Of a stretch of 64,000 nucleotides of DNA, positions 1 through 64,000 are shown in pieces; positions within the stretch are counted from its first letter, which is position 1; each line of letters opens with the position of its first letter. A program made the position numbers and the translations under genes. Under the pieces are notes generated by a model. The model was not told where the DNA came from. It saw nothing but the letters and a program-made list of their open reading frames with translations, and made no database searches. Source of the DNA: an uncultured Clostridia bacterium (GTDB lineage: Bacteria; Bacillota; Clostridia; Lachnospirales; CAG-274). Location of the stretch: positions 33,311 to 97,310 of the forward strand of contig CANRBC010000010.1 in the NCBI GenBank assembly GCA_947628755.1, written 5' to 3'.

Positions 1-345
1 CCGTTTTCCATGCCTTCGGATTTAATATAATATGGTCTTTGCCTTCCCGGAAATACCTCCACAACTATAAGGCTATTTTGTCTGCATTCTGTATTGTAAT
101 ATCAGGTATTATCGTAGGTGTGCAAGAATCGGAAATTGCATTTGCAATAGCATCTATTTCATTAAAAATATTCTCCTTATTCACTCCCACAATATTGTGC
201 TCATCATCTATGCCAAATATAAGCTTTCCACCGCTGCCATTTGCAAAAGCAACAATAGTTTTCATATAATTTTTGCTGTTATTAGACCTTTCTATTTTAA
301 ATTCAATATTTTTAGATACACAATTTACAATTATCTCCTATTTTA
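1..345 (-). pseudogene. AlbA_2 (Schlafen-like) putative DNA-binding domain protein, frameshifted, continues beyond the left edge
   Basis: Minus-strand reading IEFKIERSNNSKNYMKTIVAFANGSGGKLIFGIDDEHNIVGV... is AlbA_2-like. After ...NADK the frame shifts near nt 70 and continues as SLIVVEVFPGRQRPYYIKSEGMENG to nt 1. Confidence 0.7.
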
Positions 346-635
346 TATTTATATACACAATTGCATCATGAATTGATGTGTATTACAAACAACTATTTCT
401 TGAATATGTCAATAGATAATTACCTAAAATTTCCATACGATTTTCTGATTTGCAAAATATTATGATTTTATAAAAGTTATTTTTAACAAATTATAGCTTA
501 TACAACTTTATTCTATAAGATTTTATATTATTTCTTTTTTAAAAAATAATATAGACATTTGAAACAATATGTGCTATTATAATATATATATTAATATTTA
601 AAATATGATTCTATTTATTTTAAAGGAGGTTTAAT

Positions 636-1142
636 ATGACAAAAAACAATAGTTCAAACAACCAAGTTATAGATACTGGCTTTTTCACAATAAAAGGAAA
701 TATTCTTCTTTCTGATAATATATTTATACAAATGAGCAACATAACAAGAGTATGGACAGGACAGCTGCCAAAAAAGCCATTACCTTTAATACCGGTAATT
801 ATCTTGATAATAGCAGGTATTATATTATTTGATATTAAAATCTGGTTAGCAATATTGGCAATTATAATTGCAGGTATTATAATATTTGTAAATGTTAAGC
901 AAACAGTATATCATGGAATAAATATTGAGTTAAATTCCGGCAATATCTACTCTTTTATATGTGATGATCCCTCTTATGTAAAAAAAGCTTTTGATTGTTT
1001 ATCCCAATGTATTTACAATAAAATAAATTACAACAAATATTATAAGATCAATTTAAATAATGGTGTTATCAATTCTGGAGTAATTAACTCAGGTAATATT
1101 GAAAGTTCAACAGTAGCAGGTGAAATTAATAATAATGTATAA
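636..1142 (+). CDS. DUF6232-like small membrane protein with C-terminal N/G-rich repeat motif
   Basis: ORF with RBS aaaggagg; TGFFTIKGNILLSDNIFIQMSNITRVWTG N-terminus, two hydrophobic TM segments, C-terminus NNGVINSGVINSGNIESSTVAGEINNNV. Confidence 0.75.
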   Translation: MTKNNSSNNQVIDTGFFTIKGNILLSDNIFIQMSNITRVWTGQLPKKPLPLIPVIILIIAGIILFDIKIWLAILAIIIAGIIIFVNVKQTVYHGINIELNSGNIYSFICDDPSYVKKAFDCLSQCIYNKINYNKYYKINLNNGVINSGVINSGNIESSTVAGEINNNV

Positions 1143-1470
1143 GAAAAAAACATTAAAAATAAATAATGGTTTTATAATAAACGGAACTGTAAATACAGGA
1201 AATATTATAAATAGCAATGTGAATGGTTCTGTAACATATAATAACTACTGGAAAGACATAGAAGATGAAATTGAAATACTTTGCGATAATTATAATAAAT
1301 TATATAATAACGTAAAGGACATTGAATTTTTAAAAAATATGGAAAGTGCAGCAAGAGAAAAAAACCAAAGCAAATTAAAAAAAATAATTAGCAGTGCTCC
1401 GGCTTTGATAAAAGCTTTTATTAAAGAGCTTGGTTTGAGCTTGCTCGTTCAATTAATAACTAATACTTGA
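1135..1470 (+). CDS. small protein with N-terminal N/G-rich motif and helical/amphipathic C-terminus
   Basis: ATG at 1135 overlaps the end of the previous ORF (GTG at 1120 also possible); NNGFIINGTVNTGNIINSNVNGSV near the N-terminus, C-terminal PALIKAFIKELGLSLLVQLI. Confidence 0.7.
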   Translation: MYKKKTLKINNGFIINGTVNTGNIINSNVNGSVTYNNYWKDIEDEIEILCDNYNKLYNNVKDIEFLKNMESAAREKNQSKLKKIISSAPALIKAFIKELGLSLLVQLITNT

Positions 1471-1476
1471 TTTTAA

Positions 1477-1512
1477 AAGCAAGGGCAGGATTTGTCTGTC
1501 CCGCCCTTGCTT
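1477..1512 (+). terminator. Rho-independent-like terminator
   Basis: aagcaagggc...gcccttgctt stem directly after the 1135-1470 ORF. Confidence 0.7.
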
Positions 1513-1571
1513 AAATAAATATCATTTTTATAATTTACACAAAATATGAAACAAATCCCTTCAAAGTCATT

Positions 1572-2390
1572 TCACAACCTCATAATAAGCATATTTCCCC
1601 TTGCCGTACAATCTTAGTTTATTCTCTCTAACAAGTTTGGTCAATACTCTTATCGTTTATTCGGCAAAGCTCCATTACATCCGCTCTTGTAACCTTATTA
1701 TCATTGCTTTTGGCAAATTTAATTATCATCTCAGGGTATCTTATTTTATCAATATTGGTTTGTCTGACATATCCGACTGTGTTTTTAGACTGCTTGTAGA
1801 CGCTTGAGCTTAAAATATAACTTCTGCCTCTTCCCGAACCGGTAGGCTATATCATTCCCGGTTCAACAAGTTTTTCCACTGTATTCCTTAACTTGACCTC
1901 AGATACATGTGTATCTTCACACGGTTCCTTAAAGCTCATTCTTCTGTTTCTTTTAAGTTCATTTAATGCCAGAAGTGAATTGAGCGGTATACTGGTACCT
2001 GTTTTGCCCAGCTCATCAGAAATCATTTTTACAAAAGCTTTATCCGGCAGTCCTCTATTTCAGCCTTAGAATTTTTGCCGCTTGATATAGCAATATGCTT
2101 CTGCTCTTTGGCACCTCAATATCAACATATCTCTTATCCTCCGCATTTATTAGCACAACTCTTACCGTTACAGGAGAAATTGTTCTGTTTGCAATAAAGG
2201 CAGCCAACTTTGTAATATCCCTGTGACTTTCATGTATTCCTGTTATTTCGCCATCATCCTCAATACCAAGGTATAAATGCCCTCCCTCAGTATTTAAAAG
2301 CGCCACTACTGTTTCAATAATAATGTCATCAGACAATTTCTTTACATCACTTTTAAACTCCCGTCTTTAAATCTTATATTCAAAATATAC
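1572..2390 (-). pseudogene. AlbA_2 putative DNA-binding domain protein remnant
   Basis: Minus-strand pieces ETVVALLNTEGGHLYLGIEDDGEITGI..., GLPDKAFVKMISDELGKTGTSIPLNSLLALNELKRN..., KLRNTVEKLVEPGMI*PTGSGRGRSYIL... spread over several frames with internal stops. Confidence 0.75.
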
Positions 2391-2557
2391 ATCCTTTTAT
2401 TTAACACTCGCAATATTAAAAGTCAAGTATTTATTTGTAGGTAATATTATTATCCTGCTTCTATTGGATTGTATATATGAAGTTTAGGTGCAGCTATTGG
2501 ATTTATAATAAAGGATAACTATTTATTATCAGAATATATATATGTGGTGGCAGATTA

Positions 2558-4531
2558 ATGAACGTATTAAAAATAGGAGCAATAAATGGTGTTACAGACA
2601 GACTACAACTATGTAATAAAGATAATTTAGAGGGGGTTGAATATCTTAAGAATGATTATTTAGACACAAATTCGTATTTTTGGAATGAACAATTAAAGGA
2701 ATCTAAAATTAATAACTGTATTAGTTTTATAACACAGAGTACCATACAATTACCCACAGAAATATTATGGGTCTTGAATAACAACGAGCAATTTATATTA
2801 AAATTGAGAAAAGCTAAAGATGCTATAAAAAACCCTTTTTTTTCATCTCAAGAACTATTTGCCTGTTTAGAAACTTTGCAGATTGCTTGTGAATTAATAT
2901 ATTATGCTGACACTGTTCCCTTTAAATTAAATGTAGCATCTGGATTTATGCAAAGCAATGAATCTGCAAAAGAAATGCTTGAAGGCTGTTTGCATTATTA
3001 TTGTAATCCATATTTATCATTTATAATCAATTGTGTTATGCCTTTAATCAGCAATTATTTTCCAGATATTATACTTTTAGAAGGTAAACCTAATATTGCT
3101 ACTTTTGCGATAGCAGTTTTAGCAAGAAAAATCTTTCCAGATTTAAAGATTGGAATATATGGACATTCTTCGGAGTATTATTCATTAAATAAAATTATTC
3201 ATCTTCTTCTTAAGAACAGGTATTTATTTAGTGTTTTTGACTTTATAATTAAAGATTATGATACAGATACAATTATAAAATTGTGTGACACATTAGAGTC
3301 TGGTGGAGAATTGCAAAATATCCCTAATTTAATATATACACCAGATAGAGGGAAAACCATTTACCAGAATTCATCAGAATGTACAAAAAATACTGAATTA
3401 CAAATAAGTAGTTCCTATAAACCTATAGATATAAAACTATTTCCTAATAACCATTGTTTTTGGAACAAGTGTTCATTTTGTGGAATTAATAGTAAATATA
3501 TAACATCCGAAGATCACAAATCATGGGACTTGAACAAGGCATTTCAAATTTTGGAGCATTTAAATCTACAAGGTATAAAAAAAATATGGCTTATTGACGA
3601 AGCAATACCAACAGACATTTTGAATTCTATCGCTCAAAAAATTAATGAAAAAAATTGGCATTTTGAATGGCATGTACGAACCAGAATAGATAAAAAACTT
3701 TTAAAAAGTAATGTTTGTGAGAACCTTGCTAATTCTGGATTAAAACACATATTATTAGGTCTAGAATCTGCTTCCGACAGAATTCTTAAACTGATGAACA
3801 AAACAAAAGATGATGATTATATTGAAACAGCGGAACTAATTGTAAAAAAGTTTACAGAAAACAATATATCGGTCCATTTCCCTGCTATAATAGGTTTTCC
3901 TACTGAAACTGATGACGAGCGGGATCAAACAATAAATTTTTTAAAATATTTGAGAGATACCTATTCTCTATTTACATATAACGTAAACATTTTAGAACTT
4001 GATGTCAGTAGTGATCTCTATAAAAATTTTGAAAAATATGATATTTGCAATTTATTTTATCCATGTACTCCATCATCGTTTATAGGTAATTCTATACAAT
4101 GGGGAAATGACATATCCGTTTTAAAAGAGATACAAAAGGAAGCTCTCTATTATTTGTTTCCATGGTATCCTAATAGTTCACTATTAAAAATAGACTTTTT
4201 TTACAAGTATTTGGAATATACAAGAATGCCTTTGAATAATAAAAACTGGGATAAAATGCATACGTTTAGAACAATTACTATAAACTCTGATAAAATATGT
4301 ATTAATGATTATTGTGATATGCTAAAATTAAAAAACGGTAAATATGCATTAATAAATCATAACACTTATCAATTTGTTATAGGTGGAGAAATATTAAATC
4401 AAATTTTCAACTATAAAAAATGGATACTGTGTAAAGACATCATTTATAAATTCCCTGAAAGATTAAGGAAAAATGTCCTAGATTTATTACAATGCTTATT
4501 AAATTATCAAATAATAAAGATAAGGAGGTAA
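2558..4531 (+). CDS. radical SAM protein (B12-type architecture) with PqqD/RRE-like C-terminal region
   Basis: 657 aa; CFWNKCSFCGI (CX4CX2C) radical SAM motif; HILLGLESASDRILKLMNK and GFPTETDDERDQT are typical radical SAM core; upstream Rossmann-like PDIILLEGKPNIATFAIAVLARKIFPDLKIGIYG; C-terminus YALINHNTYQFVIGGEILNQIFNYKKWILCKDIIYKF...LLQCLLNYQIIKI resembles PqqD. Confidence 0.85.
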   Translation: MNVLKIGAINGVTDRLQLCNKDNLEGVEYLKNDYLDTNSYFWNEQLKESKINNCISFITQSTIQLPTEILWVLNNNEQFILKLRKAKDAIKNPFFSSQELFACLETLQIACELIYYADTVPFKLNVASGFMQSNESAKEMLEGCLHYYCNPYLSFIINCVMPLISNYFPDIILLEGKPNIATFAIAVLARKIFPDLKIGIYGHSSEYYSLNKIIHLLLKNRYLFSVFDFIIKDYDTDTIIKLCDTLESGGELQNIPNLIYTPDRGKTIYQNSSECTKNTELQISSSYKPIDIKLFPNNHCFWNKCSFCGINSKYITSEDHKSWDLNKAFQILEHLNLQGIKKIWLIDEAIPTDILNSIAQKINEKNWHFEWHVRTRIDKKLLKSNVCENLANSGLKHILLGLESASDRILKLMNKTKDDDYIETAELIVKKFTENNISVHFPAIIGFPTETDDERDQTINFLKYLRDTYSLFTYNVNILELDVSSDLYKNFEKYDICNLFYPCTPSSFIGNSIQWGNDISVLKEIQKEALYYLFPWYPNSSLLKIDFFYKYLEYTRMPLNNKNWDKMHTFRTITINSDKICINDYCDMLKLKNGKYALINHNTYQFVIGGEILNQIFNYKKWILCKDIIYKFPERLRKNVLDLLQCLLNYQIIKIRR

Positions 4532-4537
4532 ATTATT

Positions 4538-4720
4538 ATGTATAAGGAGTTTATTTCATTTAAGAACTCAACAGAGTTTACCACTAAGGACAATACAAAC
4601 GCTACTGCAACAGCAAGTTATTTGTATAGTTCTTTGTCAGGTGGCGGCGGTAACGGAGGTGGCGGAGCAACCGGTGGGGGTGACAATAGTGGCACAAATG
4701 GTGGGGGCAAAACCAAATGA
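4538..4720 (+). CDS. glycine-rich 60-aa peptide, candidate RiPP precursor
   Basis: MYKEFISFKNSTEFTTKDNTNATATASYLYSSLSGGGGNGGGGATGGGDNSGTNGGGKTK; RBS aaggagg overlaps the radical SAM stop codon (coupled translation). Confidence 0.8.
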   Translation: MYKEFISFKNSTEFTTKDNTNATATASYLYSSLSGGGGNGGGGATGGGDNSGTNGGGKTK

Positions 4721-4762
4721 CCAACCATAAACATAACATATTAAATATTTAATATCTATTTG

Positions 4763-4798
4763 TTTAGGGAATGGATTTTAAATATCCATTCCCTAAAT
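4763..4798. terminator. bidirectional terminator-like hairpin
   Basis: tttagggaatggat...atccattccctaaa between convergent genes. Confidence 0.7.
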
Positions 4799-4806
4799 TA
4801 GAAAGA

Positions 4807-6276
4807 TTAATTTATATAATATTCTACAGATTTAATTACAGTCTTAGTTTTTTTTTGAAATTTTATAGGGCCTATTGAATAATCAAGTTTTTTGCAAACT
4901 TTTTCTTCAAATACCTTAGGGTTTCTTTCTCTGAGAACAGTTAATAAATTTTCGTTATCCCACTCATTATGTTTGTTGGATGCTTTTTCATGTCTGCTGT
5001 TTTCTATATCTTTAATAGCCTTAACACCACCAAATGAATAGTAAAATATCTGACATATTGTGAGAATATCATGTAGCTTACCAAAAATTGTTATAAATAA
5101 TTCATAAGGGGAATGATGAGAAATTTCAATCTTTGAAGTTATATCTGGATTTATATTTCTTATGACTTTTTCTGTATCAATTACTATAGGTGTTAAGTTT
5201 TCAGGTTCATTACATTTTATATTTGTTGTCAGTTCAATAGTTGCACAGGGATATTCATTTGAATTATTCAATAATATATTTTTTATTTCATCTATATAAT
5301 TTATATATCCTTTTTTAACATTATATGGAACTTTATCTGGTTGTATCTCACTTTTAATTATATTATAGATTTTATGTAATTCTTTTTTATTGAACAGACC
5401 CACATTTGCAATAAATTGGCATATATTATATAAGGAATCAAAATCCTCTTGTTTTATGGAATAATCAATTGCCTTAGGCAGCAGATAACTAATTTTTTCT
5501 GTTTGCTTATTTATTAGATAAATATTTAACACAGAAAAATATTGTCTTGTCTCCATATAATAAGGTATAAGCTTAAATATTAATTCTTTTGCTGTTACAA
5601 AATCCACTTCTTTTTTATTTCCAAGAGAAAACTTAACTGAACCTACATTTTTTTCAAAAATATTAGATAAACCAATATTGGTAACTAAGTCCAATATAGG
5701 GAAAATTATATTATCAAATTTTACATCATCATGAAATCTACAGTAACGTATTCCTATATTTCTGAGATCCATGTTAGTGAACTTAGTATTTTTTATTATA
5801 GCACGTTCAAATGAAGAATCTTTAATGTCACATGCATTGAATGTGCTGTTTTCCAAATATATATCTCTAAAGGAAACTCCTTCAAATCTTATTTTTTTAA
5901 AATTTACATTTATAAACTGACTAAAATTAAACCCCGTATTTTCTATCAAGAATTTTTCTTTTCGTTCAAAATCACATCCAGAAAAATTACAGTAATTAAA
6001 ATTGGCGCCACTAAAAAAACAATCATAAAATTTACAAACATTAAAAATTGAAAAAGCTCCATTACTTGCTTTAAATCTAGAAAAATTAAATCTACAATTA
6101 TTATATCTTGGCTTTTCTATTAAACTACCTGGAAATTCACTTCCAAAATCTCTGTTATCAGCATCTTTTGGCGGAATATGGGCATATTCTTCTGATTTTA
6201 CAGAAAACTCTCTAAACATTTGGACTGCTTCAACAAAAGCTAAATTGTTATCTTCTTTCTTTACAATTTTATCCAT
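4807..6276 (-). CDS. pentapeptide-repeat protein
   Basis: Repeats such as CKFYDCFFSGANFNYCNFSGCDF, STFNACDIKDSSFERAIIKNTKFTNMDL; long non-repeat C-terminal half. Confidence 0.85.
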   Translation of the reverse strand: MDKIVKKEDNNLAFVEAVQMFREFSVKSEEYAHIPPKDADNRDFGSEFPGSLIEKPRYNNCRFNFSRFKASNGAFSIFNVCKFYDCFFSGANFNYCNFSGCDFERKEKFLIENTGFNFSQFINVNFKKIRFEGVSFRDIYLENSTFNACDIKDSSFERAIIKNTKFTNMDLRNIGIRYCRFHDDVKFDNIIFPILDLVTNIGLSNIFEKNVGSVKFSLGNKKEVDFVTAKELIFKLIPYYMETRQYFSVLNIYLINKQTEKISYLLPKAIDYSIKQEDFDSLYNICQFIANVGLFNKKELHKIYNIIKSEIQPDKVPYNVKKGYINYIDEIKNILLNNSNEYPCATIELTTNIKCNEPENLTPIVIDTEKVIRNINPDITSKIEISHHSPYELFITIFGKLHDILTICQIFYYSFGGVKAIKDIENSRHEKASNKHNEWDNENLLTVLRERNPKVFEEKVCKKLDYSIGPIKFQKKTKTVIKSVEYYIN

Positions 6277-6377
6277 AATATATTCTCCCTGTAAAAATAT
6301 TATAATAAATAGTTATCCTTTATCCCATTATATTACAAATCTTTACAATAATCAAGTCCTTATTACAATTTAAATAC

Positions 6378-6945
6378 TTAGAGTTGATTAACAATAATAT
6401 CAAATTCACTGTCGGGGAGGTCATATCCGCTCAATATACCGCCGCTGTTTATATCCTTTACTCTTATCAGATAATTATTTCCCGATTCCTCAATATGCGT
6501 CATGGTGTTGTAGCCTTCATATCCCCTGTCCAATATATAGATAGCCTTGCATGGTAAATCAAGCCTGTCTACCATTGTATTTAAGGCTTTTCTTTCATTG
6601 CTTTTTCTTCTTGTCTGTATACATACATCAACTATGTTTTGTTCAAAAGATCGTAGACAGCGTTTAGATGTATTATGTTGTAGGCTTTTAAGGTTTTTTA
6701 TTGTAAAATTAACGTTCCTTGTTATTGGGATTGGCTGCATAGTTAAGGTAAGCGCCGTCAACAGCCAGCAGTCTATTGTTTTTGTAGGTTTTTGCAAAAG
6801 AAAGCTTTTTATTAAATTTCTTAATCAGGTGTTCAAAGGCATAAAGCTGTATTTTACTGCGCTGCTGAATAAAAGCAGATTTTGAGGGAGAAAAGTCAAG
6901 CTTTCTGTTTCTGACAAAATCCCTGCCGGGATTTTTAACAAACAA
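6378..6945 (-). pseudogene. IS4-type DDE transposase remnant, frameshifted
   Basis: LLAVDGAYLNYAANPNN...(frameshift)...KALNTMVDRLDLPCKAIYILDRGYEGYNTMTHIEESGNNYLIRVKDI; DRGYEGYN and YLIRVKD motifs typical of IS4-type transposases. Confidence 0.75.
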
Positions 6946-7259
6946 ATATACATTTTTCCATTAAATTAATTTTTTTAATTACTTTTAAGTTTTACTGAGT
7001 AGTTTAGCATTTGCAAAGCCTCCTAAAAAATAAAGTCATTTAATCGGCTTTGCCGCAAATTTTTATAGATTTGCCAATAGTTTAAAAAAATTAATTGATT
7101 TTTTCAATAGTAACAACGATTTCTAATCTCCCCATCATCGATATTCCACAGTATCATAATAAAAATTCTTTTTCTTTTCGGCACATATTTATTTTAAACT
7201 TGTTATTATCCCGCGATTATAGTATAATTGACTTAATAATGGTTTGGGAGAAGCAGAAT

Positions 7260-7775
7260 ATGAGTACCGAATATTTACTTGTGGACGGATACAATATAAT
7301 ATTTGCCTGGGAGGAGCTGAGAAGGCTTGCCGAGGAGAGCATAGATGCCGCAAGGGACAGGCTCATAAACATTATGTGCAACTACCAGGGCGTAAGGAAA
7401 ATGGAGCTTATACTTGTGTTTGACGCCTATAAGGTAGCGGGCGGAACAGGCAGCGTTACAAAGGAAGGCAATATATACGTGGTATATACCAAGGAGGCGG
7501 AAACTGCCGACCAATATATAGAAAAGACAAGCCATGAGCTTTCCAGAAACAACAAGGTATCCGTTGCTACATCGGACGGTCTGGAGCAGGTAATAATATT
7601 GTCTCAAGGCTCTCTGAGAATGTCTGCAAGGGATTTGTATACCGACGTTCACTCGGTTACAAAGGATATAAGAGAAAGAATAGACGAAATAAGACCTGTC
7701 AAGAACAATATGCTTATGGATAATCTGGACAAGGAGGCGGCGGACTTCCTTGAAAGGCTTAGAAGAAAGAAGTGA
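7260..7775 (+). CDS. yacP: NYN (PIN-like) domain ribonuclease, YacP family
   Basis: MSTEYLLVDGYNIIFAWEELRRLAEESIDAARDRLINIMCNYQG...; adjacent to sigH as in many Firmicutes. ATG at 7260 preferred over the ORF-track start. Confidence 0.9.
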   Translation: MSTEYLLVDGYNIIFAWEELRRLAEESIDAARDRLINIMCNYQGVRKMELILVFDAYKVAGGTGSVTKEGNIYVVYTKEAETADQYIEKTSHELSRNNKVSVATSDGLEQVIILSQGSLRMSARDLYTDVHSVTKDIRERIDEIRPVKNNMLMDNLDKEAADFLERLRRKK

Positions 7776-7779
7776 TAAA

Positions 7780-8394
7780 ATGGCTGAATATGAAAATATG
7801 TCCTACGAAGACCTTGTAATGCGTGTGCAGAAGCAAAACGACACTTTGGCTCTGGAATACCTTATAAACAACAAGGGCAGAAGCCTTATAAGGAAAAAGA
7901 CAAGAGGCTACTTTATACTTGGCGCAGACAAAGAGGACGTTATACAGGAGGGAATGGTAGGCTTATACAAGGCAATAAGGGATTTCAATGCGGATAAGGA
8001 GGTCAGCTTCGTATCCTTTGCGGAGCTTTGCATAAACAGACAGATAATAAGCGCCATAAAGGCGGCAGGAAGACAGAAGCATTCGCCCCTTAATTCCTCC
8101 GTATCCATGGACAGACAGGTATCCGATGACGACGACGCCACATATCTGGACTATATAAGCCGCTCAGACATCAATCCCGAGGAGCTTGTAATAGGCAAGG
8201 AAAGCCGAAAGGCTATGGAAAGAGCCATTGTGGATTCCCTCAGTAAAATGGAGCAGAGGGTACTGGCTCTCTATCTTAAGGGCAAAAGCTATACCGAAAT
8301 CGCCGTAATTATGGGCAAGGAGGAAAAGAGCATAGACAACGCCCTGCAAAGAATAAAGAAAAAGGTGGAAAAAATAGCCTACAGGAAGGGCTGA
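7780..8394 (+). CDS. sigH: RNA polymerase sigma-H factor
   Basis: YFILGADKEDVIQEGMVGLYKAIRDFNADKEVSFVSFAELCINRQIISAIKAAGRQKHSPLNSSVSMD is diagnostic of SigH; synteny with yacP. Confidence 0.93.
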   Translation: MAEYENMSYEDLVMRVQKQNDTLALEYLINNKGRSLIRKKTRGYFILGADKEDVIQEGMVGLYKAIRDFNADKEVSFVSFAELCINRQIISAIKAAGRQKHSPLNSSVSMDRQVSDDDDATYLDYISRSDINPEELVIGKESRKAMERAIVDSLSKMEQRVLALYLKGKSYTEIAVIMGKEEKSIDNALQRIKKKVEKIAYRKG

Positions 8395-8679
8395 GTATAG
8401 AATATTCAAAAATTTGAAATAGCAATATACACAAAATAATTATAACTTTTATCCTATATGTGTTATAATCCTAAGAATATATGCACAAAAAATCGTCTCA
8501 AAATTAAAAAATACGCAACAATATTTGTATGTTTTGCATAGTGTTGTGTTTTTAAAAATGAAATTTTTAACAAAAAATACAAAATACACTCTTGTTTGTT
8601 GAATTTTTTTGTACACTATGATAAAATAATTTCAACGGGAAGTTAGTAAATCAGGGAGAAAAATAAGGTAAAAGAACTG

Positions 8680-8710
8680 TGCCGCTGTTTTTTCAGCGGC
8701 ATTTTTCTTT
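8680..8710 (+). terminator. hairpin plus T-tract
   Basis: tgccgctg tttttt cagcggca tttttcttt. Confidence 0.7.
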
Positions 8711-8774
8711 GCTCGGCGTTGCATTTAGCTAACAAATGTCTTATAATTAAAATAAAAACAAGGAGGAATGTAAT

Positions 8775-9959
8775 ATGGTATCAGAAAAAATGGCGCAGCT
8801 TGTTGCAGGCAGCTCTATTATAAGAGCTATGTTCCAGGACGGAAAAATAATGGCGGAAAAATACGGCAAGGAAAACGTATATGACTTTTCTCTCGGCAAT
8901 CCTTCCATAGTGCCGCCGCCAAGCGTAAAGGCGGCTATTGTGGATATAGCCGAAAACGAGCCTGAAATGGAGCTTCACGGCTATATGAGCAACGAAGGCT
9001 ACGACGACGTAAGGCAGACCATAGCCGAATATACCAACAAAACTCATGGCACAAATCTTTCTGCCAAAAATATAATTATGACAGTAGGCGCTGCAGGCGG
9101 GCTTAACGTGGCGCTTAAGTCATTGCTCAATCCGGGTGAGGAGGTAGTGGTCGTAGCTCCGTATTTTGGCGAGTACGATAATTATATTTCAAACTTTGAC
9201 GGCGTAAAGGTAGTCATAAGTCCCGATTACGAAAGATTTTCAATTAATTTTGAGGAGCTGGAGTCAAAGATAACGCCAAAAACCAAATTTATGATAATAA
9301 ACAGTCCCAACAATCCCACAGGCGCTGTTTACTCCGAGGACGATATTAAGAAATTGGCAGATATTCTCAATAAAAAGCAGGCGGAATACAACACCGAGAT
9401 ATTCCTTTTCAGCGACGAGCCTTACAGAGAAATAGCCTTTAAGGGCGTTAAGGTACCCTATATCACCAATTATTACAAAAATGCCATAGTAGGCTATTCC
9501 TACTCAAAGAGCCTTTCACTTCCGGGTGAAAGAATAGGCTATCTTGTAGTACCAAGCGAGCTTGACGATTTTGAGGATACCATTGTGGCAATGAGCGTTG
9601 CCACAAGAATAATGGGATTTGTAAACGCTCCAAGCCTTATGCAGAAGGTAGTCGCAAGATGTATAGGTCAGACATCAGATTTAAAGGTTTATGAAGAAAA
9701 TAAGGATATACTCTACAACGCCTTAAGGGAATACGGCTACGAGTGCGTAGAGCCGGGCGGTACATTCTATATGTTTCCCAAGTGCCCTATTCCCGACGAT
9801 AAGGAATTCTGTGCCAAGGCAAAGGATTTCAGACTTGTAATCGTACCCGGTTCGGGATTCAGCTGCCCAGGTTATTTCAGAATAGCATTCTGCGTGGATA
9901 AGTCCACTGTGCTTAACTCTCTGGATAGCTTTAAAAAGCTAATAGATTTCTATAAATAA
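8775..9959 (+). CDS. pyridoxal phosphate-dependent aminotransferase (class I/II, aspartate aminotransferase-like)
   Basis: MIINSPNNPTGAVYSEDDIKKLADIL, YSYSKSLSLPGERIGYLVV (PLP Lys); RBS aaggaggaatgta. Confidence 0.93.
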   Translation: MVSEKMAQLVAGSSIIRAMFQDGKIMAEKYGKENVYDFSLGNPSIVPPPSVKAAIVDIAENEPEMELHGYMSNEGYDDVRQTIAEYTNKTHGTNLSAKNIIMTVGAAGGLNVALKSLLNPGEEVVVVAPYFGEYDNYISNFDGVKVVISPDYERFSINFEELESKITPKTKFMIINSPNNPTGAVYSEDDIKKLADILNKKQAEYNTEIFLFSDEPYREIAFKGVKVPYITNYYKNAIVGYSYSKSLSLPGERIGYLVVPSELDDFEDTIVAMSVATRIMGFVNAPSLMQKVVARCIGQTSDLKVYEENKDILYNALREYGYECVEPGGTFYMFPKCPIPDDKEFCAKAKDFRLVIVPGSGFSCPGYFRIAFCVDKSTVLNSLDSFKKLIDFYK

Positions 9960-9979
9960 CAAAAGGGTCTTATAACTCA

Positions 9980-10070
9980 CCCACAAAAATTTAGTCTTAA
10001 ATCAAATAGAGCTGTCGCATTATGACCTTATGCTTACAAGTCATAACGCGACAGCTCTTTGCGTTTTTTT
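9980..10070. repeat. dispersed palindromic repeat copy A (also a plausible terminator)
   Basis: agagctgtcgcattatgac ... gtcataacgcgacagctct (10008-10058) preceded by acaaaaattta...taaatcaaat and followed by a T-tract. Confidence 0.8.
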
Positions 10071-10081
10071 ATTTACCCAAA

Positions 10082-10636
10082 CTAGAAGCTGAATGTATCC
10101 TTAAGACCCTTCCACTTTTTATCCTTTTCGGAAAGTATCAGCTTTGATGTATCCTCTACCGGCCAGTCTATGCCTATATCCGGGTCGTTCCATGCAAGTC
10201 CGCCCTCATCGCCAGGGTGATAAAAATCGGTACATTTATAGGTAAATTCGGCTACATCGCTAAGCACTACAAAGCCGTGAGCAAAGCCCTCGGGAATATA
10301 GAACTGCTTCTTGTTCTCATCGCTTAATTCCACGCCGAACCACTTGCCGTAGGTACTGCTTTTGCGTCTGAGGTCTACTGCCACATCGAATACCCTGCCC
10401 TTTACAACTCTCACCAGCTTGCCCTGGGGGTACTGCTTCTGAAAGTGAAGTCCTCTCAGCACATTTTTGACGCTCATGGACTGATTGTCCTGAACGAATA
10501 CCATATCCAGACCCTCCGCCTTAAAGTCGTTAAGGTTATATGTCTCCATAAAGTAGCCTCTTTCGTCGCCGAAAACCGTAGGCTCTATTACACACAGACC
10601 CTCTATATCGCATTTTGTCACCTTTATTTTGCCCAT
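10082..10636 (-). CDS. rfbC: dTDP-4-dehydrorhamnose 3,5-epimerase
   Basis: GDERGYFMETYNLNDFKAEGLDMVFVQDNQSMSVKNVLRGLHFQKQYPQGKLVRVVKGRVFDVAVDLRRKS. Confidence 0.95.
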   Translation of the reverse strand: MGKIKVTKCDIEGLCVIEPTVFGDERGYFMETYNLNDFKAEGLDMVFVQDNQSMSVKNVLRGLHFQKQYPQGKLVRVVKGRVFDVAVDLRRKSSTYGKWFGVELSDENKKQFYIPEGFAHGFVVLSDVAEFTYKCTDFYHPGDEGGLAWNDPDIGIDWPVEDTSKLILSEKDKKWKGLKDTFSF

Positions 10637-10637
10637 T

Positions 10638-13424
10638 TTATTTCCTGCCTTTCTTGGAAAGTCTTTTTGGCTTGTTGTCGGAGCTGTTTTTCTTTGCCTC
10701 AGCCTTCTGCTGTCTTATGCTTTCGGCAACGGCTTCCTCATGAGCCTTTATCTGAGCTGCCTTTTCGGCAGCCCTAGCCTTTCTTTTCTTATCTATGATA
10801 TTATATACGACAGCCAGAAGTATGCCTGCAAAGGATACTATTATTGAAGGCACAAGTCCCTTTGAAGTAAAGTGGAATGTGATACTGTGCTCGCCGGCAG
10901 GCACGCTTACACCTATAACGCCGTCGTCGCCAATGGATACCTTATCCACAGGCTTTCCGTCAAGTGTCACTCTCCAGCCGCCTATATAGGGTATGGAGGT
11001 AAAGAGTATGCCGTCCTCCGCAGCGTTTACAGTACCCTCTATATTTGTATCCTCAAAGCTCGTAATATTGTAGGGATGCTCCTTGAGCTTGTCATAAGCC
11101 CTTTGGAATACGTCGTCATTATAGCTTGCGCCGTATATCTTTACAGTACCGTCTTTTCTGTATGTCTTCTCAAATTCGCCCTTGTTGGTAAGCTCGAATG
11201 TAACGGTTATCTTTTCTCCCGTCTTAACGTGACCTATATCGAAAAGGCTCTTGCCTGCGGAAAGCTCTCTGTCCTCGTTGGCAGTATCCGTTCTGTATTT
11301 AACTCTCTTGGCGTTGCCTGCGTCTACATACACAAAGAGATACTGATCCTTGTCTGATGTAAATTCCGTCGTAACAGTAGGCAGAAGGTCAAGATTAGCA
11401 GGGTCTGTCAGCTTATACTTGAACTCGTTGGAATTTATTTCTTCGGTTACCTCCATATAGGTCTTTGTAATGCTGTCAGGCTGAACGTCTGTAAACATTT
11501 CCTCGTCTATGCCTGCCGCCAGCTTAACAAAGTCGTTCTGCACCCTGAATGGCATTGATTCCGTAGTTTCCCAGTTTTCAATATCCTTGTTCACCATAAA
11601 GCCTAGAGGAAGCACTCTGTCGTTTCTGTATATCCATACGTTGCCGAACTCGTTTTCCTTTTCGTATCTTTCGTTCCTTATAGTGCCGTCGCCGTTTTCG
11701 GCAGCCTTGTTCATAACGTATTTAAGATCGAACATGGCGTCTACAAGGGCGGTCGGGTCGTAATATCGGTAGCTGTTGCCCGTAGCGGCAATGCCCAGAT
11801 GACCTATGAATTCGGAAATACCGCCCGGGGCAAGTGATGAGAACTGAGAGAAGCCTCTGTAATGATAGAGGGCGGCGTCGTTTATGGTAGTAAAGCGCCT
11901 GAACTCTGTTCTGTAAAAATTGCCGTTTTCCTTTTCGTCAAGGTATGCAACCGCCTTGTTGGCATTGTCTATATACTGCACATACTCGTTTCTGGAGGTA
12001 GTCCTGTCAAGTCCCTCATAGCTGGAGAACAGACATTCCGCTATTACAAGGACAAGTAAAACGCACAGTACAGACAAAATGCCCGCAGGCTTTGTGTTCT
12101 TATATACATTAATAAGTATTGCGTATACCACAATAGCGATAATGTTTATTATTATGTCGGAATCCGTCAGCACTCTGTCTATATCGTTTATATTCGGCAC
12201 AAGCACATATTCCGTAAACAGAAGCACAAGCACATAGAATATGCCTGCAAATACCACCCATTGAATATCTGCGGTTTTTATATTCATAAGTCCCTTGTAG
12301 GCTATCATAAGCATTATGAAGCTGTATATGAACGTATATCTGTGAGGCAGATTTGACGGGAAGTGGAAGCCGTGTATCATATAGTCCAAAGGCTTGATAC
12401 AAGCGCACAGGAGCATAAACACAAGGAGAACTCCTATAAGCGTCTTTTCCTTCCTTGATATTTTCTTGTTAAAGAAATAAAGAGGAATAAGCATCATTGT
12501 AATAACGCCGCTGTATACATTGGGAAGGTCCTCGTTTCTTGCCAGTACAACGGGTCTTGCGCCTATGAAATGGTTGGTTATAAGCTGATAAACATTGTCA
12601 TAGAACTCAAATGCAGGGAAATTGGTGTCGCTTGTGGCGGTCTGGCTCAACGCTATGGCAACAGGCGCCAGTATGAACATTGAAATAAGAGCCGCTATTA
12701 TGGACACTATCGAAAACTTTATAAATCTTGAAATCATAAGATTTCTGCTTTTTTTCCACTCGTAGTCGGAGAAAAGCACCACAAGGAAATAGAGAGCTGA
12801 AAATACGCAGACTATAACTGCCATATAGAAGTTAACTATCATTGTAAACACAAGGGAAACAAGATAGAAAACGTGCTTGTCCTCATGTATGAGCCTTTCT
12901 ATACCCAAGGCTACAAGGGGGAATATGGCTACTGTATCCAGCCACATGACATTCCAGTAGTAGCCTGTCATAAATGCGGTAAAGGCATAGAGCAAGCCGA
13001 ATATTGTAATAGAAATATCGTTTTTGTCAAAATGCTTTCTCAGATAATAAGAGAAGAAAGCCGCTGAAAAGCAGGTCTTCAAAAGTATAAAAAGAGCAAG
13101 AGCCTCAGGCAGAAGATGTTGGTTGAAAAGCAGTATAAGTATGCTTATGGGACTTGCGGTATAGTATGCGACCTGAGTTATAAACTCCTTGCCAAGTCCG
13201 CCCTCCCAGCTGTATATAAGGCTCTGACCGTTCATAATACGGTTTCTCAGCTCCTCATGGAAGGGGGCGTACTGATGATACAAATCCACCTTAAGCACTA
13301 TCTGATCGCCAAAGGGAAAAATGTGCCTTAGTATATATGTAGTCAGCATCAATACTGCCGTAAGCACAAATGCCAGTATCACAAATCTGTTGTCGTAAAA
13401 CAGATTTTTCTTTTTATCGTTCAT
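10638..13424 (-). CDS. YfhO-family polytopic membrane protein
   Basis: 928 aa; FPFGDQIVLKVDLYHQYAPFHEELRNRIMNGQSLIYSWEGGLGKEF, C-terminal TSIPYIGGWRVTLDGKPVDKV. Confidence 0.92.
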   Translation of the reverse strand: MNDKKKNLFYDNRFVILAFVLTAVLMLTTYILRHIFPFGDQIVLKVDLYHQYAPFHEELRNRIMNGQSLIYSWEGGLGKEFITQVAYYTASPISILILLFNQHLLPEALALFILLKTCFSAAFFSYYLRKHFDKNDISITIFGLLYAFTAFMTGYYWNVMWLDTVAIFPLVALGIERLIHEDKHVFYLVSLVFTMIVNFYMAVIVCVFSALYFLVVLFSDYEWKKSRNLMISRFIKFSIVSIIAALISMFILAPVAIALSQTATSDTNFPAFEFYDNVYQLITNHFIGARPVVLARNEDLPNVYSGVITMMLIPLYFFNKKISRKEKTLIGVLLVFMLLCACIKPLDYMIHGFHFPSNLPHRYTFIYSFIMLMIAYKGLMNIKTADIQWVVFAGIFYVLVLLFTEYVLVPNINDIDRVLTDSDIIINIIAIVVYAILINVYKNTKPAGILSVLCVLLVLVIAECLFSSYEGLDRTTSRNEYVQYIDNANKAVAYLDEKENGNFYRTEFRRFTTINDAALYHYRGFSQFSSLAPGGISEFIGHLGIAATGNSYRYYDPTALVDAMFDLKYVMNKAAENGDGTIRNERYEKENEFGNVWIYRNDRVLPLGFMVNKDIENWETTESMPFRVQNDFVKLAAGIDEEMFTDVQPDSITKTYMEVTEEINSNEFKYKLTDPANLDLLPTVTTEFTSDKDQYLFVYVDAGNAKRVKYRTDTANEDRELSAGKSLFDIGHVKTGEKITVTFELTNKGEFEKTYRKDGTVKIYGASYNDDVFQRAYDKLKEHPYNITSFEDTNIEGTVNAAEDGILFTSIPYIGGWRVTLDGKPVDKVSIGDDGVIGVSVPAGEHSITFHFTSKGLVPSIIVSFAGILLAVVYNIIDKKRKARAAEKAAQIKAHEEAVAESIRQQKAEAKKNSSDNKPKRLSKKGRK

Positions 13425-13425
13425 A

Positions 13426-13869
13426 TCAGACTTCTCCTTTATTTTTAAATATAAATAATTTACTGAAAATATAGTTCATTACCACTATTACAAACTGACC
13501 CAGTATCTTACATACGCTGTCGTTGAAATGCAGAACAGATACCGTTACATTCATCCACACAAGCTCAAAGCCAAGGGACAATATTCTTGCTCCCACAAAG
13601 GAGGATACCTCCTTGGCAAGCACTTTCGGCGCAAAGGACACAGATTGGAATACAAAGAGCTTGTTTGTAATATATGCAAATGTAACAGCCAGTATCCAGC
13701 TTGATACATTTGCTATATTCATCTGCAAGGGCGTCGGTTCTGCGCCTCCTGTAAGCATGAGCTTCACAGCTTCGTAGCTCACTATGGAAACGACTGTGGT
13801 AAGCACACCGAATACAAGATAGCTTATTGTTTCTCTGTTGCAGACACGGGAAATAATGCTTTTTATCAA
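13426..13869 (-). CDS. GtrA family protein
   Basis: ETISYLVFGVLTTVVSIVSYEAVKLM...NKLFVFQS...NYIFSKLFIFK. Confidence 0.9.
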   Translation of the reverse strand: MIKSIISRVCNRETISYLVFGVLTTVVSIVSYEAVKLMLTGGAEPTPLQMNIANVSSWILAVTFAYITNKLFVFQSVSFAPKVLAKEVSSFVGARILSLGFELVWMNVTVSVLHFNDSVCKILGQFVIVVMNYIFSKLFIFKNKGEV

Positions 13870-13874
13870 TACGA

Positions 13875-14825
13875 TTACCTCCCATAGTCGTTTTGGGGCT
13901 TGTCCACATTGGTTTCCGCTATTATATATACAGGACGGTTTTTGACCTCAATATATATCTTTGCAATATATTCGCCCATTATACCGCAACACAGCATAAT
14001 ACAGCCGCCCAGAAACAAAAGTATCGTTATGATAGAGGCGTAGCCCGGGAAATCCCTGCCGTGTACAAGGGTCTTTATAACGATATATATAAGATATATA
14101 AATGATGATGCGGATATTATACTGCCCAAATATATAGCTACCTTAAGAGGAAATGTGGAAAAGGCAGTTATGCCCGCTATGGCGTATTTCAGAAGTCCCC
14201 AGAAGCTCCACTTGGTTTCTCCTGCGGCTCTTTCCACATCATTGAAGCTGAGCCACTTTGTATTGAAGCCGACCCAGCTGAATATACCCTTGCTGAAGCG
14301 CTGAACCTCGCTCAGAGCAACTACGGCGTCTGTCATTTTGCGGCTCATCATTCTGAAATCTCCTGCTCCGTCGGGCATACTGACCTCTGAAATTCTGTTT
14401 ATAAAGCTATAAAACCGCCTTGTAAAAAATGTACGGAGAAAAGGGTCGCCGTCTCTGGTGGCTCTGTTGGTAGCGCAGCAGTCATAGCCCTCCTCCATTG
14501 CCTCAAGCATTTGAGGAATAAGGGCAGGCGGATGCTGCAAATCCGCGTCCAGTATAGCCGTGTAATCCCCTGTGGAATTCTTAAGTCCGGCATACATGGC
14601 GGATTCCTTGCCAAAGTTACGGGAGAAGGATATATATTTCACCCTGCTGTCCTTTTCTGCAAGCTCTTTCATTATATCGAGAGTACCGTCGGTACTTCCG
14701 TCATTTACAAATATAAAGTTGAAATCATAATTATCAATGCCGTCGGCAACTCTTTTTGCCTCGTCGTAGAACATTTTAAGCACAGCCGACTCATTGTAAC
14801 AGGGAACTATCAGATCTACAAGCAT
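13875..14825 (-). CDS. family 2 glycosyltransferase (DPM1/GtrB-like)
   Basis: VDLIVPCYNESAVLKMFYDEAKR...DADLQHPPALIPQML; two C-terminal TMs. Internal ATG at 14825 chosen. Confidence 0.93.
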   Translation of the reverse strand: MLVDLIVPCYNESAVLKMFYDEAKRVADGIDNYDFNFIFVNDGSTDGTLDIMKELAEKDSRVKYISFSRNFGKESAMYAGLKNSTGDYTAILDADLQHPPALIPQMLEAMEEGYDCCATNRATRDGDPFLRTFFTRRFYSFINRISEVSMPDGAGDFRMMSRKMTDAVVALSEVQRFSKGIFSWVGFNTKWLSFNDVERAAGETKWSFWGLLKYAIAGITAFSTFPLKVAIYLGSIISASSFIYLIYIVIKTLVHGRDFPGYASIITILLFLGGCIMLCCGIMGEYIAKIYIEVKNRPVYIIAETNVDKPQNDYGR

Positions 14826-15244
14826 AATAGTCTCCTTTCCCCAAATTTTATAACATACCAATCTTATTTTAACCCAAAAATCAATATATAGCAATAAAAA
14901 AATGAAATTTTTGGATAAAAGATGAGTATAAATGGTTTTTGTCAATCGGTTAATTTTCTGATTTTATAAAGAAATAATAAGGATTTTGAGGATTCTTGGA
15001 TTTATAATTTATATAAGTGACAGATTGTCCTATTGCTGTACAATATTGTTCAGCCATTAGTAACATATTTAGTGTTTTGGCAAAACTGAAAGTCGTTTTG
15101 ACAAATGATTGCTAAAGCTTATGATGAAATGAAAATGTATTAAGAGAATATGTGAGAAATCAATTACAGAAAGATATGGCTGATGGTCAAATAAGTCTGA
15201 AAGAGTATATAGACCCGTTTACGGGTAAGCCGATAGAAAAAAGC

Positions 15245-15280
15245 AAGTCAAGACCACCGGCTTAGCCGATGGTCTTGACT
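15245..15280 (-). terminator. terminator-like hairpin downstream of the DUF4956 gene
   Basis: agtcaagaccaccggc ttagccgatggtcttgact stem. Confidence 0.6.
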
Positions 15281-15289
15281 AGATATATT

Positions 15290-15970
15290 TTAAAACTCTC
15301 CCTTTCTACCTTCAAGAAACAGTGATACAGACAGATTTCCGTTTCTGCATCTCAGCTCGTCTATAAAATCCTTTGTCTTTTCATTCTGTCTCATTACCAG
15401 CTTATAATCCAGCTCGTATACGCTTCCCAAATCCAGAGTGGTAACTCTCACAAGCTCGTGCTTTACGGTATATTGCTTCAGAATGTCGTCAAACACGCCC
15501 TCGTAGTCCAGATTTTCCGGTATAAGCACCTTTAGCTTTCTGTCCATTATTTTTCTGTTGCCGAAATTGAGCCTTGTAAGAACAAGCATAAGCAGGCACA
15601 GAAACACCGTAAACACAAGACCGTATATATAATATCCCAGACCGCAGGCAAGACCTATCGCCACGGTAGCAAATATATAGGATATATTCTTGGGACTGCC
15701 CGGCTCGCTTCTGAATCGTATAAGAGCAAAAGCGCCGCTTATACTCAGAGCGGAGGCAATGCTGTTGCCTATAAGCTGTATCACAATAGAGGCTGCCACA
15801 GGCACTATTACCAGCGTATAGCAGAAGCTGGAGCTGTAATTTTCCTTTTCAGCAGTTATCATGTATGTAAAGCTGACTATAAGTCCCAGTACAAATGAAA
15901 CGGCTATGGTTTCCACCGCCATAACAGGGGAAATATCCGTATTGAGGGACTGCAATATCACATCAGGCAT
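15290..15970 (-). CDS. DUF4956 membrane protein
   Basis: IGNSIASALSISGAFALIRFRSEPGSPKNISYIFATVAIGLACGLGYY. Confidence 0.88.
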   Translation of the reverse strand: MPDVILQSLNTDISPVMAVETIAVSFVLGLIVSFTYMITAEKENYSSSFCYTLVIVPVAASIVIQLIGNSIASALSISGAFALIRFRSEPGSPKNISYIFATVAIGLACGLGYYIYGLVFTVFLCLLMLVLTRLNFGNRKIMDRKLKVLIPENLDYEGVFDDILKQYTVKHELVRVTTLDLGSVYELDYKLVMRQNEKTKDFIDELRCRNGNLSVSLFLEGRKGEF

Positions 15971-16700
15971 ATAATCTACTCTCCTTTATTCCGTATTTAA
16001 GATAATGCTCATATTCCGTGCCGTATTTTGAAAAAGACGTTTTTTCAAGGTCGTGATGCCTTATAAGGGCAATAAGCCACATAGGCATCCTGTCCATATA
16101 CTTTATCTCCATTACCATAGTATCCCTTGGCACTACTCTCTCTCCGAACACACCGTATTCAAGAGCCACGTCCTCCCGCCTTGCAATAATATTTTTGTCA
16201 AATGTTATGCGAAGCTCACTGTCTGTTTTTCCCGTAAAAGCCTGTCTTTCGTAGGAAAGATATACCTTCGGCTCAACCTCATAGTGCCTTATGCTGTATT
16301 TAAGCTCCTTTAGCACCTGCTCGTTCATATATTCCCTTATTTCAGGTATTTCTCCCGTATTCACAAAATCGTATGCTTCCTTAAGGGTAAGAGTGGTACG
16401 TCTTTTGTTTACCACTCCATGGTACTTTTTCTTTATCTCCAGAAATACCTTGGAATCCATAGACGGTACGCCGTAGGCTCTCAGCCTTATTTTTTCCTTG
16501 TACACAGGCTTGGTTACGGACATTCTTATAAGATTGTTGTCCTCCGTATCGTAGTATATATTTGATATGGCATAAAAGCTGCCGTTTTTACTGTATTCGT
16601 CGGGAAAAGCATATTTGCTAAGCTCTGCCGCTATATGCTCATACTGTTCTTTTGTTATAACATATTTCTCCTCAACTCTGTTGAAAATTTCCTTTGCCAT
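15963..16700 (-). CDS. VTC-domain (polyphosphate polymerase) protein
   Basis: RVEEKYVITKEQYEHIA...NIYYDTEDNNLIRMSVTKPVYKEKIRLRAYG...FLEIKKKYHGVVNKRRTTL. Confidence 0.9.
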   Translation of the reverse strand: MAKEIFNRVEEKYVITKEQYEHIAAELSKYAFPDEYSKNGSFYAISNIYYDTEDNNLIRMSVTKPVYKEKIRLRAYGVPSMDSKVFLEIKKKYHGVVNKRRTTLTLKEAYDFVNTGEIPEIREYMNEQVLKELKYSIRHYEVEPKVYLSYERQAFTGKTDSELRITFDKNIIARREDVALEYGVFGERVVPRDTMVMEIKYMDRMPMWLIALIRHHDLEKTSFSKYGTEYEHYLKYGIKESRLYA

Positions 16701-16851
16701 ACAATGCACCTCTTTCCTTTTCACAGCTAATAATTTACCACCTTAAAATTAAAATATAATATGTGTTAAATTAGAAAAAGATTAAAATTACATTGACTTT
16801 GCCCTGAATATGGGATAACATAATTATTATCAATATTTAAGGAGAATACAG

Positions 16852-17394
16852 ATGAAAGAGCTTTTGGAATTGTATTGGGTATTCTGTAAAATGGGCGCAG
16901 TATGCTTTGGCGGAGGCTATGCCATGCTCCCTATAATACAGGCTGAAATAGTGGATAAAAGAGGCTGGGCGACCTCCGAGGAAATTATGGATTACTACGC
17001 CATAGGTCAATGCACACCGGGAGTTATAGCAGTCAATACCTCTACATTTATAGGCAACAAAAGAGCGGGCATACCGGGAGCAATAGCGGCTACGGCAGGC
17101 TTTGTCACCCCCTCTGTTATTATAATAATGATAATATCGTCGCTTCTGAAAAACTTTGCCCACATTACTTATGTGGAAAGAGCCTTTTCAGGCATAAGGA
17201 TATGCGTTGCAGTCCTTATAATAAACGCCACGGTAAAGCTCTGGAAAAGTGCTGTAAAGGACAAAATAGGTCTTGTTATATGCCTCGGCGTATTTTTACT
17301 TTCGGCATTTACGCCTCTTAGTCCCGTTATATTTGTGGTGCTTTCAGGCTTCGCAGGGTATTTTATATGCAAATGGAAGGGGGCGTCTGAATGA
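16852..17394 (+). CDS. chromate transporter (half-size)
   Basis: FCKMGAVCFGGGYAMLPIIQAEIVDKRGW...GQCTPGVIAVNTSTFIG. Confidence 0.92.
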   Translation: MKELLELYWVFCKMGAVCFGGGYAMLPIIQAEIVDKRGWATSEEIMDYYAIGQCTPGVIAVNTSTFIGNKRAGIPGAIAATAGFVTPSVIIIMIISSLLKNFAHITYVERAFSGIRICVAVLIINATVKLWKSAVKDKIGLVICLGVFLLSAFTPLSPVIFVVLSGFAGYFICKWKGASE

Positions 17395-17960
17395 TACAGC
17401 TTCTTCTCCTTATAATAGAGTTTTTCAAAATAGGTCTTTTTGCCATAGGCGGAGGTCTTGCTACGCTGCCCTTTCTCTATGACCTTACGGTAACTCACCC
17501 CGATTGGGTAAACCGTTCTCAGCTCCTTGATATGGTAGCTATTTCGGAATCCACACCGGGCGCTTTGGGAGTAAATATGGCGACCTATGTAGGCAATATA
17601 ATAGCAGGACCCTTAGGCGGCGTTGCCACTACTATTGGTCTTGTTATGCCCTCTGTTATAATAATAGTGATAGTTGCAAAATTTCTGGAGAGATTCAAGG
17701 ACAGTCCTATTGTACAGAATGTATTCTACGGCATACGCCCTGCCTCAATAGGGCTTATAATGGCAGCCGCCTTTGTCGTAATAAAGGAGGCCCTTATGGA
17801 CATACCCCTTTTTAGCGAAACAGGCAGCTTTACGGACTTGTTCAGAATAAAGTCAATAATATTCGGCATAATACTCTATATCGGCATGGTAAAGTTCAAG
17901 AAGCACCCCATACTCTATATTGCAATAGCGGCGGTAGTAGGAAATATAATAGCGTTCTGA
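17391..17960 (+). CDS. chromate transporter (half-size)
   Basis: FFKIGLFAIGGGLATLPFLYDL...ISESTPGALGVNMATYVG; overlaps the preceding gene. Confidence 0.92.
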   Translation: MIQLLLLIIEFFKIGLFAIGGGLATLPFLYDLTVTHPDWVNRSQLLDMVAISESTPGALGVNMATYVGNIIAGPLGGVATTIGLVMPSVIIIVIVAKFLERFKDSPIVQNVFYGIRPASIGLIMAAAFVVIKEALMDIPLFSETGSFTDLFRIKSIIFGIILYIGMVKFKKHPILYIAIAAVVGNIIAF

Positions 17961-17961
17961 T

Positions 17962-18858
17962 ATGAAAACAACAGTAAAAAAGGCTCTTGAAAAAATGGGT
18001 TTTACCGACTGTACGCCTGTTTTTCATCAGACCTCCGAAAACACAACATTTATAATAAAAAAAGAAGATATACCCCTGTATACCCTTAGAATATCCCGAA
18101 AAAACAGCAGAACACCCTCTCAGCTCGAAGGGGAGCTTAAATGGATGAAAGCAATAAAGGGCGTGAATATGGCTGAGCCCATTTCGGAAATACTGGATAT
18201 AGACGGGTATTTCTGCGTATTTTTTAAGTATATAGACGGAGAAATGCCAAGCTACAACGATGAAGAGGTACTGTATAACATCGGCAAGATAGCGGCGCAG
18301 CTCCATAAATTTGCCGATATGCGTCTTGACCGCCCTGTGTGGAGCATAGAAAATATGACAGGCAGAAACGGTCTGTGGGGCGATTGGAGAAAAAATGATG
18401 AGCTTACCTATAAAGACAGGGAAGTTATAGAAAAGGCTCTGAGCATTGCCGCAGAAAAAATAAAGGAATACGATTCCCCAAAATACGGACTTATACACGC
18501 CGATTTAAGAATTACGAATATTATACAAAACGACAAATACTATGCCATAGACTTTGACGACTGCGGCTACGGCTATTTTATGCAGGATATTGCAGCGGCT
18601 CTCAGCTTTATGGAAAACTCTGAAAATATAGAAGCCCTTAAGTCCGCCTGGTTCAGAGGCTATGAGGAGATAACTCCCCTTGACACAAGGGACAGGGAAA
18701 TAGCCGACTCCTTTATATTACTGAGGAAAATACAGCTCCTTGCATGGGTCACCTCCCATACCGACAGCGAATATGTGCAGGGAATAAGGAAGGGCTTCGG
18801 TGCGAAAAGCGTTGCTACTGCCGTTACTTACTTAAATAAAAGCTATAATATTATGTAA
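17962..18858 (+). CDS. phosphotransferase (APH/homoserine kinase-like)
   Basis: YGLIHADLRITNIIQNDKYYAIDFDDCGYGYFMQDIAAAL. Confidence 0.88.
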   Translation: MKTTVKKALEKMGFTDCTPVFHQTSENTTFIIKKEDIPLYTLRISRKNSRTPSQLEGELKWMKAIKGVNMAEPISEILDIDGYFCVFFKYIDGEMPSYNDEEVLYNIGKIAAQLHKFADMRLDRPVWSIENMTGRNGLWGDWRKNDELTYKDREVIEKALSIAAEKIKEYDSPKYGLIHADLRITNIIQNDKYYAIDFDDCGYGYFMQDIAAALSFMENSENIEALKSAWFRGYEEITPLDTRDREIADSFILLRKIQLLAWVTSHTDSEYVQGIRKGFGAKSVATAVTYLNKSYNIM

Positions 18859-18908
18859 TCATACCATTTACGGTACTTGTCAAAGGTAAAAGTTCTGAAC
18901 ATTTTTCC

Positions 18909-18937
18909 TTGACAACATTATATTTCTATTGTATAAT
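18909..18937 (+). promoter_or_regulatory. consensus sigma-A promoter for tRNA-Ser
   Basis: ttgaca - 17 nt - tataat, upstream of the tRNA. Confidence 0.8.
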
Positions 18938-18981
18938 AATTAAGCACTGTGATTGAAACAGGATTACAGTATCAGAACTAT

Positions 18982-19069
18982 GGAGTAGTACTCAAGTGGC
19001 TGAAGAGGCTCCCCTGCTAAGGGAGTAGGTCGTTAACGCGGCGCGAGAGTTCAAATCTCTCCTACTCCG
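18982..19069 (+). tRNA. tRNA-Ser (GCT)
   Basis: ggagtag...ctactcc acceptor stem, long variable arm, anticodon loop ctgctaa. Confidence 0.93.
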
Positions 19070-19077
19070 TTTTTAAG

Positions 19078-19113
19078 AGCTGCTGTACTTATAAAGTGCA
19101 GCGGCTTATTTTT
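19078..19113 (+). terminator. terminator after tRNA-Ser
   Basis: agctgctgtactt ataaagtgcagcggctt attttttt. Confidence 0.65.
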
Positions 19114-19163
19114 TACATAGATTGTTAGATACCTTACAATTATCCTCAAAGGGAGGCGGCATT

Positions 19164-20537
19164 ATGAGGACTATGGACAGCGCAGACGCCCAGTACAAAA
19201 AAATGACCGAAACACCTATACCCAAGCTGATAATAGAGCTGGGTATACCCACTACCATAAGTATGCTTATAACAAATATATACAATATGGCGGATACCTT
19301 TTTTGTAGGTCAGCTCGGCAGCACAAGCGCCAGCGGCGCAACGGGTATCGTATTCGGTCTTATGTCCATAATACAGGCCTTCGGCTTTATGTACGGACAA
19401 GGCGCAGGCAGCCTTATTTCAAGACGCCTAGGGCAAAAAGACCCTGAGGACGCAGGCAAATACGCCTCCGTCAGCTTTGCGGCGGCTCTTATTTCAGGCG
19501 CTTTTATAATGCTGCTTGGCTTTATATTTATGGAACCCTTGCTTACGTTCCTCGGCTCTACGCCTACCATACTTTCATTTGCAAGGGATTACGCCGTGTA
19601 CATACTTATTTCCGCTCCCTTTATGGCAGCCAGCTTTGTGCTCAACAATATACTCCGCTACGAGGGTAAAGCCTTTTTCGCCATGATAGGTCTTACCACA
19701 GGCGGTATACTCAATATGATAGGCGACCCTATATTTATGTTCGGCTGTAATATGGGCATTTCAGGAGCAGGTCTTTCTACTGCCCTTTCTCAGATAATCA
19801 GCTTTTCTATACTGCTGTTTATGTTCATCAGCGGAAAAACACAGAGCAAGCTCTCAATACGCAATCTCACAGAGCCATTTTCAAGGCTTCTGGAAATAAT
19901 AAAGACAGGCTTCCCCTCTATGGCAAGGCAGGGCTTTGCCAGTATAGCCACAATGCTTCTGAACAATCAGGCGGCTACCTTCGGAGGCGATGCGGCTGTG
20001 GCAGCCATGAGTATAGTAAGCAGAATAAATATGTTCATATTTGCCGTAGGTCTTGGCATAGGTCAGGGCTTCCAGCCTGTTGCTGGCTATAACTACGGCG
20101 CAAGGAAGTATTCCCGCGTCAAGAAGGGCTATTTCTTCACAATGGCGGCAGGCGGTGTGCTTATAGGCACTCTTGCTGTAATAGGACTTATATTCTCAGG
20201 CGGAGTTGTAGCCATATTCAGAGATGACCCCCAGGTAATAGAAATAGGCACTCTTGCCATGAGATTCCATTGTCTTGCGCTTTTTGTGCAGCCTGTATGC
20301 GTCTGCTCCAATATGCTTTTCCAGAGCGTGGGCAAAAGCGGAAGAGCGACCTTTACGGCAATACTGCGAAGCGGACTTTATTTTCTTCCCATTATTGCCA
20401 TACTCCCCCATTTCATAGGAGTGCTTGGCGTACAGACGGCTCAGCCTATTGCGGATTTCATGACGTTTCTGACTGTTATACCTATAGCGGCTCTCTTTAT
20501 AAAATCCCTGCCAAAGGACGGAGCAGAGCCTGTGTAA
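19164..20537 (+). CDS. MATE family efflux transporter
   Basis: LGIPTTISMLITNIYNMADTFFVGQLGSTSASGATGIVF...GFQPVAGYNYGARKY; RBS gggagg before ATG 19164. Confidence 0.93.
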   Translation: MRTMDSADAQYKKMTETPIPKLIIELGIPTTISMLITNIYNMADTFFVGQLGSTSASGATGIVFGLMSIIQAFGFMYGQGAGSLISRRLGQKDPEDAGKYASVSFAAALISGAFIMLLGFIFMEPLLTFLGSTPTILSFARDYAVYILISAPFMAASFVLNNILRYEGKAFFAMIGLTTGGILNMIGDPIFMFGCNMGISGAGLSTALSQIISFSILLFMFISGKTQSKLSIRNLTEPFSRLLEIIKTGFPSMARQGFASIATMLLNNQAATFGGDAAVAAMSIVSRINMFIFAVGLGIGQGFQPVAGYNYGARKYSRVKKGYFFTMAAGGVLIGTLAVIGLIFSGGVVAIFRDDPQVIEIGTLAMRFHCLALFVQPVCVCSNMLFQSVGKSGRATFTAILRSGLYFLPIIAILPHFIGVLGVQTAQPIADFMTFLTVIPIAALFIKSLPKDGAEPV

Positions 20538-20556
20538 ATAATATTTTGTAAACAAG

Positions 20557-20640
20557 AGAGCTGTCACATTATGACTTATGGGCAAAAAGTCGTAATGCGG
20601 CGGCTCTTTGATTTAAGGGAAAATTTTTTGTTTATACACA
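20557..20640. repeat. dispersed palindromic repeat copy B (inverted orientation relative to A, C, D)
   Basis: agagctgtcacattatgact...agtcgtaatgcggcggctct; reverse complement of the flank gives aacaaaaaattttcccttaaatcaaag as in the other copies. Confidence 0.75.
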
Positions 20641-20650
20641 ATAGAATTAC

Positions 20651-20911
20651 ATCGACCCTTCAGTCAGCCCCGCCATAAGCTATTCGTTACACTTAGCTGT
20701 AGCCGAGGCTGACAGCTCCCCTTCTCGTAAGGGGAGCCTTAGGTATACGCTTTCTAAAGGCTTTAATAATGTTGAAAAATTAACTTTATTACTAACTAAA
20801 AAATGAGAAGAATGTACTCCTGAGCTTCCCCTTCAGAGAAGGGGAAGTGACAGCCCAACCATTTCTGTGAGTTAAAAATACCTTTGCATTGGGCTGTCGA
20901 TAGGGTCGACT
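20651..20911. repeat. MITE-like element copy 1 with TCGACCCT termini
   Basis: Starts atcgacccttcagtcagcc, ends gggctgtcgatagggtcgac; internal inverted-repeat segments ccccttctcgtaagggg, ccccttcagagaagggg. Confidence 0.75.
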
Positions 20912-21029
20912 TTACTCACTATTAGTATATCACTCTACAAAGACAATGTTTCGCCTAATCAAAAATCCAACTCACCCCTATTTTTTATTTAAAACGGGCA
21001 CAATAGCTATATAGCAGCTTAAAGGAGGA

Positions 21030-21573
21030 ATGACCTACGGAGCAGCAGCTTATAAGCTATTGTGCGCCTACTCTTGCAGGCATTAAAACAGGGAGTATAT
21101 TTAATACAAATATAACAGGCGCCGAGGAAAAAACACGGGAAATAAACAGAAAATTTAATTATAAGGATATGTATGCGACAATACTTACAAGGAGAAATGA
21201 TGCTTCTCTAATATATGTATACCGCAGAAAAAAGCTCGCCTATGATTTGAGCAGACCCGAATGTCTGTCCTTTATGAGAAATCTCGGCTATTGGGGCGGC
21301 TGTATAGACTATATAGAGCGCCTAAAGGAAAGGCTGATGTGTCACGAGGACTTTCCCCATGAAATAGGACTGTTTCTCGGCTATCCCCTTGGGGATGTTA
21401 TGGGATTTATAGAAAACAAGGGGAGAAACGCCTTGCTCTGCGGCTGCCGTAAGGTATATGTAAACAAAGCCGCCGCCGAAAAGCAATTCAGTATGTATCA
21501 AAAATGCACACGCATTTATTCAAGACTGTTTGAAAGCGGCTTTGACATTGAGAGGCTTGTGGTAAAAGGATAA
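21030..21573 (+). pseudogene. DUF3793 protein with apparent 1-nt frameshift after the start codon
   Basis: EQQLISYCAPTLAGIKTGSIFNTNITGAEEKTREINRKFNYKDMYATIL... is DUF3793; the ATG at 21030 after aaaggagg is out of frame by one base (ATG ACC T ACG GAG CAG). Confidence 0.7.
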
Positions 21574-21625
21574 GCAGCTCTTTCGGACTATAAAAATAAT
21601 TTTTTCAAAAAATTTTGCGATTATA

Positions 21626-21675
21626 TTGACATAACGTCAGAACAGTGCTATTATAATTATACTGACACTGTGTCA
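21626..21675 (+). promoter_or_regulatory. promoter region with two TGAC-N5-GTCA palindromes (candidate TetR operators)
   Basis: ttgacataacgtca (21627-21639 palindrome) and tgacactgtgtca (21663-21675) flank a tataat-like -10. Confidence 0.65.
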
Positions 21676-21801
21676 TAATGTGGTGTCGCTATACAAGTAA
21701 TGCTCAATAAATATCAAGCCTATGCCAAAGGTCTGCAAGGGTATTTGACACTTTGGATAGGGAGCAGAGCAAAAACAGTCGAAAAGATAAGGAGATATAC
21801 T

Positions 21802-22428
21802 ATGCCAAAAGGATCCCCCGAGCTTACAAACGCAAGAAAAGAAGAAATAGTAAACGCCTGCGAAAAGCTGTATCATACCATGAGCTTTAAGGAAATAACC
21901 ATTAAAGAAATAGGAGAGGTCACCAGCTTTACGCGAACCTCCATATACAATTATTTTCACACAAAGGAGGAAATTTTCCTTGCGCTTCTTACAAGGGAGT
22001 ATGAATATTGGATAGCAGACCTCAAAGCTATTCGCGAAAAATACGAAAGCCTTACAGCAGACGGATTTGCCGACAAAATGGCGCGTTCTCTGGAAAATCG
22101 TCCTCAGCTTTTGAAAATACTGTCCATGAATCATTACGATATGGAGGAAAACAGCCGTATAGAGTATCTTACCGCTATGAAGGTAGCATACGGCAGCTCA
22201 ATAAAAGCCGTAAACCATTGTCTTGACAAGTTTTTCCCTTATATGACAGACAAGGAAAAGCAAAACTTTATATATGTATTTTTCCCTTTTATGTTTGGTA
22301 TATATCCCTATACCGTAGTTACCGAAAAGCAAAGAGAGGCTATGGAGGGAGCAAGGGTCGATTATGTTTTTATGTCGATATATGAGCTGATATACGATTG
22401 TATACGAAATTTATTAAAGGAGGAATAA
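21802..22428 (+). CDS. TetR/AcrR family regulator
   Basis: RKEEIVNACEKLYHTMSFKEITIKEIGEVTSFTRTSIYNYFHTKEEIFLALL. Confidence 0.92.
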   Translation: MPKGSPELTNARKEEIVNACEKLYHTMSFKEITIKEIGEVTSFTRTSIYNYFHTKEEIFLALLTREYEYWIADLKAIREKYESLTADGFADKMARSLENRPQLLKILSMNHYDMEENSRIEYLTAMKVAYGSSIKAVNHCLDKFFPYMTDKEKQNFIYVFFPFMFGIYPYTVVTEKQREAMEGARVDYVFMSIYELIYDCIRNLLKEE

Positions 22429-22432
22429 TAAA

Positions 22433-22966
22433 ATGAAAATCGTTGTAATAAAAGGCAGCCCCCACAAAAACGGCTCGTCAAATATGCTTGCAAAGCAATT
22501 TATAAAGGGCGCAAAGGAAAATGGTCACGATATAACAGAAATCGATGCGGCGCATATTAATATACACCCCTGTATAGGCTGCGACTTCTGCGGCATGAAC
22601 GGAGAATGTTCACAAAAGGACGATAACAGACAGATAAGAGACGCTTTGCTTTCAGCGGATATGGCTGTATTTGTGACACCCGTATATTACTTCGGAATGT
22701 CCGCCCAGCTTAAAATGGTTATAGACCGTTTTTACAGCTATACAATGAAGCTCTCTGCAAAGCATCTGAAAACAGCCCTTATTACAGCCGCTTGGGATTC
22801 AAATGATGATGTTATGCCCTATCTTGCAGAGCATTACAAAAAGCTGTGCAGATATATGAACTTTACGGATATGGGCATGATATTGGGCACAGGCTGCGGC
22901 ACTCCCTCTATGACCGCAGGCAGCATACATAATGAAGAAGCATATAGACTTGGAAAATCCATATAA
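22433..22966 (+). CDS. flavodoxin-like NAD(P)H-dependent oxidoreductase
   Basis: VIKGSPHKNGSSNMLAKQFIKGA...HPCIGCDFCGMNGECSQKDD...VFVTPVYYFGMSAQLKMVIDRFY. Confidence 0.92.
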   Translation: MKIVVIKGSPHKNGSSNMLAKQFIKGAKENGHDITEIDAAHINIHPCIGCDFCGMNGECSQKDDNRQIRDALLSADMAVFVTPVYYFGMSAQLKMVIDRFYSYTMKLSAKHLKTALITAAWDSNDDVMPYLAEHYKKLCRYMNFTDMGMILGTGCGTPSMTAGSIHNEEAYRLGKSI

Positions 22967-22981
22967 AAAGGAGCTTTGAAA

Positions 22982-23992
22982 ATGAAATATGTAAAATTAG
23001 GCAAATCGGAGCTGAATGTTTCCCGTATATGTATGGGCTGTATGGGCTTTGGCAACGCCTCAACAGGGCAGCACAGCTGGACTGTTGACGAGGAGCAGAC
23101 AAGGGAAATAATAAAACACGGCTTGGATATGGGAATAAATTTCTATGATACCGCCATAGTCTATCAGAACGGCACAAGCGAACATTATGTAGGCAAGGCG
23201 TTGAGAGATTTTGCAAAGCGCGAGGACTATGTAATAGCCACAAAATTTACTCCCAGAACACAGGATGAAATAGACAACAATATAAGCGGACAGCAGCATA
23301 TTGAAAGCTACTTAAATCAAAGCCTTGAAAATCTGGGTATGGATTATGTTGACCTCTATATTTACCATATGTGGGACTATCATACGCCTATGGAGGAAAT
23401 AATGGAGGGACTTCATAGGGCGGTAAAATCGGGAAAGACGCGCTATATAGGCATTTCCAACTGCTTTGCATGGCAGCTTGCAAAAGCGAACTTCTATGCA
23501 AGGGAAAACGGTCTTACGGAGTTTATATCCGTGCAGGGGCATTATAACCTTATCGCAAGAGAGGAGGAAAGGGAAATGATACCCTTCTGCAGGGATCAGA
23601 ATATCGCCCTTACGCCTTACAGCGCCCTTGCAAGCGGCAGACTTTCAAGACATTCGGGAGAAAGCACAAAGCGCTTTGAGGAGGATTCATACGCGCGCTT
23701 TAAGTACGACAAAACTGCCGAGGCAGACGGAAAAATAATAAAGCGTGTAGAGGAGCTTGCTGAAAAGAGAAACGTATCCATGACTGAAATATCATTGGCT
23801 TGGCTTCTTACAAGGGTAGATTCGCCTGTCGTAGGCGCAACAAAGCCTTATCACATAGACGGAGCGGTAAAAGCCGTTGATATTGAGCTTACAGATGAGG
23901 AAATAAATTATCTGGAGGAGTTGTATGTTCCCCACGCCTTGGCGGGAGTTATGGCGCAGAACGGCAAACAAAAAGCAGGAAATGTAGTATAA
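22982..23992 (+). CDS. aldo/keto reductase
   Basis: MKYVKLGKSELNVSRICMGCMGFG...GINFYDTAIVYQNGTSEHYVGKAL...YIGISNCFAWQL. Confidence 0.94.
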   Translation: MKYVKLGKSELNVSRICMGCMGFGNASTGQHSWTVDEEQTREIIKHGLDMGINFYDTAIVYQNGTSEHYVGKALRDFAKREDYVIATKFTPRTQDEIDNNISGQQHIESYLNQSLENLGMDYVDLYIYHMWDYHTPMEEIMEGLHRAVKSGKTRYIGISNCFAWQLAKANFYARENGLTEFISVQGHYNLIAREEEREMIPFCRDQNIALTPYSALASGRLSRHSGESTKRFEEDSYARFKYDKTAEADGKIIKRVEELAEKRNVSMTEISLAWLLTRVDSPVVGATKPYHIDGAVKAVDIELTDEEINYLEELYVPHALAGVMAQNGKQKAGNVV

Positions 23993-24013
23993 AGCATGAA
24001 AGGAGAATAAAAA

Positions 24014-24772
24014 ATGAAAAACAAAATAACACAGACAGCAGGAAGAGATCAGCTTGGCAGCTTTGCTCCCGATTTTGCTCACTTTAACGACGATGTGCTT
24101 TTCGGAGAAAACTGGAACAATGAGGACATAGACTTAAAGACGCGCTGCATTATTACAGTCGTTGCCCTTATGTCATCGGGGATAACAGATTCCTCTCTGA
24201 CATATCATCTTGAAAATGCCAAGGCTCACGGCGTTACAAAGGCGGAGATAGCGGCTATAATTACCCATATAGGCTTTTATGTAGGCTGGCCGAAGGCTTG
24301 GGCAGTTTTCCGTCTTGCCCTTGGCGTATGGAAGGAAAAGGAGGCTGAGCTTAGCGAAAAGGACAAATATCAGAACACAATACTTTTCCCCATAGGCGAG
24401 CCTAACGACGCCTTTGCAAAGTATTTCATAGGTCAGAGCTACCTTTCTCCCGTATCAAAGGAGCAGGTGGGAGTATTCAATGTGACCTTTGAGCCTAAAT
24501 GTCGCAACAACTGGCATATACACCACGCAGACAAAGGCGGCGGTCAGATACTTATATGTGTAGGCGGTCGCGGATATTATCAGGAATGGGGCAAGGATGC
24601 CGTAGAAATGAAGTCCGGCGACTGCATAAATATCCCTGCTGGCGTAAAGCATTGGCACGGCGCAGCTCCCGACAGCTGGTTTTCACATCTTGCCATAGAA
24701 GTACCCGGCGAAAATACATCTAATGAATGGCTTGAGCCTGTTGACGATGAACAATACAAGGATTTGAAGTAA
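24014..24772 (+). CDS. carboxymuconolactone decarboxylase-like/cupin fusion protein
   Basis: DLKTRCIITVVALMSSGITDSSLTYHLENAKAHGVTKAEIAAIITHIGFYVGWPKA... then cupin NNWHIHHADKGGGQILICVGGRGYYQEWG...IPAGVKHWHGA. Confidence 0.92.
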   Translation: MKNKITQTAGRDQLGSFAPDFAHFNDDVLFGENWNNEDIDLKTRCIITVVALMSSGITDSSLTYHLENAKAHGVTKAEIAAIITHIGFYVGWPKAWAVFRLALGVWKEKEAELSEKDKYQNTILFPIGEPNDAFAKYFIGQSYLSPVSKEQVGVFNVTFEPKCRNNWHIHHADKGGGQILICVGGRGYYQEWGKDAVEMKSGDCINIPAGVKHWHGAAPDSWFSHLAIEVPGENTSNEWLEPVDDEQYKDLK

Positions 24773-24784
24773 GGAGAGTTTAAA

Positions 24785-25420
24785 ATGAAGCATTTGTATT
24801 TGGTATTATCGGCATTATTGATTGCCTGCTTCCTTTGCGCCTGTGCTTCTGGCGGTGACAAGGAAACCGTACAAAACACAACCGCAGTACAGGAAGCCGA
24901 TAAAACATCAGAAAACACAGCGGATAAGGGCGGAAAAACCCTTGTGGCGTATTTTTCCGCAACGGGAAACACAAAGGCTGTTGCCGAAAAGATAGGGGAA
25001 ACAACAGGCGCGGATATTTTTGAAATAGTTCCTGCTGTGCCTTATACGGAAGCGGATCTTAACTACGGAGATGACAACAGCCGTGCAACTGCCGAGCAGA
25101 ACGACGACAGCGCACGCCCTGAGATTTCGGGAGCAATAGAGAATATGGAGGAGTACGATACCGTCTTTATAGGCTATCCTATATGGTGGGGACAAGCGCC
25201 TAAGATAATGTATACCTTTATGGAAAGCTATGATTTTAACGGCAAAACCGTAATTCCCTTCTGTACCTCCGGCAGCAGTCCCATAGGCTCAAGCGCCGAA
25301 AATATGCAAAGCCTTACAACAGGCGCAAATTGGCTTGAGGGTCAGCGTTTTAGCGGCGGCGCAGGGGAAGACGAAATAAATGAATGGATAGATAGCCTTG
25401 GAGTGAGCTTTGCAGAGTAA
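24785..25420 (+). CDS. flavodoxin-like lipoprotein
   Basis: Signal/lipobox LLIACFLCACASGG; KTLVAYFSATGNTKAVAEKIGE...VFIGYPIWWGQAPKIMYTFME. Confidence 0.92.
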   Translation: MKHLYLVLSALLIACFLCACASGGDKETVQNTTAVQEADKTSENTADKGGKTLVAYFSATGNTKAVAEKIGETTGADIFEIVPAVPYTEADLNYGDDNSRATAEQNDDSARPEISGAIENMEEYDTVFIGYPIWWGQAPKIMYTFMESYDFNGKTVIPFCTSGSSPIGSSAENMQSLTTGANWLEGQRFSGGAGEDEINEWIDSLGVSFAE

Positions 25421-25477
25421 ATTATTATGTGTTCGGAAGGGGTCTGTGGTGTTGAATTTTTGTTTAGCGTAGTAAAG

Positions 25478-25778
25478 TCGACCCTATCGGCAGCCCAATG
25501 CAAGAGTAATCTCAATTCAAGGAAATGGTTGGGCTGCCACTTCCTTGGTTGCTTAGGCGAGCAGTAACACGAAGTGTTACGACCAGCCCCTTCTCTGAAG
25601 GGGAAGCTCAGGAATACGTCTTTCTTATTTCTTAGTTAGTAATAAAGCTAATTTTTCAACATTATTTAATCCCTTAGGCAGCGTACACATAAGGCTCCCC
25701 TTAGGAGAAGGGGAGCTGGCAGGCACGTCAAAAATTTCAGATTAATATATTTTTGAATGTGCCTGACTGAAGGGTCGA
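25478..25778. repeat. MITE-like element copy 2, inverted relative to copy 1
   Basis: agtaaagtcgaccctatcggcagcccaatgc...gcctgactgaagggtcgat; long inverse match to 20651-20911, including ctgagcttcccctt and the ...tagttagtaataaag..aatttttcaacatta core. Confidence 0.78.
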
Positions 25779-25788
25779 TACTCGTCTA

Positions 25789-25856
25789 AACAAAAATTTA
25801 TCCATAAATAAAACTGCCGCATTATGGTATTTTTAATAAACCATAATGCGGCAGCT
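25789..25856. repeat. dispersed palindromic repeat copy C
   Basis: aacaaaaatttatccataaataaaa then ctgccgcattatgg...ccataatgcggcag (25814-25854). Confidence 0.75.
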
Positions 25857-25857
25857 C

Positions 25858-26118
25858 CTATTTGAATTTTTTCCAATATTCATCTATATTGCCTTTTTCG
25901 ACTGCCTCCAGATATTCGTCTGCTATATCGAATATCTCGCTTTCGTCTGCTATGCCGAATTTTGCTTTATCTCCGGAGCCGTATACGTTAGGCTTTTTAG
26001 CAGGACCTTGCAGCCATTTTCTGAAGCCCTGCTCCCATATTTCAGCGCCGCTTTCGCCTATTTCCTCATAGCACACAAGCTCCTCCTTCACCTCGTATAT
26101 AAAGTCCTCTATGCTCAT
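25858..26118 (-). CDS. small acidic hypothetical protein
   Basis: MSIEDFIYEVKEELVCYEEIGESGAEIWEQGFRKWLQG...; internal ATG at 26118 immediately after ruvB. Confidence 0.6.
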   Translation of the reverse strand: MSIEDFIYEVKEELVCYEEIGESGAEIWEQGFRKWLQGPAKKPNVYGSGDKAKFGIADESEIFDIADEYLEAVEKGNIDEYWKKFK

Positions 26119-26119
26119 T

Positions 26120-27157
26120 TTAATCAATGATTTCCCCTCCCAGCAGCTTAAGTCCAAAGTAATTATAGGCAGACATTGTGGCAACTCTGCCCCTTGGGGT
26201 TCTCTTAATAAAGCCCTGCTGTATAAGATAAGGCTCGTATACGTCCTCTATTGTCTCCGCCTCCTCGCCTATGGAAACGGCAAGAGTTTCAAGTCCCACA
26301 GGACCGCCGTCGAACTTCTCTATCATACAGCGCAGAAGCTCCTTGTCTATAATATCCAGTCCGTTCTTGTCCACCTCAAGTATATCCAGACTTTCCTTTG
26401 CAACATTTTCGGTAATGACGCCGCCATACTTCACCTGGGCAAAATCCCTTACTCTTTTCAGAAGCCTGTTGGCAACACGGGGAGTTCCTCTGGAGCGTCT
26501 TGCCAGCTCATAAGCGCCATTGTCGTCTATTTCTATATTAAGCACATTGGCAGAGCGCTTTACAATAGTCGCCAGCTCGTCGGCAGAATACAGCTCCAAG
26601 CGGCTTATAACGCCGAAACGGTCTCTGAGAGGCGCTGTCAGAAGTCCTATCCTTGTAGTAGCGCCTACAAGAGTAAATCTTGGCAAATCTATTCTTATGC
26701 TCTTGGCGTCTGCTCCCTTGCCTATTACAATATCCAGCACATAGTCCTCCATAGCGGGATAAAGCACCTCCTCTATAAGGCGGTTTACCCTGTGTATCTC
26801 GTCTATGAAAAGAATATCCCCCTCGTTGAGATTATTCAGTATTGCCGCCATATCCCCTGGGCGTTCTATGGCAGGACCGGAGGTCACCTTAATATGAGCG
26901 TTCATCTCATTGGCTATTATATTGGCAAGAGTGGTCTTGCCCAAGCCGGGAGGACCGTACAAAAGCACATGGTCAAGGCTTTCGCCTCTCTGCCTTGCCG
27001 CCTCCATATACACCCTCATATTTTCCTTTACCTTTGTCTGTCCCACATAGGTATCAAGGCTCATAGGTCTTAATGTAAGCTCGGTCTCCCTGTCGTCGGG
27101 GCGCATATCCGGAGCAATTATTCTGTTTTCTCCTGTGTTAAGTATTCTCTTTTCCAT
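26120..27157 (-). CDS. ruvB: Holliday junction branch migration DNA helicase RuvB
   Basis: [57 protein letters not shown]. Confidence 0.97.
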
Positions 27158-27166
27158 AACTCACCC

Positions 27167-27760
27167 TTAATACAATGCCTTTAACGCCAGCTTTATTATA
27201 TCTCCGCTTGTCATACCCTCTTTATATACCGAATCCACAGCCTTTGCAGCTTCGCTTCTGCTGTATCCAAGCACAAGAAGTCCCGCAAGAGCGTCGGATT
27301 TTTCCGTATTGTCTGTATGAACGGATATATTTACGCCTGTTTCTACCGAGCCTATATCCTCGTTTACCTTATCTCTCAGTTCAAGAGCTATTCTTTCAGC
27401 CATTTTTTTGCCAACGCCCTTGCCGGAGGACAGAGTTTTTATGTCGTTGGAGGCTACTGCCAGAGCTATCTCTCCGGGACTGAGTACCGAAAGCACAGCC
27501 AAAGCGCCCTTTGGACCTACGCCGTTTACCGTTATGAGCATATTGAACATATCAAGCTCCTCTCTGCTCATAAAGCCAAAAAGAGTAACTCCATCCTCCT
27601 TGACATTCATATATGTAAATATTTTTACTGTTTCGTTTATATGGGGAAGTCTTGTAAGAGTATTGGCGGAAATGCCGATATTGTAGCCTATGCCGTTGTT
27701 GTCCACAATAATGGAATCTCTGCCTATATACACAAGCTCACCCTTTATATAGCTTATCAT
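27167..27760 (-). CDS. ruvA: Holliday junction branch migration protein RuvA
   Basis: MISYIKGELVYIGRDSIIVDNNGIGYNIGIS...LITVNGVGPKGALAVLS. Confidence 0.96.
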   Translation of the reverse strand: MISYIKGELVYIGRDSIIVDNNGIGYNIGISANTLTRLPHINETVKIFTYMNVKEDGVTLFGFMSREELDMFNMLITVNGVGPKGALAVLSVLSPGEIALAVASNDIKTLSSGKGVGKKMAERIALELRDKVNEDIGSVETGVNISVHTDNTEKSDALAGLLVLGYSRSEAAKAVDSVYKEGMTSGDIIKLALKALY

Positions 27761-27787
27761 AGTATCATCCTTTTTATTGCTCGGTCT

Positions 27788-29551
27788 TTAATCCCTGTAC
27801 AGAGTTTCGTTAAAATCTACGGTATTTCCTATGTTGGTCATTGCAACTTGAATAATGCCGTCTTCTACAAGATTAACTGTTACACCGCTGGTATATTCTT
27901 TTGTTTCTGTCTGATTGGGAACATATTCATCCTCATAGCCATAGTCTCTGTAAGATGAAGTGCCCGAAATGTCAAAAGCTATTTTACCGTTGTTTACAGG
28001 GATACCGTTTAATTCTTTTTCCGAATAAACATCTTTAATTCTGCCGTCGTTTTCAAGAGTGAGATGGTTTATATGAAAGCTGCCGTAAAGTTTTCCGCCT
28101 GAAACTTTATCTATGCTTAAAAAGACATTAAGCCTGTCCCCCGTATGATCATGATAATAAGAATAATATCCCTTGAATTTATTGTATTTAATGTCAGCTT
28201 TGACTGTATTTATGGCATAATTGAATGTTGAAACAGCGTCATTTATCTCATTATTTGCATTATCCAGCTCTTCTTGCTTGGGATTTCTGGAATTTACAAG
28301 TGCTTCAGCTTGTCCTATCTTGTTTTTAAGTATACCTAAGTCATTCTGAAGGTATAATGAATATGTACCGTTGACATTATCTGTATAGAGGCTGTTTGCC
28401 TTTTCTATTGAGGAATTAAGTGCGGTCTTGTCAACATCTGTTATTATGCTATCCTCAAGAGCTGCGACACTGTTATTTATGTCGTTGCATATTTTCTCGC
28501 CTATATCAAGAGTATTTCCGCTTTTTTTCAGTGTTTCAAGAGAAACATCTACGGTTTTTTGCAAATTATCCTTACAGCTTTGCAGACACTGTCCTACTTC
28601 ATCTCCGGCAACAGAGTTTTCAAGAACGCTGTTTGCTTTTGACAATGTTTCGTCTATGCGCTTTTGCATATTTCCGTCTATTTCATATATCTGCGTTACC
28701 GTATCAGTCTTTTCTCTTTTACCATTTACGGCTATAAGTTTAAGAGTGCAGTCTCCCGTAATTTTTATGCTGCCATAGTAAAGAGAAGAATTTGTATCAG
28801 GCTCACTGCCGTCTGTGGTATAATACACTCCATGACCTATAAGTCCTATGCCGTCTCTGAGCTGTACTTCAGGAGCATAGATATATGTACCGCCTCCGGG
28901 TATCACTTCAGGCCGTGTTGGTACGCTCTGACCTATTTCAAGCCATTTTTTTACATCTGTGTCAATGTTTTCATTTCCTTTTTTATTGGCATAGTTTGCT
29001 GCCATATCGTATGCCTTAAGAGGGCATATTGGATTAATAGCATAGACAAGAGATTTAAGAAATTCCGTATCTTTGCTTTTTGCTTTCTGAGCTGCCACAG
29101 CATAATCAGACGCTTTTTCATATTCGCCTGCCGCAATATATTGTTCCACATTGGCAAGAGCTTTTTCCTTGTTTACAATCCCTATTTTTGTACCGTCTAT
29201 TATTCCGGCAAACATACAGCTTATCATAATTATAAGTATTATCATTATAATACTTACTATGCCTGTTATGACATATTTTTTATCAATATAAACCTTAAAA
29301 CTGTTGAAAGCGCTGGTTGCGGATACTGCGTTATCTGTTGTAACGGCGGCTTCCGCACTTACAGAGTCTGATACATTTGCATCATTAACAGATGATGCAA
29401 TGTAGGGTATGTCCTCTTTACTTTCTGCGTTTTCTACTGCCTCGGTATTGCTGTTTTCAATGATTTGCTTTCCGCATTTGGGACAAAATCTGCTTAGCTG
29501 AGCAAGTTTTTTCCCACAGTATGGGCAGAAAGAATAATTGTTTTCAGACAT
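27788..29551 (-). CDS. zinc-ribbon membrane-anchored protein with chitobiase/beta-hexosaminidase C-terminal-like domain
   Basis: MSENNYSFCPYCGKKLAQLSRFCPKCGKQI; one TM; EVQLRDGIGLIGHGVYYTTDGSEPDTNSSLYYGSIKITGDCTLKLIAVNG. Confidence 0.8.
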   Translation of the reverse strand: MSENNYSFCPYCGKKLAQLSRFCPKCGKQIIENSNTEAVENAESKEDIPYIASSVNDANVSDSVSAEAAVTTDNAVSATSAFNSFKVYIDKKYVITGIVSIIMIILIIMISCMFAGIIDGTKIGIVNKEKALANVEQYIAAGEYEKASDYAVAAQKAKSKDTEFLKSLVYAINPICPLKAYDMAANYANKKGNENIDTDVKKWLEIGQSVPTRPEVIPGGGTYIYAPEVQLRDGIGLIGHGVYYTTDGSEPDTNSSLYYGSIKITGDCTLKLIAVNGKREKTDTVTQIYEIDGNMQKRIDETLSKANSVLENSVAGDEVGQCLQSCKDNLQKTVDVSLETLKKSGNTLDIGEKICNDINNSVAALEDSIITDVDKTALNSSIEKANSLYTDNVNGTYSLYLQNDLGILKNKIGQAEALVNSRNPKQEELDNANNEINDAVSTFNYAINTVKADIKYNKFKGYYSYYHDHTGDRLNVFLSIDKVSGGKLYGSFHINHLTLENDGRIKDVYSEKELNGIPVNNGKIAFDISGTSSYRDYGYEDEYVPNQTETKEYTSGVTVNLVEDGIIQVAMTNIGNTVDFNETLYRD

Positions 29552-29688
29552 TTGTATCACTCCTCATATTTTGTAATTATACAGTGCTGTTTAAATTGTC
29601 ATAAGTTTTATATTTTGAGCTGTTGGGATTTTATTTTATACCTTTTGATGTTATGAATACCCTTCAATATTAAACGAGTGTAAAAAAT

Positions 29689-30711
29689 TTATCTTTCTCC
29701 CAGCTTCAATGACGGATAGGCGTTAAGACTCATATCCGCAATATTGCCCTTTATGAATTCATAATACCCTGCCGAGCCTATCATAGCCGCATTGTCCGTA
29801 CAGAGTATAGGAGCGGGAACACAGAATTCAATGCCTTTTTTTCGGCAGCTTTCCTCCATTTCCGCTCTAAGCTGAGAGTTGGCTGAAACGCCGCCTGCCA
29901 TGGCAAGCCTTTTGACTCCAAGGCTTTCGCAGGCTCTTACAGCCTTTTCCACAAGCACATCTACGACTGCCTGCTGAAATCCTGCCGCCACATTGGCAGG
30001 CTCTGTTTTTTCTCCAAGCATTTCTGCTCTGTTCAGATAATTGAGCACAGCGGATTTAAGTCCACTGAAGCTGAAATCATAGCTTCCGCTTTCAAGGGTA
30101 ACTCTGGGAAAGGCTATGGCATTGGGGTCGCCCTCTGCGGCAAGCCTGTCTATATGAGGACCTCCCGGATAGGGCAGACCCAGAACTCTGGCTACCTTAT
30201 CCATAGCCTCGCCTGCTGCGTCATCTCTTGTATGCCCCAGTATATCAAAGCTGTCGTAGTCCCGTACATATACAATATGAGTATGTCCTCCGCTTACCAC
30301 CAGGCATACGAAAGGAGGCTTCCAGTCCTTGTTCTGAATATAGTTGGCGGCTATATGACCTTCTATATGGTGAACGGGAACGAGAGGCTTATTAAGAGCG
30401 AAGGCAAGAGCCTTTGCCTCAGAAAGTCCCACAAGGAGCGCCCCAACAAGTCCCGGACCATAGGTCACGGCAACAGCGTCTACCTCCTCCTTTTTGACCT
30501 TCGCATCCTCAAGAGCGGCGTCTATTACCCAGTCTATTGCCTCAATATGCTTTCTTGAAGCTATCTCCGGCACAACGCCTCCGTATATCCTGTGTGTAGC
30601 TATCTGTGAGGATATAATGTTGGAAAGCACCTCTCTGCCGTTTTTAACAACAGCGGCAGCCGTTTCGTCACAGGAGCTTTCCACAGCCAGTATCAAAATA
30701 TCCTTATCCAT
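29689..30711 (-). CDS. tsaD: tRNA N6-adenosine threonylcarbamoyltransferase TsaD
   Basis: [51 protein letters not shown]. Confidence 0.97.
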
Positions 30712-30744
30712 TGTTATCATCCTTTTGTCAAGCTATAATCAAAA

Positions 30745-31650
30745 TCAGTCCTCAAAGAGCAATGTCACATTTTTTCTGTCCTTGCCTGCATAGGTATTCT
30801 TAAAATACTTTCTTGCATTTCTGATATAGTCCTCGGGAAAAGGCATAGAGGGAGAAAAATGAGTGAGCCACATTTCCTTTACATTACCCTCTGCCGCCAG
30901 TCTGCCTGCCTCGGAATAGAGCATGTGCTTATATCCCTTGGCTTTTTCCAGCTTATCATCCTCGCCGTACATACCCTCGCATATAAACAGGTCTGAGCCC
31001 TTTATAAAGTCGGGTATTGTACCGACGGGTCTTGAATCCGTTATATAGGATACTCTTATGCCCTTTCTTTCATCGCCAAGCACCATATCCGAGGTATATA
31101 TTTTGCCTTCGTATTCAACGCTTTCCTGCTTCTGCAAAACTGACCACAGCTTTACGGGTATATTAAGAGCCTTTGCCTTTTCCACATTGAACTTGCCGGC
31201 TCTTTTAACGTCTATTCTATAACCGTAGCAGGGTATCTTATGGTCAAGACGGCAGGCGGATATATTGAATATGCCTACCTCCATATTGTCCCATGGCTCG
31301 ATTTCGTCCAATATCACATCAAAGGGCAGCTCCGGACATATTGTCCTCAACCCTTCATATACCTTCTTAAGTCCGGGAGGACCCATAATGATGACAGGCT
31401 CTCTCCTGTCGCTGTTGCCTATTGTGAGCAGCAGTCCCGGAAGTCCCGAAATATGATCGGCATGGTAGTGTGTAAAGCAGATAACATCTATATTCTTAAA
31501 TCCCCAGCCCATCTGCTTCATAGTGACTTGAGTACCCTCTCCGCAGTCTATTACAAGCATACGCCCCTCAAGACGAAGCAACAGCGATGTAAGGAATCTG
31601 TCGGGCAGAGGCATCATGCCTCCCGTACCCAGCAACGCAACATCCAGCAT
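30745..31650 (-). CDS. rnz: ribonuclease Z
   Basis: LLGTGGMMPLPDRFLTSLLLRLEGRMLVIDCGEGTQVTMKQMGWGFKNIDVICFTHYHADHISGLPGLL. Confidence 0.94.
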   Translation of the reverse strand: MLDVALLGTGGMMPLPDRFLTSLLLRLEGRMLVIDCGEGTQVTMKQMGWGFKNIDVICFTHYHADHISGLPGLLLTIGNSDRREPVIIMGPPGLKKVYEGLRTICPELPFDVILDEIEPWDNMEVGIFNISACRLDHKIPCYGYRIDVKRAGKFNVEKAKALNIPVKLWSVLQKQESVEYEGKIYTSDMVLGDERKGIRVSYITDSRPVGTIPDFIKGSDLFICEGMYGEDDKLEKAKGYKHMLYSEAGRLAAEGNVKEMWLTHFSPSMPFPEDYIRNARKYFKNTYAGKDRKNVTLLFED

Positions 31651-31685
31651 ATATACTCTCCTTTAAACCTAACATAGTCTAAAAC

Positions 31686-31708
31686 TTAAGGGGCTTTACA
31701 GCCCCTTA
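31686..31708 (-). terminator. terminator-like hairpin after yajC
   Basis: taaggggctgtaaagcccctta on the minus strand. Confidence 0.65.
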
Positions 31709-31716
31709 TTTACCCA

Positions 31717-32154
31717 TTATTTACTTTCGGCTTCTCCGCTTACATTGGGAGCTTTGTTGCCGTATATCTCGCTTTTCTTCACAGGTATCCTTATGCCTCT
31801 GTTAGTGCCGAATTCCACAACTACTATCTGGTCGTTTATCTCGGTCACCTTGCCATAGAAGCCTGAAGAGGTCATAACGTCGTCGCCTACCTTTATAGCC
31901 TCCTGCATACTCTTAAGCTCCTTTTCTCTCTTCTTTGACGGTCTTATGGCAAAGAAATAGAATATAGCCACAAGCGCCAGAATATAGAGAATAAGACCCA
32001 TAGTACCAAAGCCTCCGGACCTCTGAGCAGCCTGGGTCACAGCCTGAGCCGCCTGCTCGGCTGCCGGCTGAGCTGCATTGGCAGCGGCTTCGCCTGCGCC
32101 GGACTCCATCACTACGGATGGAACACTATCCAATAATGTCAATAATAAACCCAT
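31717..32154 (-). CDS. yajC: preprotein translocase subunit YajC
   Basis: FYFFAIRPSKKREKELKSMQEAIKVGDDVMTSSGFYGKVTEINDQIVVVEFG; long Ala/Gln-rich N-terminal extension. Confidence 0.93.
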   Translation of the reverse strand: MGLLLTLLDSVPSVVMESGAGEAAANAAQPAAEQAAQAVTQAAQRSGGFGTMGLILYILALVAIFYFFAIRPSKKREKELKSMQEAIKVGDDVMTSSGFYGKVTEINDQIVVVEFGTNRGIRIPVKKSEIYGNKAPNVSGEAESK

Positions 32155-32232
32155 TTCATTATCTCCTTACAAATTATATTTATTATATCATTATATTAAA
32201 TATTTGGCATATAGTCAAGCTATTTAGCAAAA

Positions 32233-33351
32233 TTATAACGCAGCAAAATACAATCCCATAAGCACAAACAGGAAAACGATATTTCCTATTGTGAAATACC
32301 AAAGATAGCTGAGCCTTAGTCCTGAATGCTGCTTTGCTATATATTTGTAGGAAATAAGACTTGCCATAGACGCAATAAGAGTACCCAAGCCGCCTATATC
32401 CGTACCTATTATAAGCAGCTGCCACCTCTGTGAAAAGCCCGAAAGCAAAAGCGCCGCAGGCACATTGCTTATCACCTGGCTCAGCAGCACGGATATTACT
32501 ACCTCTCTGCCGTTTATGCACTCAGCAATAAGGGAATGTATGTCCTCTATTCTTCCCACATTTCCCGTGAATACAAAAAATCCCACAAATGTCAGCAAAA
32601 GTGTGTAATCTATGCTTTTGAATATTTTTCTGTCAAATACGGCAAGAGCAATAACAACGACTGCCAGAAGCACCCCATAAGGGAATTTTCTTGCCAGAGC
32701 GCTTATGCTCAACAGGAAAAGCAGAGTATAGAGGACTGCCTTTCCCAAAGAAAATGCCTCCTTGTCGTTGTCCACCTCTATATTGTCTATTTCCAGATTT
32801 TTTCCGAAAAATATAAATATTATAAGAAGTACAAATGAAACCGCCGTATAGGGCAACGTCGCGGAGAAAAAATCCCACAGGCTCATGCCCGATATGGAAT
32901 AGAAATATATATTCTGAGGATTGCCTATGGGCGTAAGCATACTTCCCATATTTGCGGCTATGGTTTGCAGCACTATTATGCCCACAAGCCTTTTGTCGTC
33001 CTTAATACCCGTCATTTTAAACACCTGTAGCGTAAAGGGTACAAATGTAATAAGGGCAATGTCGTTTGTTATTATCATGCTTGTAAAAAAGCACAGCAGT
33101 ATAAGCACTGTTTCAAGGGCTCTGGTGCTGCGTACTCTTTTAAGGAGCTGAGCGCCTGCCATTGAAAATACGCCTATGCTGTCAAGTCCTGCCATAACTG
33201 CCATAAGGCAAAAAAGAAGTATGAGCGTATCCGTATTTATATACTCAATATATCCTCTGTCCGGGTGTACCCACAGCATGGACAAAATCCCCATAGCTAT
33301 TGCCACACAGAGTATAGTTTCCCGTTTTGCAAAATCAATTATCCTGTTCAT
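32233..33351 (-). CDS. SLC13/ArsB-NhaD-type anion permease
   Basis: TDTLILLFCLMAVMAGLDSIGVF...FFTSMIITNDIALITFVPFTLQV...GSMLTPIGNPQNIYFYSISGMSLWDFF. Confidence 0.88.
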   Translation of the reverse strand: MNRIIDFAKRETILCVAIAMGILSMLWVHPDRGYIEYINTDTLILLFCLMAVMAGLDSIGVFSMAGAQLLKRVRSTRALETVLILLCFFTSMIITNDIALITFVPFTLQVFKMTGIKDDKRLVGIIVLQTIAANMGSMLTPIGNPQNIYFYSISGMSLWDFFSATLPYTAVSFVLLIIFIFFGKNLEIDNIEVDNDKEAFSLGKAVLYTLLFLLSISALARKFPYGVLLAVVVIALAVFDRKIFKSIDYTLLLTFVGFFVFTGNVGRIEDIHSLIAECINGREVVISVLLSQVISNVPAALLLSGFSQRWQLLIIGTDIGGLGTLIASMASLISYKYIAKQHSGLRLSYLWYFTIGNIVFLFVLMGLYFAAL

Positions 33352-33589
33352 TACGACTTTCCTTTTTTCTTTTTTATATATAATAATGTCTGGCAGGATT
33401 TTTGTCAAGATATGCTTTATTATATAAATAGAAATGCAGAGGCATCAGTATTCCGCCCACGCAAATTCGTTCACAGTCTGAAATTCTTGACTGCGTTGAC
33501 AGCTATTATGATATTTTGGATATATATAATGAAACACAAGCGGAATTTGACAGACTTAAGCGAATAGACAAAAGAGCATACCCGCCTGT

Positions 33590-33790
33590 TGCAATAAGAG
33601 AAAGCTCTTTGTAACCTTAGACGTAAAATCATACTCGGTTGTCATATCTTTATCCACATACCAGCCCTTGAATGTATAGCCCTTCTTTGTAGGGTCTGCG
33701 GAGAATGTAAAGCTATCGCACTCATTTACTGTATTTTCGGCATTATAGCCGTCTCCTGCAATACCGCCGTTTAAGTTAAAACTACCCGAA
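33590..33790 (-). pseudogene. InlB B-repeat (Listeria/Bacteroides repeat) protein remnant
   Basis: Minus-strand reading GGIAGDGYNAENTVNECDSFTFSADPTKKGYTFKGWYVDKDMTTEYDFTSKVTKSF. Confidence 0.7.
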
Positions 33791-34169
33791 TATGTCTGTT
33801 ACCAAAAGGAATTTAATGGCGCGATCTGCCGCGATATGTATAATCTTTTCGGCGAGGTTATAGAAAAGGGCTACAAACGTGGTATAGGTATTGTAAGCGG
33901 TTATACCGGCAAGGAATTTGCATGGGAAAATTACGTATCCTGCATTGTCGTCCCCATCGAGGATTTAGACAAGGAAGAAATTGACAGATTGAACATAAGC
34001 GGATTGATCAAAATAAGACGATGGACTTAAAAATAAAATCTGTCATCTGTTTTGATTTCTATTCCTTGTTGTGATCTCTGCGCTTATGGGAAATAGGCTT
34101 CTGCCGTTGTTTGCTGCTTCAAAAACTCCTCTCTGAGTGCTTCGAGGGAATATTATGCACAAAAAAATA

Positions 34170-34195
34170 TCCCTCGGTGAAACCGAGGGGTTTTT
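34170..34195 (+). terminator. hairpin plus T-tract
   Basis: ccctcggtgaaaccgaggggttttt. Confidence 0.65.
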
Positions 34196-34260
34196 CATAT
34201 ACGCCTTTAAGGCTCTTTTTACCGGCATTTACGAATAATTTTTACCTGCTGTCCGTGTCT

Positions 34261-35937
34261 TTATTTGATTTCAATACGTTTCTGCGGCAGAGCGTACTCA
34301 TTCCCCACAGTTCCGTTAAGTCCATCTTTGAGATAAGTCATAAGTATCTCATAATCAAGCATTCCTTCATCAACCGTCAGCTCATTGTCCATGAACATAT
34401 TCAGTCCGTCCCCGCCTTCCTTAATCAGGTAGTTGTGGGATGCTACTGTATATACTCTATCCGGCACAAGCTCCTTATAGCTGCCATCCTTCTCAAGAAC
34501 CATGACATTCTTTACTCTTCGGTTATCCCCACAGGAGATGAAATTTCCCTGTTCATCCGTTTCCACCATGGATTTCACAGAAGTGTCAATACTATATTTA
34601 AGCCCCGATACCTGCAAAAAGCCTCCGTTTTCACCTACTGCATTTTCCCCGTCGTCCGGACTTGGCAGACAGGAGCGACTTGCCATCTCCAAAGCGTCCA
34701 GTATTTCCTGCCCCGTTGCCTTTGCCATGCACAGGGAATTTCCGTAGGGATGCACACCCAATATATCCTCATAGGTAATCTCTCCCGCGGAAATATCTGC
34801 CCGTATGCCGCCGCCGTTTACAAGCGCAATATCCGCCCCCGACACAGCCCGATACGCGTCCGCGCAGAAATCCCCCAGATTGGTTTCCCTGTTCCGTATA
34901 AGACGCATACCGGAATCGGAAACGGTTGTAAGGGCTACCTCAGATACAGCGACTTTTTTAGTCAGCTCGGCTTCAAACTTTTCTTTCATACCTTCTATGC
35001 AGCCTGCCATTTCGCTGTCTATATCCGGATATGCCCCGATTAGTCCTGTTTGTATATTCCCATTGGCGGTAATGGTAAGACGGCCTATATTACAAAGCCC
35101 CGTACCCGTAGAGGACAATAGCACATTCTCCCCATCCGCATTTTTTACAATATCACAAGAAATTTCGCTGTGGGAATGACCGTCCAGCACGGCGTCGATT
35201 CCCCTTGTATTTGCAATCAGTTCACTTGATGTAAACGGCGAGGATGACTCATCCGTTCCAAGATGGGCAAGAACCAGGACATAATCAGCGCCGTTCCTCA
35301 GACAGTCATCCACGTTCTCCTGCACGCATTTGTATAATTCCTCCCCGCTTTCTCCGCAGAAATCGTATACATAGTTCCCGTTCTCATCACAAAAGTACGC
35401 AGGAACGGATTTAACAATGCTCTCCGGCGTCGACACCCCTATAAAGGCAACCTTCACATTGCCGTAGGATACTATCTTGTACGGCAAAAGCCGTGATAGA
35501 AACGCCGCGTCACCCTTTCCTGTATAGCGGATATTACAGCCAAGATACTGTGCGCCGCTTATCTCCATAAGCCTATCGATTTGCTCCATACCATAGTCAA
35601 ACTCATGGTTTCCAAGCACCGCAAAGTCATATCCTGCACGGTTCATAATCTCCGCCGGATATTCCCCGTTGGAAACCGTTCCTATCACATCCCCTTGCAG
35701 GGCATCTCCGCAGTCTACCAGCGTGACATAAGGGGTACTTTCTTCGCACAGATGCTTGTATGCCGTAAGTCCGGCGTATCCGATGTCGTCATCCACGGCG
35801 CAATGCACATCATTGGTATATAAAATGATGATGTCATTCTCCTGTGCCTTTACATTGTACCCGCCAAAAAGCAGCACAACCGCAAGCAATACAGCCAAAA
35901 AGCATGGCTGTTTTTTCTTATTTTTCATACTATTCAT
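34261..35937 (-). CDS. secreted bifunctional UDP-sugar hydrolase/5'-nucleotidase-like metallophosphoesterase
   Basis: IIILYTNDVHCAVDDDIGYAGL...VLGNHEFDYGMEQ...DAVLDGHSHSE...VALVNGGGIRADI. Confidence 0.92.
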   Translation of the reverse strand: MNSMKNKKKQPCFLAVLLAVVLLFGGYNVKAQENDIIILYTNDVHCAVDDDIGYAGLTAYKHLCEESTPYVTLVDCGDALQGDVIGTVSNGEYPAEIMNRAGYDFAVLGNHEFDYGMEQIDRLMEISGAQYLGCNIRYTGKGDAAFLSRLLPYKIVSYGNVKVAFIGVSTPESIVKSVPAYFCDENGNYVYDFCGESGEELYKCVQENVDDCLRNGADYVLVLAHLGTDESSSPFTSSELIANTRGIDAVLDGHSHSEISCDIVKNADGENVLLSSTGTGLCNIGRLTITANGNIQTGLIGAYPDIDSEMAGCIEGMKEKFEAELTKKVAVSEVALTTVSDSGMRLIRNRETNLGDFCADAYRAVSGADIALVNGGGIRADISAGEITYEDILGVHPYGNSLCMAKATGQEILDALEMASRSCLPSPDDGENAVGENGGFLQVSGLKYSIDTSVKSMVETDEQGNFISCGDNRRVKNVMVLEKDGSYKELVPDRVYTVASHNYLIKEGGDGLNMFMDNELTVDEGMLDYEILMTYLKDGLNGTVGNEYALPQKRIEIK

Positions 35938-36215
35938 TTCTTTTTCTCCTCAAAAACAGTAGTAAAATACAATGACCACCGTATTGACCTCGTCAGCATA
36001 GGCATAAGCGCTGCTCCTTGTTTGGCTGACAGCCATAGCCATACCTCCGCATTCGGTCATATACATAAATATTATATCGCACCAACATGACATTTTCAAT
36101 ATCCTAGCAGACGTTTTGCAGATTTTTCCGCAAGATTGCTGAATATGATAACGCGACAGATAGAAAGAATCTCCCCTCCGAAAGCCTGTATTTATATGGC
36201 TTTCGGAGATTTTGT

Positions 36216-36440
36216 TCATAACTCCCACTCAATAGTGCCGGGTGGCTTGATAGTTATGTCGTAGACTATTCTGTTTATGCTTTTTACCTAGTTTACGATG
36301 CGTAATGTTCTGAGGGCAGACAGCACGGTAGACATTGTTGTCGAGCTGATATGAATTCTCCGGTGTCAGTTCCGCACTGCAGCAGCAAGGTCAAGGATAT
36401 TCGTACTACGCTTACGTTACGTACTCATAACCGACAGCTT
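36216..36440 (-). pseudogene. guaA (GMP synthase) 3' remnant
   Basis: Minus-strand [37 protein letters not shown] matches the GuaA C-terminus, with an in-frame stop. Confidence 0.75.
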
Positions 36441-36699
36441 TTACCAAAGCCTTTGTGTTCAGCAAGAGCTTGCACTCCTTCTGAATACAAAATAAGCTCT
36501 CACCGCTTATAGAAGCGAGAGATTTACCCGTCGGTTAAAATGTATGACAATAAGCAAAATGCGTAAAAGCCCTATTGCAAAGATGCGAATATTGTTATAA
36601 AATATACCGTGTGCAAAAGTTTTGATTGTTCTTGGGAAATAGCGAACACCGCCGAAAAAACTATCGACCCTGGGCGCCTCAAAGAAAGGAAGCGGAACA

Positions 36700-37425
36700 A
36701 TGCTTAAAATATCTGTTTGTGATGATGAGGCAGGAGAGAGGAAAAGGATTGCGGATAATCTCCGTGTCTATGCAGCGACCCATTGTGAGCATAATATTGA
36801 ATTTGACGTATATTCCTCTGCCTTTGAAATGCTGGAGGCATTTGATAAATCGGGCGCTCCCGATATTGCGCTTTTGGATATTTGTATGCCGGGTATGCTG
36901 GGAACAGAGTTGGCGCGGGACATTCTCCGTTTCAGTGAAAATACCGACATTGTCTTTCTGACGACCAGCTCGGATTATGCGGTTGACGCCTTTTCTTTAC
37001 ACGCCGCAGACTATATTTGCAAGCCCTACACTCAGGAACAGTTTGACGCGGCATTGGAACGCGTTATTGCCATGCGTAAGCAAAAAACATGGATACTTCT
37101 CCGCTGCGAGGGGGAATTGCACCGCGTCGCACTGGAGGATATTCTGTATATAGAGACCAGAGACAAACGACGTGTGTTTTCCCTTGTCTCCGGTAAAAAG
37201 CTCTCTGTGTGGTTATTGCCGGCGCAGCTTCAGGAATGTATTATGAGCAAAAAAGGTATGATAAAGTGCGGAAGCTCTTATATTGTCAACCTGAATCATG
37301 TTCGCTGCTTTTTCGGTACGGATTTGCTTATGGATGATGAGACACTCATTCCTGTTCCAAGGCGTTGCCGCTCTGAGCTAAAGCAGGCGTACTTTGATTT
37401 TTACTTAAAGGAGGCAGAAAGCTGA
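36700..37425 (+). CDS. LytTR-type response regulator (AgrA-like)
   Basis: MLKISVCDDEAGERKRIADNL...IALLDICMPGMLGTELA...KPYTQEQFDAAL; C-terminal DILYIETRDKRRVF...LNHVRCF. Confidence 0.92.
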   Translation: MLKISVCDDEAGERKRIADNLRVYAATHCEHNIEFDVYSSAFEMLEAFDKSGAPDIALLDICMPGMLGTELARDILRFSENTDIVFLTTSSDYAVDAFSLHAADYICKPYTQEQFDAALERVIAMRKQKTWILLRCEGELHRVALEDILYIETRDKRRVFSLVSGKKLSVWLLPAQLQECIMSKKGMIKCGSSYIVNLNHVRCFFGTDLLMDDETLIPVPRRCRSELKQAYFDFYLKEAES

Positions 37426-38705
37426 TGCCAACTGTTCAAAAAATCATAATTGCCTTTTTTGTCAGCCTGTTGTTTTTTGCAACGCATCTGACAGCAGGAC
37501 TTTTGCTCCAGGAGAGAAAATACTCGGTAAAAAAGACGGCGCTGCTGTGGGTGTCAACGGGTATATTCCTTTTTTGGGATTTGTGTTTTTGCTTTGTTTT
37601 TCTGTCAAAGCCATGGAGAATGCCTGTTGGTTTGATGCTTTCATATCTATACTTTTGGGCAATTTTTATATATGTATCAGCAGACGGATTTTGGAAGAAA
37701 TGCTATCTTTGGCTTACATACGGCTGTGTTTTCTGTATTTCGCTTTCCATTTCATTTTATGGATGCCATTTGCTTGTGCCCAACGGTTCGGACGCATTTG
37801 TGTATTTTATACGAGGCGTGCTCTATGGAATTATTTGTTTAGCGATTTTTTCTGCGTATTATAAATACGGCAGACCGCTTATACGCGATGTCAGCGGATT
37901 TCGCACAAATAACTGGATATCGCTGAATGTCGTCTCCATAATATATTTTATTACTTTCGTGATACTTCTGTCAAAAATCAGTGCAGATAACGGAATCAAT
38001 TCAAACACACTACTTCTTTTTTCCCTGTTTGTGTGTACTTTTGCCGTAGCCAACATTCTGATAATAAGCAGCATATATCAGATGCGAAAGGAAGCAAGGG
38101 ACAAATTGGTAAGACAAAATGTCGAGTACCTTATGACCTATGTGGAAAATGCGAGAAAAAACGAGCAGGAGATTAGGCAGCTCCGTCACAATCTGCGCCA
38201 TCATACCGAACAAATTGCGGCTATGGCGCGTGAGGGTAACACAGAGGGTATCCTAGCGTATTTAGGGCATAACAAGGAAGCGTCGGAGAGCCTTCAAGCA
38301 TGGTGTCCGAACGTTACAGTCAACGGTATACTGAGCTCTTATGCGGAGAAGGCAAAAAAAGCGGGCGTGGAATATGCTGCTCAAGCGGATACTCCGGCAC
38401 AGTCGGGAGTTGCTGATGTGGATTTTGTGGCAATACTTGCCAACCTTCTGGAAAATGCGCTGAACGCCTGTATTGCGCTAAAAAGCTCAGGTCCTATTCA
38501 AGTCCATATCAGAAATGTAGGAAATAAAACGGTGATAGCCGTAAGTAATCCCTGCGGCACGGATTTAAAGCTGGAAAACGGACTGCCCACTGCGAGAGGT
38601 ATCGGAATTGACAGTATTATTTCCTCATCTGTCAGGTATCAGGGGGATATTAACTATAAAATTCAAGAAGGCATTTGTACTGCCTGTGTGATTCTGAATC
38701 CGTGA
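37425..38705 (+). CDS. GHKL sensor histidine kinase (AgrC-like)
   Basis: N-terminal TM helices; QEIRQLRHNLRHHTEQIAAMAREG; ILANLLENALNACIAL; GIGIDSIISSSVRYQGDINYKIQEGICTACVIL. Confidence 0.92.
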   Translation: MPTVQKIIIAFFVSLLFFATHLTAGLLLQERKYSVKKTALLWVSTGIFLFWDLCFCFVFLSKPWRMPVGLMLSYLYFWAIFIYVSADGFWKKCYLWLTYGCVFCISLSISFYGCHLLVPNGSDAFVYFIRGVLYGIICLAIFSAYYKYGRPLIRDVSGFRTNNWISLNVVSIIYFITFVILLSKISADNGINSNTLLLFSLFVCTFAVANILIISSIYQMRKEARDKLVRQNVEYLMTYVENARKNEQEIRQLRHNLRHHTEQIAAMAREGNTEGILAYLGHNKEASESLQAWCPNVTVNGILSSYAEKAKKAGVEYAAQADTPAQSGVADVDFVAILANLLENALNACIALKSSGPIQVHIRNVGNKTVIAVSNPCGTDLKLENGLPTARGIGIDSIISSSVRYQGDINYKIQEGICTACVILNP

Positions 38706-38733
38706 TTATTTTATATTGTTTCAGATTTTGTAA

Positions 38734-38755
38734 GCCGCCTTCTGGCGGTTTTTTG
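38734..38755 (+). terminator. terminator after the kinase gene
   Basis: gccgccttctggcggttttttg. Confidence 0.75.
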
Positions 38756-38898
38756 CCGATGACCAATTTCGGAATCAAAACGACCAAATCCGATATTATT
38801 TCCTATTCTTAAAATCTTTGTGTTATATTATATTGTATGTAAGTGTAGCTTTATGTTGAACAAAATCATTTTATACTAAAAATTAGGAGGATTTATTT

Positions 38899-39090
38899 AT
38901 GAAAAATTGTGACAACAACAGACCCTGCCCATGTACTTATGACTGTCCGCGTCATGGAAAATGCTGCGCCTGCGTAGCGCACCACCGTGACAACAATGAG
39001 GGTGTTCCCGGCTGCTTCTTTTCAAAGGAAGCGGAGGCAACCTACGACAGAAGCATTGAAAACCTTGCAAGGGATAAAGGACTTCTATAA
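38899..39090 (+). CDS. DUF6485-like Cys-rich small protein
   Basis: CDNNRPCPCTYDCPRHGKCCACVAHHRDNNEGVPGCFF. Confidence 0.8.
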   Translation: MKNCDNNRPCPCTYDCPRHGKCCACVAHHRDNNEGVPGCFFSKEAEATYDRSIENLARDKGLL

Positions 39091-39138
39091 GCCGAGAGAA
39101 ATCAATAAATCGAAAAAAATGCAGAGGTGAAATTTGAT

Positions 39139-39408
39139 ATGAAATTGCCTTGGAAAAAGAAAAGGCTTTCCTTTGAGGAAGCTGCAAAATTCAACTGGGA
39201 ATTGGATACTAATGCCGAATTAAGGCAAAAGCTGGATGAGCTTGCAAAACAATATACAAATCTGAGCGAAAAAGCATACCGAAGGAAGCTCCTGCTGTTA
39301 TTTCGGGAAAATGGTCTTGTCATTGATTCAAGTCAGCTGGATATGCTGCTGCTTTTGAGACATAAAACAGACCAAATGCTATTGGAGCAGGAAAAGAGTA
39401 ATATTTAA
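39139..39408 (+). CDS. small hypothetical protein
   Basis: MKLPWKKKRLSFEEAAKFNWELDTNAELRQKLDELAKQ...; clear ORF between DUF6485 and a lipoprotein gene. Confidence 0.6.
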   Translation: MKLPWKKKRLSFEEAAKFNWELDTNAELRQKLDELAKQYTNLSEKAYRRKLLLLFRENGLVIDSSQLDMLLLLRHKTDQMLLEQEKSNI

Positions 39409-39430
39409 AGAACCATGAAGGAGATTGGAA

Positions 39431-40555
39431 ATGCGAAAAATAATTACATTAATTATTACAGCCGCCTTGATAACAGCCTGTCTGGCAGGCTGCTCTCCAA
39501 AGGAAAATAATCCGGCGGAGGGGAAAAAGGTAGCGTATATCATGTATATGTCTTCATCGCCTATTTTTGAGATGTGGTCGGAGTCCTTTACGAAGACGGC
39601 GGAAGCCCTTGGCATGGAGGCGAACACTTTTTTCTGCGAGGACAGCGACGAGGAATGGAAAGACAGAATTTTGCAATGCGCAAAAGACGGCTATGACGGA
39701 CTGCTGGTGTCACATGGCGGAGAAGATTACGCGTGGGAATTTCTGACAGGCGTGCTAAAGGAATACCCAAATCTGAAAATAGCGACCTTTGACACCTCCT
39801 TCAAAAATGAAAAGGGGGAAACGGAAGCTATTGACGGCGTAGTACAGCTGTTTCAGCAGGATTCCGGACTTGCGGCGGCACTGGTGGAGGAGATACTTGC
39901 CATGTATCCTGACAAGGCAGCGAAAAACGAACCCATCAATATACTTCAGGTACAGGAGGAAAACTACATTGCCGCTTTTGACCGACGTCAGGTGGGCTAT
40001 GAGCCTTATGAAAATGAGGGGCGTATAAAAACCCTTGAGCAGATCGCTCCGAAGGAGCACTTAAGTCCTGTATCTTCCATGAAGGAAGCGGCAAAGAACG
40101 CTATCGCAAAATACAATGACGGTGAAATAGACGCTATATGGTGCTGCTATGACGCCTATGCCAGAGGAGTATATGAAGCCCTGCAGGAATTGGGCAGCGA
40201 CATTCCCATGGTATCGGTAGATATTTGTGACGAGGATATTCAGCTTATGTCAGAGGGCAAAAACTGGAAGGCATGCGCCACGACCAACTGGACTCTAAAC
40301 GGAGAGTTTGCCTGCCGTGTGCTGGCTTTGGAAATGGCAGGACAGTATGACGATATTAAGGCAGCTTCCTGCTATTATGAAGACCCGGGAATGTGGATGG
40401 AGATACCAACTGTGGTGGTAACTCAGGAGCAGGTTATGTCCGGACAGAATATTACGGTGAAAAATCTTTCGGACGTGGCAGAGGACGCCTACACGGACAG
40501 AAGCTATATGCCGTCTAATGACTGGATGGATTCTGCCCTTAAGGATATACAGTAG
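39431..40555 (+). CDS. sugar-type periplasmic-binding lipoprotein (Peripla_BP_4-like)
   Basis: Lipobox LITACLAGCS; VAYIMYMSSSPIFEMWSESFTKTAEALGMEA...DGLLVSHGG...IDAIWCCYDAYARGVYEALQELG. Confidence 0.85.
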   Translation: MRKIITLIITAALITACLAGCSPKENNPAEGKKVAYIMYMSSSPIFEMWSESFTKTAEALGMEANTFFCEDSDEEWKDRILQCAKDGYDGLLVSHGGEDYAWEFLTGVLKEYPNLKIATFDTSFKNEKGETEAIDGVVQLFQQDSGLAAALVEEILAMYPDKAAKNEPINILQVQEENYIAAFDRRQVGYEPYENEGRIKTLEQIAPKEHLSPVSSMKEAAKNAIAKYNDGEIDAIWCCYDAYARGVYEALQELGSDIPMVSVDICDEDIQLMSEGKNWKACATTNWTLNGEFACRVLALEMAGQYDDIKAASCYYEDPGMWMEIPTVVVTQEQVMSGQNITVKNLSDVAEDAYTDRSYMPSNDWMDSALKDIQ

Positions 40556-40591
40556 AAACAAAAATCATTATATTATTACGGAGGTAAAACT

Positions 40592-40888
40592 ATGGAAATT
40601 CAAAAAACATTAAATGGAACGACTTTAACAGTGAAGCTGGAGGGAAGATTAGATACAACAACTTCCCCTAAGCTTGAGGAGGAACTCATGAGCAGCGTTG
40701 ATGGTCTGACTTGCCTTGTGATGGATCTTGAGAAGCTGGAGTACATTTCATCTGCCGGTCTGCGCGTGTTTTTGGCAATGCAGCAAATCATGAGCAAGCA
40801 GGGTGAAATGATCGTCAGAAATGTGAACGAAACTGTTATGGACGTGTTTGACATAACGGGTTTTGCAGATGTTTTAACCATTGAGTAA
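40592..40888 (+). CDS. STAS-domain anti-sigma factor antagonist
   Basis: LTVKLEGRLDTTTSPKLEEELMSSVDGLTCLVMDLEKLEYISSAGLRVFLAMQQIM; conserved SSAGLR phosphosite. Confidence 0.95.
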   Translation: MEIQKTLNGTTLTVKLEGRLDTTTSPKLEEELMSSVDGLTCLVMDLEKLEYISSAGLRVFLAMQQIMSKQGEMIVRNVNETVMDVFDITGFADVLTIE

Positions 40889-40913
40889 GCTCTCTTTGGA
40901 GAGGAGGCATTAT

Positions 40914-43742
40914 ATGTTATACATACAGCTTGTATCGGCGGCTCTATGCCCTGCCATAGTGTCTGCTGTGTTCTATCAGTGCAATAAGTCAACAGGCTTT
41001 TCAAAGCTATCCGTAAAAGCAAAACAGGTTATATATGGCTTTGTGTTTGGACTGCTTGCCATTCTGAGCACGGAGTTCGGCTTTTTGGTAGATGGGGCAT
41101 TGATAAGCGCAAGAGATGCAGCTCCCTTATGCGCAGGATTGATTTTTGGCGCACCGGCAGGCGTTTTAGCAGGCTTTATAGGAGGCGCATGGAGATTTTT
41201 TGCGGCAATAAGGGGAGCGGGAGTATACACAAGCATCGGAGCAAGCCTTACCACCCTTCTTGCAGGATTACTTGGCGCTGCGCTGCGGAAATGGATGTTT
41301 GACAACAAGCGTCCTTCCTGGTATTACGGTCTGGCAACAGGATTTGTGGTAGAAGTGGTAAATATGCTTTTGGTATTCCTCATAAATATGGAGGATGTAC
41401 ACGAGGCATTTCAGCTGGTGGAAAAATGCACATTGCCGATGGTCGTACTGAATGCAGGGGCGGTGACATTGGCAATGCTTGTGGTATCCGCTCTGGCGGG
41501 CGAGTTCAAAAGAGTCCATAGAAATAACAGGTATCAGCTTGCCCAGACTTTTTCACGCTGGCTGCTTCTCTGCGTCGTGTTAGCATTTTTGGTGTCCAGC
41601 CTGTTCATATATGTACTTCAGACAAGGCTTGCCATGAGTGACGCAGAGGATATGCTCTCCCTTTATATTGAAGATGTTGTGGAGGACATAAACGACGCTT
41701 CGGACAACAATCTTTTGGAGCTGACAAGGGAGATAAAGGATGATATAGAAAAGAGCGGAAATTACGATGAAGGCGTTCTTTTCTCTCTGCTTGAGGAAAA
41801 CAATGTATCGGAAATAAATATAGTTGACGAAAACGGTATCATTATTGCAAGTACGACACCAGAATATGTTGGATTTGATATGACGAGCGGTGAGCAGTCA
41901 AACGAATTTATGGTTCTTCTTAACGGTGAAGAGGAGTTCGTACAGCCTTATCAGGCTATTTCCCATGACACGGGTGTTTTTATGAAATATGCGGGAGTTG
42001 TCCTGGATAAGGGCGGTTTTGTGCAGGTAGGCTACAATTCCGGACGGTTCCAGGCAGACATTGACGGACAGGTTGTGGGACTTACAAGAAACCGTCATAT
42101 AGGCGAAAACGGATTTATGCTCATAGCCAATGAGGATCTCCGACTTGTGAGCGACCCCAACGGAAATGAGGGTATGTCCCTTAATGTGGTAGGTATCAAA
42201 CTGCCGTCGGGCGCTTATTCCGAGGTAATCGGGAAAGGTCGGCAGATGTTCACGGAACCGGTTTTGAAGCAAAGCTGTTATGTGATGTATGTCGTTACGG
42301 AAGGATATTACATTATAGGCATATTGCCGAGATCAGAGGTCGTTTTTGACCGAAATATGCAATTATATACAACGGTATTTATTGAAATAATGGTATTTGC
42401 AGCTCTGTTCGTGTTAATCTACTTCCTTGTAAAGAAGCTGGTAGTAGAAAACATTCAGAAAATCAACCGCTCCTTGGAGGAGATAACGGGCGGAAACCTA
42501 AATGTAACCGTGGACGTGCGGAGCAACGAGGAATTTGTATCACTGTCCGACGATATTAATTCCACGGTGCATACATTGAAGGGATATATTGCGGAGGCTG
42601 CCGCAAGAATAGACAAGGAGCTGGAATTTGCCAAGACGATACAGGTTTCCACTCTTCCCTTTGTATTTCCTCCCTATCCAGACAGGACGGATTTTGACAT
42701 TCACGCCACTATGGATACGGCAAAGGAGGTAGGCGGAGACTTTTACGACTTCTATCTCCTTGACGAAAACCGTCTTGCATTTATGATAGCGGATGTATCC
42801 GGCAAGGGAATATCTGCGGCAATGTTTATGATGAAAGCAAAAACAGTTATCAAAAGCTATGCCGACAAGGAAAGCGACGTATCAATGATACTGACAAGAG
42901 CCAATGCGGATCTGTGCGAGAATAACGAGGCTAAAATGTTTGTGACCTGCTGGATGGGAATTCTGGATTTCAGGACACATACGGTATATTTTGCAAATGC
43001 CGGACATAATCCGCCCCTTGTCAAGCACAGTAACGGAGGGTTTGAATACCTTAAGGTACGCTCCGGCTTTGTTCTGGCAGGCCTTGATGGTATAAAGTAT
43101 AAAAGGGGCGAATTAAAGCTCATGCCGGGAGACGCAATATTCCTTTATACGGACGGCGTGACCGAGGCAACGGATATTAACGACGAGCTTTACGGCGACG
43201 ACAGGCTAAAGGCTGTGCTGGACAGTATGACGGACGCAAGCGCAAAGGAGATATGCTTGGGCGTGAAGCAGGATGTAGATGCTTTTGTGGGAGAAGCGCC
43301 TCAGTTTGACGATATGACAATGCTATGCCTTCGTCTTACGCCAAAGCAAAGCATAACGGTGGACCCGAGAGAGGACAATATGCAGGATGTGGTGTCCTTT
43401 GTGGAGGAGACACTTGTGGCGTCTGAAGTGCCTAAGAAAATAGCTATGAAGATGAACATTGTGACAGATGAGATATATTCAAATATACGGCGTTACAGCA
43501 GCGCAACAAAAGCGGAATTAGAGTGTACTGTCAGTGAAAGCAATATTACGCTGGTATTTGTGGACAACGGAAGTCCTTACAACCCCCTTGAGAAGGAAGA
43601 CCCGGATACGACCCTTTCTGCAGATGAGAGGCAGATAGGAGGGCTTGGAATTTTTATGGTAAAGAAAATAATGGATGACGTGGAATACGAATACTCAGAG
43701 GGTATGAACCGTCTGACACTTAAAAAGAACATAAAGATATAA
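40914..43742 (+). CDS. LytS-like 5TM / Cache-like / HAMP / SpoIIE PP2C phosphatase / GHKL ATPase fusion
   Basis: GFLVDGALISARDAAPLCAGLIFGAPAGVLAGFIGG (5TM-LYT); extracytoplasmic sensor; KEVGGDFYDFYLLDENRLAFMIADVSGKGISAAMFM (PP2C); C-terminal VTDEIYSNIRRYSS...FVDNGSPYNPL...GGLGIFMVKKIMDDVEY (GHKL). Confidence 0.93.
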   Translation: MLYIQLVSAALCPAIVSAVFYQCNKSTGFSKLSVKAKQVIYGFVFGLLAILSTEFGFLVDGALISARDAAPLCAGLIFGAPAGVLAGFIGGAWRFFAAIRGAGVYTSIGASLTTLLAGLLGAALRKWMFDNKRPSWYYGLATGFVVEVVNMLLVFLINMEDVHEAFQLVEKCTLPMVVLNAGAVTLAMLVVSALAGEFKRVHRNNRYQLAQTFSRWLLLCVVLAFLVSSLFIYVLQTRLAMSDAEDMLSLYIEDVVEDINDASDNNLLELTREIKDDIEKSGNYDEGVLFSLLEENNVSEINIVDENGIIIASTTPEYVGFDMTSGEQSNEFMVLLNGEEEFVQPYQAISHDTGVFMKYAGVVLDKGGFVQVGYNSGRFQADIDGQVVGLTRNRHIGENGFMLIANEDLRLVSDPNGNEGMSLNVVGIKLPSGAYSEVIGKGRQMFTEPVLKQSCYVMYVVTEGYYIIGILPRSEVVFDRNMQLYTTVFIEIMVFAALFVLIYFLVKKLVVENIQKINRSLEEITGGNLNVTVDVRSNEEFVSLSDDINSTVHTLKGYIAEAAARIDKELEFAKTIQVSTLPFVFPPYPDRTDFDIHATMDTAKEVGGDFYDFYLLDENRLAFMIADVSGKGISAAMFMMKAKTVIKSYADKESDVSMILTRANADLCENNEAKMFVTCWMGILDFRTHTVYFANAGHNPPLVKHSNGGFEYLKVRSGFVLAGLDGIKYKRGELKLMPGDAIFLYTDGVTEATDINDELYGDDRLKAVLDSMTDASAKEICLGVKQDVDAFVGEAPQFDDMTMLCLRLTPKQSITVDPREDNMQDVVSFVEETLVASEVPKKIAMKMNIVTDEIYSNIRRYSSATKAELECTVSESNITLVFVDNGSPYNPLEKEDPDTTLSADERQIGGLGIFMVKKIMDDVEYEYSEGMNRLTLKKNIKI

Positions 43743-43769
43743 AAGCAATAGTTAAGGAAGGTAAATAGG

Positions 43770-45368
43770 ATGCATAGTATGATAAGCAACCGTAGTGAAA
43801 AATTCAATCTGTCGGAGCAGACCATCGATGATGTGTCCGCAATCTGTGTGCAGACCCTTTCCGAGGCAGAGGCGGATAAGAAGGATATTCTCCGCATACG
43901 CCTGTCCTTGGAGGAGATACTGGGCGCATGGCTTGTGTCCCTAAGGGGCGCTCCGGTCCATGTGGCCTGCGGAAAGAAATTCGGGCAGGTCTTTCTGAAA
44001 GTAAGCGTAGACGGTCCGGCAATGGGCGCCTGGGAGGATAACGAGGCATTGATACTCAGCAGCCACATGCTTTCTCAGGCAGGCCTGTCGTTTACATACG
44101 CTTATAAAAACGGAAAAAACTGTCTGACCTGCAATCCTCGTAAAAAATCGTCCATAGGGCAGATGGCTTTGCTTATATGCGCGGTCATTATGGCGGTCGT
44201 TCTGGGAGCCGTTGCAAGACCTTTTCCTGAAATTCAGACGGCTGCCCTTGCAGTCACGCAGCCCTTATTCGATATGATTCTGGGAGCGATACGCGCAGTT
44301 TCCTCTCCCATTGTGTTTCTGGCTGTATGCTGCGGCATCATCAGCATAGGTGATTTGACTGTAGTAGGAAAAATCGGCACAAAGCTGATTTCAAGAATGG
44401 TTGCCGTAACATTTGTTCTGGGAGGTGGTATGGCACTTGTAAGCTGTCTGCTGTTTCCCATCACCGCGGAAGCGGGAGGTGAAGTCTCGGGCAATTTTTC
44501 TAAAATTTATCAGATGGTGCTGGAAATAGTGCCTTCGGATATTGTGTCACCCTTTATTGACGGAAATGCGCTGCAGCTTGTTTTCATGGGTATATGCGTA
44601 GGAGCCGCCCTTTTGATATTGGGCGAGCGGGTATCGGCAGTGCAGGATACATTGCTGCAGGTCAACGAGGTCGTGCAGTTTCTTATGAGAGCACTGGGAA
44701 AGGCTATTCCGTTTTTCGTATTTTTAAGCTTGTTTAACCTTATGCTGTCCGATTTTGGCAGCGGGTTCTCAAGTCTTGTCAAGGTGTTTGCTATCACAAT
44801 ACCGGGTTTATTTATGCTGGTATTACTTTATGTACTTGCAGCGGCGGTGCGCCTTAAGGTCAGCCCGATAATGTTGATAAAAAAATTGCTGCCGACTTAT
44901 ATGATCGCACTGACTACGGCTTCTTCGGCTGCCGCCCTTTCGACAAATCTGGAGACCTGTGTAAAGGAACTGGGCATTCCCAAAAAGATAGCGGATTTTG
45001 CCATTCCGCTGGGACAAGTTCTTTACAAACCCGGCTTTGTAGTCGAGCTTTCTGTTATGCTTCTGAGCATGGCTGAGTATTACAGCGTTCCCATTACGCC
45101 GCAGCTCCTCATCATGTCAATTATAGTGGTAGGGTTCCTCTCTATGGCAGTGCCGCCTATCCCCGGCGGAGCGATTTCCGTATTCACCATACTGTTTACG
45201 CAGTTTGGTATTCCAAGCGGCGCGGTAGCTCTGGCGGTGGCGGTCAATGCAGTTCTGGACTTTTTTGTGACTGCTGCAAATCTTACCTGCCTTCAGGTAC
45301 AGGTGGCGTTCGAGGTATACGGCGTAGGTATGCTTAACGAAAAGAAGCTTAAAAAAGGTGTTTTATGA
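43770..45368 (+). CDS. dicarboxylate/amino acid:cation symporter (SDF family) with N-terminal GHKL-like regulatory domain
   Basis: About 130-aa N-terminal cytosolic domain RIRLSLEEILGAWLVSL...KVSVDGPAMGAWEDN...SFTYAYKNGKNCLTC, then SDF core FDMILGAIRAVSSPIVFLAVCCGIISIGD...ALTTASSAAALSTNLETCVKELGIPKKIADFAIPLG. Confidence 0.88.
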   Translation: MHSMISNRSEKFNLSEQTIDDVSAICVQTLSEAEADKKDILRIRLSLEEILGAWLVSLRGAPVHVACGKKFGQVFLKVSVDGPAMGAWEDNEALILSSHMLSQAGLSFTYAYKNGKNCLTCNPRKKSSIGQMALLICAVIMAVVLGAVARPFPEIQTAALAVTQPLFDMILGAIRAVSSPIVFLAVCCGIISIGDLTVVGKIGTKLISRMVAVTFVLGGGMALVSCLLFPITAEAGGEVSGNFSKIYQMVLEIVPSDIVSPFIDGNALQLVFMGICVGAALLILGERVSAVQDTLLQVNEVVQFLMRALGKAIPFFVFLSLFNLMLSDFGSGFSSLVKVFAITIPGLFMLVLLYVLAAAVRLKVSPIMLIKKLLPTYMIALTTASSAAALSTNLETCVKELGIPKKIADFAIPLGQVLYKPGFVVELSVMLLSMAEYYSVPITPQLLIMSIIVVGFLSMAVPPIPGGAISVFTILFTQFGIPSGAVALAVAVNAVLDFFVTAANLTCLQVQVAFEVYGVGMLNEKKLKKGVL

Positions 45369-45410
45369 GGAAAACAATGAAATTTTCTGAAAATAGAAGG
45401 GATGATATAA

Positions 45411-48143
45411 ATGAATAAAAGATTCTGTATTTGTCGGTTATTGACAATTCTTATTATATGTCTGCTTCTCGGGGGCTTTGCGGAGGCGGGCAAGTATGAT
45501 ATGGGCGGTATAGTTACGGTTGCCGCGGAAGGCTCCGATGAACCGGTTTATCAAAGCCTTCAGGATTTTTCCGGCAAAAAGGTGGGAATGATAACAGGAA
45601 CGGTTCAAGACCAGCTTCTTGACGGGGTTGTAGAAGGTACGATACACCAATATTATGATGATTTTTCATCACAGCTGCTGGCGCTGAGTACGGGAACACT
45701 TGATGCACTCATAACGGATATGCCCATAGCCGAGCTTGCTGCGGCGCGTCAGCCGGAGTTTGCAATATTCCCCGAAACCGTAGCGCCTGACAGCTACGGT
45801 CTCGGTCTTCAGAAGGACAGTCCGCTGACAGAGAAGGTAAATGCTATAATAAAAAAATACGAAAACGACGGTACCCTGCAGGCGCTTCGTGAAAAATGGC
45901 TTGGTGCAGACGAGAGCAAAAAGACAATAGACATAGGCGATTATGATGCGCCTAACGGTACCCTTAGATATGTTCACGATTCCACTCTTGAGCCTATGAG
46001 CTATGTGGGAGGAAACGGTCAGTCCCTGGGACTTGAGGTAGAGCTTGTTTCTCTTATAGCAAAGGAGCTTGGCATGGAGCTTGATATTACCCAGGGAACA
46101 TTCAATGCGCTTATTCCCATGCTTGCAAGCGGACGTGCCGATATTGTTTCCGGCTCCATAAGTATAACGGAGGAACGCAGGGAGAGTATTGACCTTACAG
46201 AACCCCACTACATAGGCGGAACGGTGCTTCTTGTCCGTGCAGAGGATATTGGAATAGCTTCAAAGCAGGAAAGCGGCAGCTTCCTCAGCGGCTTACACAA
46301 CAGCTTCAATAAGACGTTTATTCAGGAAAACCGTTGGAAAATGATACTTTCAGGTCTTGAGGTGACCTTTGCCATATCTGTATTTTCAGCGCTGTTCGGC
46401 ACTATACTGGGCTTCGGGCTGTGTCTTCTGCGCAGAAGCCGTTTTAAGGCGGTTTCCCGAATCACCGCAGTATTTATACGCCTTATACAGGGCATACCCG
46501 TACTTGTGCTGCTTATGCTTATGTTTTATGTGGTATTTGCAAGGGCGCAGCTTAGCGGTATAGTTGTTTCTATTGCGGCATTTTCAATTAATTTTGCGGT
46601 GTATGTGTCCGAAATGATGCGTACCGGCATAGATGCCGTTGATAAGGGACAGTGGGAGGCGGCTACGGCTATCGGCTTTAATCGTGTGAGAACATTTACA
46701 AGAATAATTGCCCCGCAGGCGCTTCGGCATATACTTCCGGTCTATAAGGGAGAGTTTATTTCCATGGTCAAGATGACCTCGGTTGTAGGATATATTGCGG
46801 TGCAGGATCTCACAAAAGCCACAGACCTTATACGCAGCCGTACCTTTGAGGCATTCTTTCCGCTTATAGCGTCGGCGGCTATATACTTCGTACTGGCATG
46901 GGCGCTGACCTCACTTTTGGGTATCGCCGAAAGGCGGACAGGTGCGAAAGCACGCCGCAAACATGCAAGCCGGCTCACAGCAATTATAGAAAGCGCCGAA
47001 AAAAGCCTTGACACAAAGGGCAAAACCGTAAATCCAACGAAGGAGACAGGCAGCGCGGAACCCGTTATTGCCATTTCCCATCTTAAAAAAGTCTATCCCA
47101 ACGTTACGCCTCTTGGAGATGTCAACGCGGAAATTTTTAAAGGCGATGTCATAACAATTATAGGACCCTCCGGCACAGGAAAAAGCACTCTGCTGCGCTG
47201 CGTCAACCGTCTGGAGATGCCCACAAGCGGAGAAATCAAGGTTTTTGGAAAGGATACTTCTGATAAAAAAGCGAATCTTAATCTGCTCAGGCAGCGCATG
47301 GGTATGGTGTTCCAGTCCTTCAACCTGTTTGGTCATCTGACTGTAATCGAAAATGTAATTCTTGCGCCTACTGTGTTAAAAGGCGTGCCAAGACAGAAAG
47401 CGCTCATTAACGGAATGGAGCTTTTGCGCATGGTGGGAATGGCGCAGAAGGCGGCAAGCTATCCCGACGAGCTGTCAGGCGGACAAAAACAGAGGGTAGC
47501 AATAGCCCGAACACTTGCCATGGACCCTGAAATCGTGCTTTTTGATGAGCCTACGTCAGCCCTTGACCCGACAATGGTAGGAGAGGTGCTTAGCGTAATG
47601 AAGCGGCTTGCTGCGGAAGGGCTTACCATGATGATAGTTACACATGAAATGCAGTTTGCCCGTGATGTTTCCACACGAATTTTTTATATGGACGAGGGTA
47701 TTATCTACGAGGAAGGTACTCCTGACGAAATCTTTGACGCTCCGAAGCAGGATAAGACGCGAGCCTTTGTAAAGAGGCTTAAAACCCTTACTCTTACTGT
47801 GGAATCCTTGGACTATGATTTTATCGGTATGTCTGAAAGTATACGTCAGTTTGGGGAAAAGAATCTGCTGTCTAAAAAGCAAGTGGAAAGGCTTCTCCGT
47901 GTGTATGAGGAAATTCTGGCACAGAATCTTGTTCTTACGAATAAAGCGGAATTTCCTATAACGGTTTCGGCAGAGTATTCGGAGAAGGAAGACAGTCTTG
48001 AAATGCGTTTTGCATGGCGTGGAGAGCGTTATGACCCTATGGAGGACGGCGACGAGCTTTCAATTATGCTTGTAAAGGCTTCGGTCAGTGGATTCAGCTA
48101 CGAGCATAGGGACGGCGCAAACAGCCTTGTAATAAAAATATAG
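45411..48143 (+). CDS. one-polypeptide polar amino acid ABC transporter (SBP-permease-ATPase) with C-terminal GHKL-like tail
   Basis: SBP_bac_3-type segments; permease [28 protein letters not shown]-like region; ATPase [53 protein letters not shown]; about 120-aa extra C-terminus ending [19 protein letters not shown]. Confidence 0.9.
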
Positions 48144-48186
48144 CATACGACAGAATGATTTTTGAAAGAGAGAGGTGCAAGGATTA

Positions 48187-49592
48187 ATGTTATCAATGGA
48201 AAAAATATTTCATGTAAGGGAAGCCGGCTCTACAGTGAAAACGGAGGTTCTGGCAGGAGTTACGACCTTTATGACCATGGCATATATTCTCATGGTCAAT
48301 TCCGGAATGTTTGCGGAGCTTCCGGGGGTGTCATACAACGCAATTTATATTGCGACTGCAATTTCCGCCTGTATCGGTACGATATTAATAGGACTTCTTG
48401 CAAATCTGCCCCTGGCACAGGCATCTGCCATGGGCTCCAACGCTTTCTTTGTCTATACGGTATGTCTTGGCTTTGGGTTAGGCTATGCCAATGCCCTGGT
48501 ACTTATTCTGATTGACGGCATACTGTTCATACTGCTTACGGTGACAGGGCTGCGAAAGAAAATATTTGAGGCTATTCCCACATCGGTAAGGGTGTCGATA
48601 CCAGCAGGAGTCGGACTGTTTATTGCCCTTATCGGGCTTAAGGATTCCGGCATAGTTGTGGCAGACCCCTCTACCTATGTCAACCTTGCATCCTTCAACA
48701 TTCTATTCGGAAATGTGGCGTGGAAGGATATTATGCCTATGCTTGTCACACTTTCCGCTTTAACTGCGATTGCGGTTCTGTCATGCAGGAAAATAAAGGG
48801 CGCTGTGCTCTGGGGCATACTTGGAGGAACGATTCTGTATTATATTCTTGGCTTTACTGTTTCCGGATTTTATGAAGGTTTTACAGATGATCTGAATTTT
48901 AACCCCTTTGTGGCATTTGTGGACTTTGGCACACAGGCGTTTGGCAAGGTTTTTACGGAAGGCTTTGATTTTTCGCCATATCTGGCAGAGCACAGCAGAC
49001 CGGAGCTTGCTATATTGATTGCGACAACTGCCCTTGCTTTCTGTCTGGTGGATATGTTTGATACCATAGGCACCCTGTATGGAGCCTGTGCCAGAGGAAA
49101 TATTTTGACCGAAGAGGGAGAAGTGCCAAACTTAGATAAGGCGATGCTTGCGGATGCATAGCTACCGTGTGCGGCGCAGTCTGCGGCACATCTACGGTAA
49201 GCTCTTATGTGGAGGCTTCCACAGGCATTGCAGAGGGCGGAAAGACAGGTATGGCTGCCATGGTGACGGGAGCGCTGTTTTTTGTCAGTATGTTTCTAAG
49301 CCCGATTGCCATGCTTGTACCGGGGTGCGCCACATCGGCGGCGCTCATATATGTAGGAATCATGATGATGAACTGCGCCAGAAATATAGACTGGCTTAAA
49401 ACAGAGGATGCGGTTCCGGCATTTCTGACTTTGGCAATGATGCCTATGACCTACAATATTTCTTACGGCATTGCCTTCGGCGTGATTTCTCATGTGCTTA
49501 TAAGCGTGTTTACCGGAAAGGCAAAGGAAGTAAAAGCCGGAACATGGATAATAGCGGCGCTCTTTGCCCTCATGTTCTTTGTGACACATTAA
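48187..49592 (+). pseudogene. NCS2/AzgA-like purine permease, split by an apparent 1-nt frameshift near 49158
   Basis: VREAGSTVKTEVLAGVTTFMTMAYILMVN...NLDKAMLADA* then next frame TVCGAVCGTSTVSSYVEASTGIAEGGKTGMAAMVTG. Confidence 0.88.
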
Positions 49593-49667
49593 TAAAAAGT
49601 GATAATGCTTTTTGACTGTTATATTTTTGGTCGTTCCAAAGCAAAAACAATGCAGATATTACGTTAA

Positions 49668-49742
49668 ACAAAAATTTACCTAAATAAAATAGAGCTGTCC
49701 CATTATGACCTTTTCATAAATCATAATGGGACAGCCCTTTTT
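49668..49742. repeat. dispersed palindromic repeat copy D (terminator position)
   Basis: aacaaaaatttacctaaataaaatagagctgtcccattatgacc...tcataatgggacagcccttttt. Confidence 0.78.
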
Positions 49743-49753
49743 AAATAATATCG

Positions 49754-50446
49754 TTATGCTGCGCCCTCGCCGTAATAATCCAATATACCTATGTATATCG
49801 CCCATGCCAGCCGGGACTGATACTCCTCGTCCATTAGCTTGTCGTGTTCAACGCTGTTGCTCAGAAAGCCGCACTCCACTATTACCGAGGGTATTTTTAT
49901 TTCCTTTAGCACATAATAGGCGGTGTTGGACTTGGCAATACGGGTATTGTTCATGTCCACTACCTCTCTGAGCCTTGCCTGTATGCTATCGGCAAGCCTT
50001 TTGCCCTCTTGGGAGCTTTTGTAATAGAATACCTGCGCGCCCTTTGCCCCTGCCTGGGGAAATGAATTCTGATGTATGCTTATGAACATATCCGCATTTC
50101 TGCCGTTGGCAATATCCGCTCTGCTCTTAAGGTCGCCTCTTTTGTTTTCGGAAAGAGAGCTGTCCTCGGTTCTTGTGGATACCACCACAGCGCCGCCCTG
50201 CTCCAGAAAGCCGCGGAGCTTCTCGGCTATGGCAAGGTTTATGGTCTTTTCCGTGACGCCGTCGGAGGCTACCTTTCCCGGGTCAAAGCCGCCGTGTCCC
50301 GGGTCTATGACTATACACTTCTTGTCTACGGGAAGCACGGATACCGCAATATTTTCGTCATAATAGGTCTTGCCTGCGCCCAGGAATATAATAAGAATAT
50401 AGAGAATGGTAAGAGTTTTGTTTCTCGACACTCTCAGCTGCCGCAT
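49754..50446 (-). CDS. cwlD: N-acetylmuramoyl-L-alanine amidase (CwlD-like)
   Basis: KCIVIDPGHGGFDPGKVASDGVTEKTINLAIAEKLRGFLEQGG...ADMFISIHQNSF...PSVIVECGFLSN. Confidence 0.9.
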   Translation of the reverse strand: MRQLRVSRNKTLTILYILIIFLGAGKTYYDENIAVSVLPVDKKCIVIDPGHGGFDPGKVASDGVTEKTINLAIAEKLRGFLEQGGAVVVSTRTEDSSLSENKRGDLKSRADIANGRNADMFISIHQNSFPQAGAKGAQVFYYKSSQEGKRLADSIQARLREVVDMNNTRIAKSNTAYYVLKEIKIPSVIVECGFLSNSVEHDKLMDEEYQSRLAWAIYIGILDYYGEGAA

Positions 50447-50499
50447 AATACCACTACCTTAAGGATATATGATAATATATGCTTTCTCCAAGCCTTGTA

Positions 50500-53400
50500 T
50501 TACTTTTCGTTTCTCTCTCTTATTTTCTCCCATACGTTTTTTGAGCTGCAGTTTTCATCACGCTCCGCCCCTCTGCCGTATTTATAGCGGCATATTTCGT
50601 CATAAGGACAATAATCGCATACACGGGAGGAAAGCAAAGGTCTGACGCTTACGTTACCCGACGTTATGTCGTTTCCTATATCCCTTACGGTATTGTTCAC
50701 AAATTTTCTCAGCTCGTTAAATTCACTGTCGGAAACGGCTGCCGCCTTCATAATGCTGCGTATGCTGCTTGCCTTTGCGGCTTCGTCCGTATCTATTGCT
50801 TTGTCCATGGCTTTATACACGTTTTCGTCCTCAAGTATAATGCCTTTAAGACTGTATTTGTTAAGGAGATATTCCGCCGCCTTTTCCACACTGTCAGCAG
50901 GCAGAGCGTCTATAACAGGGTCGTTTATATGGAAATAGAACATACCTGCAGGAACATAGTCCTTTTTCTCCGTCCTTTTGCCGCTTCGCACAAAGGCGTC
51001 TATGTACATAGGCAGCTGCAGCTGTATACCATAGTACAAATCAGTAAGGCTTATATCCCTGTCGGAGCTTTTGTAGTCTATTATTTTGGTATAGACCTTT
51101 CCGTCCTTTTCCATAATGTCAACTCTGTCTATGCGTCCCGTCATCATCATTTTTCTGCCGTTGTTCAGCTCTATTATTATAGGCGGGAGCTTTTCGTGAG
51201 GTCCAAAGCCTATTTCGTAGCCTAAGGGCTCAAAATAGCCCTCCTTTATCTGCTCGGATATTGCCCAGATGCTCCGTCCCAATATTCTTTTAACTCTTTG
51301 CGTAAGCTGCTTATAACGGGCGGTGGAGCTGAGTATATCCGTACCCATCTGAGCAATTATTTTGTCCACTCCTGCGTCTACTATACTGTCTATTTCGGCT
51401 CTGTCAAGAGTTCTCCAATCCTTGTCGCCTGACGCCAGCTCCTTTGAAAAGTCCTCCAGCACATAGTGATATATATTTCCTGCATCTCTTGGCTTTATTT
51501 CATATACGAGCCTTTCTCTCGCCTTAATTATATATTTCATAAAGAAGGAAAAGGGGCATTTTGCAAATGTTTCAAGCCTTGATATGCTTGAAAAAATATT
51601 GTCGGGATATATGCTCTGTGTCAAGCTCTCGTCAAGATATTCCGTTTCCTCCTGCTTTGAAATACCCTGCATAACATACTCCAGCCTTTGGGAATAGCCG
51701 TCGTTTTTACTGAAATAGCTGTAAATATCCCTGTACAGTGGAGAAAGCTCTCCACCCTTTGAAATTTGCCCTATAAGCATATCAAAGGCAGAGCTCTCCG
51801 CTGTAATATCCGATACATCAAGACTTAATGCCTCTATGGATTTAACCTCCATATCCTTGAAAATATCCAGTATTTTGAATATGACGGCAGAGGGCGTAAG
51901 TCGGTCGCCCTTTGTATTGCCGGTGGCGTATGTAATACAAATATAGTCCCTGGGCTTTGCCATACAGGTGTATATTTCAAAACGCTCTGAATTTATCTCA
52001 TGAATACTGTCGGGAGCTACCTCAAAGGCGTTGGCGGTAAGGTATTCTCTTTCTCTGTCGTTGAAAATACCCTTTACCTCCTTATAGGAGGGAACAGAGC
52101 CTTCGTTTACTCCAAGCATAAATACCGCCCTTACCTCGGGAAGTATAGTTCTGCCTATATCTCCCACTACAAGCATATCCTGTACCGCAGGTATCACGCC
52201 TATTGTGGCAGTTGAAAGTCCCGCTCTTATTATTCTTGAAAACTCCTTTGGCGTTACCCTTTCATCTCCAAGTATTGCCACAGCCTTTTGGAATACGTCG
52301 GCTATCATATCCCACACGCTTCTGTTTACCATTGCCGAGGACAAATCGTTGTCCCTTTCGTTTTGCTCTATTATTTCATTATGTCTTTTGTCTGCCTCAA
52401 TAGAGCCTATAAGCTCAAATACTCTTTGCGCTATTTCCCTTACCCTGTATTTTCTGTTGTATGCTATATTGTCAGTAAGAGGTGAGAGCAGCGTTACGAC
52501 CTTGTTTTTGAATCCGTTTATTTCGTTATAGTCAAAGTCTTTGCCAAAGCCGTAAATCCACTCCTTATTTTTCCACATATAGCCCTTTATACCGTTAGCC
52601 AGCACATAGTTTTCAATATTGAAAACGTCGTTTTCGTCTACGGGAGCGTACCCCGTCTTCAGGAATCTGAAAACGGCGTCGTTTCCGAAATTGGTAGAAG
52701 CAATATCCACGGCAGACAGTATAAGCTCCGTAAGAGGATGACTCATAATGCTGCGTCTTCTGTCCAGAAAGTTGGGTATGCCGTGTCTGTTAAGGCTGTG
52801 GCACAATGCCATCTCATAATCGGGCGAGCCGGATATTACGGCTATATCCCCATAGCGCCAGCCCTTGTCCCTTACCAGCTTTACAATACTCCTGCACACA
52901 AAGTCTATTTCCGAATACTTGTCAGCTCCCTTGTATATCTCTATGCTTTTAGGTATGCCCTTATATGCTTTTGGCATATAGCTCATATAGTTTTCGCTAA
53001 GGTGAATAAGAGCCTTGTCCCTTTGTCTGTGATTTTTGTCAAGATAAAGAGGCTTCTCTATTTTTATTCCCTTTCTTTCTGCAAGGGCGGTAAGTCTGTT
53101 TATTGTAAACTTGGTCTTGTAATAGGGGTCGAAGGGCTCAAGCTGAGAGTACGATATTTTATCGCTGTTAATATTAATGGCTATATTTACCCTTTCGGCG
53201 CACTCCATAAGCCTTTCTATAACGCAATACTCCTGTGGAGTAAAGCCCATAAAGCCGTCAAGCCATATTTCGTCATTACACATACCGCTGTTCGGTATAT
53301 ATTCCGCAAGAAGCTCAAGTATATCGTCCTTTGAAACATAGTCCCTGCTGAGCCACTTTATATACTCCCTGTATATAAGCTCAGTATCCTTTAGCTTCAT

Positions 53401-53850
53401 TTTAAGATTGCCCTCCTCCATAGTATCAATAGAGGCGGCTATTATATCGGGAGTGACGTTGTATCTTATAAGCTCGCCTATTGCCGAGCACATATTGTCG
53501 GTAAAGCCCTGCTTGTCAAGGCTTTTGCCGAAAAACTCCAGCTTGTCCCCAAGGGAATATGTTATTTTTCTTACAAGCATAGCTTTGCTCACATCGTCAA
53601 GCATAGCCTTACCCTTTGCGCCGTTCTTGCCAATAAGGTGATATGCAAGATGACGGAAGCTGAAAACGCTTGTGTTTATTATAACGCCGTTTTCGGAAGC
53701 GGCGGTCAGCAGTCTTTCGGACTCCATTGAGAACTGCTCCGGCACAATATAAAGAAGAGTTTTGCTCATGGAATCCTTCTGTGTAATCTCATTTATACAT
53801 TGTGTAGTTTTTCCGCTGCCCGTTTTGCCAAATATATATCTCAAGCTCAT
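50500..53850 (-). CDS. addB: ATP-dependent helicase/deoxyribonuclease subunit AddB
   Basis: MSLRYIFGKTGSGKTTQCINEI...; nuclease motif KIIDYKSSDRDISLTDLYYGIQLQLPMYIDA; C-terminal CDYCPYDEICRYKYG Fe-S ligands. Start at 53850 preferred. Confidence 0.93.
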   Translation of the reverse strand: MSLRYIFGKTGSGKTTQCINEITQKDSMSKTLLYIVPEQFSMESERLLTAASENGVIINTSVFSFRHLAYHLIGKNGAKGKAMLDDVSKAMLVRKITYSLGDKLEFFGKSLDKQGFTDNMCSAIGELIRYNVTPDIIAASIDTMEEGNLKMKLKDTELIYREYIKWLSRDYVSKDDILELLAEYIPNSGMCNDEIWLDGFMGFTPQEYCVIERLMECAERVNIAININSDKISYSQLEPFDPYYKTKFTINRLTALAERKGIKIEKPLYLDKNHRQRDKALIHLSENYMSYMPKAYKGIPKSIEIYKGADKYSEIDFVCRSIVKLVRDKGWRYGDIAVISGSPDYEMALCHSLNRHGIPNFLDRRRSIMSHPLTELILSAVDIASTNFGNDAVFRFLKTGYAPVDENDVFNIENYVLANGIKGYMWKNKEWIYGFGKDFDYNEINGFKNKVVTLLSPLTDNIAYNRKYRVREIAQRVFELIGSIEADKRHNEIIEQNERDNDLSSAMVNRSVWDMIADVFQKAVAILGDERVTPKEFSRIIRAGLSTATIGVIPAVQDMLVVGDIGRTILPEVRAVFMLGVNEGSVPSYKEVKGIFNDREREYLTANAFEVAPDSIHEINSERFEIYTCMAKPRDYICITYATGNTKGDRLTPSAVIFKILDIFKDMEVKSIEALSLDVSDITAESSAFDMLIGQISKGGELSPLYRDIYSYFSKNDGYSQRLEYVMQGISKQEETEYLDESLTQSIYPDNIFSSISRLETFAKCPFSFFMKYIIKARERLVYEIKPRDAGNIYHYVLEDFSKELASGDKDWRTLDRAEIDSIVDAGVDKIIAQMGTDILSSTARYKQLTQRVKRILGRSIWAISEQIKEGYFEPLGYEIGFGPHEKLPPIIIELNNGRKMMMTGRIDRVDIMEKDGKVYTKIIDYKSSDRDISLTDLYYGIQLQLPMYIDAFVRSGKRTEKKDYVPAGMFYFHINDPVIDALPADSVEKAAEYLLNKYSLKGIILEDENVYKAMDKAIDTDEAAKASSIRSIMKAAAVSDSEFNELRKFVNNTVRDIGNDITSGNVSVRPLLSSRVCDYCPYDEICRYKYGRGAERDENCSSKNVWEKIRERNEK

Positions 53851-53941
53851 AATATCACCTCTCTTTATAAGTATATCATAAACGGCGGCTATTGATAATA
53901 TAATTTTACTAAAAGATAAAAAACTGCGAAAGGAGATATGT

Positions 53942-54343
53942 ATGCAGTCCAGAATTTTTGTTGTAAAGCTCAGAGATATAATAAAGACGGCAGTATTCGC
54001 TCTTCTGGGAACGGCTATAATAGCGGCAATACTGATATTTCTTCTGGGAGGTAAGGGGGAATACAAGGAGGGTACATACAACTCCGAGATAATACTCCAC
54101 GGAAGCCCCGTAGAGGTAAGCGTAAGGGTAAGCAAAAACGAAATAGAGGAAATAACGTTAGGCGATATGGACGAAACACAAGCGGTATTCTATCCTACGT
54201 TCAATTCCTGCGTTGAAGAGCTTGCTTCCGCCGTAATAGAAAACCAGAGTACGGACATAGAGGTAAATAAGGACTATGAGGTAAGCGAGGGCATACTTCT
54301 TCAGGCTGTGGACAGCGCCTTGGAAAAGGCAAAAAGGAAGTAA
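53942..54343 (+). CDS. membrane-anchored FMN-binding-domain-like protein
   Basis: TM helix then EYKEGTYNSEIILHGSPVEVSVRVSKNEIEEITLGDMDETQAVFYPTF... Confidence 0.6.
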   Translation: MQSRIFVVKLRDIIKTAVFALLGTAIIAAILIFLLGGKGEYKEGTYNSEIILHGSPVEVSVRVSKNEIEEITLGDMDETQAVFYPTFNSCVEELASAVIENQSTDIEVNKDYEVSEGILLQAVDSALEKAKRK

Positions 54344-54360
54344 TACCTCATAATAAAAAT

Positions 54361-54412
54361 GACCCTGTCGGCAGCGCTGCGTATAAAACGCATTTGGCTG
54401 CAGACAGGGTCT
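54361..54412 (+). terminator. terminator-like hairpin with MITE-like ends
   Basis: gaccctgtcggcagcgctgcgtataaaacgcatttggctgcagacagggtc. Confidence 0.6.
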
Positions 54413-54422
54413 TGTGTTATGT

Positions 54423-56204
54423 CTATACCGTCAGCTTTTCCATATCATCCAGAAGTCCCTCGAATACCTTCATGGCTCTTTCCACAGGCTCGCTCTTTGT
54501 CATATCCACCCCTGCGTCCTTAAGCAAATCTATAGAATATTTTGAAGAACCGCTTTTAAGGAAATCTATATATTTTTCCGCGCCGTTTTCATTCAGTATT
54601 TTTTCCGAAAGAGTAATTGCGGCGCTGTATCCCGTAGCATACTGATATACATAAAAGGCGGTGTAGAAGTGAGGTATTCTCGCCCATTCCCATGATATTT
54701 TTTCATTGTTATTAATATCCTTGCCGTAATATTTTGCATTCAGCTCAGAATATAGCCTGCACATATTTTCAAATGTAAGGGTTTCTCCCCGCTCTGCCAT
54801 AGTATGGGTCTCCAGCTCAAATTCCGCAAACATGGTCTGTCTGAAAAGAGTGCCTCTGAACTGCTCCATAAAGTAATTGAGCAGATATTTCTTTTCGTTT
54901 GTATCCGTAACGGTATTAAGGAGATGGCGCATAAGCAGCGCTTCGTTTACGGTAGACGCTACCTCCGCCACAAATATGGTGTAATCTCCGTAAACCACAG
55001 GCTGATTATCCCATGTATAGTGGGAATGCATGGCGTGTCCCATTTCATGCGCCAGTGTGAACATAGAATTGACTGTATCGTCATAGTTAAGAGACACAAA
55101 GGGATGACAGCCGTAAGCTCCCCAGCTGTACGCCCCGCTTCTTTTGCCCTTGTTTTCGTATATGTCTACCCAGCCCTCTGTGTTGAGAGCCTTTTCAAGC
55201 AGATTACAGTATTTCTCCCCAAGAGGTTTAAGCGCTTCAAGCACCGTTGACTTTGCCTCCTCATAGGTTTTCCTTGTATCGAAATTGTCGACCAAGGGCG
55301 TATATATGTCGTACATATCCATATCCCCGATACCCAGTATCTTCTTTCTCAGTCTTATATATCTGTGCATAAGCGGAAGATGTCTGTTTACAGTTTCTAT
55401 AAGGCTGTGATATACCTCTGTGGGGATATTGCCCGAAAAGAGCATTGCCTCCAGAGCAGAGGAATAATTTCTTATATTTGCGTTGAACACGTCCTTTTTG
55501 ACAGAAGCGGAATATATGGCTGCAAGGGTATTTTTCTGAGCGTAGTAGCTGTCGTATACATTGTTGAAGGCAGAGCGTCTGAGCTCTCTGTCCTTACTTT
55601 CAAGGCAGGAGGAATATGTGCCGTGAGTAAGGGTATGCTCCTCTCCCTTGCTGTCAACGGCGTTTTTGAACTTTATATCGGCATTGTTGAGCATATAGAA
55701 TATGTTTGACGGTCCTTGAGCTATTTCATATACCTGAGCCAATATTTCCTCCTTGTCGGCAGACAGTATATGCTCGGAGCTTCTTAAAATATCCTCTATA
55801 TAATGCCTATACTCTTTAAGCTCCTTGTCCATGGCGCTTATAAGCTCCTGCTTATCCATAGCCAATATTGCAGGCTCTATAAAGGCGACAGCCTTGGAAT
55901 ACAGCGTCAGAAGCCTGTCAGCCTTTCCGCTCAGCTCTTGATACAGAGTGTTTGCGCTGTTCTCGTTTGCTCTGAGATTTGCATAAACATAGAGCTGCTC
56001 CACATTAAGGGAAATACTGTCTCTGAGCTTAAGACAGGAGTACAGTCCTTTTATATCCAAGCTCCCTGCATACTTTTCAAGCTCCCCAAATGACGCTTCG
56101 GTACTGTCGTATGTCCTTTGCCAAAGCTCGTCGCTTTCAAAAAGGTCCTCGATATTCCATTTAAATTCTTTCTTTATTTCATTCCGTGACAATATTTTTT
56201 TCAT
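54423..56204 (-). CDS. pepF: oligoendopeptidase F
   Basis: FTLAHEMGHAMHSHYTWDNQPVVYGDYTIFVAEVASTVNEALL (HEXXH). Confidence 0.96.
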   Translation of the reverse strand: MKKILSRNEIKKEFKWNIEDLFESDELWQRTYDSTEASFGELEKYAGSLDIKGLYSCLKLRDSISLNVEQLYVYANLRANENSANTLYQELSGKADRLLTLYSKAVAFIEPAILAMDKQELISAMDKELKEYRHYIEDILRSSEHILSADKEEILAQVYEIAQGPSNIFYMLNNADIKFKNAVDSKGEEHTLTHGTYSSCLESKDRELRRSAFNNVYDSYYAQKNTLAAIYSASVKKDVFNANIRNYSSALEAMLFSGNIPTEVYHSLIETVNRHLPLMHRYIRLRKKILGIGDMDMYDIYTPLVDNFDTRKTYEEAKSTVLEALKPLGEKYCNLLEKALNTEGWVDIYENKGKRSGAYSWGAYGCHPFVSLNYDDTVNSMFTLAHEMGHAMHSHYTWDNQPVVYGDYTIFVAEVASTVNEALLMRHLLNTVTDTNEKKYLLNYFMEQFRGTLFRQTMFAEFELETHTMAERGETLTFENMCRLYSELNAKYYGKDINNNEKISWEWARIPHFYTAFYVYQYATGYSAAITLSEKILNENGAEKYIDFLKSGSSKYSIDLLKDAGVDMTKSEPVERAMKVFEGLLDDMEKLTV

Positions 56205-56353
56205 TTTTTTAAAAATCTCCTTTTTTATGTTGCGAAAATTTATAATTTAATATATAATAAATTTAACATAACTTCATTATATATTATTTTCAGAAAAAAT
56301 AAACAGAAAAATTTAATTTTCCGTTTATATGTAACCAGAAGGAGGGATTTTTT

Positions 56354-57823
56354 ATGGATTTAAAGGTGTTGATAGTATCATCAGAGGTATCGCCTTATGC
56401 CAAGAGCGGCGGTCTGGGCGATGTGGCAGGCTCTCTGCCCAAGGCGCTTCGCAAGGCGGGAGTGGATGCAAGAGTAGTATTCCCCAAGTACAGAACAATT
56501 AACGACAAGTTTCTGACAAGCTGCGAGTACGTTTCATCCTTTGATGTTACGTTGGACTGGCGTAAGCAGAAGGCGGACATATTTACTCTTAACGCAGATG
56601 TTCCCACATATATGATAGGCAACGATTTTTATTTCGGCAGAGCAGGCTACTACGGCTATGGCGATGATAACGAGAGATTTGCCTTTTTCTGCAAGGCGGC
56701 TATTGAGTTTCTCGATTACATCGACTTTGTTCCCGACGTCATTCACTGTAACGACTGGCAGACAGGTCCTATATGCCTCTATGTAAAGGACAGATATTCC
56801 AAGCTCAAGTATTTCTCCAAGGTAAAGACTCTCTTTACCATACACAATCTCCAGTATCAGGGTATGTTCCCCAGAGATACTCTCAGAATGATGGAGCTTG
56901 ACGACAACTATTACTTTACAAACGACAAGCTGGAATTCTTTAACGCTGTCAGCTTTATGAAGGCGGGTCTTCTCTATTCCGACGCTATTTCCACAGTCAG
57001 CAAGACCTATTCCTACGAGGTGCAGACAGCCGAATACGGCTATGGACTTGACGGCGTTTTAAGATGCAGGAATCACGAGCTTTACGGCATAGTGAACGGT
57101 ATCGATTACGATATAAACAATCCTGCAGACAGCACTAAAATATACGCTAACTTCTCTGCTGAAGATATGAGCGGAAAGGCTGAAAACAAGAAAAAGCTCC
57201 AGGAGGAGCTGGGACTTCCTCAAAGAGCAGATGTTCCTATGTTCAGCATAATATCAAGACTTGTAGACCAAAAGGGTATCAACCTTATATTACAGGCGGC
57301 TCACAATCTTCTTTCAAGAGACGTGCAGCTTGTGGTACTGGGTACAGGCGACTATCACTATGAGAATATGTTCAGAGACCTTGCTTATCGCTATCCCGAT
57401 AAGGTAAGCGCCAATATTCTCTTTGACGATACTCTGGCTCAGAAAATATATGCCGGCAGCGACCTTTTCCTTATGCCGAGCTTATTTGAACCCTGCGGTT
57501 TAGGTCAGCTTTTCTGCATGAGCTATGGTACTGTTCCCATTACAAGGACAACAGGCGGTCTTGTGGATACCGTTCATCATTTTGACCCCGAAACAGGCGA
57601 GGGTAACGGCTTCCAGTTCCAGGATTATGACGCAGGCGGTCTTTTGTGGGCAATAGACAGGGCTCTTGAAGCATATAGCGAGCCTGAGCTTTGGAATAAG
57701 GTAGTGCATAACGCCATTACCACCAAATTCTCATGGGATACCAGCGCAAAGGAATATATAGAGGTATATAAGAAGATTTGCGGAATGGAAGAACCCGAAG
57801 CAGTATCTGAGGAAAAAGAATAG
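56354..57823 (+). CDS. glgA: glycogen synthase
   Basis: LKVLIVSSEVSPYAKSGGLGDVAGSLPKALRKAGVDARVVFPKY...FEPCGLGQLFCMSYGTVPITRTTGGLVDTV. Confidence 0.97.
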   Translation: MDLKVLIVSSEVSPYAKSGGLGDVAGSLPKALRKAGVDARVVFPKYRTINDKFLTSCEYVSSFDVTLDWRKQKADIFTLNADVPTYMIGNDFYFGRAGYYGYGDDNERFAFFCKAAIEFLDYIDFVPDVIHCNDWQTGPICLYVKDRYSKLKYFSKVKTLFTIHNLQYQGMFPRDTLRMMELDDNYYFTNDKLEFFNAVSFMKAGLLYSDAISTVSKTYSYEVQTAEYGYGLDGVLRCRNHELYGIVNGIDYDINNPADSTKIYANFSAEDMSGKAENKKKLQEELGLPQRADVPMFSIISRLVDQKGINLILQAAHNLLSRDVQLVVLGTGDYHYENMFRDLAYRYPDKVSANILFDDTLAQKIYAGSDLFLMPSLFEPCGLGQLFCMSYGTVPITRTTGGLVDTVHHFDPETGEGNGFQFQDYDAGGLLWAIDRALEAYSEPELWNKVVHNAITTKFSWDTSAKEYIEVYKKICGMEEPEAVSEEKE

Positions 57824-57849
57824 AGAAATAAACTGTTTATAAAAAATGT

Positions 57850-57897
57850 AGCTGCCGTGTTATGACTTATGAGCAAAAGGTCATAATGCGGCAGCTT
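57850..57897. repeat. dispersed palindromic repeat copy E
   Basis: agctgccgtgttatgac...gtcataatgcggcagct; flank tttatttggt matches the A/T flank in inverted orientation. Confidence 0.72.
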
Positions 57898-57933
57898 TAT
57901 TTGGTCTTATTGCCAATTCATACCACATAAAAA

Positions 57934-58220
57934 ACCCCGTTCTTTTGAACGGGGTCAGACTGTCGAAAAAACAATATTATGGTAGAAAATACGAATTAAA
58001 ATAAAGAACAGCTTGCAAAAAAGCGTCGCAGACTTTAATCCGCAAGGCGAGCTTTGCCCGCCTGAGGACAGGAACTTTTCTGTAATTTAGGCATTTATGC
58101 CTAAATTGCGGAAAACACGGCTGGTTCCTTCCTTAGCTAATTGAAAGAAATGCCAATAAGCATTTCTTTCAAGCGTGTCGATTTTATCGACACGCTGAAC
58201 CCCGTTCTTTTGAACGGGGT
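57934..58220. repeat. cluster of perfect stem-loops, including a duplicated accccgttcttttgaacggggt hairpin
   Basis: accccgttcttttgaacggggt at 57934 and about 58199; aatttaggcatttatgcctaaatt about 58083; ttgaaagaaatgccaataagcatttctttcaa 58141; agcgtgtcgattttatcgacacgct about 58172. Confidence 0.8.
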
Positions 58221-58229
58221 AGCGCCAAA

Positions 58230-58302
<73 letters not shown>

Positions 58303-58357
58303 ACAATTCAGCAACAAATGATATTATAATATAATAAAAGGTATTTGTCAAGAAAAA

Positions 58358-59188
58358 TTATACAATTTTTTCCACAGGTATTCCCACCAGCATACTCATG
58401 CTGTTGCCGAAGGCGTTTACAACAAATTCGGTCATATCCCCTGCAAGGCGGAATCCCTTTTCCTCGGCATATTTTCTGGCTTTCGTAAGAGCCTCGGCTC
58501 TTATGGAATTTACCCTTATGCTGTTGTCTGTATCCTCCGAGGGCACTTCTATGGACCAGTAAAGGCTCATACGCGAGGGATAATATTGTATATATTCATT
58601 ATCCTTTATTACGTCGGTCATATACAGCTTCTCTATATCCATTTCCTTAACTGCCCAGCCTGTATGCGGCACAAAAGCTCCCCTTTGCAAATCCTTAAGC
58701 TCAAACAGGCTTAAAAGCTGTACCTCCGACGCCTTATACATAAAGTCGTTCAGTGTATCCAGTCTTTTTCTTTCCTTTAATATGTTTTCGTCTATGCTGT
58801 ATATTACATACACGAGAGCAGGACATTTCATAAACACATAGCTGTCCTTAAGGCTGTTTACGGTATCCATCAGCTTTATATTGTCTTTGAGCCAATGACG
58901 AAGTCTTGTAAGCCTTTCTATCTGCGAATCCATTTCCGCCAGCTTGTTTACGCATATATCCTTTATATCCGGAGCGTCGCTTTTCATCATTGCCTTTATC
59001 TCGTCATGAGAAAAGCCGCACTTTATATAGAGCCTTACCATAGCTGCCTTGTCTATATCGTGGCTTTCATACCACCTATAATTTGAAACATCTCTGCCTG
59101 GCTTTAAAAATCCGCTTTTTTCATAGCGCCTTATTGTGTTTGTGGTAACTCCCAGCAGCTTGGCAAGGTCGTTTGTAAGGTATCTCAT
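58358..59188 (-). CDS. MerR family regulator with GyrI-like effector domain
   Basis: MRYLTNDLAKLLGVTTNTIRRYEKSGFLKPGRDVSNYRWYESHDIDKAAMVRLYIKCGFSHDEIKAMM. Confidence 0.9.
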   Translation of the reverse strand: MRYLTNDLAKLLGVTTNTIRRYEKSGFLKPGRDVSNYRWYESHDIDKAAMVRLYIKCGFSHDEIKAMMKSDAPDIKDICVNKLAEMDSQIERLTRLRHWLKDNIKLMDTVNSLKDSYVFMKCPALVYVIYSIDENILKERKRLDTLNDFMYKASEVQLLSLFELKDLQRGAFVPHTGWAVKEMDIEKLYMTDVIKDNEYIQYYPSRMSLYWSIEVPSEDTDNSIRVNSIRAEALTKARKYAEEKGFRLAGDMTEFVVNAFGNSMSMLVGIPVEKIV

Positions 59189-59277
59189 TATTATGCTCCT
59201 TTCTCTGTATTCTCAACTAATTTTAACATATATTTTGCAAAAAATACACAATTTTTTGTGAAAAACTTTATCAACCT

Positions 59278-59337
59278 TGACACGGTGTCATAGTTGACTT
59301 TGCACTATTGTATCTGTTAAAATTAAAGTGTATACAC
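59278..59337. promoter_or_regulatory. intergenic operator candidates
   Basis: Palindromes tgacacggtgtca (59278-59290) and gtgtatacac (59328-59337) between the MerR gene and the divergent pectinesterase gene. Confidence 0.6.
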
Positions 59338-59395
59338 CGAACATATCCAAAAGATATGTAGTTAAGGACAAAAATATAAAAAAGGAGGATTTTTT

Positions 59396-62300
59396 ATGAC
59401 AAAAAGCTCTAAAAGGCTCATAAGCCGTGTTCTGGCATTTGTAATGCTTGTAAGCGCAATGTTTGCAAATGTAGTATACACACAGGCTGAAGAGCCATCA
59501 GGCGGTCCCATAAAGGTTTGGGACTTCGGTGGAGTTGCCCAGGAGGGCGAGCTCTACACCAACGTTATAACTCGTGCATTTTTAGATGCATTTGATGTTG
59601 TAGGCGATGCTGCCAGCGGCAACAAGGGTAAATTCCTTGCCGACGGCACATACGACTTCGGCGAGGGTCTTAAGGTAAATACTCTTAAGAACGACCGTCT
59701 GTTCTATGCAGGCGCCGATGGAATAAGATCCTACGGCACCAACGCAGACGCTATTTTTGCTTATCCGGACGGCTATACTGCCGACGGTATGTGGTATGCC
59801 AACGGTACAGGCGGAGAAGGCAGAAGATATATTGAAATAGAGGGAGTCAAGGCAGGAACAGAAATAAAGGTATATACAGGCTGTTCCAACTCCGTTGACT
59901 GTATACTTAAGTTTACGGCAGGCTCACAGAATGACGGAGTAGTTTTCTCGGGCGGAGATTCCGACATAGCTAAGTTTATAGTGGCTGAGGACTGTACTGC
60001 CAAGATATGGTTCGATGCCGCAGGCGGAAAGCCTATTGTAAACAGAGTAGTTGCCACTCCTCCCGTTACTGTTACAGGTACCGTGGACAAGGCGGGCAAT
60101 CCCGTATCAAACTATACCATCAACTTTAAAAACGACACAACAGGCGATGTTACAGAGGTTGTTGTTACGGACGATAAATATACGGTTTCACTTACTCCAG
60201 GTTACAGCTATACTGCTACTATGTCAGGCGCATCAGGCTTTGGCTTTACAAACACTACAAGAAAGTTCAGCGTTGACGTTAACGAAATAACAACAGGCAA
60301 GGTGCAGAATATGGTCGTTGAGCCTAAGTCTGTATATAAGGTATCAGGTACTGTAAAGGGCTTTGCAGCCGACTATGACGTATCAAAGCTGGCTGTTATA
60401 TTCAAGGGAAATCCCGATGATATGGCTGACGATGTAGCTGCAACGATGGACGGCACTTCCTTCAGCGCTACATTGGAGCCGGATTCTGCATATACAGCAG
60501 AGCTTACGGGCGTTAACGACTATGAGATAACAGAAGGCGCTGTATTTAACGACAACAAGGATCTTGTACAGGATATTACAGTTGCTCCTAAGGCTATACA
60601 CAGCGTAAAGGGCAACATACTTGGCGGAGCTAATGTTACCGAAATGGTTCTTGTGAATATGGAAGACGGATATGAATATCCCGCAGCAGTTTCAGGCAGC
60701 ACATATTCTGTTAGCTTAAGAGACGGCAATTATGAGGTAAAGGCAACGGCGGAGGGTTATCATACCATGGCTCATATAGCAGTTGCAGGCAAGGATGTTA
60801 CAGAGGATGTACTCTTTGTATCAGACAATCCGACGCCTCCTCAGGTAGACACAAGCGTTAAGGATATATATGTAGGCGTAGAAGGCAAGACAAACAACTA
60901 TGCTACAATGAAAGAGGCTGTTGCAGCCGCTAAGATAATAGACCCTAAGTCAGAGGCTGACAGGGTTACAATACATATTGCTCCGGGTACTTACAGAGAG
61001 CAGCTTATAATAGATACTCCTTACATTACGCTTAAGCCCGAAGGCAAGGGTGAGGTAAAGCTCACATGGTACTACGGTATAGGATACAAATACTATTCAG
61101 TAGGCGCAGACGGATATTATAATGCAGAGTATGCAGCAGATAAGTTCTCAAGAGATCTGGAGCCGGCTAAGTGGGCCGTTTCAACATACGTAAAGAATAC
61201 GGCTGTTGGCTTCAAGGCTGAGAATATCACATTTGAGGCTTCATTCAACAAGTATATTACTGATGAAGAAATAGCTGACGGCGTAATTCCTTCAAGCTCT
61301 CTTCCTCAGAGAACATACGCTACGGACGCTCAGAGCAAGGCTGCTACGGAGAGAGCTACGGCTCTTGTTATAGAGGGTGACAAGGCTGAGCTTAAGGATT
61401 GTACATTCCTTGGTTCACAGGATACCCTTTACATGGGCGACGACACTCACACATATTACAAGAACTGTGTAATAGAAGGTAACACAGACTATATATTCGG
61501 TTCAGGCAACGCGGTATTCGACGGCTGCGAGCTTCGCTTCTGCGGTTATTCTGAAACAGCTATGGGCGGCTATATCACAGCAGGCCGTTCCAACAATAAG
61601 GCAGGCTATATGGGTTATCTCTTCAGAGCCTGTACAGTTACAAACAAGGAAGGTATGCAGCATGCGGCAGGCTTCTTCGGCAGACCTTGGGACGCAGGTT
61701 CAGATATTACCTTCTTTAACACCACATTGGAAAATGCAGACGCTATTACGGCTGACGGCTGGACAGAAATGAGCGGCGTTAAGCCTACGGCGGCTAAGTT
61801 CAAGGAATACGGTACAGTAAATGCCGACGGTACTCCTGTGGATACTTCAAAAAGAGTAACAGGCGTTATGAGCGATACAGACGCAGCAGGTATTGACGCT
61901 AAGTCTTATCTTGCATGGGATCCCACCTATTATGTAAATGAGAGCTTACCCGTAGAATTCTCAACAGCTCCTTATTTCTCATCAGACGGCGATGTATTGT
62001 TACCGGCTACCGGCGATACCTTTACGGTTAAGTATTCTTTAGGCGCCAATGATGAAAACGATAATTCAAAAATAGTTTATTCTCTTGTAAAGGACGGTCA
62101 GGAAACTGTTATTAAGTCAACTACCGCCGTTGCCAACAAGGGCATACTTATTACAAAGGATATGTTAGGCTCTTTTATAAAGGCTACGGTAACTCCTGCT
62201 ACTATTTACGGCAGCACTGGTACAGCCAAGTCTATCGTTACCGAAAAGGAAATAACAGAGGGTTCAGGCTCTGTTGATACGGACAGACCTTCAGGCAAGG

Positions 62301-63589
62301 CTGTTGTATTCCTGGCAGGCGATTCTACTGTTAAGGATTATTCTGCAGGCGCTATTAACAACAGCGGCGCTAACAGACCCGAAGGCTCTTGGGGCGAATT
62401 CCTCAAATACTATCTGGACAGCAGCAAATATGAGGTTATGGACTATGCCGAAGGCGGCAGAAGCACCAGAACATTTATAGACGGAACAAAGAGTGACGGT
62501 TCTGACAGATTTATGGACAAGATAAAGGAACAGATGGTCGCAGGCGATTATCTGTTAATACAGTTTGGTCATAACGACAGCTCAGAAAGCTATCAGGACA
62601 GATATGTTCCCGTAGGCACACCCGATTCAAAGGGTAGCTATCCATATACTGCTCCGTCAGCCGATGGCGCAGGAGACGGCTCATTTAAGTGGTATTTACA
62701 GTACATGGTAGACGCAGCAAAGGCGGTAGGCGCAACTCCTGTTATGGTAACTCCCGTTTCCAGAATGTACTTTGATTCAAACGGAAATATTACATCACAT
62801 CATGGCAGCCATGACGAATATGTAATTGCTACAAAGCAGGTTGCTGAAGAAAACGGTCTTGTTTGCTTAGACCTTTACACCTTATCCAAAGAGCTTTACG
62901 AGCAGGCTTATAAGGAGGATGGCGCAAACGGCTCTTCCGACCTTGCATACAGACTCTTTGCCAACGGCGAAAAGACTCACCACTCCAAGCTGGGCGGCTT
63001 TGCTCTTGCAGGAGATATGGCTGAAATGATAAAGGCTTCAGGCTTAGGTCTTGCTTCAGCAGTACAGGCTCCTTCAAAGTCTATGTATATTACAGACGAT
63101 AAGGGCAATGCAGAGTTTATGGTAAATAATTCAGGAGTATTCACAGGCTATGGCAGAAATGCAGAGGGAGTATTCGATACCTCCGTACCTTGCGACTACT
63201 GGACTAAGTATATAAACGATATTATTACAGAAATAAAGAACGGCTCTGTGACTCCTCCCGTTACCACAGACGAGGACAAATCCGACGTCATAATAGACAA
63301 GAAGGCTGACGGCATCACGTTTATAGCAGGCGTAAAGGATCTTAACTACAAGGAAGCAGGCTTTATATTTGAAGTAGACGGCAAAGCTCCCGTTACCAAG
63401 TCAACATTGGACGACGGCAATAAGGTATACAGCTCTATTGCAGGCTATACCGAAAAGCCAAATGGTAAGAGCTATGTATACGCCTTTACCATAACGGGCG
63501 TTCCTGCAGGCGCTCAGATAAAGGTAACGCCTTATGTTGTAAAAACCGACGGCACAAAGGTGCTTTCCGAGAGCAAGACTATAAGCTGA
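59396..63589 (+). CDS. secreted multidomain pectinesterase / SGNH (rhamnogalacturonan acetylesterase-like) protein
   Basis: Signal peptide; repeated CarboxypepD_reg-like domains; PME motifs FLGSQDTLYMGDDTHTYYKNCVIEGNTDYIFGSGNAVFDGCEL, AGFFGRPWD; SGNH motifs VVFLAGDSTVKDY, LIQFGHNDS. Confidence 0.93.
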   Translation: MTKSSKRLISRVLAFVMLVSAMFANVVYTQAEEPSGGPIKVWDFGGVAQEGELYTNVITRAFLDAFDVVGDAASGNKGKFLADGTYDFGEGLKVNTLKNDRLFYAGADGIRSYGTNADAIFAYPDGYTADGMWYANGTGGEGRRYIEIEGVKAGTEIKVYTGCSNSVDCILKFTAGSQNDGVVFSGGDSDIAKFIVAEDCTAKIWFDAAGGKPIVNRVVATPPVTVTGTVDKAGNPVSNYTINFKNDTTGDVTEVVVTDDKYTVSLTPGYSYTATMSGASGFGFTNTTRKFSVDVNEITTGKVQNMVVEPKSVYKVSGTVKGFAADYDVSKLAVIFKGNPDDMADDVAATMDGTSFSATLEPDSAYTAELTGVNDYEITEGAVFNDNKDLVQDITVAPKAIHSVKGNILGGANVTEMVLVNMEDGYEYPAAVSGSTYSVSLRDGNYEVKATAEGYHTMAHIAVAGKDVTEDVLFVSDNPTPPQVDTSVKDIYVGVEGKTNNYATMKEAVAAAKIIDPKSEADRVTIHIAPGTYREQLIIDTPYITLKPEGKGEVKLTWYYGIGYKYYSVGADGYYNAEYAADKFSRDLEPAKWAVSTYVKNTAVGFKAENITFEASFNKYITDEEIADGVIPSSSLPQRTYATDAQSKAATERATALVIEGDKAELKDCTFLGSQDTLYMGDDTHTYYKNCVIEGNTDYIFGSGNAVFDGCELRFCGYSETAMGGYITAGRSNNKAGYMGYLFRACTVTNKEGMQHAAGFFGRPWDAGSDITFFNTTLENADAITADGWTEMSGVKPTAAKFKEYGTVNADGTPVDTSKRVTGVMSDTDAAGIDAKSYLAWDPTYYVNESLPVEFSTAPYFSSDGDVLLPATGDTFTVKYSLGANDENDNSKIVYSLVKDGQETVIKSTTAVANKGILITKDMLGSFIKATVTPATIYGSTGTAKSIVTEKEITEGSGSVDTDRPSGKAVVFLAGDSTVKDYSAGAINNSGANRPEGSWGEFLKYYLDSSKYEVMDYAEGGRSTRTFIDGTKSDGSDRFMDKIKEQMVAGDYLLIQFGHNDSSESYQDRYVPVGTPDSKGSYPYTAPSADGAGDGSFKWYLQYMVDAAKAVGATPVMVTPVSRMYFDSNGNITSHHGSHDEYVIATKQVAEENGLVCLDLYTLSKELYEQAYKEDGANGSSDLAYRLFANGEKTHHSKLGGFALAGDMAEMIKASGLGLASAVQAPSKSMYITDDKGNAEFMVNNSGVFTGYGRNAEGVFDTSVPCDYWTKYINDIITEIKNGSVTPPVTTDEDKSDVIIDKKADGITFIAGVKDLNYKEAGFIFEVDGKAPVTKSTLDDGNKVYSSIAGYTEKPNGKSYVYAFTITGVPAGAQIKVTPYVVKTDGTKVLSESKTIS

Positions 63590-63610
63590 GTGCAGTAAGG
63601 AGGCAGTATT

Positions 63611-63766
63611 ATGAAAAAATATAATAAACCGGAAATGACAATTTCATTGTTAAGGGTAGAGAGCATTATTACTGCAAGCGGTACTCCGTCACCAAATACT
63701 CTTGTTGACGGCGGCGCCAACGGTCAGCCTATGACCGACAGTTATAGCAGTATGTTCGGCAATTAA
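63611..63766 (+). CDS. 51-aa small peptide
   Basis: Not in the ORF track: RBS aaggagg then MKKYNKPEMTISLLRVESIITASGTPSPNTLVDGGANGQPMTDSYSSMFGN. Confidence 0.75.
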   Translation: MKKYNKPEMTISLLRVESIITASGTPSPNTLVDGGANGQPMTDSYSSMFGN

Positions 63767-63786
63767 TAAACTGAAAATTGCATTAT

Positions 63787-63816
63787 AAAAGGAGGCTGAC
63801 AACAGCCTCCTTTTTT
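63787..63816 (+). terminator. Rho-independent terminator
   Basis: aaaaggaggctgacaacagcctcctttttt. Confidence 0.85.
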
Positions 63817-63837
63817 GGTGGGGTGATTTTTAGCTAT

Positions 63838-64000
63838 ATCGACCCTTCCGTCAGTCCTTCGGACTGCCACCTCCATTGCAGCGGAAGAAGTTATCCGCCA
63901 AGCCGAAGGCTTGCTTTTGCGATAGCAAAAGTGCTGAACATTGCAGCGGAAGAAGTTATCCGCCAAGCCGAAGGCTTGCTTTTGCCGTAGGCAAAAGTGC
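63838..64000. repeat. MITE-like copy 3 (one end) containing a 65-bp tandem direct repeat, truncated by window end
   Basis: tatcgacccttccgtcagtcc matches the element end at 20651; cattgcagcggaagaagttatccgccaagccgaaggcttgcttttgc repeats at 63874 and 63939. Confidence 0.7.

Follow-up and report, generated by a model that had tools for sequence, protein, structure and literature searches.

Gene organization of the locus

The window, i.e., the whole stretch of 64,000 nucleotides analyzed here, contains close to its beginning two adjacent genes on the forward strand. The first (ORF1, positions 636 to 1142) encodes 168 amino acids, with a DUF6232-like beta-rich domain interrupted by a hairpin of two transmembrane (TM) segments (residues ca. 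51 to 88, positions 786 to 899) and, at the C terminus, motif 1 (NNGVINSGVINSGNIESSTVAGEI, residues 141 to 164, positions 1056 to 1127). The second (ORF2, positions 1135 to 1470) encodes 111 amino acids, with motif 2 at the N terminus (NNGFIINGTVNTGNIINSNVNGSV, residues 10 to 33, positions 1162 to 1233) and behind it a helical bundle (residues 35 to 109, positions 1237 to 1461) that we regard as a putative effector.

Reading of the sequence revealed plausible Shine-Dalgarno sequences before both genes, a clear one for ORF1 (AAAGGAGGT, positions 622 to 630) and a probable one for ORF2 (AGGTGA, positions 1118 to 1123) located within the 3' end of ORF1. Because of the latter, ORF2 most likely starts at the ATG at position 1135, and not at the GTG at position 1120 given in the mechanical ORF list, and the two genes therefore overlap by 8 nucleotides. 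Directly 3' of ORF2 there is a 10-bp inverted repeat (AAGCAAGGGC/GCCCTTGCTT, positions 1477 to 1512), possibly the end of the operon, which was not called as a terminator by a scan requiring a T-run.

The pair is flanked on both sides by Schlafen/AlbA_2 fragments on the reverse strand (positions 65 to 265 and 2055 to 2336; Pfam, 8e-14 and 1e-14), which look like remnants of broken genes and suggest a degenerating variable region. Further downstream, a region (positions 2558 to 4720) encodes a radical SAM protein of 657 amino acids followed by a 60-amino-acid peptide with a Gly/Asn-rich tail (SGGGGNGGGGATGGGDNSGTNGGG, positions 4538 to 4720); it looks like a maturase with a ribosomally made peptide. 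A pentapeptide-repeat protein of 489 amino acids comes next (positions 4807 to 6276, reverse strand), and pentapeptide proteins also occur as matched-motif partners on cyanobacterial plasmids (see below). With the Schlafen/AlbA_2 fragments and the radical SAM gene as its nearest neighbors, the pair does not lie in a clear defense island, which counts against the interpretation that we favor.

Features of the two proteins

ORF1 matched the Pfam family DUF6232 (PF19744) with an E value of 2e-5 and 25.5 bits, slightly below the cut-off of 27.4 that was passed by its aligned relatives (L005, 30.2; Trichormus, 43.5; an Enterococcus fusion, 33.3). It shares with the family the beta-rich domain and the TM hairpin, but the Pfam model stops short of the C-terminal motif. 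DUF6232 is uncharacterized and was not mentioned in the open-access literature searched, and no DUF6232 protein was recognized confidently by PADLOC, another point against the favored interpretation. The membrane anchoring proposed in the preliminary description was confirmed by hydropathy values of >1.6 in 19-residue windows starting at residues 44 to 74 (two hydrophobic segments, residues ca. 44 to 92) and by the AF2 model, which comprises strands, two TM helices (residues 51 to 64 and 69 to 88), strands, a helix, and then a tail, largely disordered in this monomer model, that carries motif 1. Both termini are predicted to be cytosolic. A fold search with the model gave nothing significant (best E value, 0.45), and PH-domain structures of GRK2 and TFIIH p62, together with an EROS-containing NOX2 entry, were listed without E-value support; that the split beta-rich domain may be PH-like is only a suggestion.

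In the AF2 model of ORF2, residues 1 to 34, containing motif 2, are disordered (pLDDT of <50), while residues 35 to 109 form helices with a pLDDT of ca. 80 to 88 over most of their length, in agreement with the helical C terminus noticed earlier, and the final helix is hydrophobic. ORF2 belongs to no Pfam family and returned nothing of note in NCBIfam or PHROG, nor did a PDB fold search with its model find anything significant (best E value, 0.6). A JetB match (0.0037) covering ca. 50 residues of helix was rejected as helix noise, and another candidate of the ORF2 search (L007) turned out to be a histidine kinase. The ORF2 of the window had no match to the AbiTi profile of PADLOC, to which the ORF2 of genome G008 (L005, positions 1985 to 2284) showed a weak one (E value of 7e-4, residues 12 to 91).

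Both genes are under purifying selection, with dN/dS values of 0.20 (ORF1) and 0.26 (ORF2) relative to the sister genome G004. In that genome (L010, positions 4678 to 5922), a gene for an IS256-like transposase is located immediately upstream of ORF1, the first ca. 33 codons of which have been replaced.

A motif matched between neighboring genes

Motifs 1 and 2 align without gaps with 12 identical residues out of 24, and both are N/G-rich, with repeats containing spaced V/I. Their local BLOSUM62 score of 72 was reached by none of 5,000 shuffles of the ORF2 segment (P of ca. 2e-4, the floor of the test). As a background we used ca. 464 kb of the same genome, in stretches, and compared each gene's end with the beginning of the gene that follows it; among 255 adjacent same-strand pairs (mean of 18.5, standard deviation of 5.5), the next best score was 32. 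The initial observation of two adjacent genes sharing a 24-residue N/G-rich motif thus stands. A profile search of the whole genome gave convincing matches in ORF1 and ORF2 only. The RHIM/BASS3 core pattern was not found in the motifs of the window and, among the motifs tried, was seen only in the ORF2 of G170 (VTIGDNNVV).

Co-variation of the motifs in distant relatives

Distant DUF6232 relatives were retrieved with Pfam and with profiles built in this analysis. All eight two-gene DUF6232 loci examined (window, G004, G008, G170, G672, G874, an IMG/VR contig, and a Trichormus plasmid) had a matched downstream gene, and the gene order was the same in every one with an intact neighbor. The G876 locus, truncated by the contig end, was uninformative, and weak DUF6232 matches (L014, L015, L020-L023, L030, and L033-L036) were dropped, being either interrupted by in-frame stops or inside long ORFs. 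Searches of plasmids with the G170 proteins (tblastn) and of viral contigs with the ORF1 of G672 and G008 gave nothing.

Motif pairs were identified in G008 (VTINIKECTFDNGSSAVDNLYE/VNINIYNNNFKNNSSAVRNVYE), G672 (IKINIKNSQISGNAQILN/VKITVKNSSISGNSEVLN), G170 (NSPIIGGNNNKVGV/NSPVTIGDNNVVKV, with G874 as a relative), the viral contig (FSDESSVIKNMYE/FKDYSQAIGNYYE), and plasmid B of Trichormus variabilis (DNSIKVGKNIGSPLNTGHIGGDVVNQV/DRSIKIGKNIGSPSNTGYIGGDVINEV). Among five divergent DUF6232 lineages the motif sequences differ, each being closest to its own partner, and the matched assignment ranked first of 120 permutations (351 versus 299). With the six clostridial/viral pairs, a set that includes close relatives (G170 with G874 and G008 with the viral pair), the matched sum was second of 720 arrangements. 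Three clostridial/viral pairs had only modest scores (33 to 38; shuffle P of 0.003 to 0.006), which tells against the favored interpretation. A matrix of 10 pairs mixes windows defined by position (DUF6232) with windows picked after the match (other partners), and the test refers to the former only. Pairwise co-variation in homologues, set beforehand as the test of the preliminary description, was therefore found in five divergent lineages.

At the DNA level the two motifs of the window are identical at 40 of 72 positions (14, 15, and 11 of 24 at the first, second, and third codon positions, the third being the lowest). Identical residues were encoded by the same codon in 8 of 13 cases in the window, 6 of 13 in G008, 3 of 11 in G672, and 3 of 8 in G170, so the clostridial match does not reflect recent copying of DNA. 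Such copying does occur, since in Trichormus the codon was the same at 19 of 21 identical residues, and this plasmid is the one exception to our finding that a simple DNA-level duplication, the outcome that had been set against the original claim, is not supported. Given the co-variation and the lack of recent duplication, the proposal of a functional matched pair formed by a membrane and a cytosolic protein is well supported.

The pair was present in 3 of 48 genomes of the family, and one pair is on a viral contig, a patchy distribution that fits an accessory conflict system. In this contig (IMGVR_UViG_3300006145_000004, L016/L024) the pair, the nearest relative of that of G008, lies between a fragment of a type I restriction specificity subunit and a long tape-measure-like gene, suggesting phage-borne transfer.

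Natural fusions and similarly built loci

An Enterococcus contig (L062, OR846636.1) encodes a fusion of 290 amino acids in which DUF6232 is followed by an N/G-rich stretch and a helical domain of the ORF2 type. A similar fusion of 281 amino acids, adjoining a DUF4041/T5orf172 gene, was found in a Streptococcus agalactiae record; it is unscored by Pfam, and the assignment of its DUF6232 and helical parts rests on the Enterococcus fusion, to which it is similar along 95% of its length. These two Lactobacillales fusions support a functional link between both halves. When the helical domains of four ORF2 proteins were made into an HMM, it matched the Enterococcus fusion (1.7e-6) and the ORF2 of G672 (1.3e-5). 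The helical domain of the window showed no significant similarity to the other ORF2 helical domains (E values of 0.2 to 0.8), one more finding against the favored interpretation. OR846636.1 was deposited as "Enterococcus phage Efs 1-1-1," but its genes for an LXG protein and an FtsK ATPase of the EssC type point to host DNA, namely a type VII secretion locus, more than to a phage.

The ORF2 domain of Trichormus, unnamed in Pfam, is common on cyanobacterial plasmids. We examined 11 such loci, the proteins of which are mostly annotated as "hypothetical," not as pentapeptide, and in nine a similar motif was found on a nearby gene. The partner was DUF6232 in Trichormus, a two-TM protein in Fischerella, Phormidium, and (by eye) Nostoc UHCC 0926, a NACHT protein (1.9e-7) in Sphaerospermopsis, a short relative of the N terminus of the latter in Nostoc HK-01, a pentapeptide protein in Nostoc C057, and an AbiTii protein (2e-42 and 3e-45) in Synechococcus and in Nostoc SO-36, where the match is weak and gapped. 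In the Gloeothece and Calothrix loci no matched motif was seen. Profile comparison detected no similarity between the clostridial and cyanobacterial helical domains, for which we do not claim homology, and this too weighs against the favored interpretation; what ties both groups together is therefore the design, plus the DUF6232 partner shared with Trichormus.

Of six clostridial AbiTii loci, one has a matched upstream gene with a helical-looking end (L082, NNFYDSATDVNFVQG/NNFYASCTGVQIQQG, score of 44), another (L081) reads by eye as an AbiTii-N/G-rich-helical fusion, and four had no matched neighbor. Three plasmid AbiTii proteins (L078-L080), like L081, seem (by eye) to continue into an N/Q-rich motif and then a C-terminal helical stretch with a hydrophobic end containing glycine, and the four appear to be AbiTii fused to a small helical partner. 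The variety of proteins carrying matched motifs (NACHT, AbiTii, pentapeptide, and two-TM) points to conflict biology, and the NACHT and AbiTii partners, together with the AbiTi match of G008, give indirect support to a link with defense. On the opposite side, AbiTii (PF18864) is absent from the genome of the window, and neither an NLR nor an AbiTii partner was found at its locus.

Comparison with described signaling systems

Bacterial amyloid signaling as known so far is linked to NLRs and has been reported chiefly in multicellular bacteria. Ten BASS families and unclassified "other BASS" pairs have been published (PMC8086366), all of them NLR-linked in the texts consulted. The pair of the window resembles NLR-Bell BASS (Dyrka et al. 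2020; reviewed in PMC7889193) in that similar motifs of ca. 20 to 40 residues are matched across adjacent or overlapping genes, in the existence of many motif families unrelated to one another, and in having a small, helical (here putative) effector that includes a hydrophobic helix. On the other hand, Pfam found no NTPase match in ORF1, the partner is a two-TM DUF6232-like protein and not an NLR, no Bell domain was recognized in ORF2 (Pfam, NCBIfam, and PHROG), and the host is a gut Clostridia and not a filamentous bacterium. The premise taken from these systems in the preliminary description holds for the paired C- and N-terminal copies but not for their polarity: in NLR/Bell systems the effector carries the motif at its C terminus and the NLR receptor at its N terminus (PMC7889193, PMC12261475), whereas here it is the small helical protein that has an N-terminal motif and the membrane protein a C-terminal one. 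By analogy, the pair may work like NLR-BASS-Bell/HET-S signaling, but with no NLR, no recognized Bell domain, and reversed polarity, it is not a member.

With the fungal HET-S/NWD2 and HELLP/PNT1 systems it shares a two-gene cluster, one membrane-linked protein, and a matched motif, which in fungi acts by templating. There, activation sends the effector to the membrane and a cytosolic NLR serves as receptor, while in the window it is the membrane protein that presumably takes the receptor role, and there is no sequence relation.

AbiT of L. lactis is a two-gene abortive-infection system, and AbiTi of C. catus inhibits the growth of E. coli (PMC3985639). The likeness lies in the two genes, one for a small protein, in the AbiTi match of G008, and in the matched motif of L082 and the cyanobacterial AbiTii loci; the differences are that ORF1 is DUF6232 and not AbiTii and that the ORF2 of the window has no AbiTi match. 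The accessible portions of the open-access literature (2013, 2014) do not mention a matched motif for AbiTii.

Proposed function and alternative explanations

We consider a receptor or anchor coupled to an effector through heterotypic beta-solenoid/amyloid-like assembly the best reading of the pair, at somewhat better than even confidence. ORF1 would act as a receptor/sensor or membrane anchor and ORF2, translated from an overlapping gene, as a small cytosolic helical effector, the most likely distribution of roles being ORF1 as sensor/anchor and ORF2 as output. Upon activation, the tails of ORF1 would nucleate a shared stack with the ORF2 motifs, probably of stacked beta-arches, that recruits and clusters ORF2 copies at the membrane, where their hydrophobic C-terminal helix would act, probably through membrane damage or growth arrest, as in abortive infection. 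The parts of this proposal differ in strength. A specific contact between the motifs is well supported by the sequence data, and we infer with high confidence that the motifs bind each other; that this binding amounts to amyloid-like templating is moderately probable. The toxic output of ORF2 is putative, and a phage or other stress as the trigger is put forward with confidence evenly divided.

The motifs might instead form a constitutive heteromeric beta-helix that tethers ORF2 to ORF1, with no templated signal. Co-variation requires nothing beyond specific contact, a beta-solenoid is in keeping with repeats that are rich in N/G and have V/I at intervals, and the fused forms indicate that a permanent link is viable; yet the motifs are disordered in both monomer models, and the NACHT and AbiTii partners look like parts of switchable conflict systems, so we hold this static assembly to be rather unlikely. 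Still less probable is a toxin-antitoxin-like arrangement in which ORF1 keeps an ORF2 toxin silent through the matched motif. It would agree with two overlapping genes, with the weak AbiTi match of G008, and with the toxicity of C. catus AbiTi in E. coli, but C. catus AbiTi was not neutralized by AbiTii from the same organism (PMC3985639), and the fused proteins would put inhibitor and toxin on one chain.

The existence of fused genes and the shared Trichormus codons could also be explained if a low-complexity N/G-rich tract had simply been duplicated or gene-converted, or if an ancestral fused gene had split, with no functional matching. We regard this as very improbable and largely refuted: outside Trichormus the codons often differ at identical residues, the motif sequence has changed wholly across lineages with the pair still matched, and motif 1 differs from that of G004 by one nonsynonymous and three synonymous changes (motif 2, with two and one, is uninformative).

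Compared with the open-access literature, with the BASS set taken from later descriptions of it, what may be new here is a matched-motif pair that has no NLR and has a DUF6232 membrane partner. More tentatively, and with some doubt, short matched assembly motifs may be a general, NLR-independent plug-and-socket code of bacterial conflict systems, in which each partner body (DUF6232 membrane proteins, NACHT NTPases, AbiTii, pentapeptide, or two-TM proteins) would call the small helical killer next door through a private motif; classical AbiT would be one instance and the DUF6232 pair a minimal, membrane-sited, NLR-free form. To our knowledge, AbiT has long been known yet remains unexplained as an abortive-infection system, and the pair would offer a possible mechanism for it; DUF6232 and the unnamed helical domain would gain their first hypothesis on function. 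The question of how motif sequence sets who seeds whom could then be put to a very small set provided by nature: an NLR-free version from gut Clostridia that takes up 1 kb, consists of two proteins, with DUF6232 as the membrane partner, and comes in independent motif lineages.

Follow-up and report, generated by a model that had tools for sequence, protein, structure and literature searches.

A degenerate RsbW-like domain on an SDF symporter and on other clostridial transporters suggests a partner switch that acts on transport

We found that an SDF symporter encoded in the genome of an uncultured Clostridia bacterium carries at its N-terminus a domain of GHKL ancestry, of the RsbW/SpoIIAB type, which is maintained by selection but, to judge from its residues, is scarcely able to bind ATP in the normal manner. 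Because this domain adjoins genes for a kinase, a phosphatase and a STAS protein, the analysis suggests that a sporulation-type switch here controls transport rather than genes. The reading that we favour, and hold to be somewhat probable though far from settled, is that the domain is a pseudo-RsbW docking domain and that the gene cluster forms a partner-switching system in which transporters, not a sigma factor, are the effectors. All positions below refer to the window, i.e. the whole stretch of 64,000 nucleotides that was analysed. The fusion protein and its parts are:

43770 to 45368, + strand: SDF symporter with an N-terminal GHKL-like extension (open reading frame of 532 aa; Pfam)
43782 to 44130, + strand: degenerate GHKL (RsbW/SpoIIAB-like) domain, aa 5-120 (profile comparison, fold, motifs)
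43911 to 43928, + strand: remnant N box (EEILGA), Glu49 kept and Asn replaced by Ala53
44172 to 45287, + strand: SDF transporter core, aa 135-506 (PF00375), with VLYKPG instead of the TM7 NMDGT

The SDF fold was recovered over the core (PF00375, E 7.7e-57, 193.5 bits versus a Pfam cut-off of 27.9), and aa 1-130 of the protein had no Pfam match. The first-pass annotation, made from the sequence alone, had described about 130 soluble residues ahead of the SDF core. This agrees with the about 125 extra N-terminal residues that we count: 9-63 residues precede the aligned SDF start in plain SDFs of the same bacterial family, and about 126-141 in the fusion family. The same annotation had set the domain at 43770-44170; the N-terminal extension is real, but the domain itself had to be narrowed to about aa 5-120 (43782-44130). 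Since over 45 related genes (24-95% identity) have extension and transporter in a single open frame, the fusion is real, and an assembly artefact was ruled out. In a tree of SDF cores, all the GHKL-bearing proteins fell on one side of a single branch (98% SH-aLRT, quick search), a placement consistent with a single gain of the GHKL domain.

When the window was compared with the related locus L031 around positions 44400-45450, the SDF core was 96-100% identical and the flanks, to which the GHKL domain belongs, were 83-93% identical. This marks a recent recombination tract, the edge of which falls a little way within the transporter core (dS 0.06 versus 0.45).

An alignment of 38 SDF-fusion extensions (A1) matched the HATPase domain of the adjoining phosphatase over 109 columns (hhalign probability 97.2, E 3.4e-11) and an independent set of 14 SpoIIAB/RsbW-type kinases (probability 96.4, E 1.2e-9), far above the controls: 30 column-shuffled kinase profiles reached at most 6.7, a reversed profile 0.1 and a STAS alignment 0.5. 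The profile-profile comparison with HATPase_c_2/RsbW thus bore out the GHKL similarity that had been read from the sequence in the first-pass annotation, and it independently recovered all three motif pairings with the phosphatase that had been drawn there. The AlphaFold2 model of the SDF N-domain (pLDDT 82, pTM 0.76) had the order strand-helix-helix-strand-strand-helix-strand-strand and kept a Bergerat-like fold. Its best PDB matches in Foldseek were SpoIIAB, UsfX and RsbW (TM 0.57-0.70), and all three of these top matches are STAS-binding kinases. In addition, a genome search with A1 picked up RsbW-like proteins that stand alone as well as the HATPase portions of PP2C proteins. As the profile comparison with its controls, the fold match and the genome search agree, we regard the GHKL ancestry of the SDF N-terminal domain, of RsbW/SpoIIAB type, as established. 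The relation showed only when profiles were set against profiles, in genome searches and in the comparison of folds; it was missed when single sequences were scanned with Pfam and when PDB sequences were searched with profiles. The curated Pfam score for HATPase_c_2 was not reached, the window domain having no match and 9 of the 38 relatives matching PF13581 weakly (best E 0.027).

We then counted the ATP-site residues in 35 representative SDF-fusion homologues that are <80% identical to one another. The N-box Glu was present in 33 of them (Asp in the other 2), and so were the G1 Gly and the C-terminal Asn (33/35 each). The N-box Asn was present in 4 and the G1 Asp, which is Val80 in the window protein, in 1; no G2 GxG loop could be recognised in the alignments of the 35 homologues, and the lid was usually short. 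Each of the 15 control kinases had Glu and Asn in the N box, Asp and Gly in G1, and the second and third glycines of G2. The first-pass annotation had proposed a pseudo-ATPase on the grounds of lost catalytic residues, and had named a lack of detectable GHKL similarity, or homologues with intact N, G1 and G2 boxes, as what would refute it. The similarity is detectable, as shown above; the counts support the proposal, for the three boxes did not occur together in any of the 35 SDF homologues. Its statement that the N-box Asn is replaced holds for the window protein (Ala53), but the loss is frequent, not universal, and Asn loss as the defining feature was ruled out by the 4 of 35 representatives that retain this residue. 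The window domain itself showed none of the marks of an active GHKL kinase that we looked for (N box E...N, G1 Asp-x-Gly, G2 GxG with lid). Since the ATP-site residues are lost across homologues, conventional ATP binding by the domain is hardly to be expected.

The dN/dS of the GHKL-like domain was 0.12-0.20, as against 0.11-0.21 in the transporter core, and this purifying selection shows that the domain is maintained and used. The possibility of a decaying remnant was ruled out by dN/dS and by conservation. In true kinases such as SpoIIAB the N-box Glu faces the STAS serine, and the G1 Asp reads adenine. The kept N-box Glu would fit a docking role, and we infer, without binding data, that the SDF N-domain serves binding and not phosphorylation.

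The neighbouring genes of the cluster, with their relevant domains, are:

39425 to 40555, + strand: periplasmic sugar-type binding protein (Peripla_BP_4, Pfam E 4.5e-10), the first cluster gene
40592 to 40888, + strand: stand-alone STAS protein of RsbV/SpoIIAA type (PF01740, E 2.2e-16), the proposed switch protein
40881 to 43742, + strand: membrane sensor with 5TM-5TMR_LYT, weak dCache/HAMP, SpoIIE-type PP2C and C-terminal HATPase_c_2 (Pfam)
43356 to 43739, + strand: intact GHKL kinase domain of the 40881 protein (PF13581, E 2.1e-15; alignment A3)
45411 to 48143, + strand: one-chain polar amino-acid ABC transporter (SBP_bac_3, BPD_transp_1 and ABC_tran) with a C-terminal GHKL-like domain
47790 to 48140, + strand: second degenerate GHKL domain, on the ABC transporter (hhalign, AF2, Foldseek)
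48175 to 49592, + strand: xanthine/uracil-type (purine-type) permease (PF00860) with a one-base frameshift near 49156

The cluster contains the parts of a partner-switching system, namely a STAS protein with its Ser motif, a PP2C phosphatase and a GHKL kinase, and lacks a sigma-factor target. In the STAS protein the phosphorylation motif SSAGLR is intact (NCBIfam TIGR00377 above cut-off). The SpoIIE-type PP2C (E 2e-53) is in the same chain as the intact HATPase_c_2, in which DEIYSN, DNG and GGLGIF are all present. The gene order with the binding protein upstream is conserved in many relatives. No sigma factor was found among the neighbouring genes; the genes that flank the cluster are those of a LytTR response regulator and its sensor on the upstream side and of an amidase on the downstream side, and the sole other PF13581 (HATPase_c_2) match above cut-off in the genome is SpoIIAB, which adjoins a sporulation sigma factor. 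The C-domain of the ABC transporter is homologous to the SDF N-domain (hhalign of A1 with A2, E 1.5e-10), was modelled with a pLDDT of 95 (AF2), and had UsfX and SpoIIAB-type kinases as its best PDB matches in Foldseek.

Three further observations concern the same genome. Measured against L032, the permease gene lacks one base near 49156, which splits it; the gene is whole in relatives, so that either an assembly error or a broken gene is possible. On the - strand, at 35953-36228, a frame of 92 aa is similar to the end part of the ABC GHKL extension of the other type (SQTRSSAYAYADEVNTVVIVF) and is possibly a remnant of a second ABC system. Contig C18 (L245:7309-8282) encodes a second STAS protein of the subfamily next to a protein of 198 aa whose family is unknown; no HATPase_c_2 match was found on this contig.

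In the window's lineage, a STAS gene lay ≤6 kb from the SDF fusion at 15 of 31 loci, and at none of 20 plain SDF loci. Several loci of this lineage (L035-L037 among them) had no STAS or PP2C in the cluster, and of the deeper SDF fusions from the order-level search 0/20 had a STAS next door. The rule that STAS is always next door was thus ruled out; it is true only in part of the window's lineage. At the level of genomes, 31 of the 34 that carry the SDF fusion had a STAS of the subfamily (E ≤ 1e-20), the other 3 having no close STAS; among related genomes lacking the fusion the figure was 5 of 28, with G000 and G008 excluded from this group because both carry it. This co-occurrence is suggestive: the counts were not corrected for phylogeny, the control genomes came from one family and the thresholds were set after the data had been seen. 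In several genomes without adjacency, STAS sat in its own cluster with PP2C or an RsbW-type kinase, and action in trans is therefore possible there; likewise, as the deeper fusions have no adjoining STAS, any partner of theirs would act in trans.

The GHKL-like module is mobile. Besides SDF symporters and amino-acid ABC transporters, it was found at the C-terminus of MATE transporters (L060, L113, L124, L125, L132) and at the N-terminus of ABC exporters (L110, L120, L121), i.e. on four transporter families. The MATE-borne domains are more intact, several of them scoring above the Pfam cut-off, and extended ABC proteins occur across the class. From established topology, we take every module-bearing transporter end to face the cytoplasm. 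Some of the module-bearing transporters cluster with STAS and PP2C (e.g. L113, L124, L250), and complete clusters of STAS, PP2C, RsbW-type kinase and MATE fusion exist (e.g. L250, L113). The ABC C-domain, the module on MATE transporters and ABC exporters, and the STAS and PP2C-kinase genes in the operon go beyond what the first-pass annotation had noted.

Many relatives, L040, L043-L045, L048-L050, L052 and L055 among them, have one or two extra GHKL-SDF paralogues (∼37% identity) directly downstream. A contig from a Spirochaetales bin (L051) carries a 67%-identical SDF fusion, a STAS gene, a binding protein and a second GHKL-SDF, which reflects either horizontal transfer or a binning error. 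Proteins of ∼200 and ∼400 aa that adjoin STAS genes (L123:7163-8359, L126:7322-8542, L127:6470-7699, L131:6923-7510, L251:6601-7188) match the GHKL-like domain weakly and belong to no Pfam family; they are perhaps further soluble members of the system.

In the mechanism that we propose, the membrane protein 40881 would sense an external ligand, perhaps brought by the binding protein 39425, and its PP2C and kinase domains would set the phosphorylation state of the STAS protein 40592. Unphosphorylated STAS would dock on the pseudo-kinase domains of the SDF symporter and the ABC transporter, and docking would switch transport on or off. STAS binding, its effect on transport, the sign of this effect and the signal are inferred; there are no binding or transport data. 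We are evenly divided on whether the scheme extends further, such that one STAS, toggled by the sensor phosphatase/kinase, plugs into pseudo-RsbW sockets on at least four unrelated transporter families and, jointly with this, provides a general post-translational control in Clostridia that coordinates SDF transporters, amino-acid ABC importers, MATE transporters and ABC exporters without transcription.

The main rival, which is unlikely in our judgement but not excluded, is that information flows in the reverse direction: the SDF protein would be a sensor whose substrate or flux alters the pseudo-kinase domain, which would then bind STAS or let it go, and the pool of free STAS would report substrate supply to the phosphatase/kinase or to another target. 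The same anatomy is compatible with either direction. In known SDFs, NMDGT and the TM8 Asp motif that follows it bind Na+. The GHKL-bearing SDFs comprise one subgroup with NMDGT and another without it, which includes the window protein, where VLYKPG stands at this site of TM7; the TM8 Asp motif is also lost in the SDF core of the window's lineage. These losses are expected if transport is reduced, and the window transporter may therefore couple differently or act as a sensor. However, NMDGT is intact in 13 other GHKL-bearing SDFs, which look like working transporters, and because it is also missing from some plain SDFs its absence is no proof that transport has been lost. Moreover, the ABC partner retains all transport parts.

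It is also conceivable, though quite improbable, that STAS plays no part and that the transporter is gated directly by the domain, through a nucleotide or some other small molecule that it still binds. In favour of this, the domain retains its Bergerat-like fold, conserved Arg/Lys residues (K30, R34 and R36 in A1) and the Glu could line a pocket, and the deeper homologues have no adjoining STAS; against this, the adenine-reading G1 Asp is lost in 34 of 35 homologues, there is no recognisable GxG and the lid is usually short. We find it very improbable that the domain merely serves structure or assembly (folding, oligomerisation or membrane targeting) without a signalling role. GHKL domains of the SpoIIAB/RsbW group do dimerise, and the domain is always at the cytoplasm-facing end, but it occurs at either end of four transporter folds with differing oligomeric states and, in the window's lineage, clusters with STAS and PP2C genes. 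That the domain is an active serine kinase for STAS is barely tenable despite the N-box Glu in 33 of 35 homologues and the Asn in 4, since the G1 Asp and GxG are gone and an intact kinase is already present in the same operon.

Partner switching is a textbook device for the control of sigma factors, and a few enzyme targets are known. With SpoIIAB, RsbW and UsfX (PF13581) the window domain shares the fold, the order of elements, the N-box Glu, the G1 Gly and the C-terminal G-x-N motif; unlike them, it lacks the ATP-binding residues, has no sigma factor nearby and is fused to a transporter. The RsbU/RsbV/RsbW and SpoIIE/SpoIIAA/SpoIIAB systems likewise combine a STAS protein with a phosphorylatable Ser motif, a PP2C and a GHKL kinase in one operon, but in the window the kinase is fused to the phosphatase and the proposed targets are transporters. 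SLC26/SulP proteins with a C-terminal STAS domain also have a partner-switching domain fused to a transporter; they fuse the STAS side, whereas the window proteins fuse the GHKL side. In SiaABCD of Pseudomonas, the STAS-type protein SiaC, itself governed by a kinase and a phosphatase, controls a cyclase (PMC8457831). The likeness is that a kinase/phosphatase pair sets a small protein and that an enzyme, not a sigma factor, is controlled, but the target, a diguanylate cyclase, is bound via its own stalk and not via a pseudo-kinase domain (PMC8457831). In MlaFB, the STAS protein MlaB binds and controls an ABC transporter, as we propose for STAS in the window, but it binds the ABC ATPase directly and there is no GHKL docking domain (PMC7367683). 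CapK/CapS is a GHKL kinase and STAS pair with a non-sigma output; it differs in having an active kinase and a repressor as target (PMC13373217). We found no literature report of SDF, MATE or ABC transporters that bear GHKL pseudo-kinase domains, although subscription journals and preprints were not covered.

If the preferred reading of STAS docking on transporters is true, the switch would directly govern nutrient uptake and export in gut bacteria on a fast time scale, and small soluble proteins could be used to test how these bacteria coordinate transport. Should dead RsbW domains serve transporters of unrelated fold for docking, this would be a clear example of a kinase fold that has come to act purely as a receptor. 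A practical experimental model is offered by Oscillibacter sp. MSJ-31, an isolate genome in which STAS, an SDF fusion and a MATE fusion lie in a row (L060:8638-12423).
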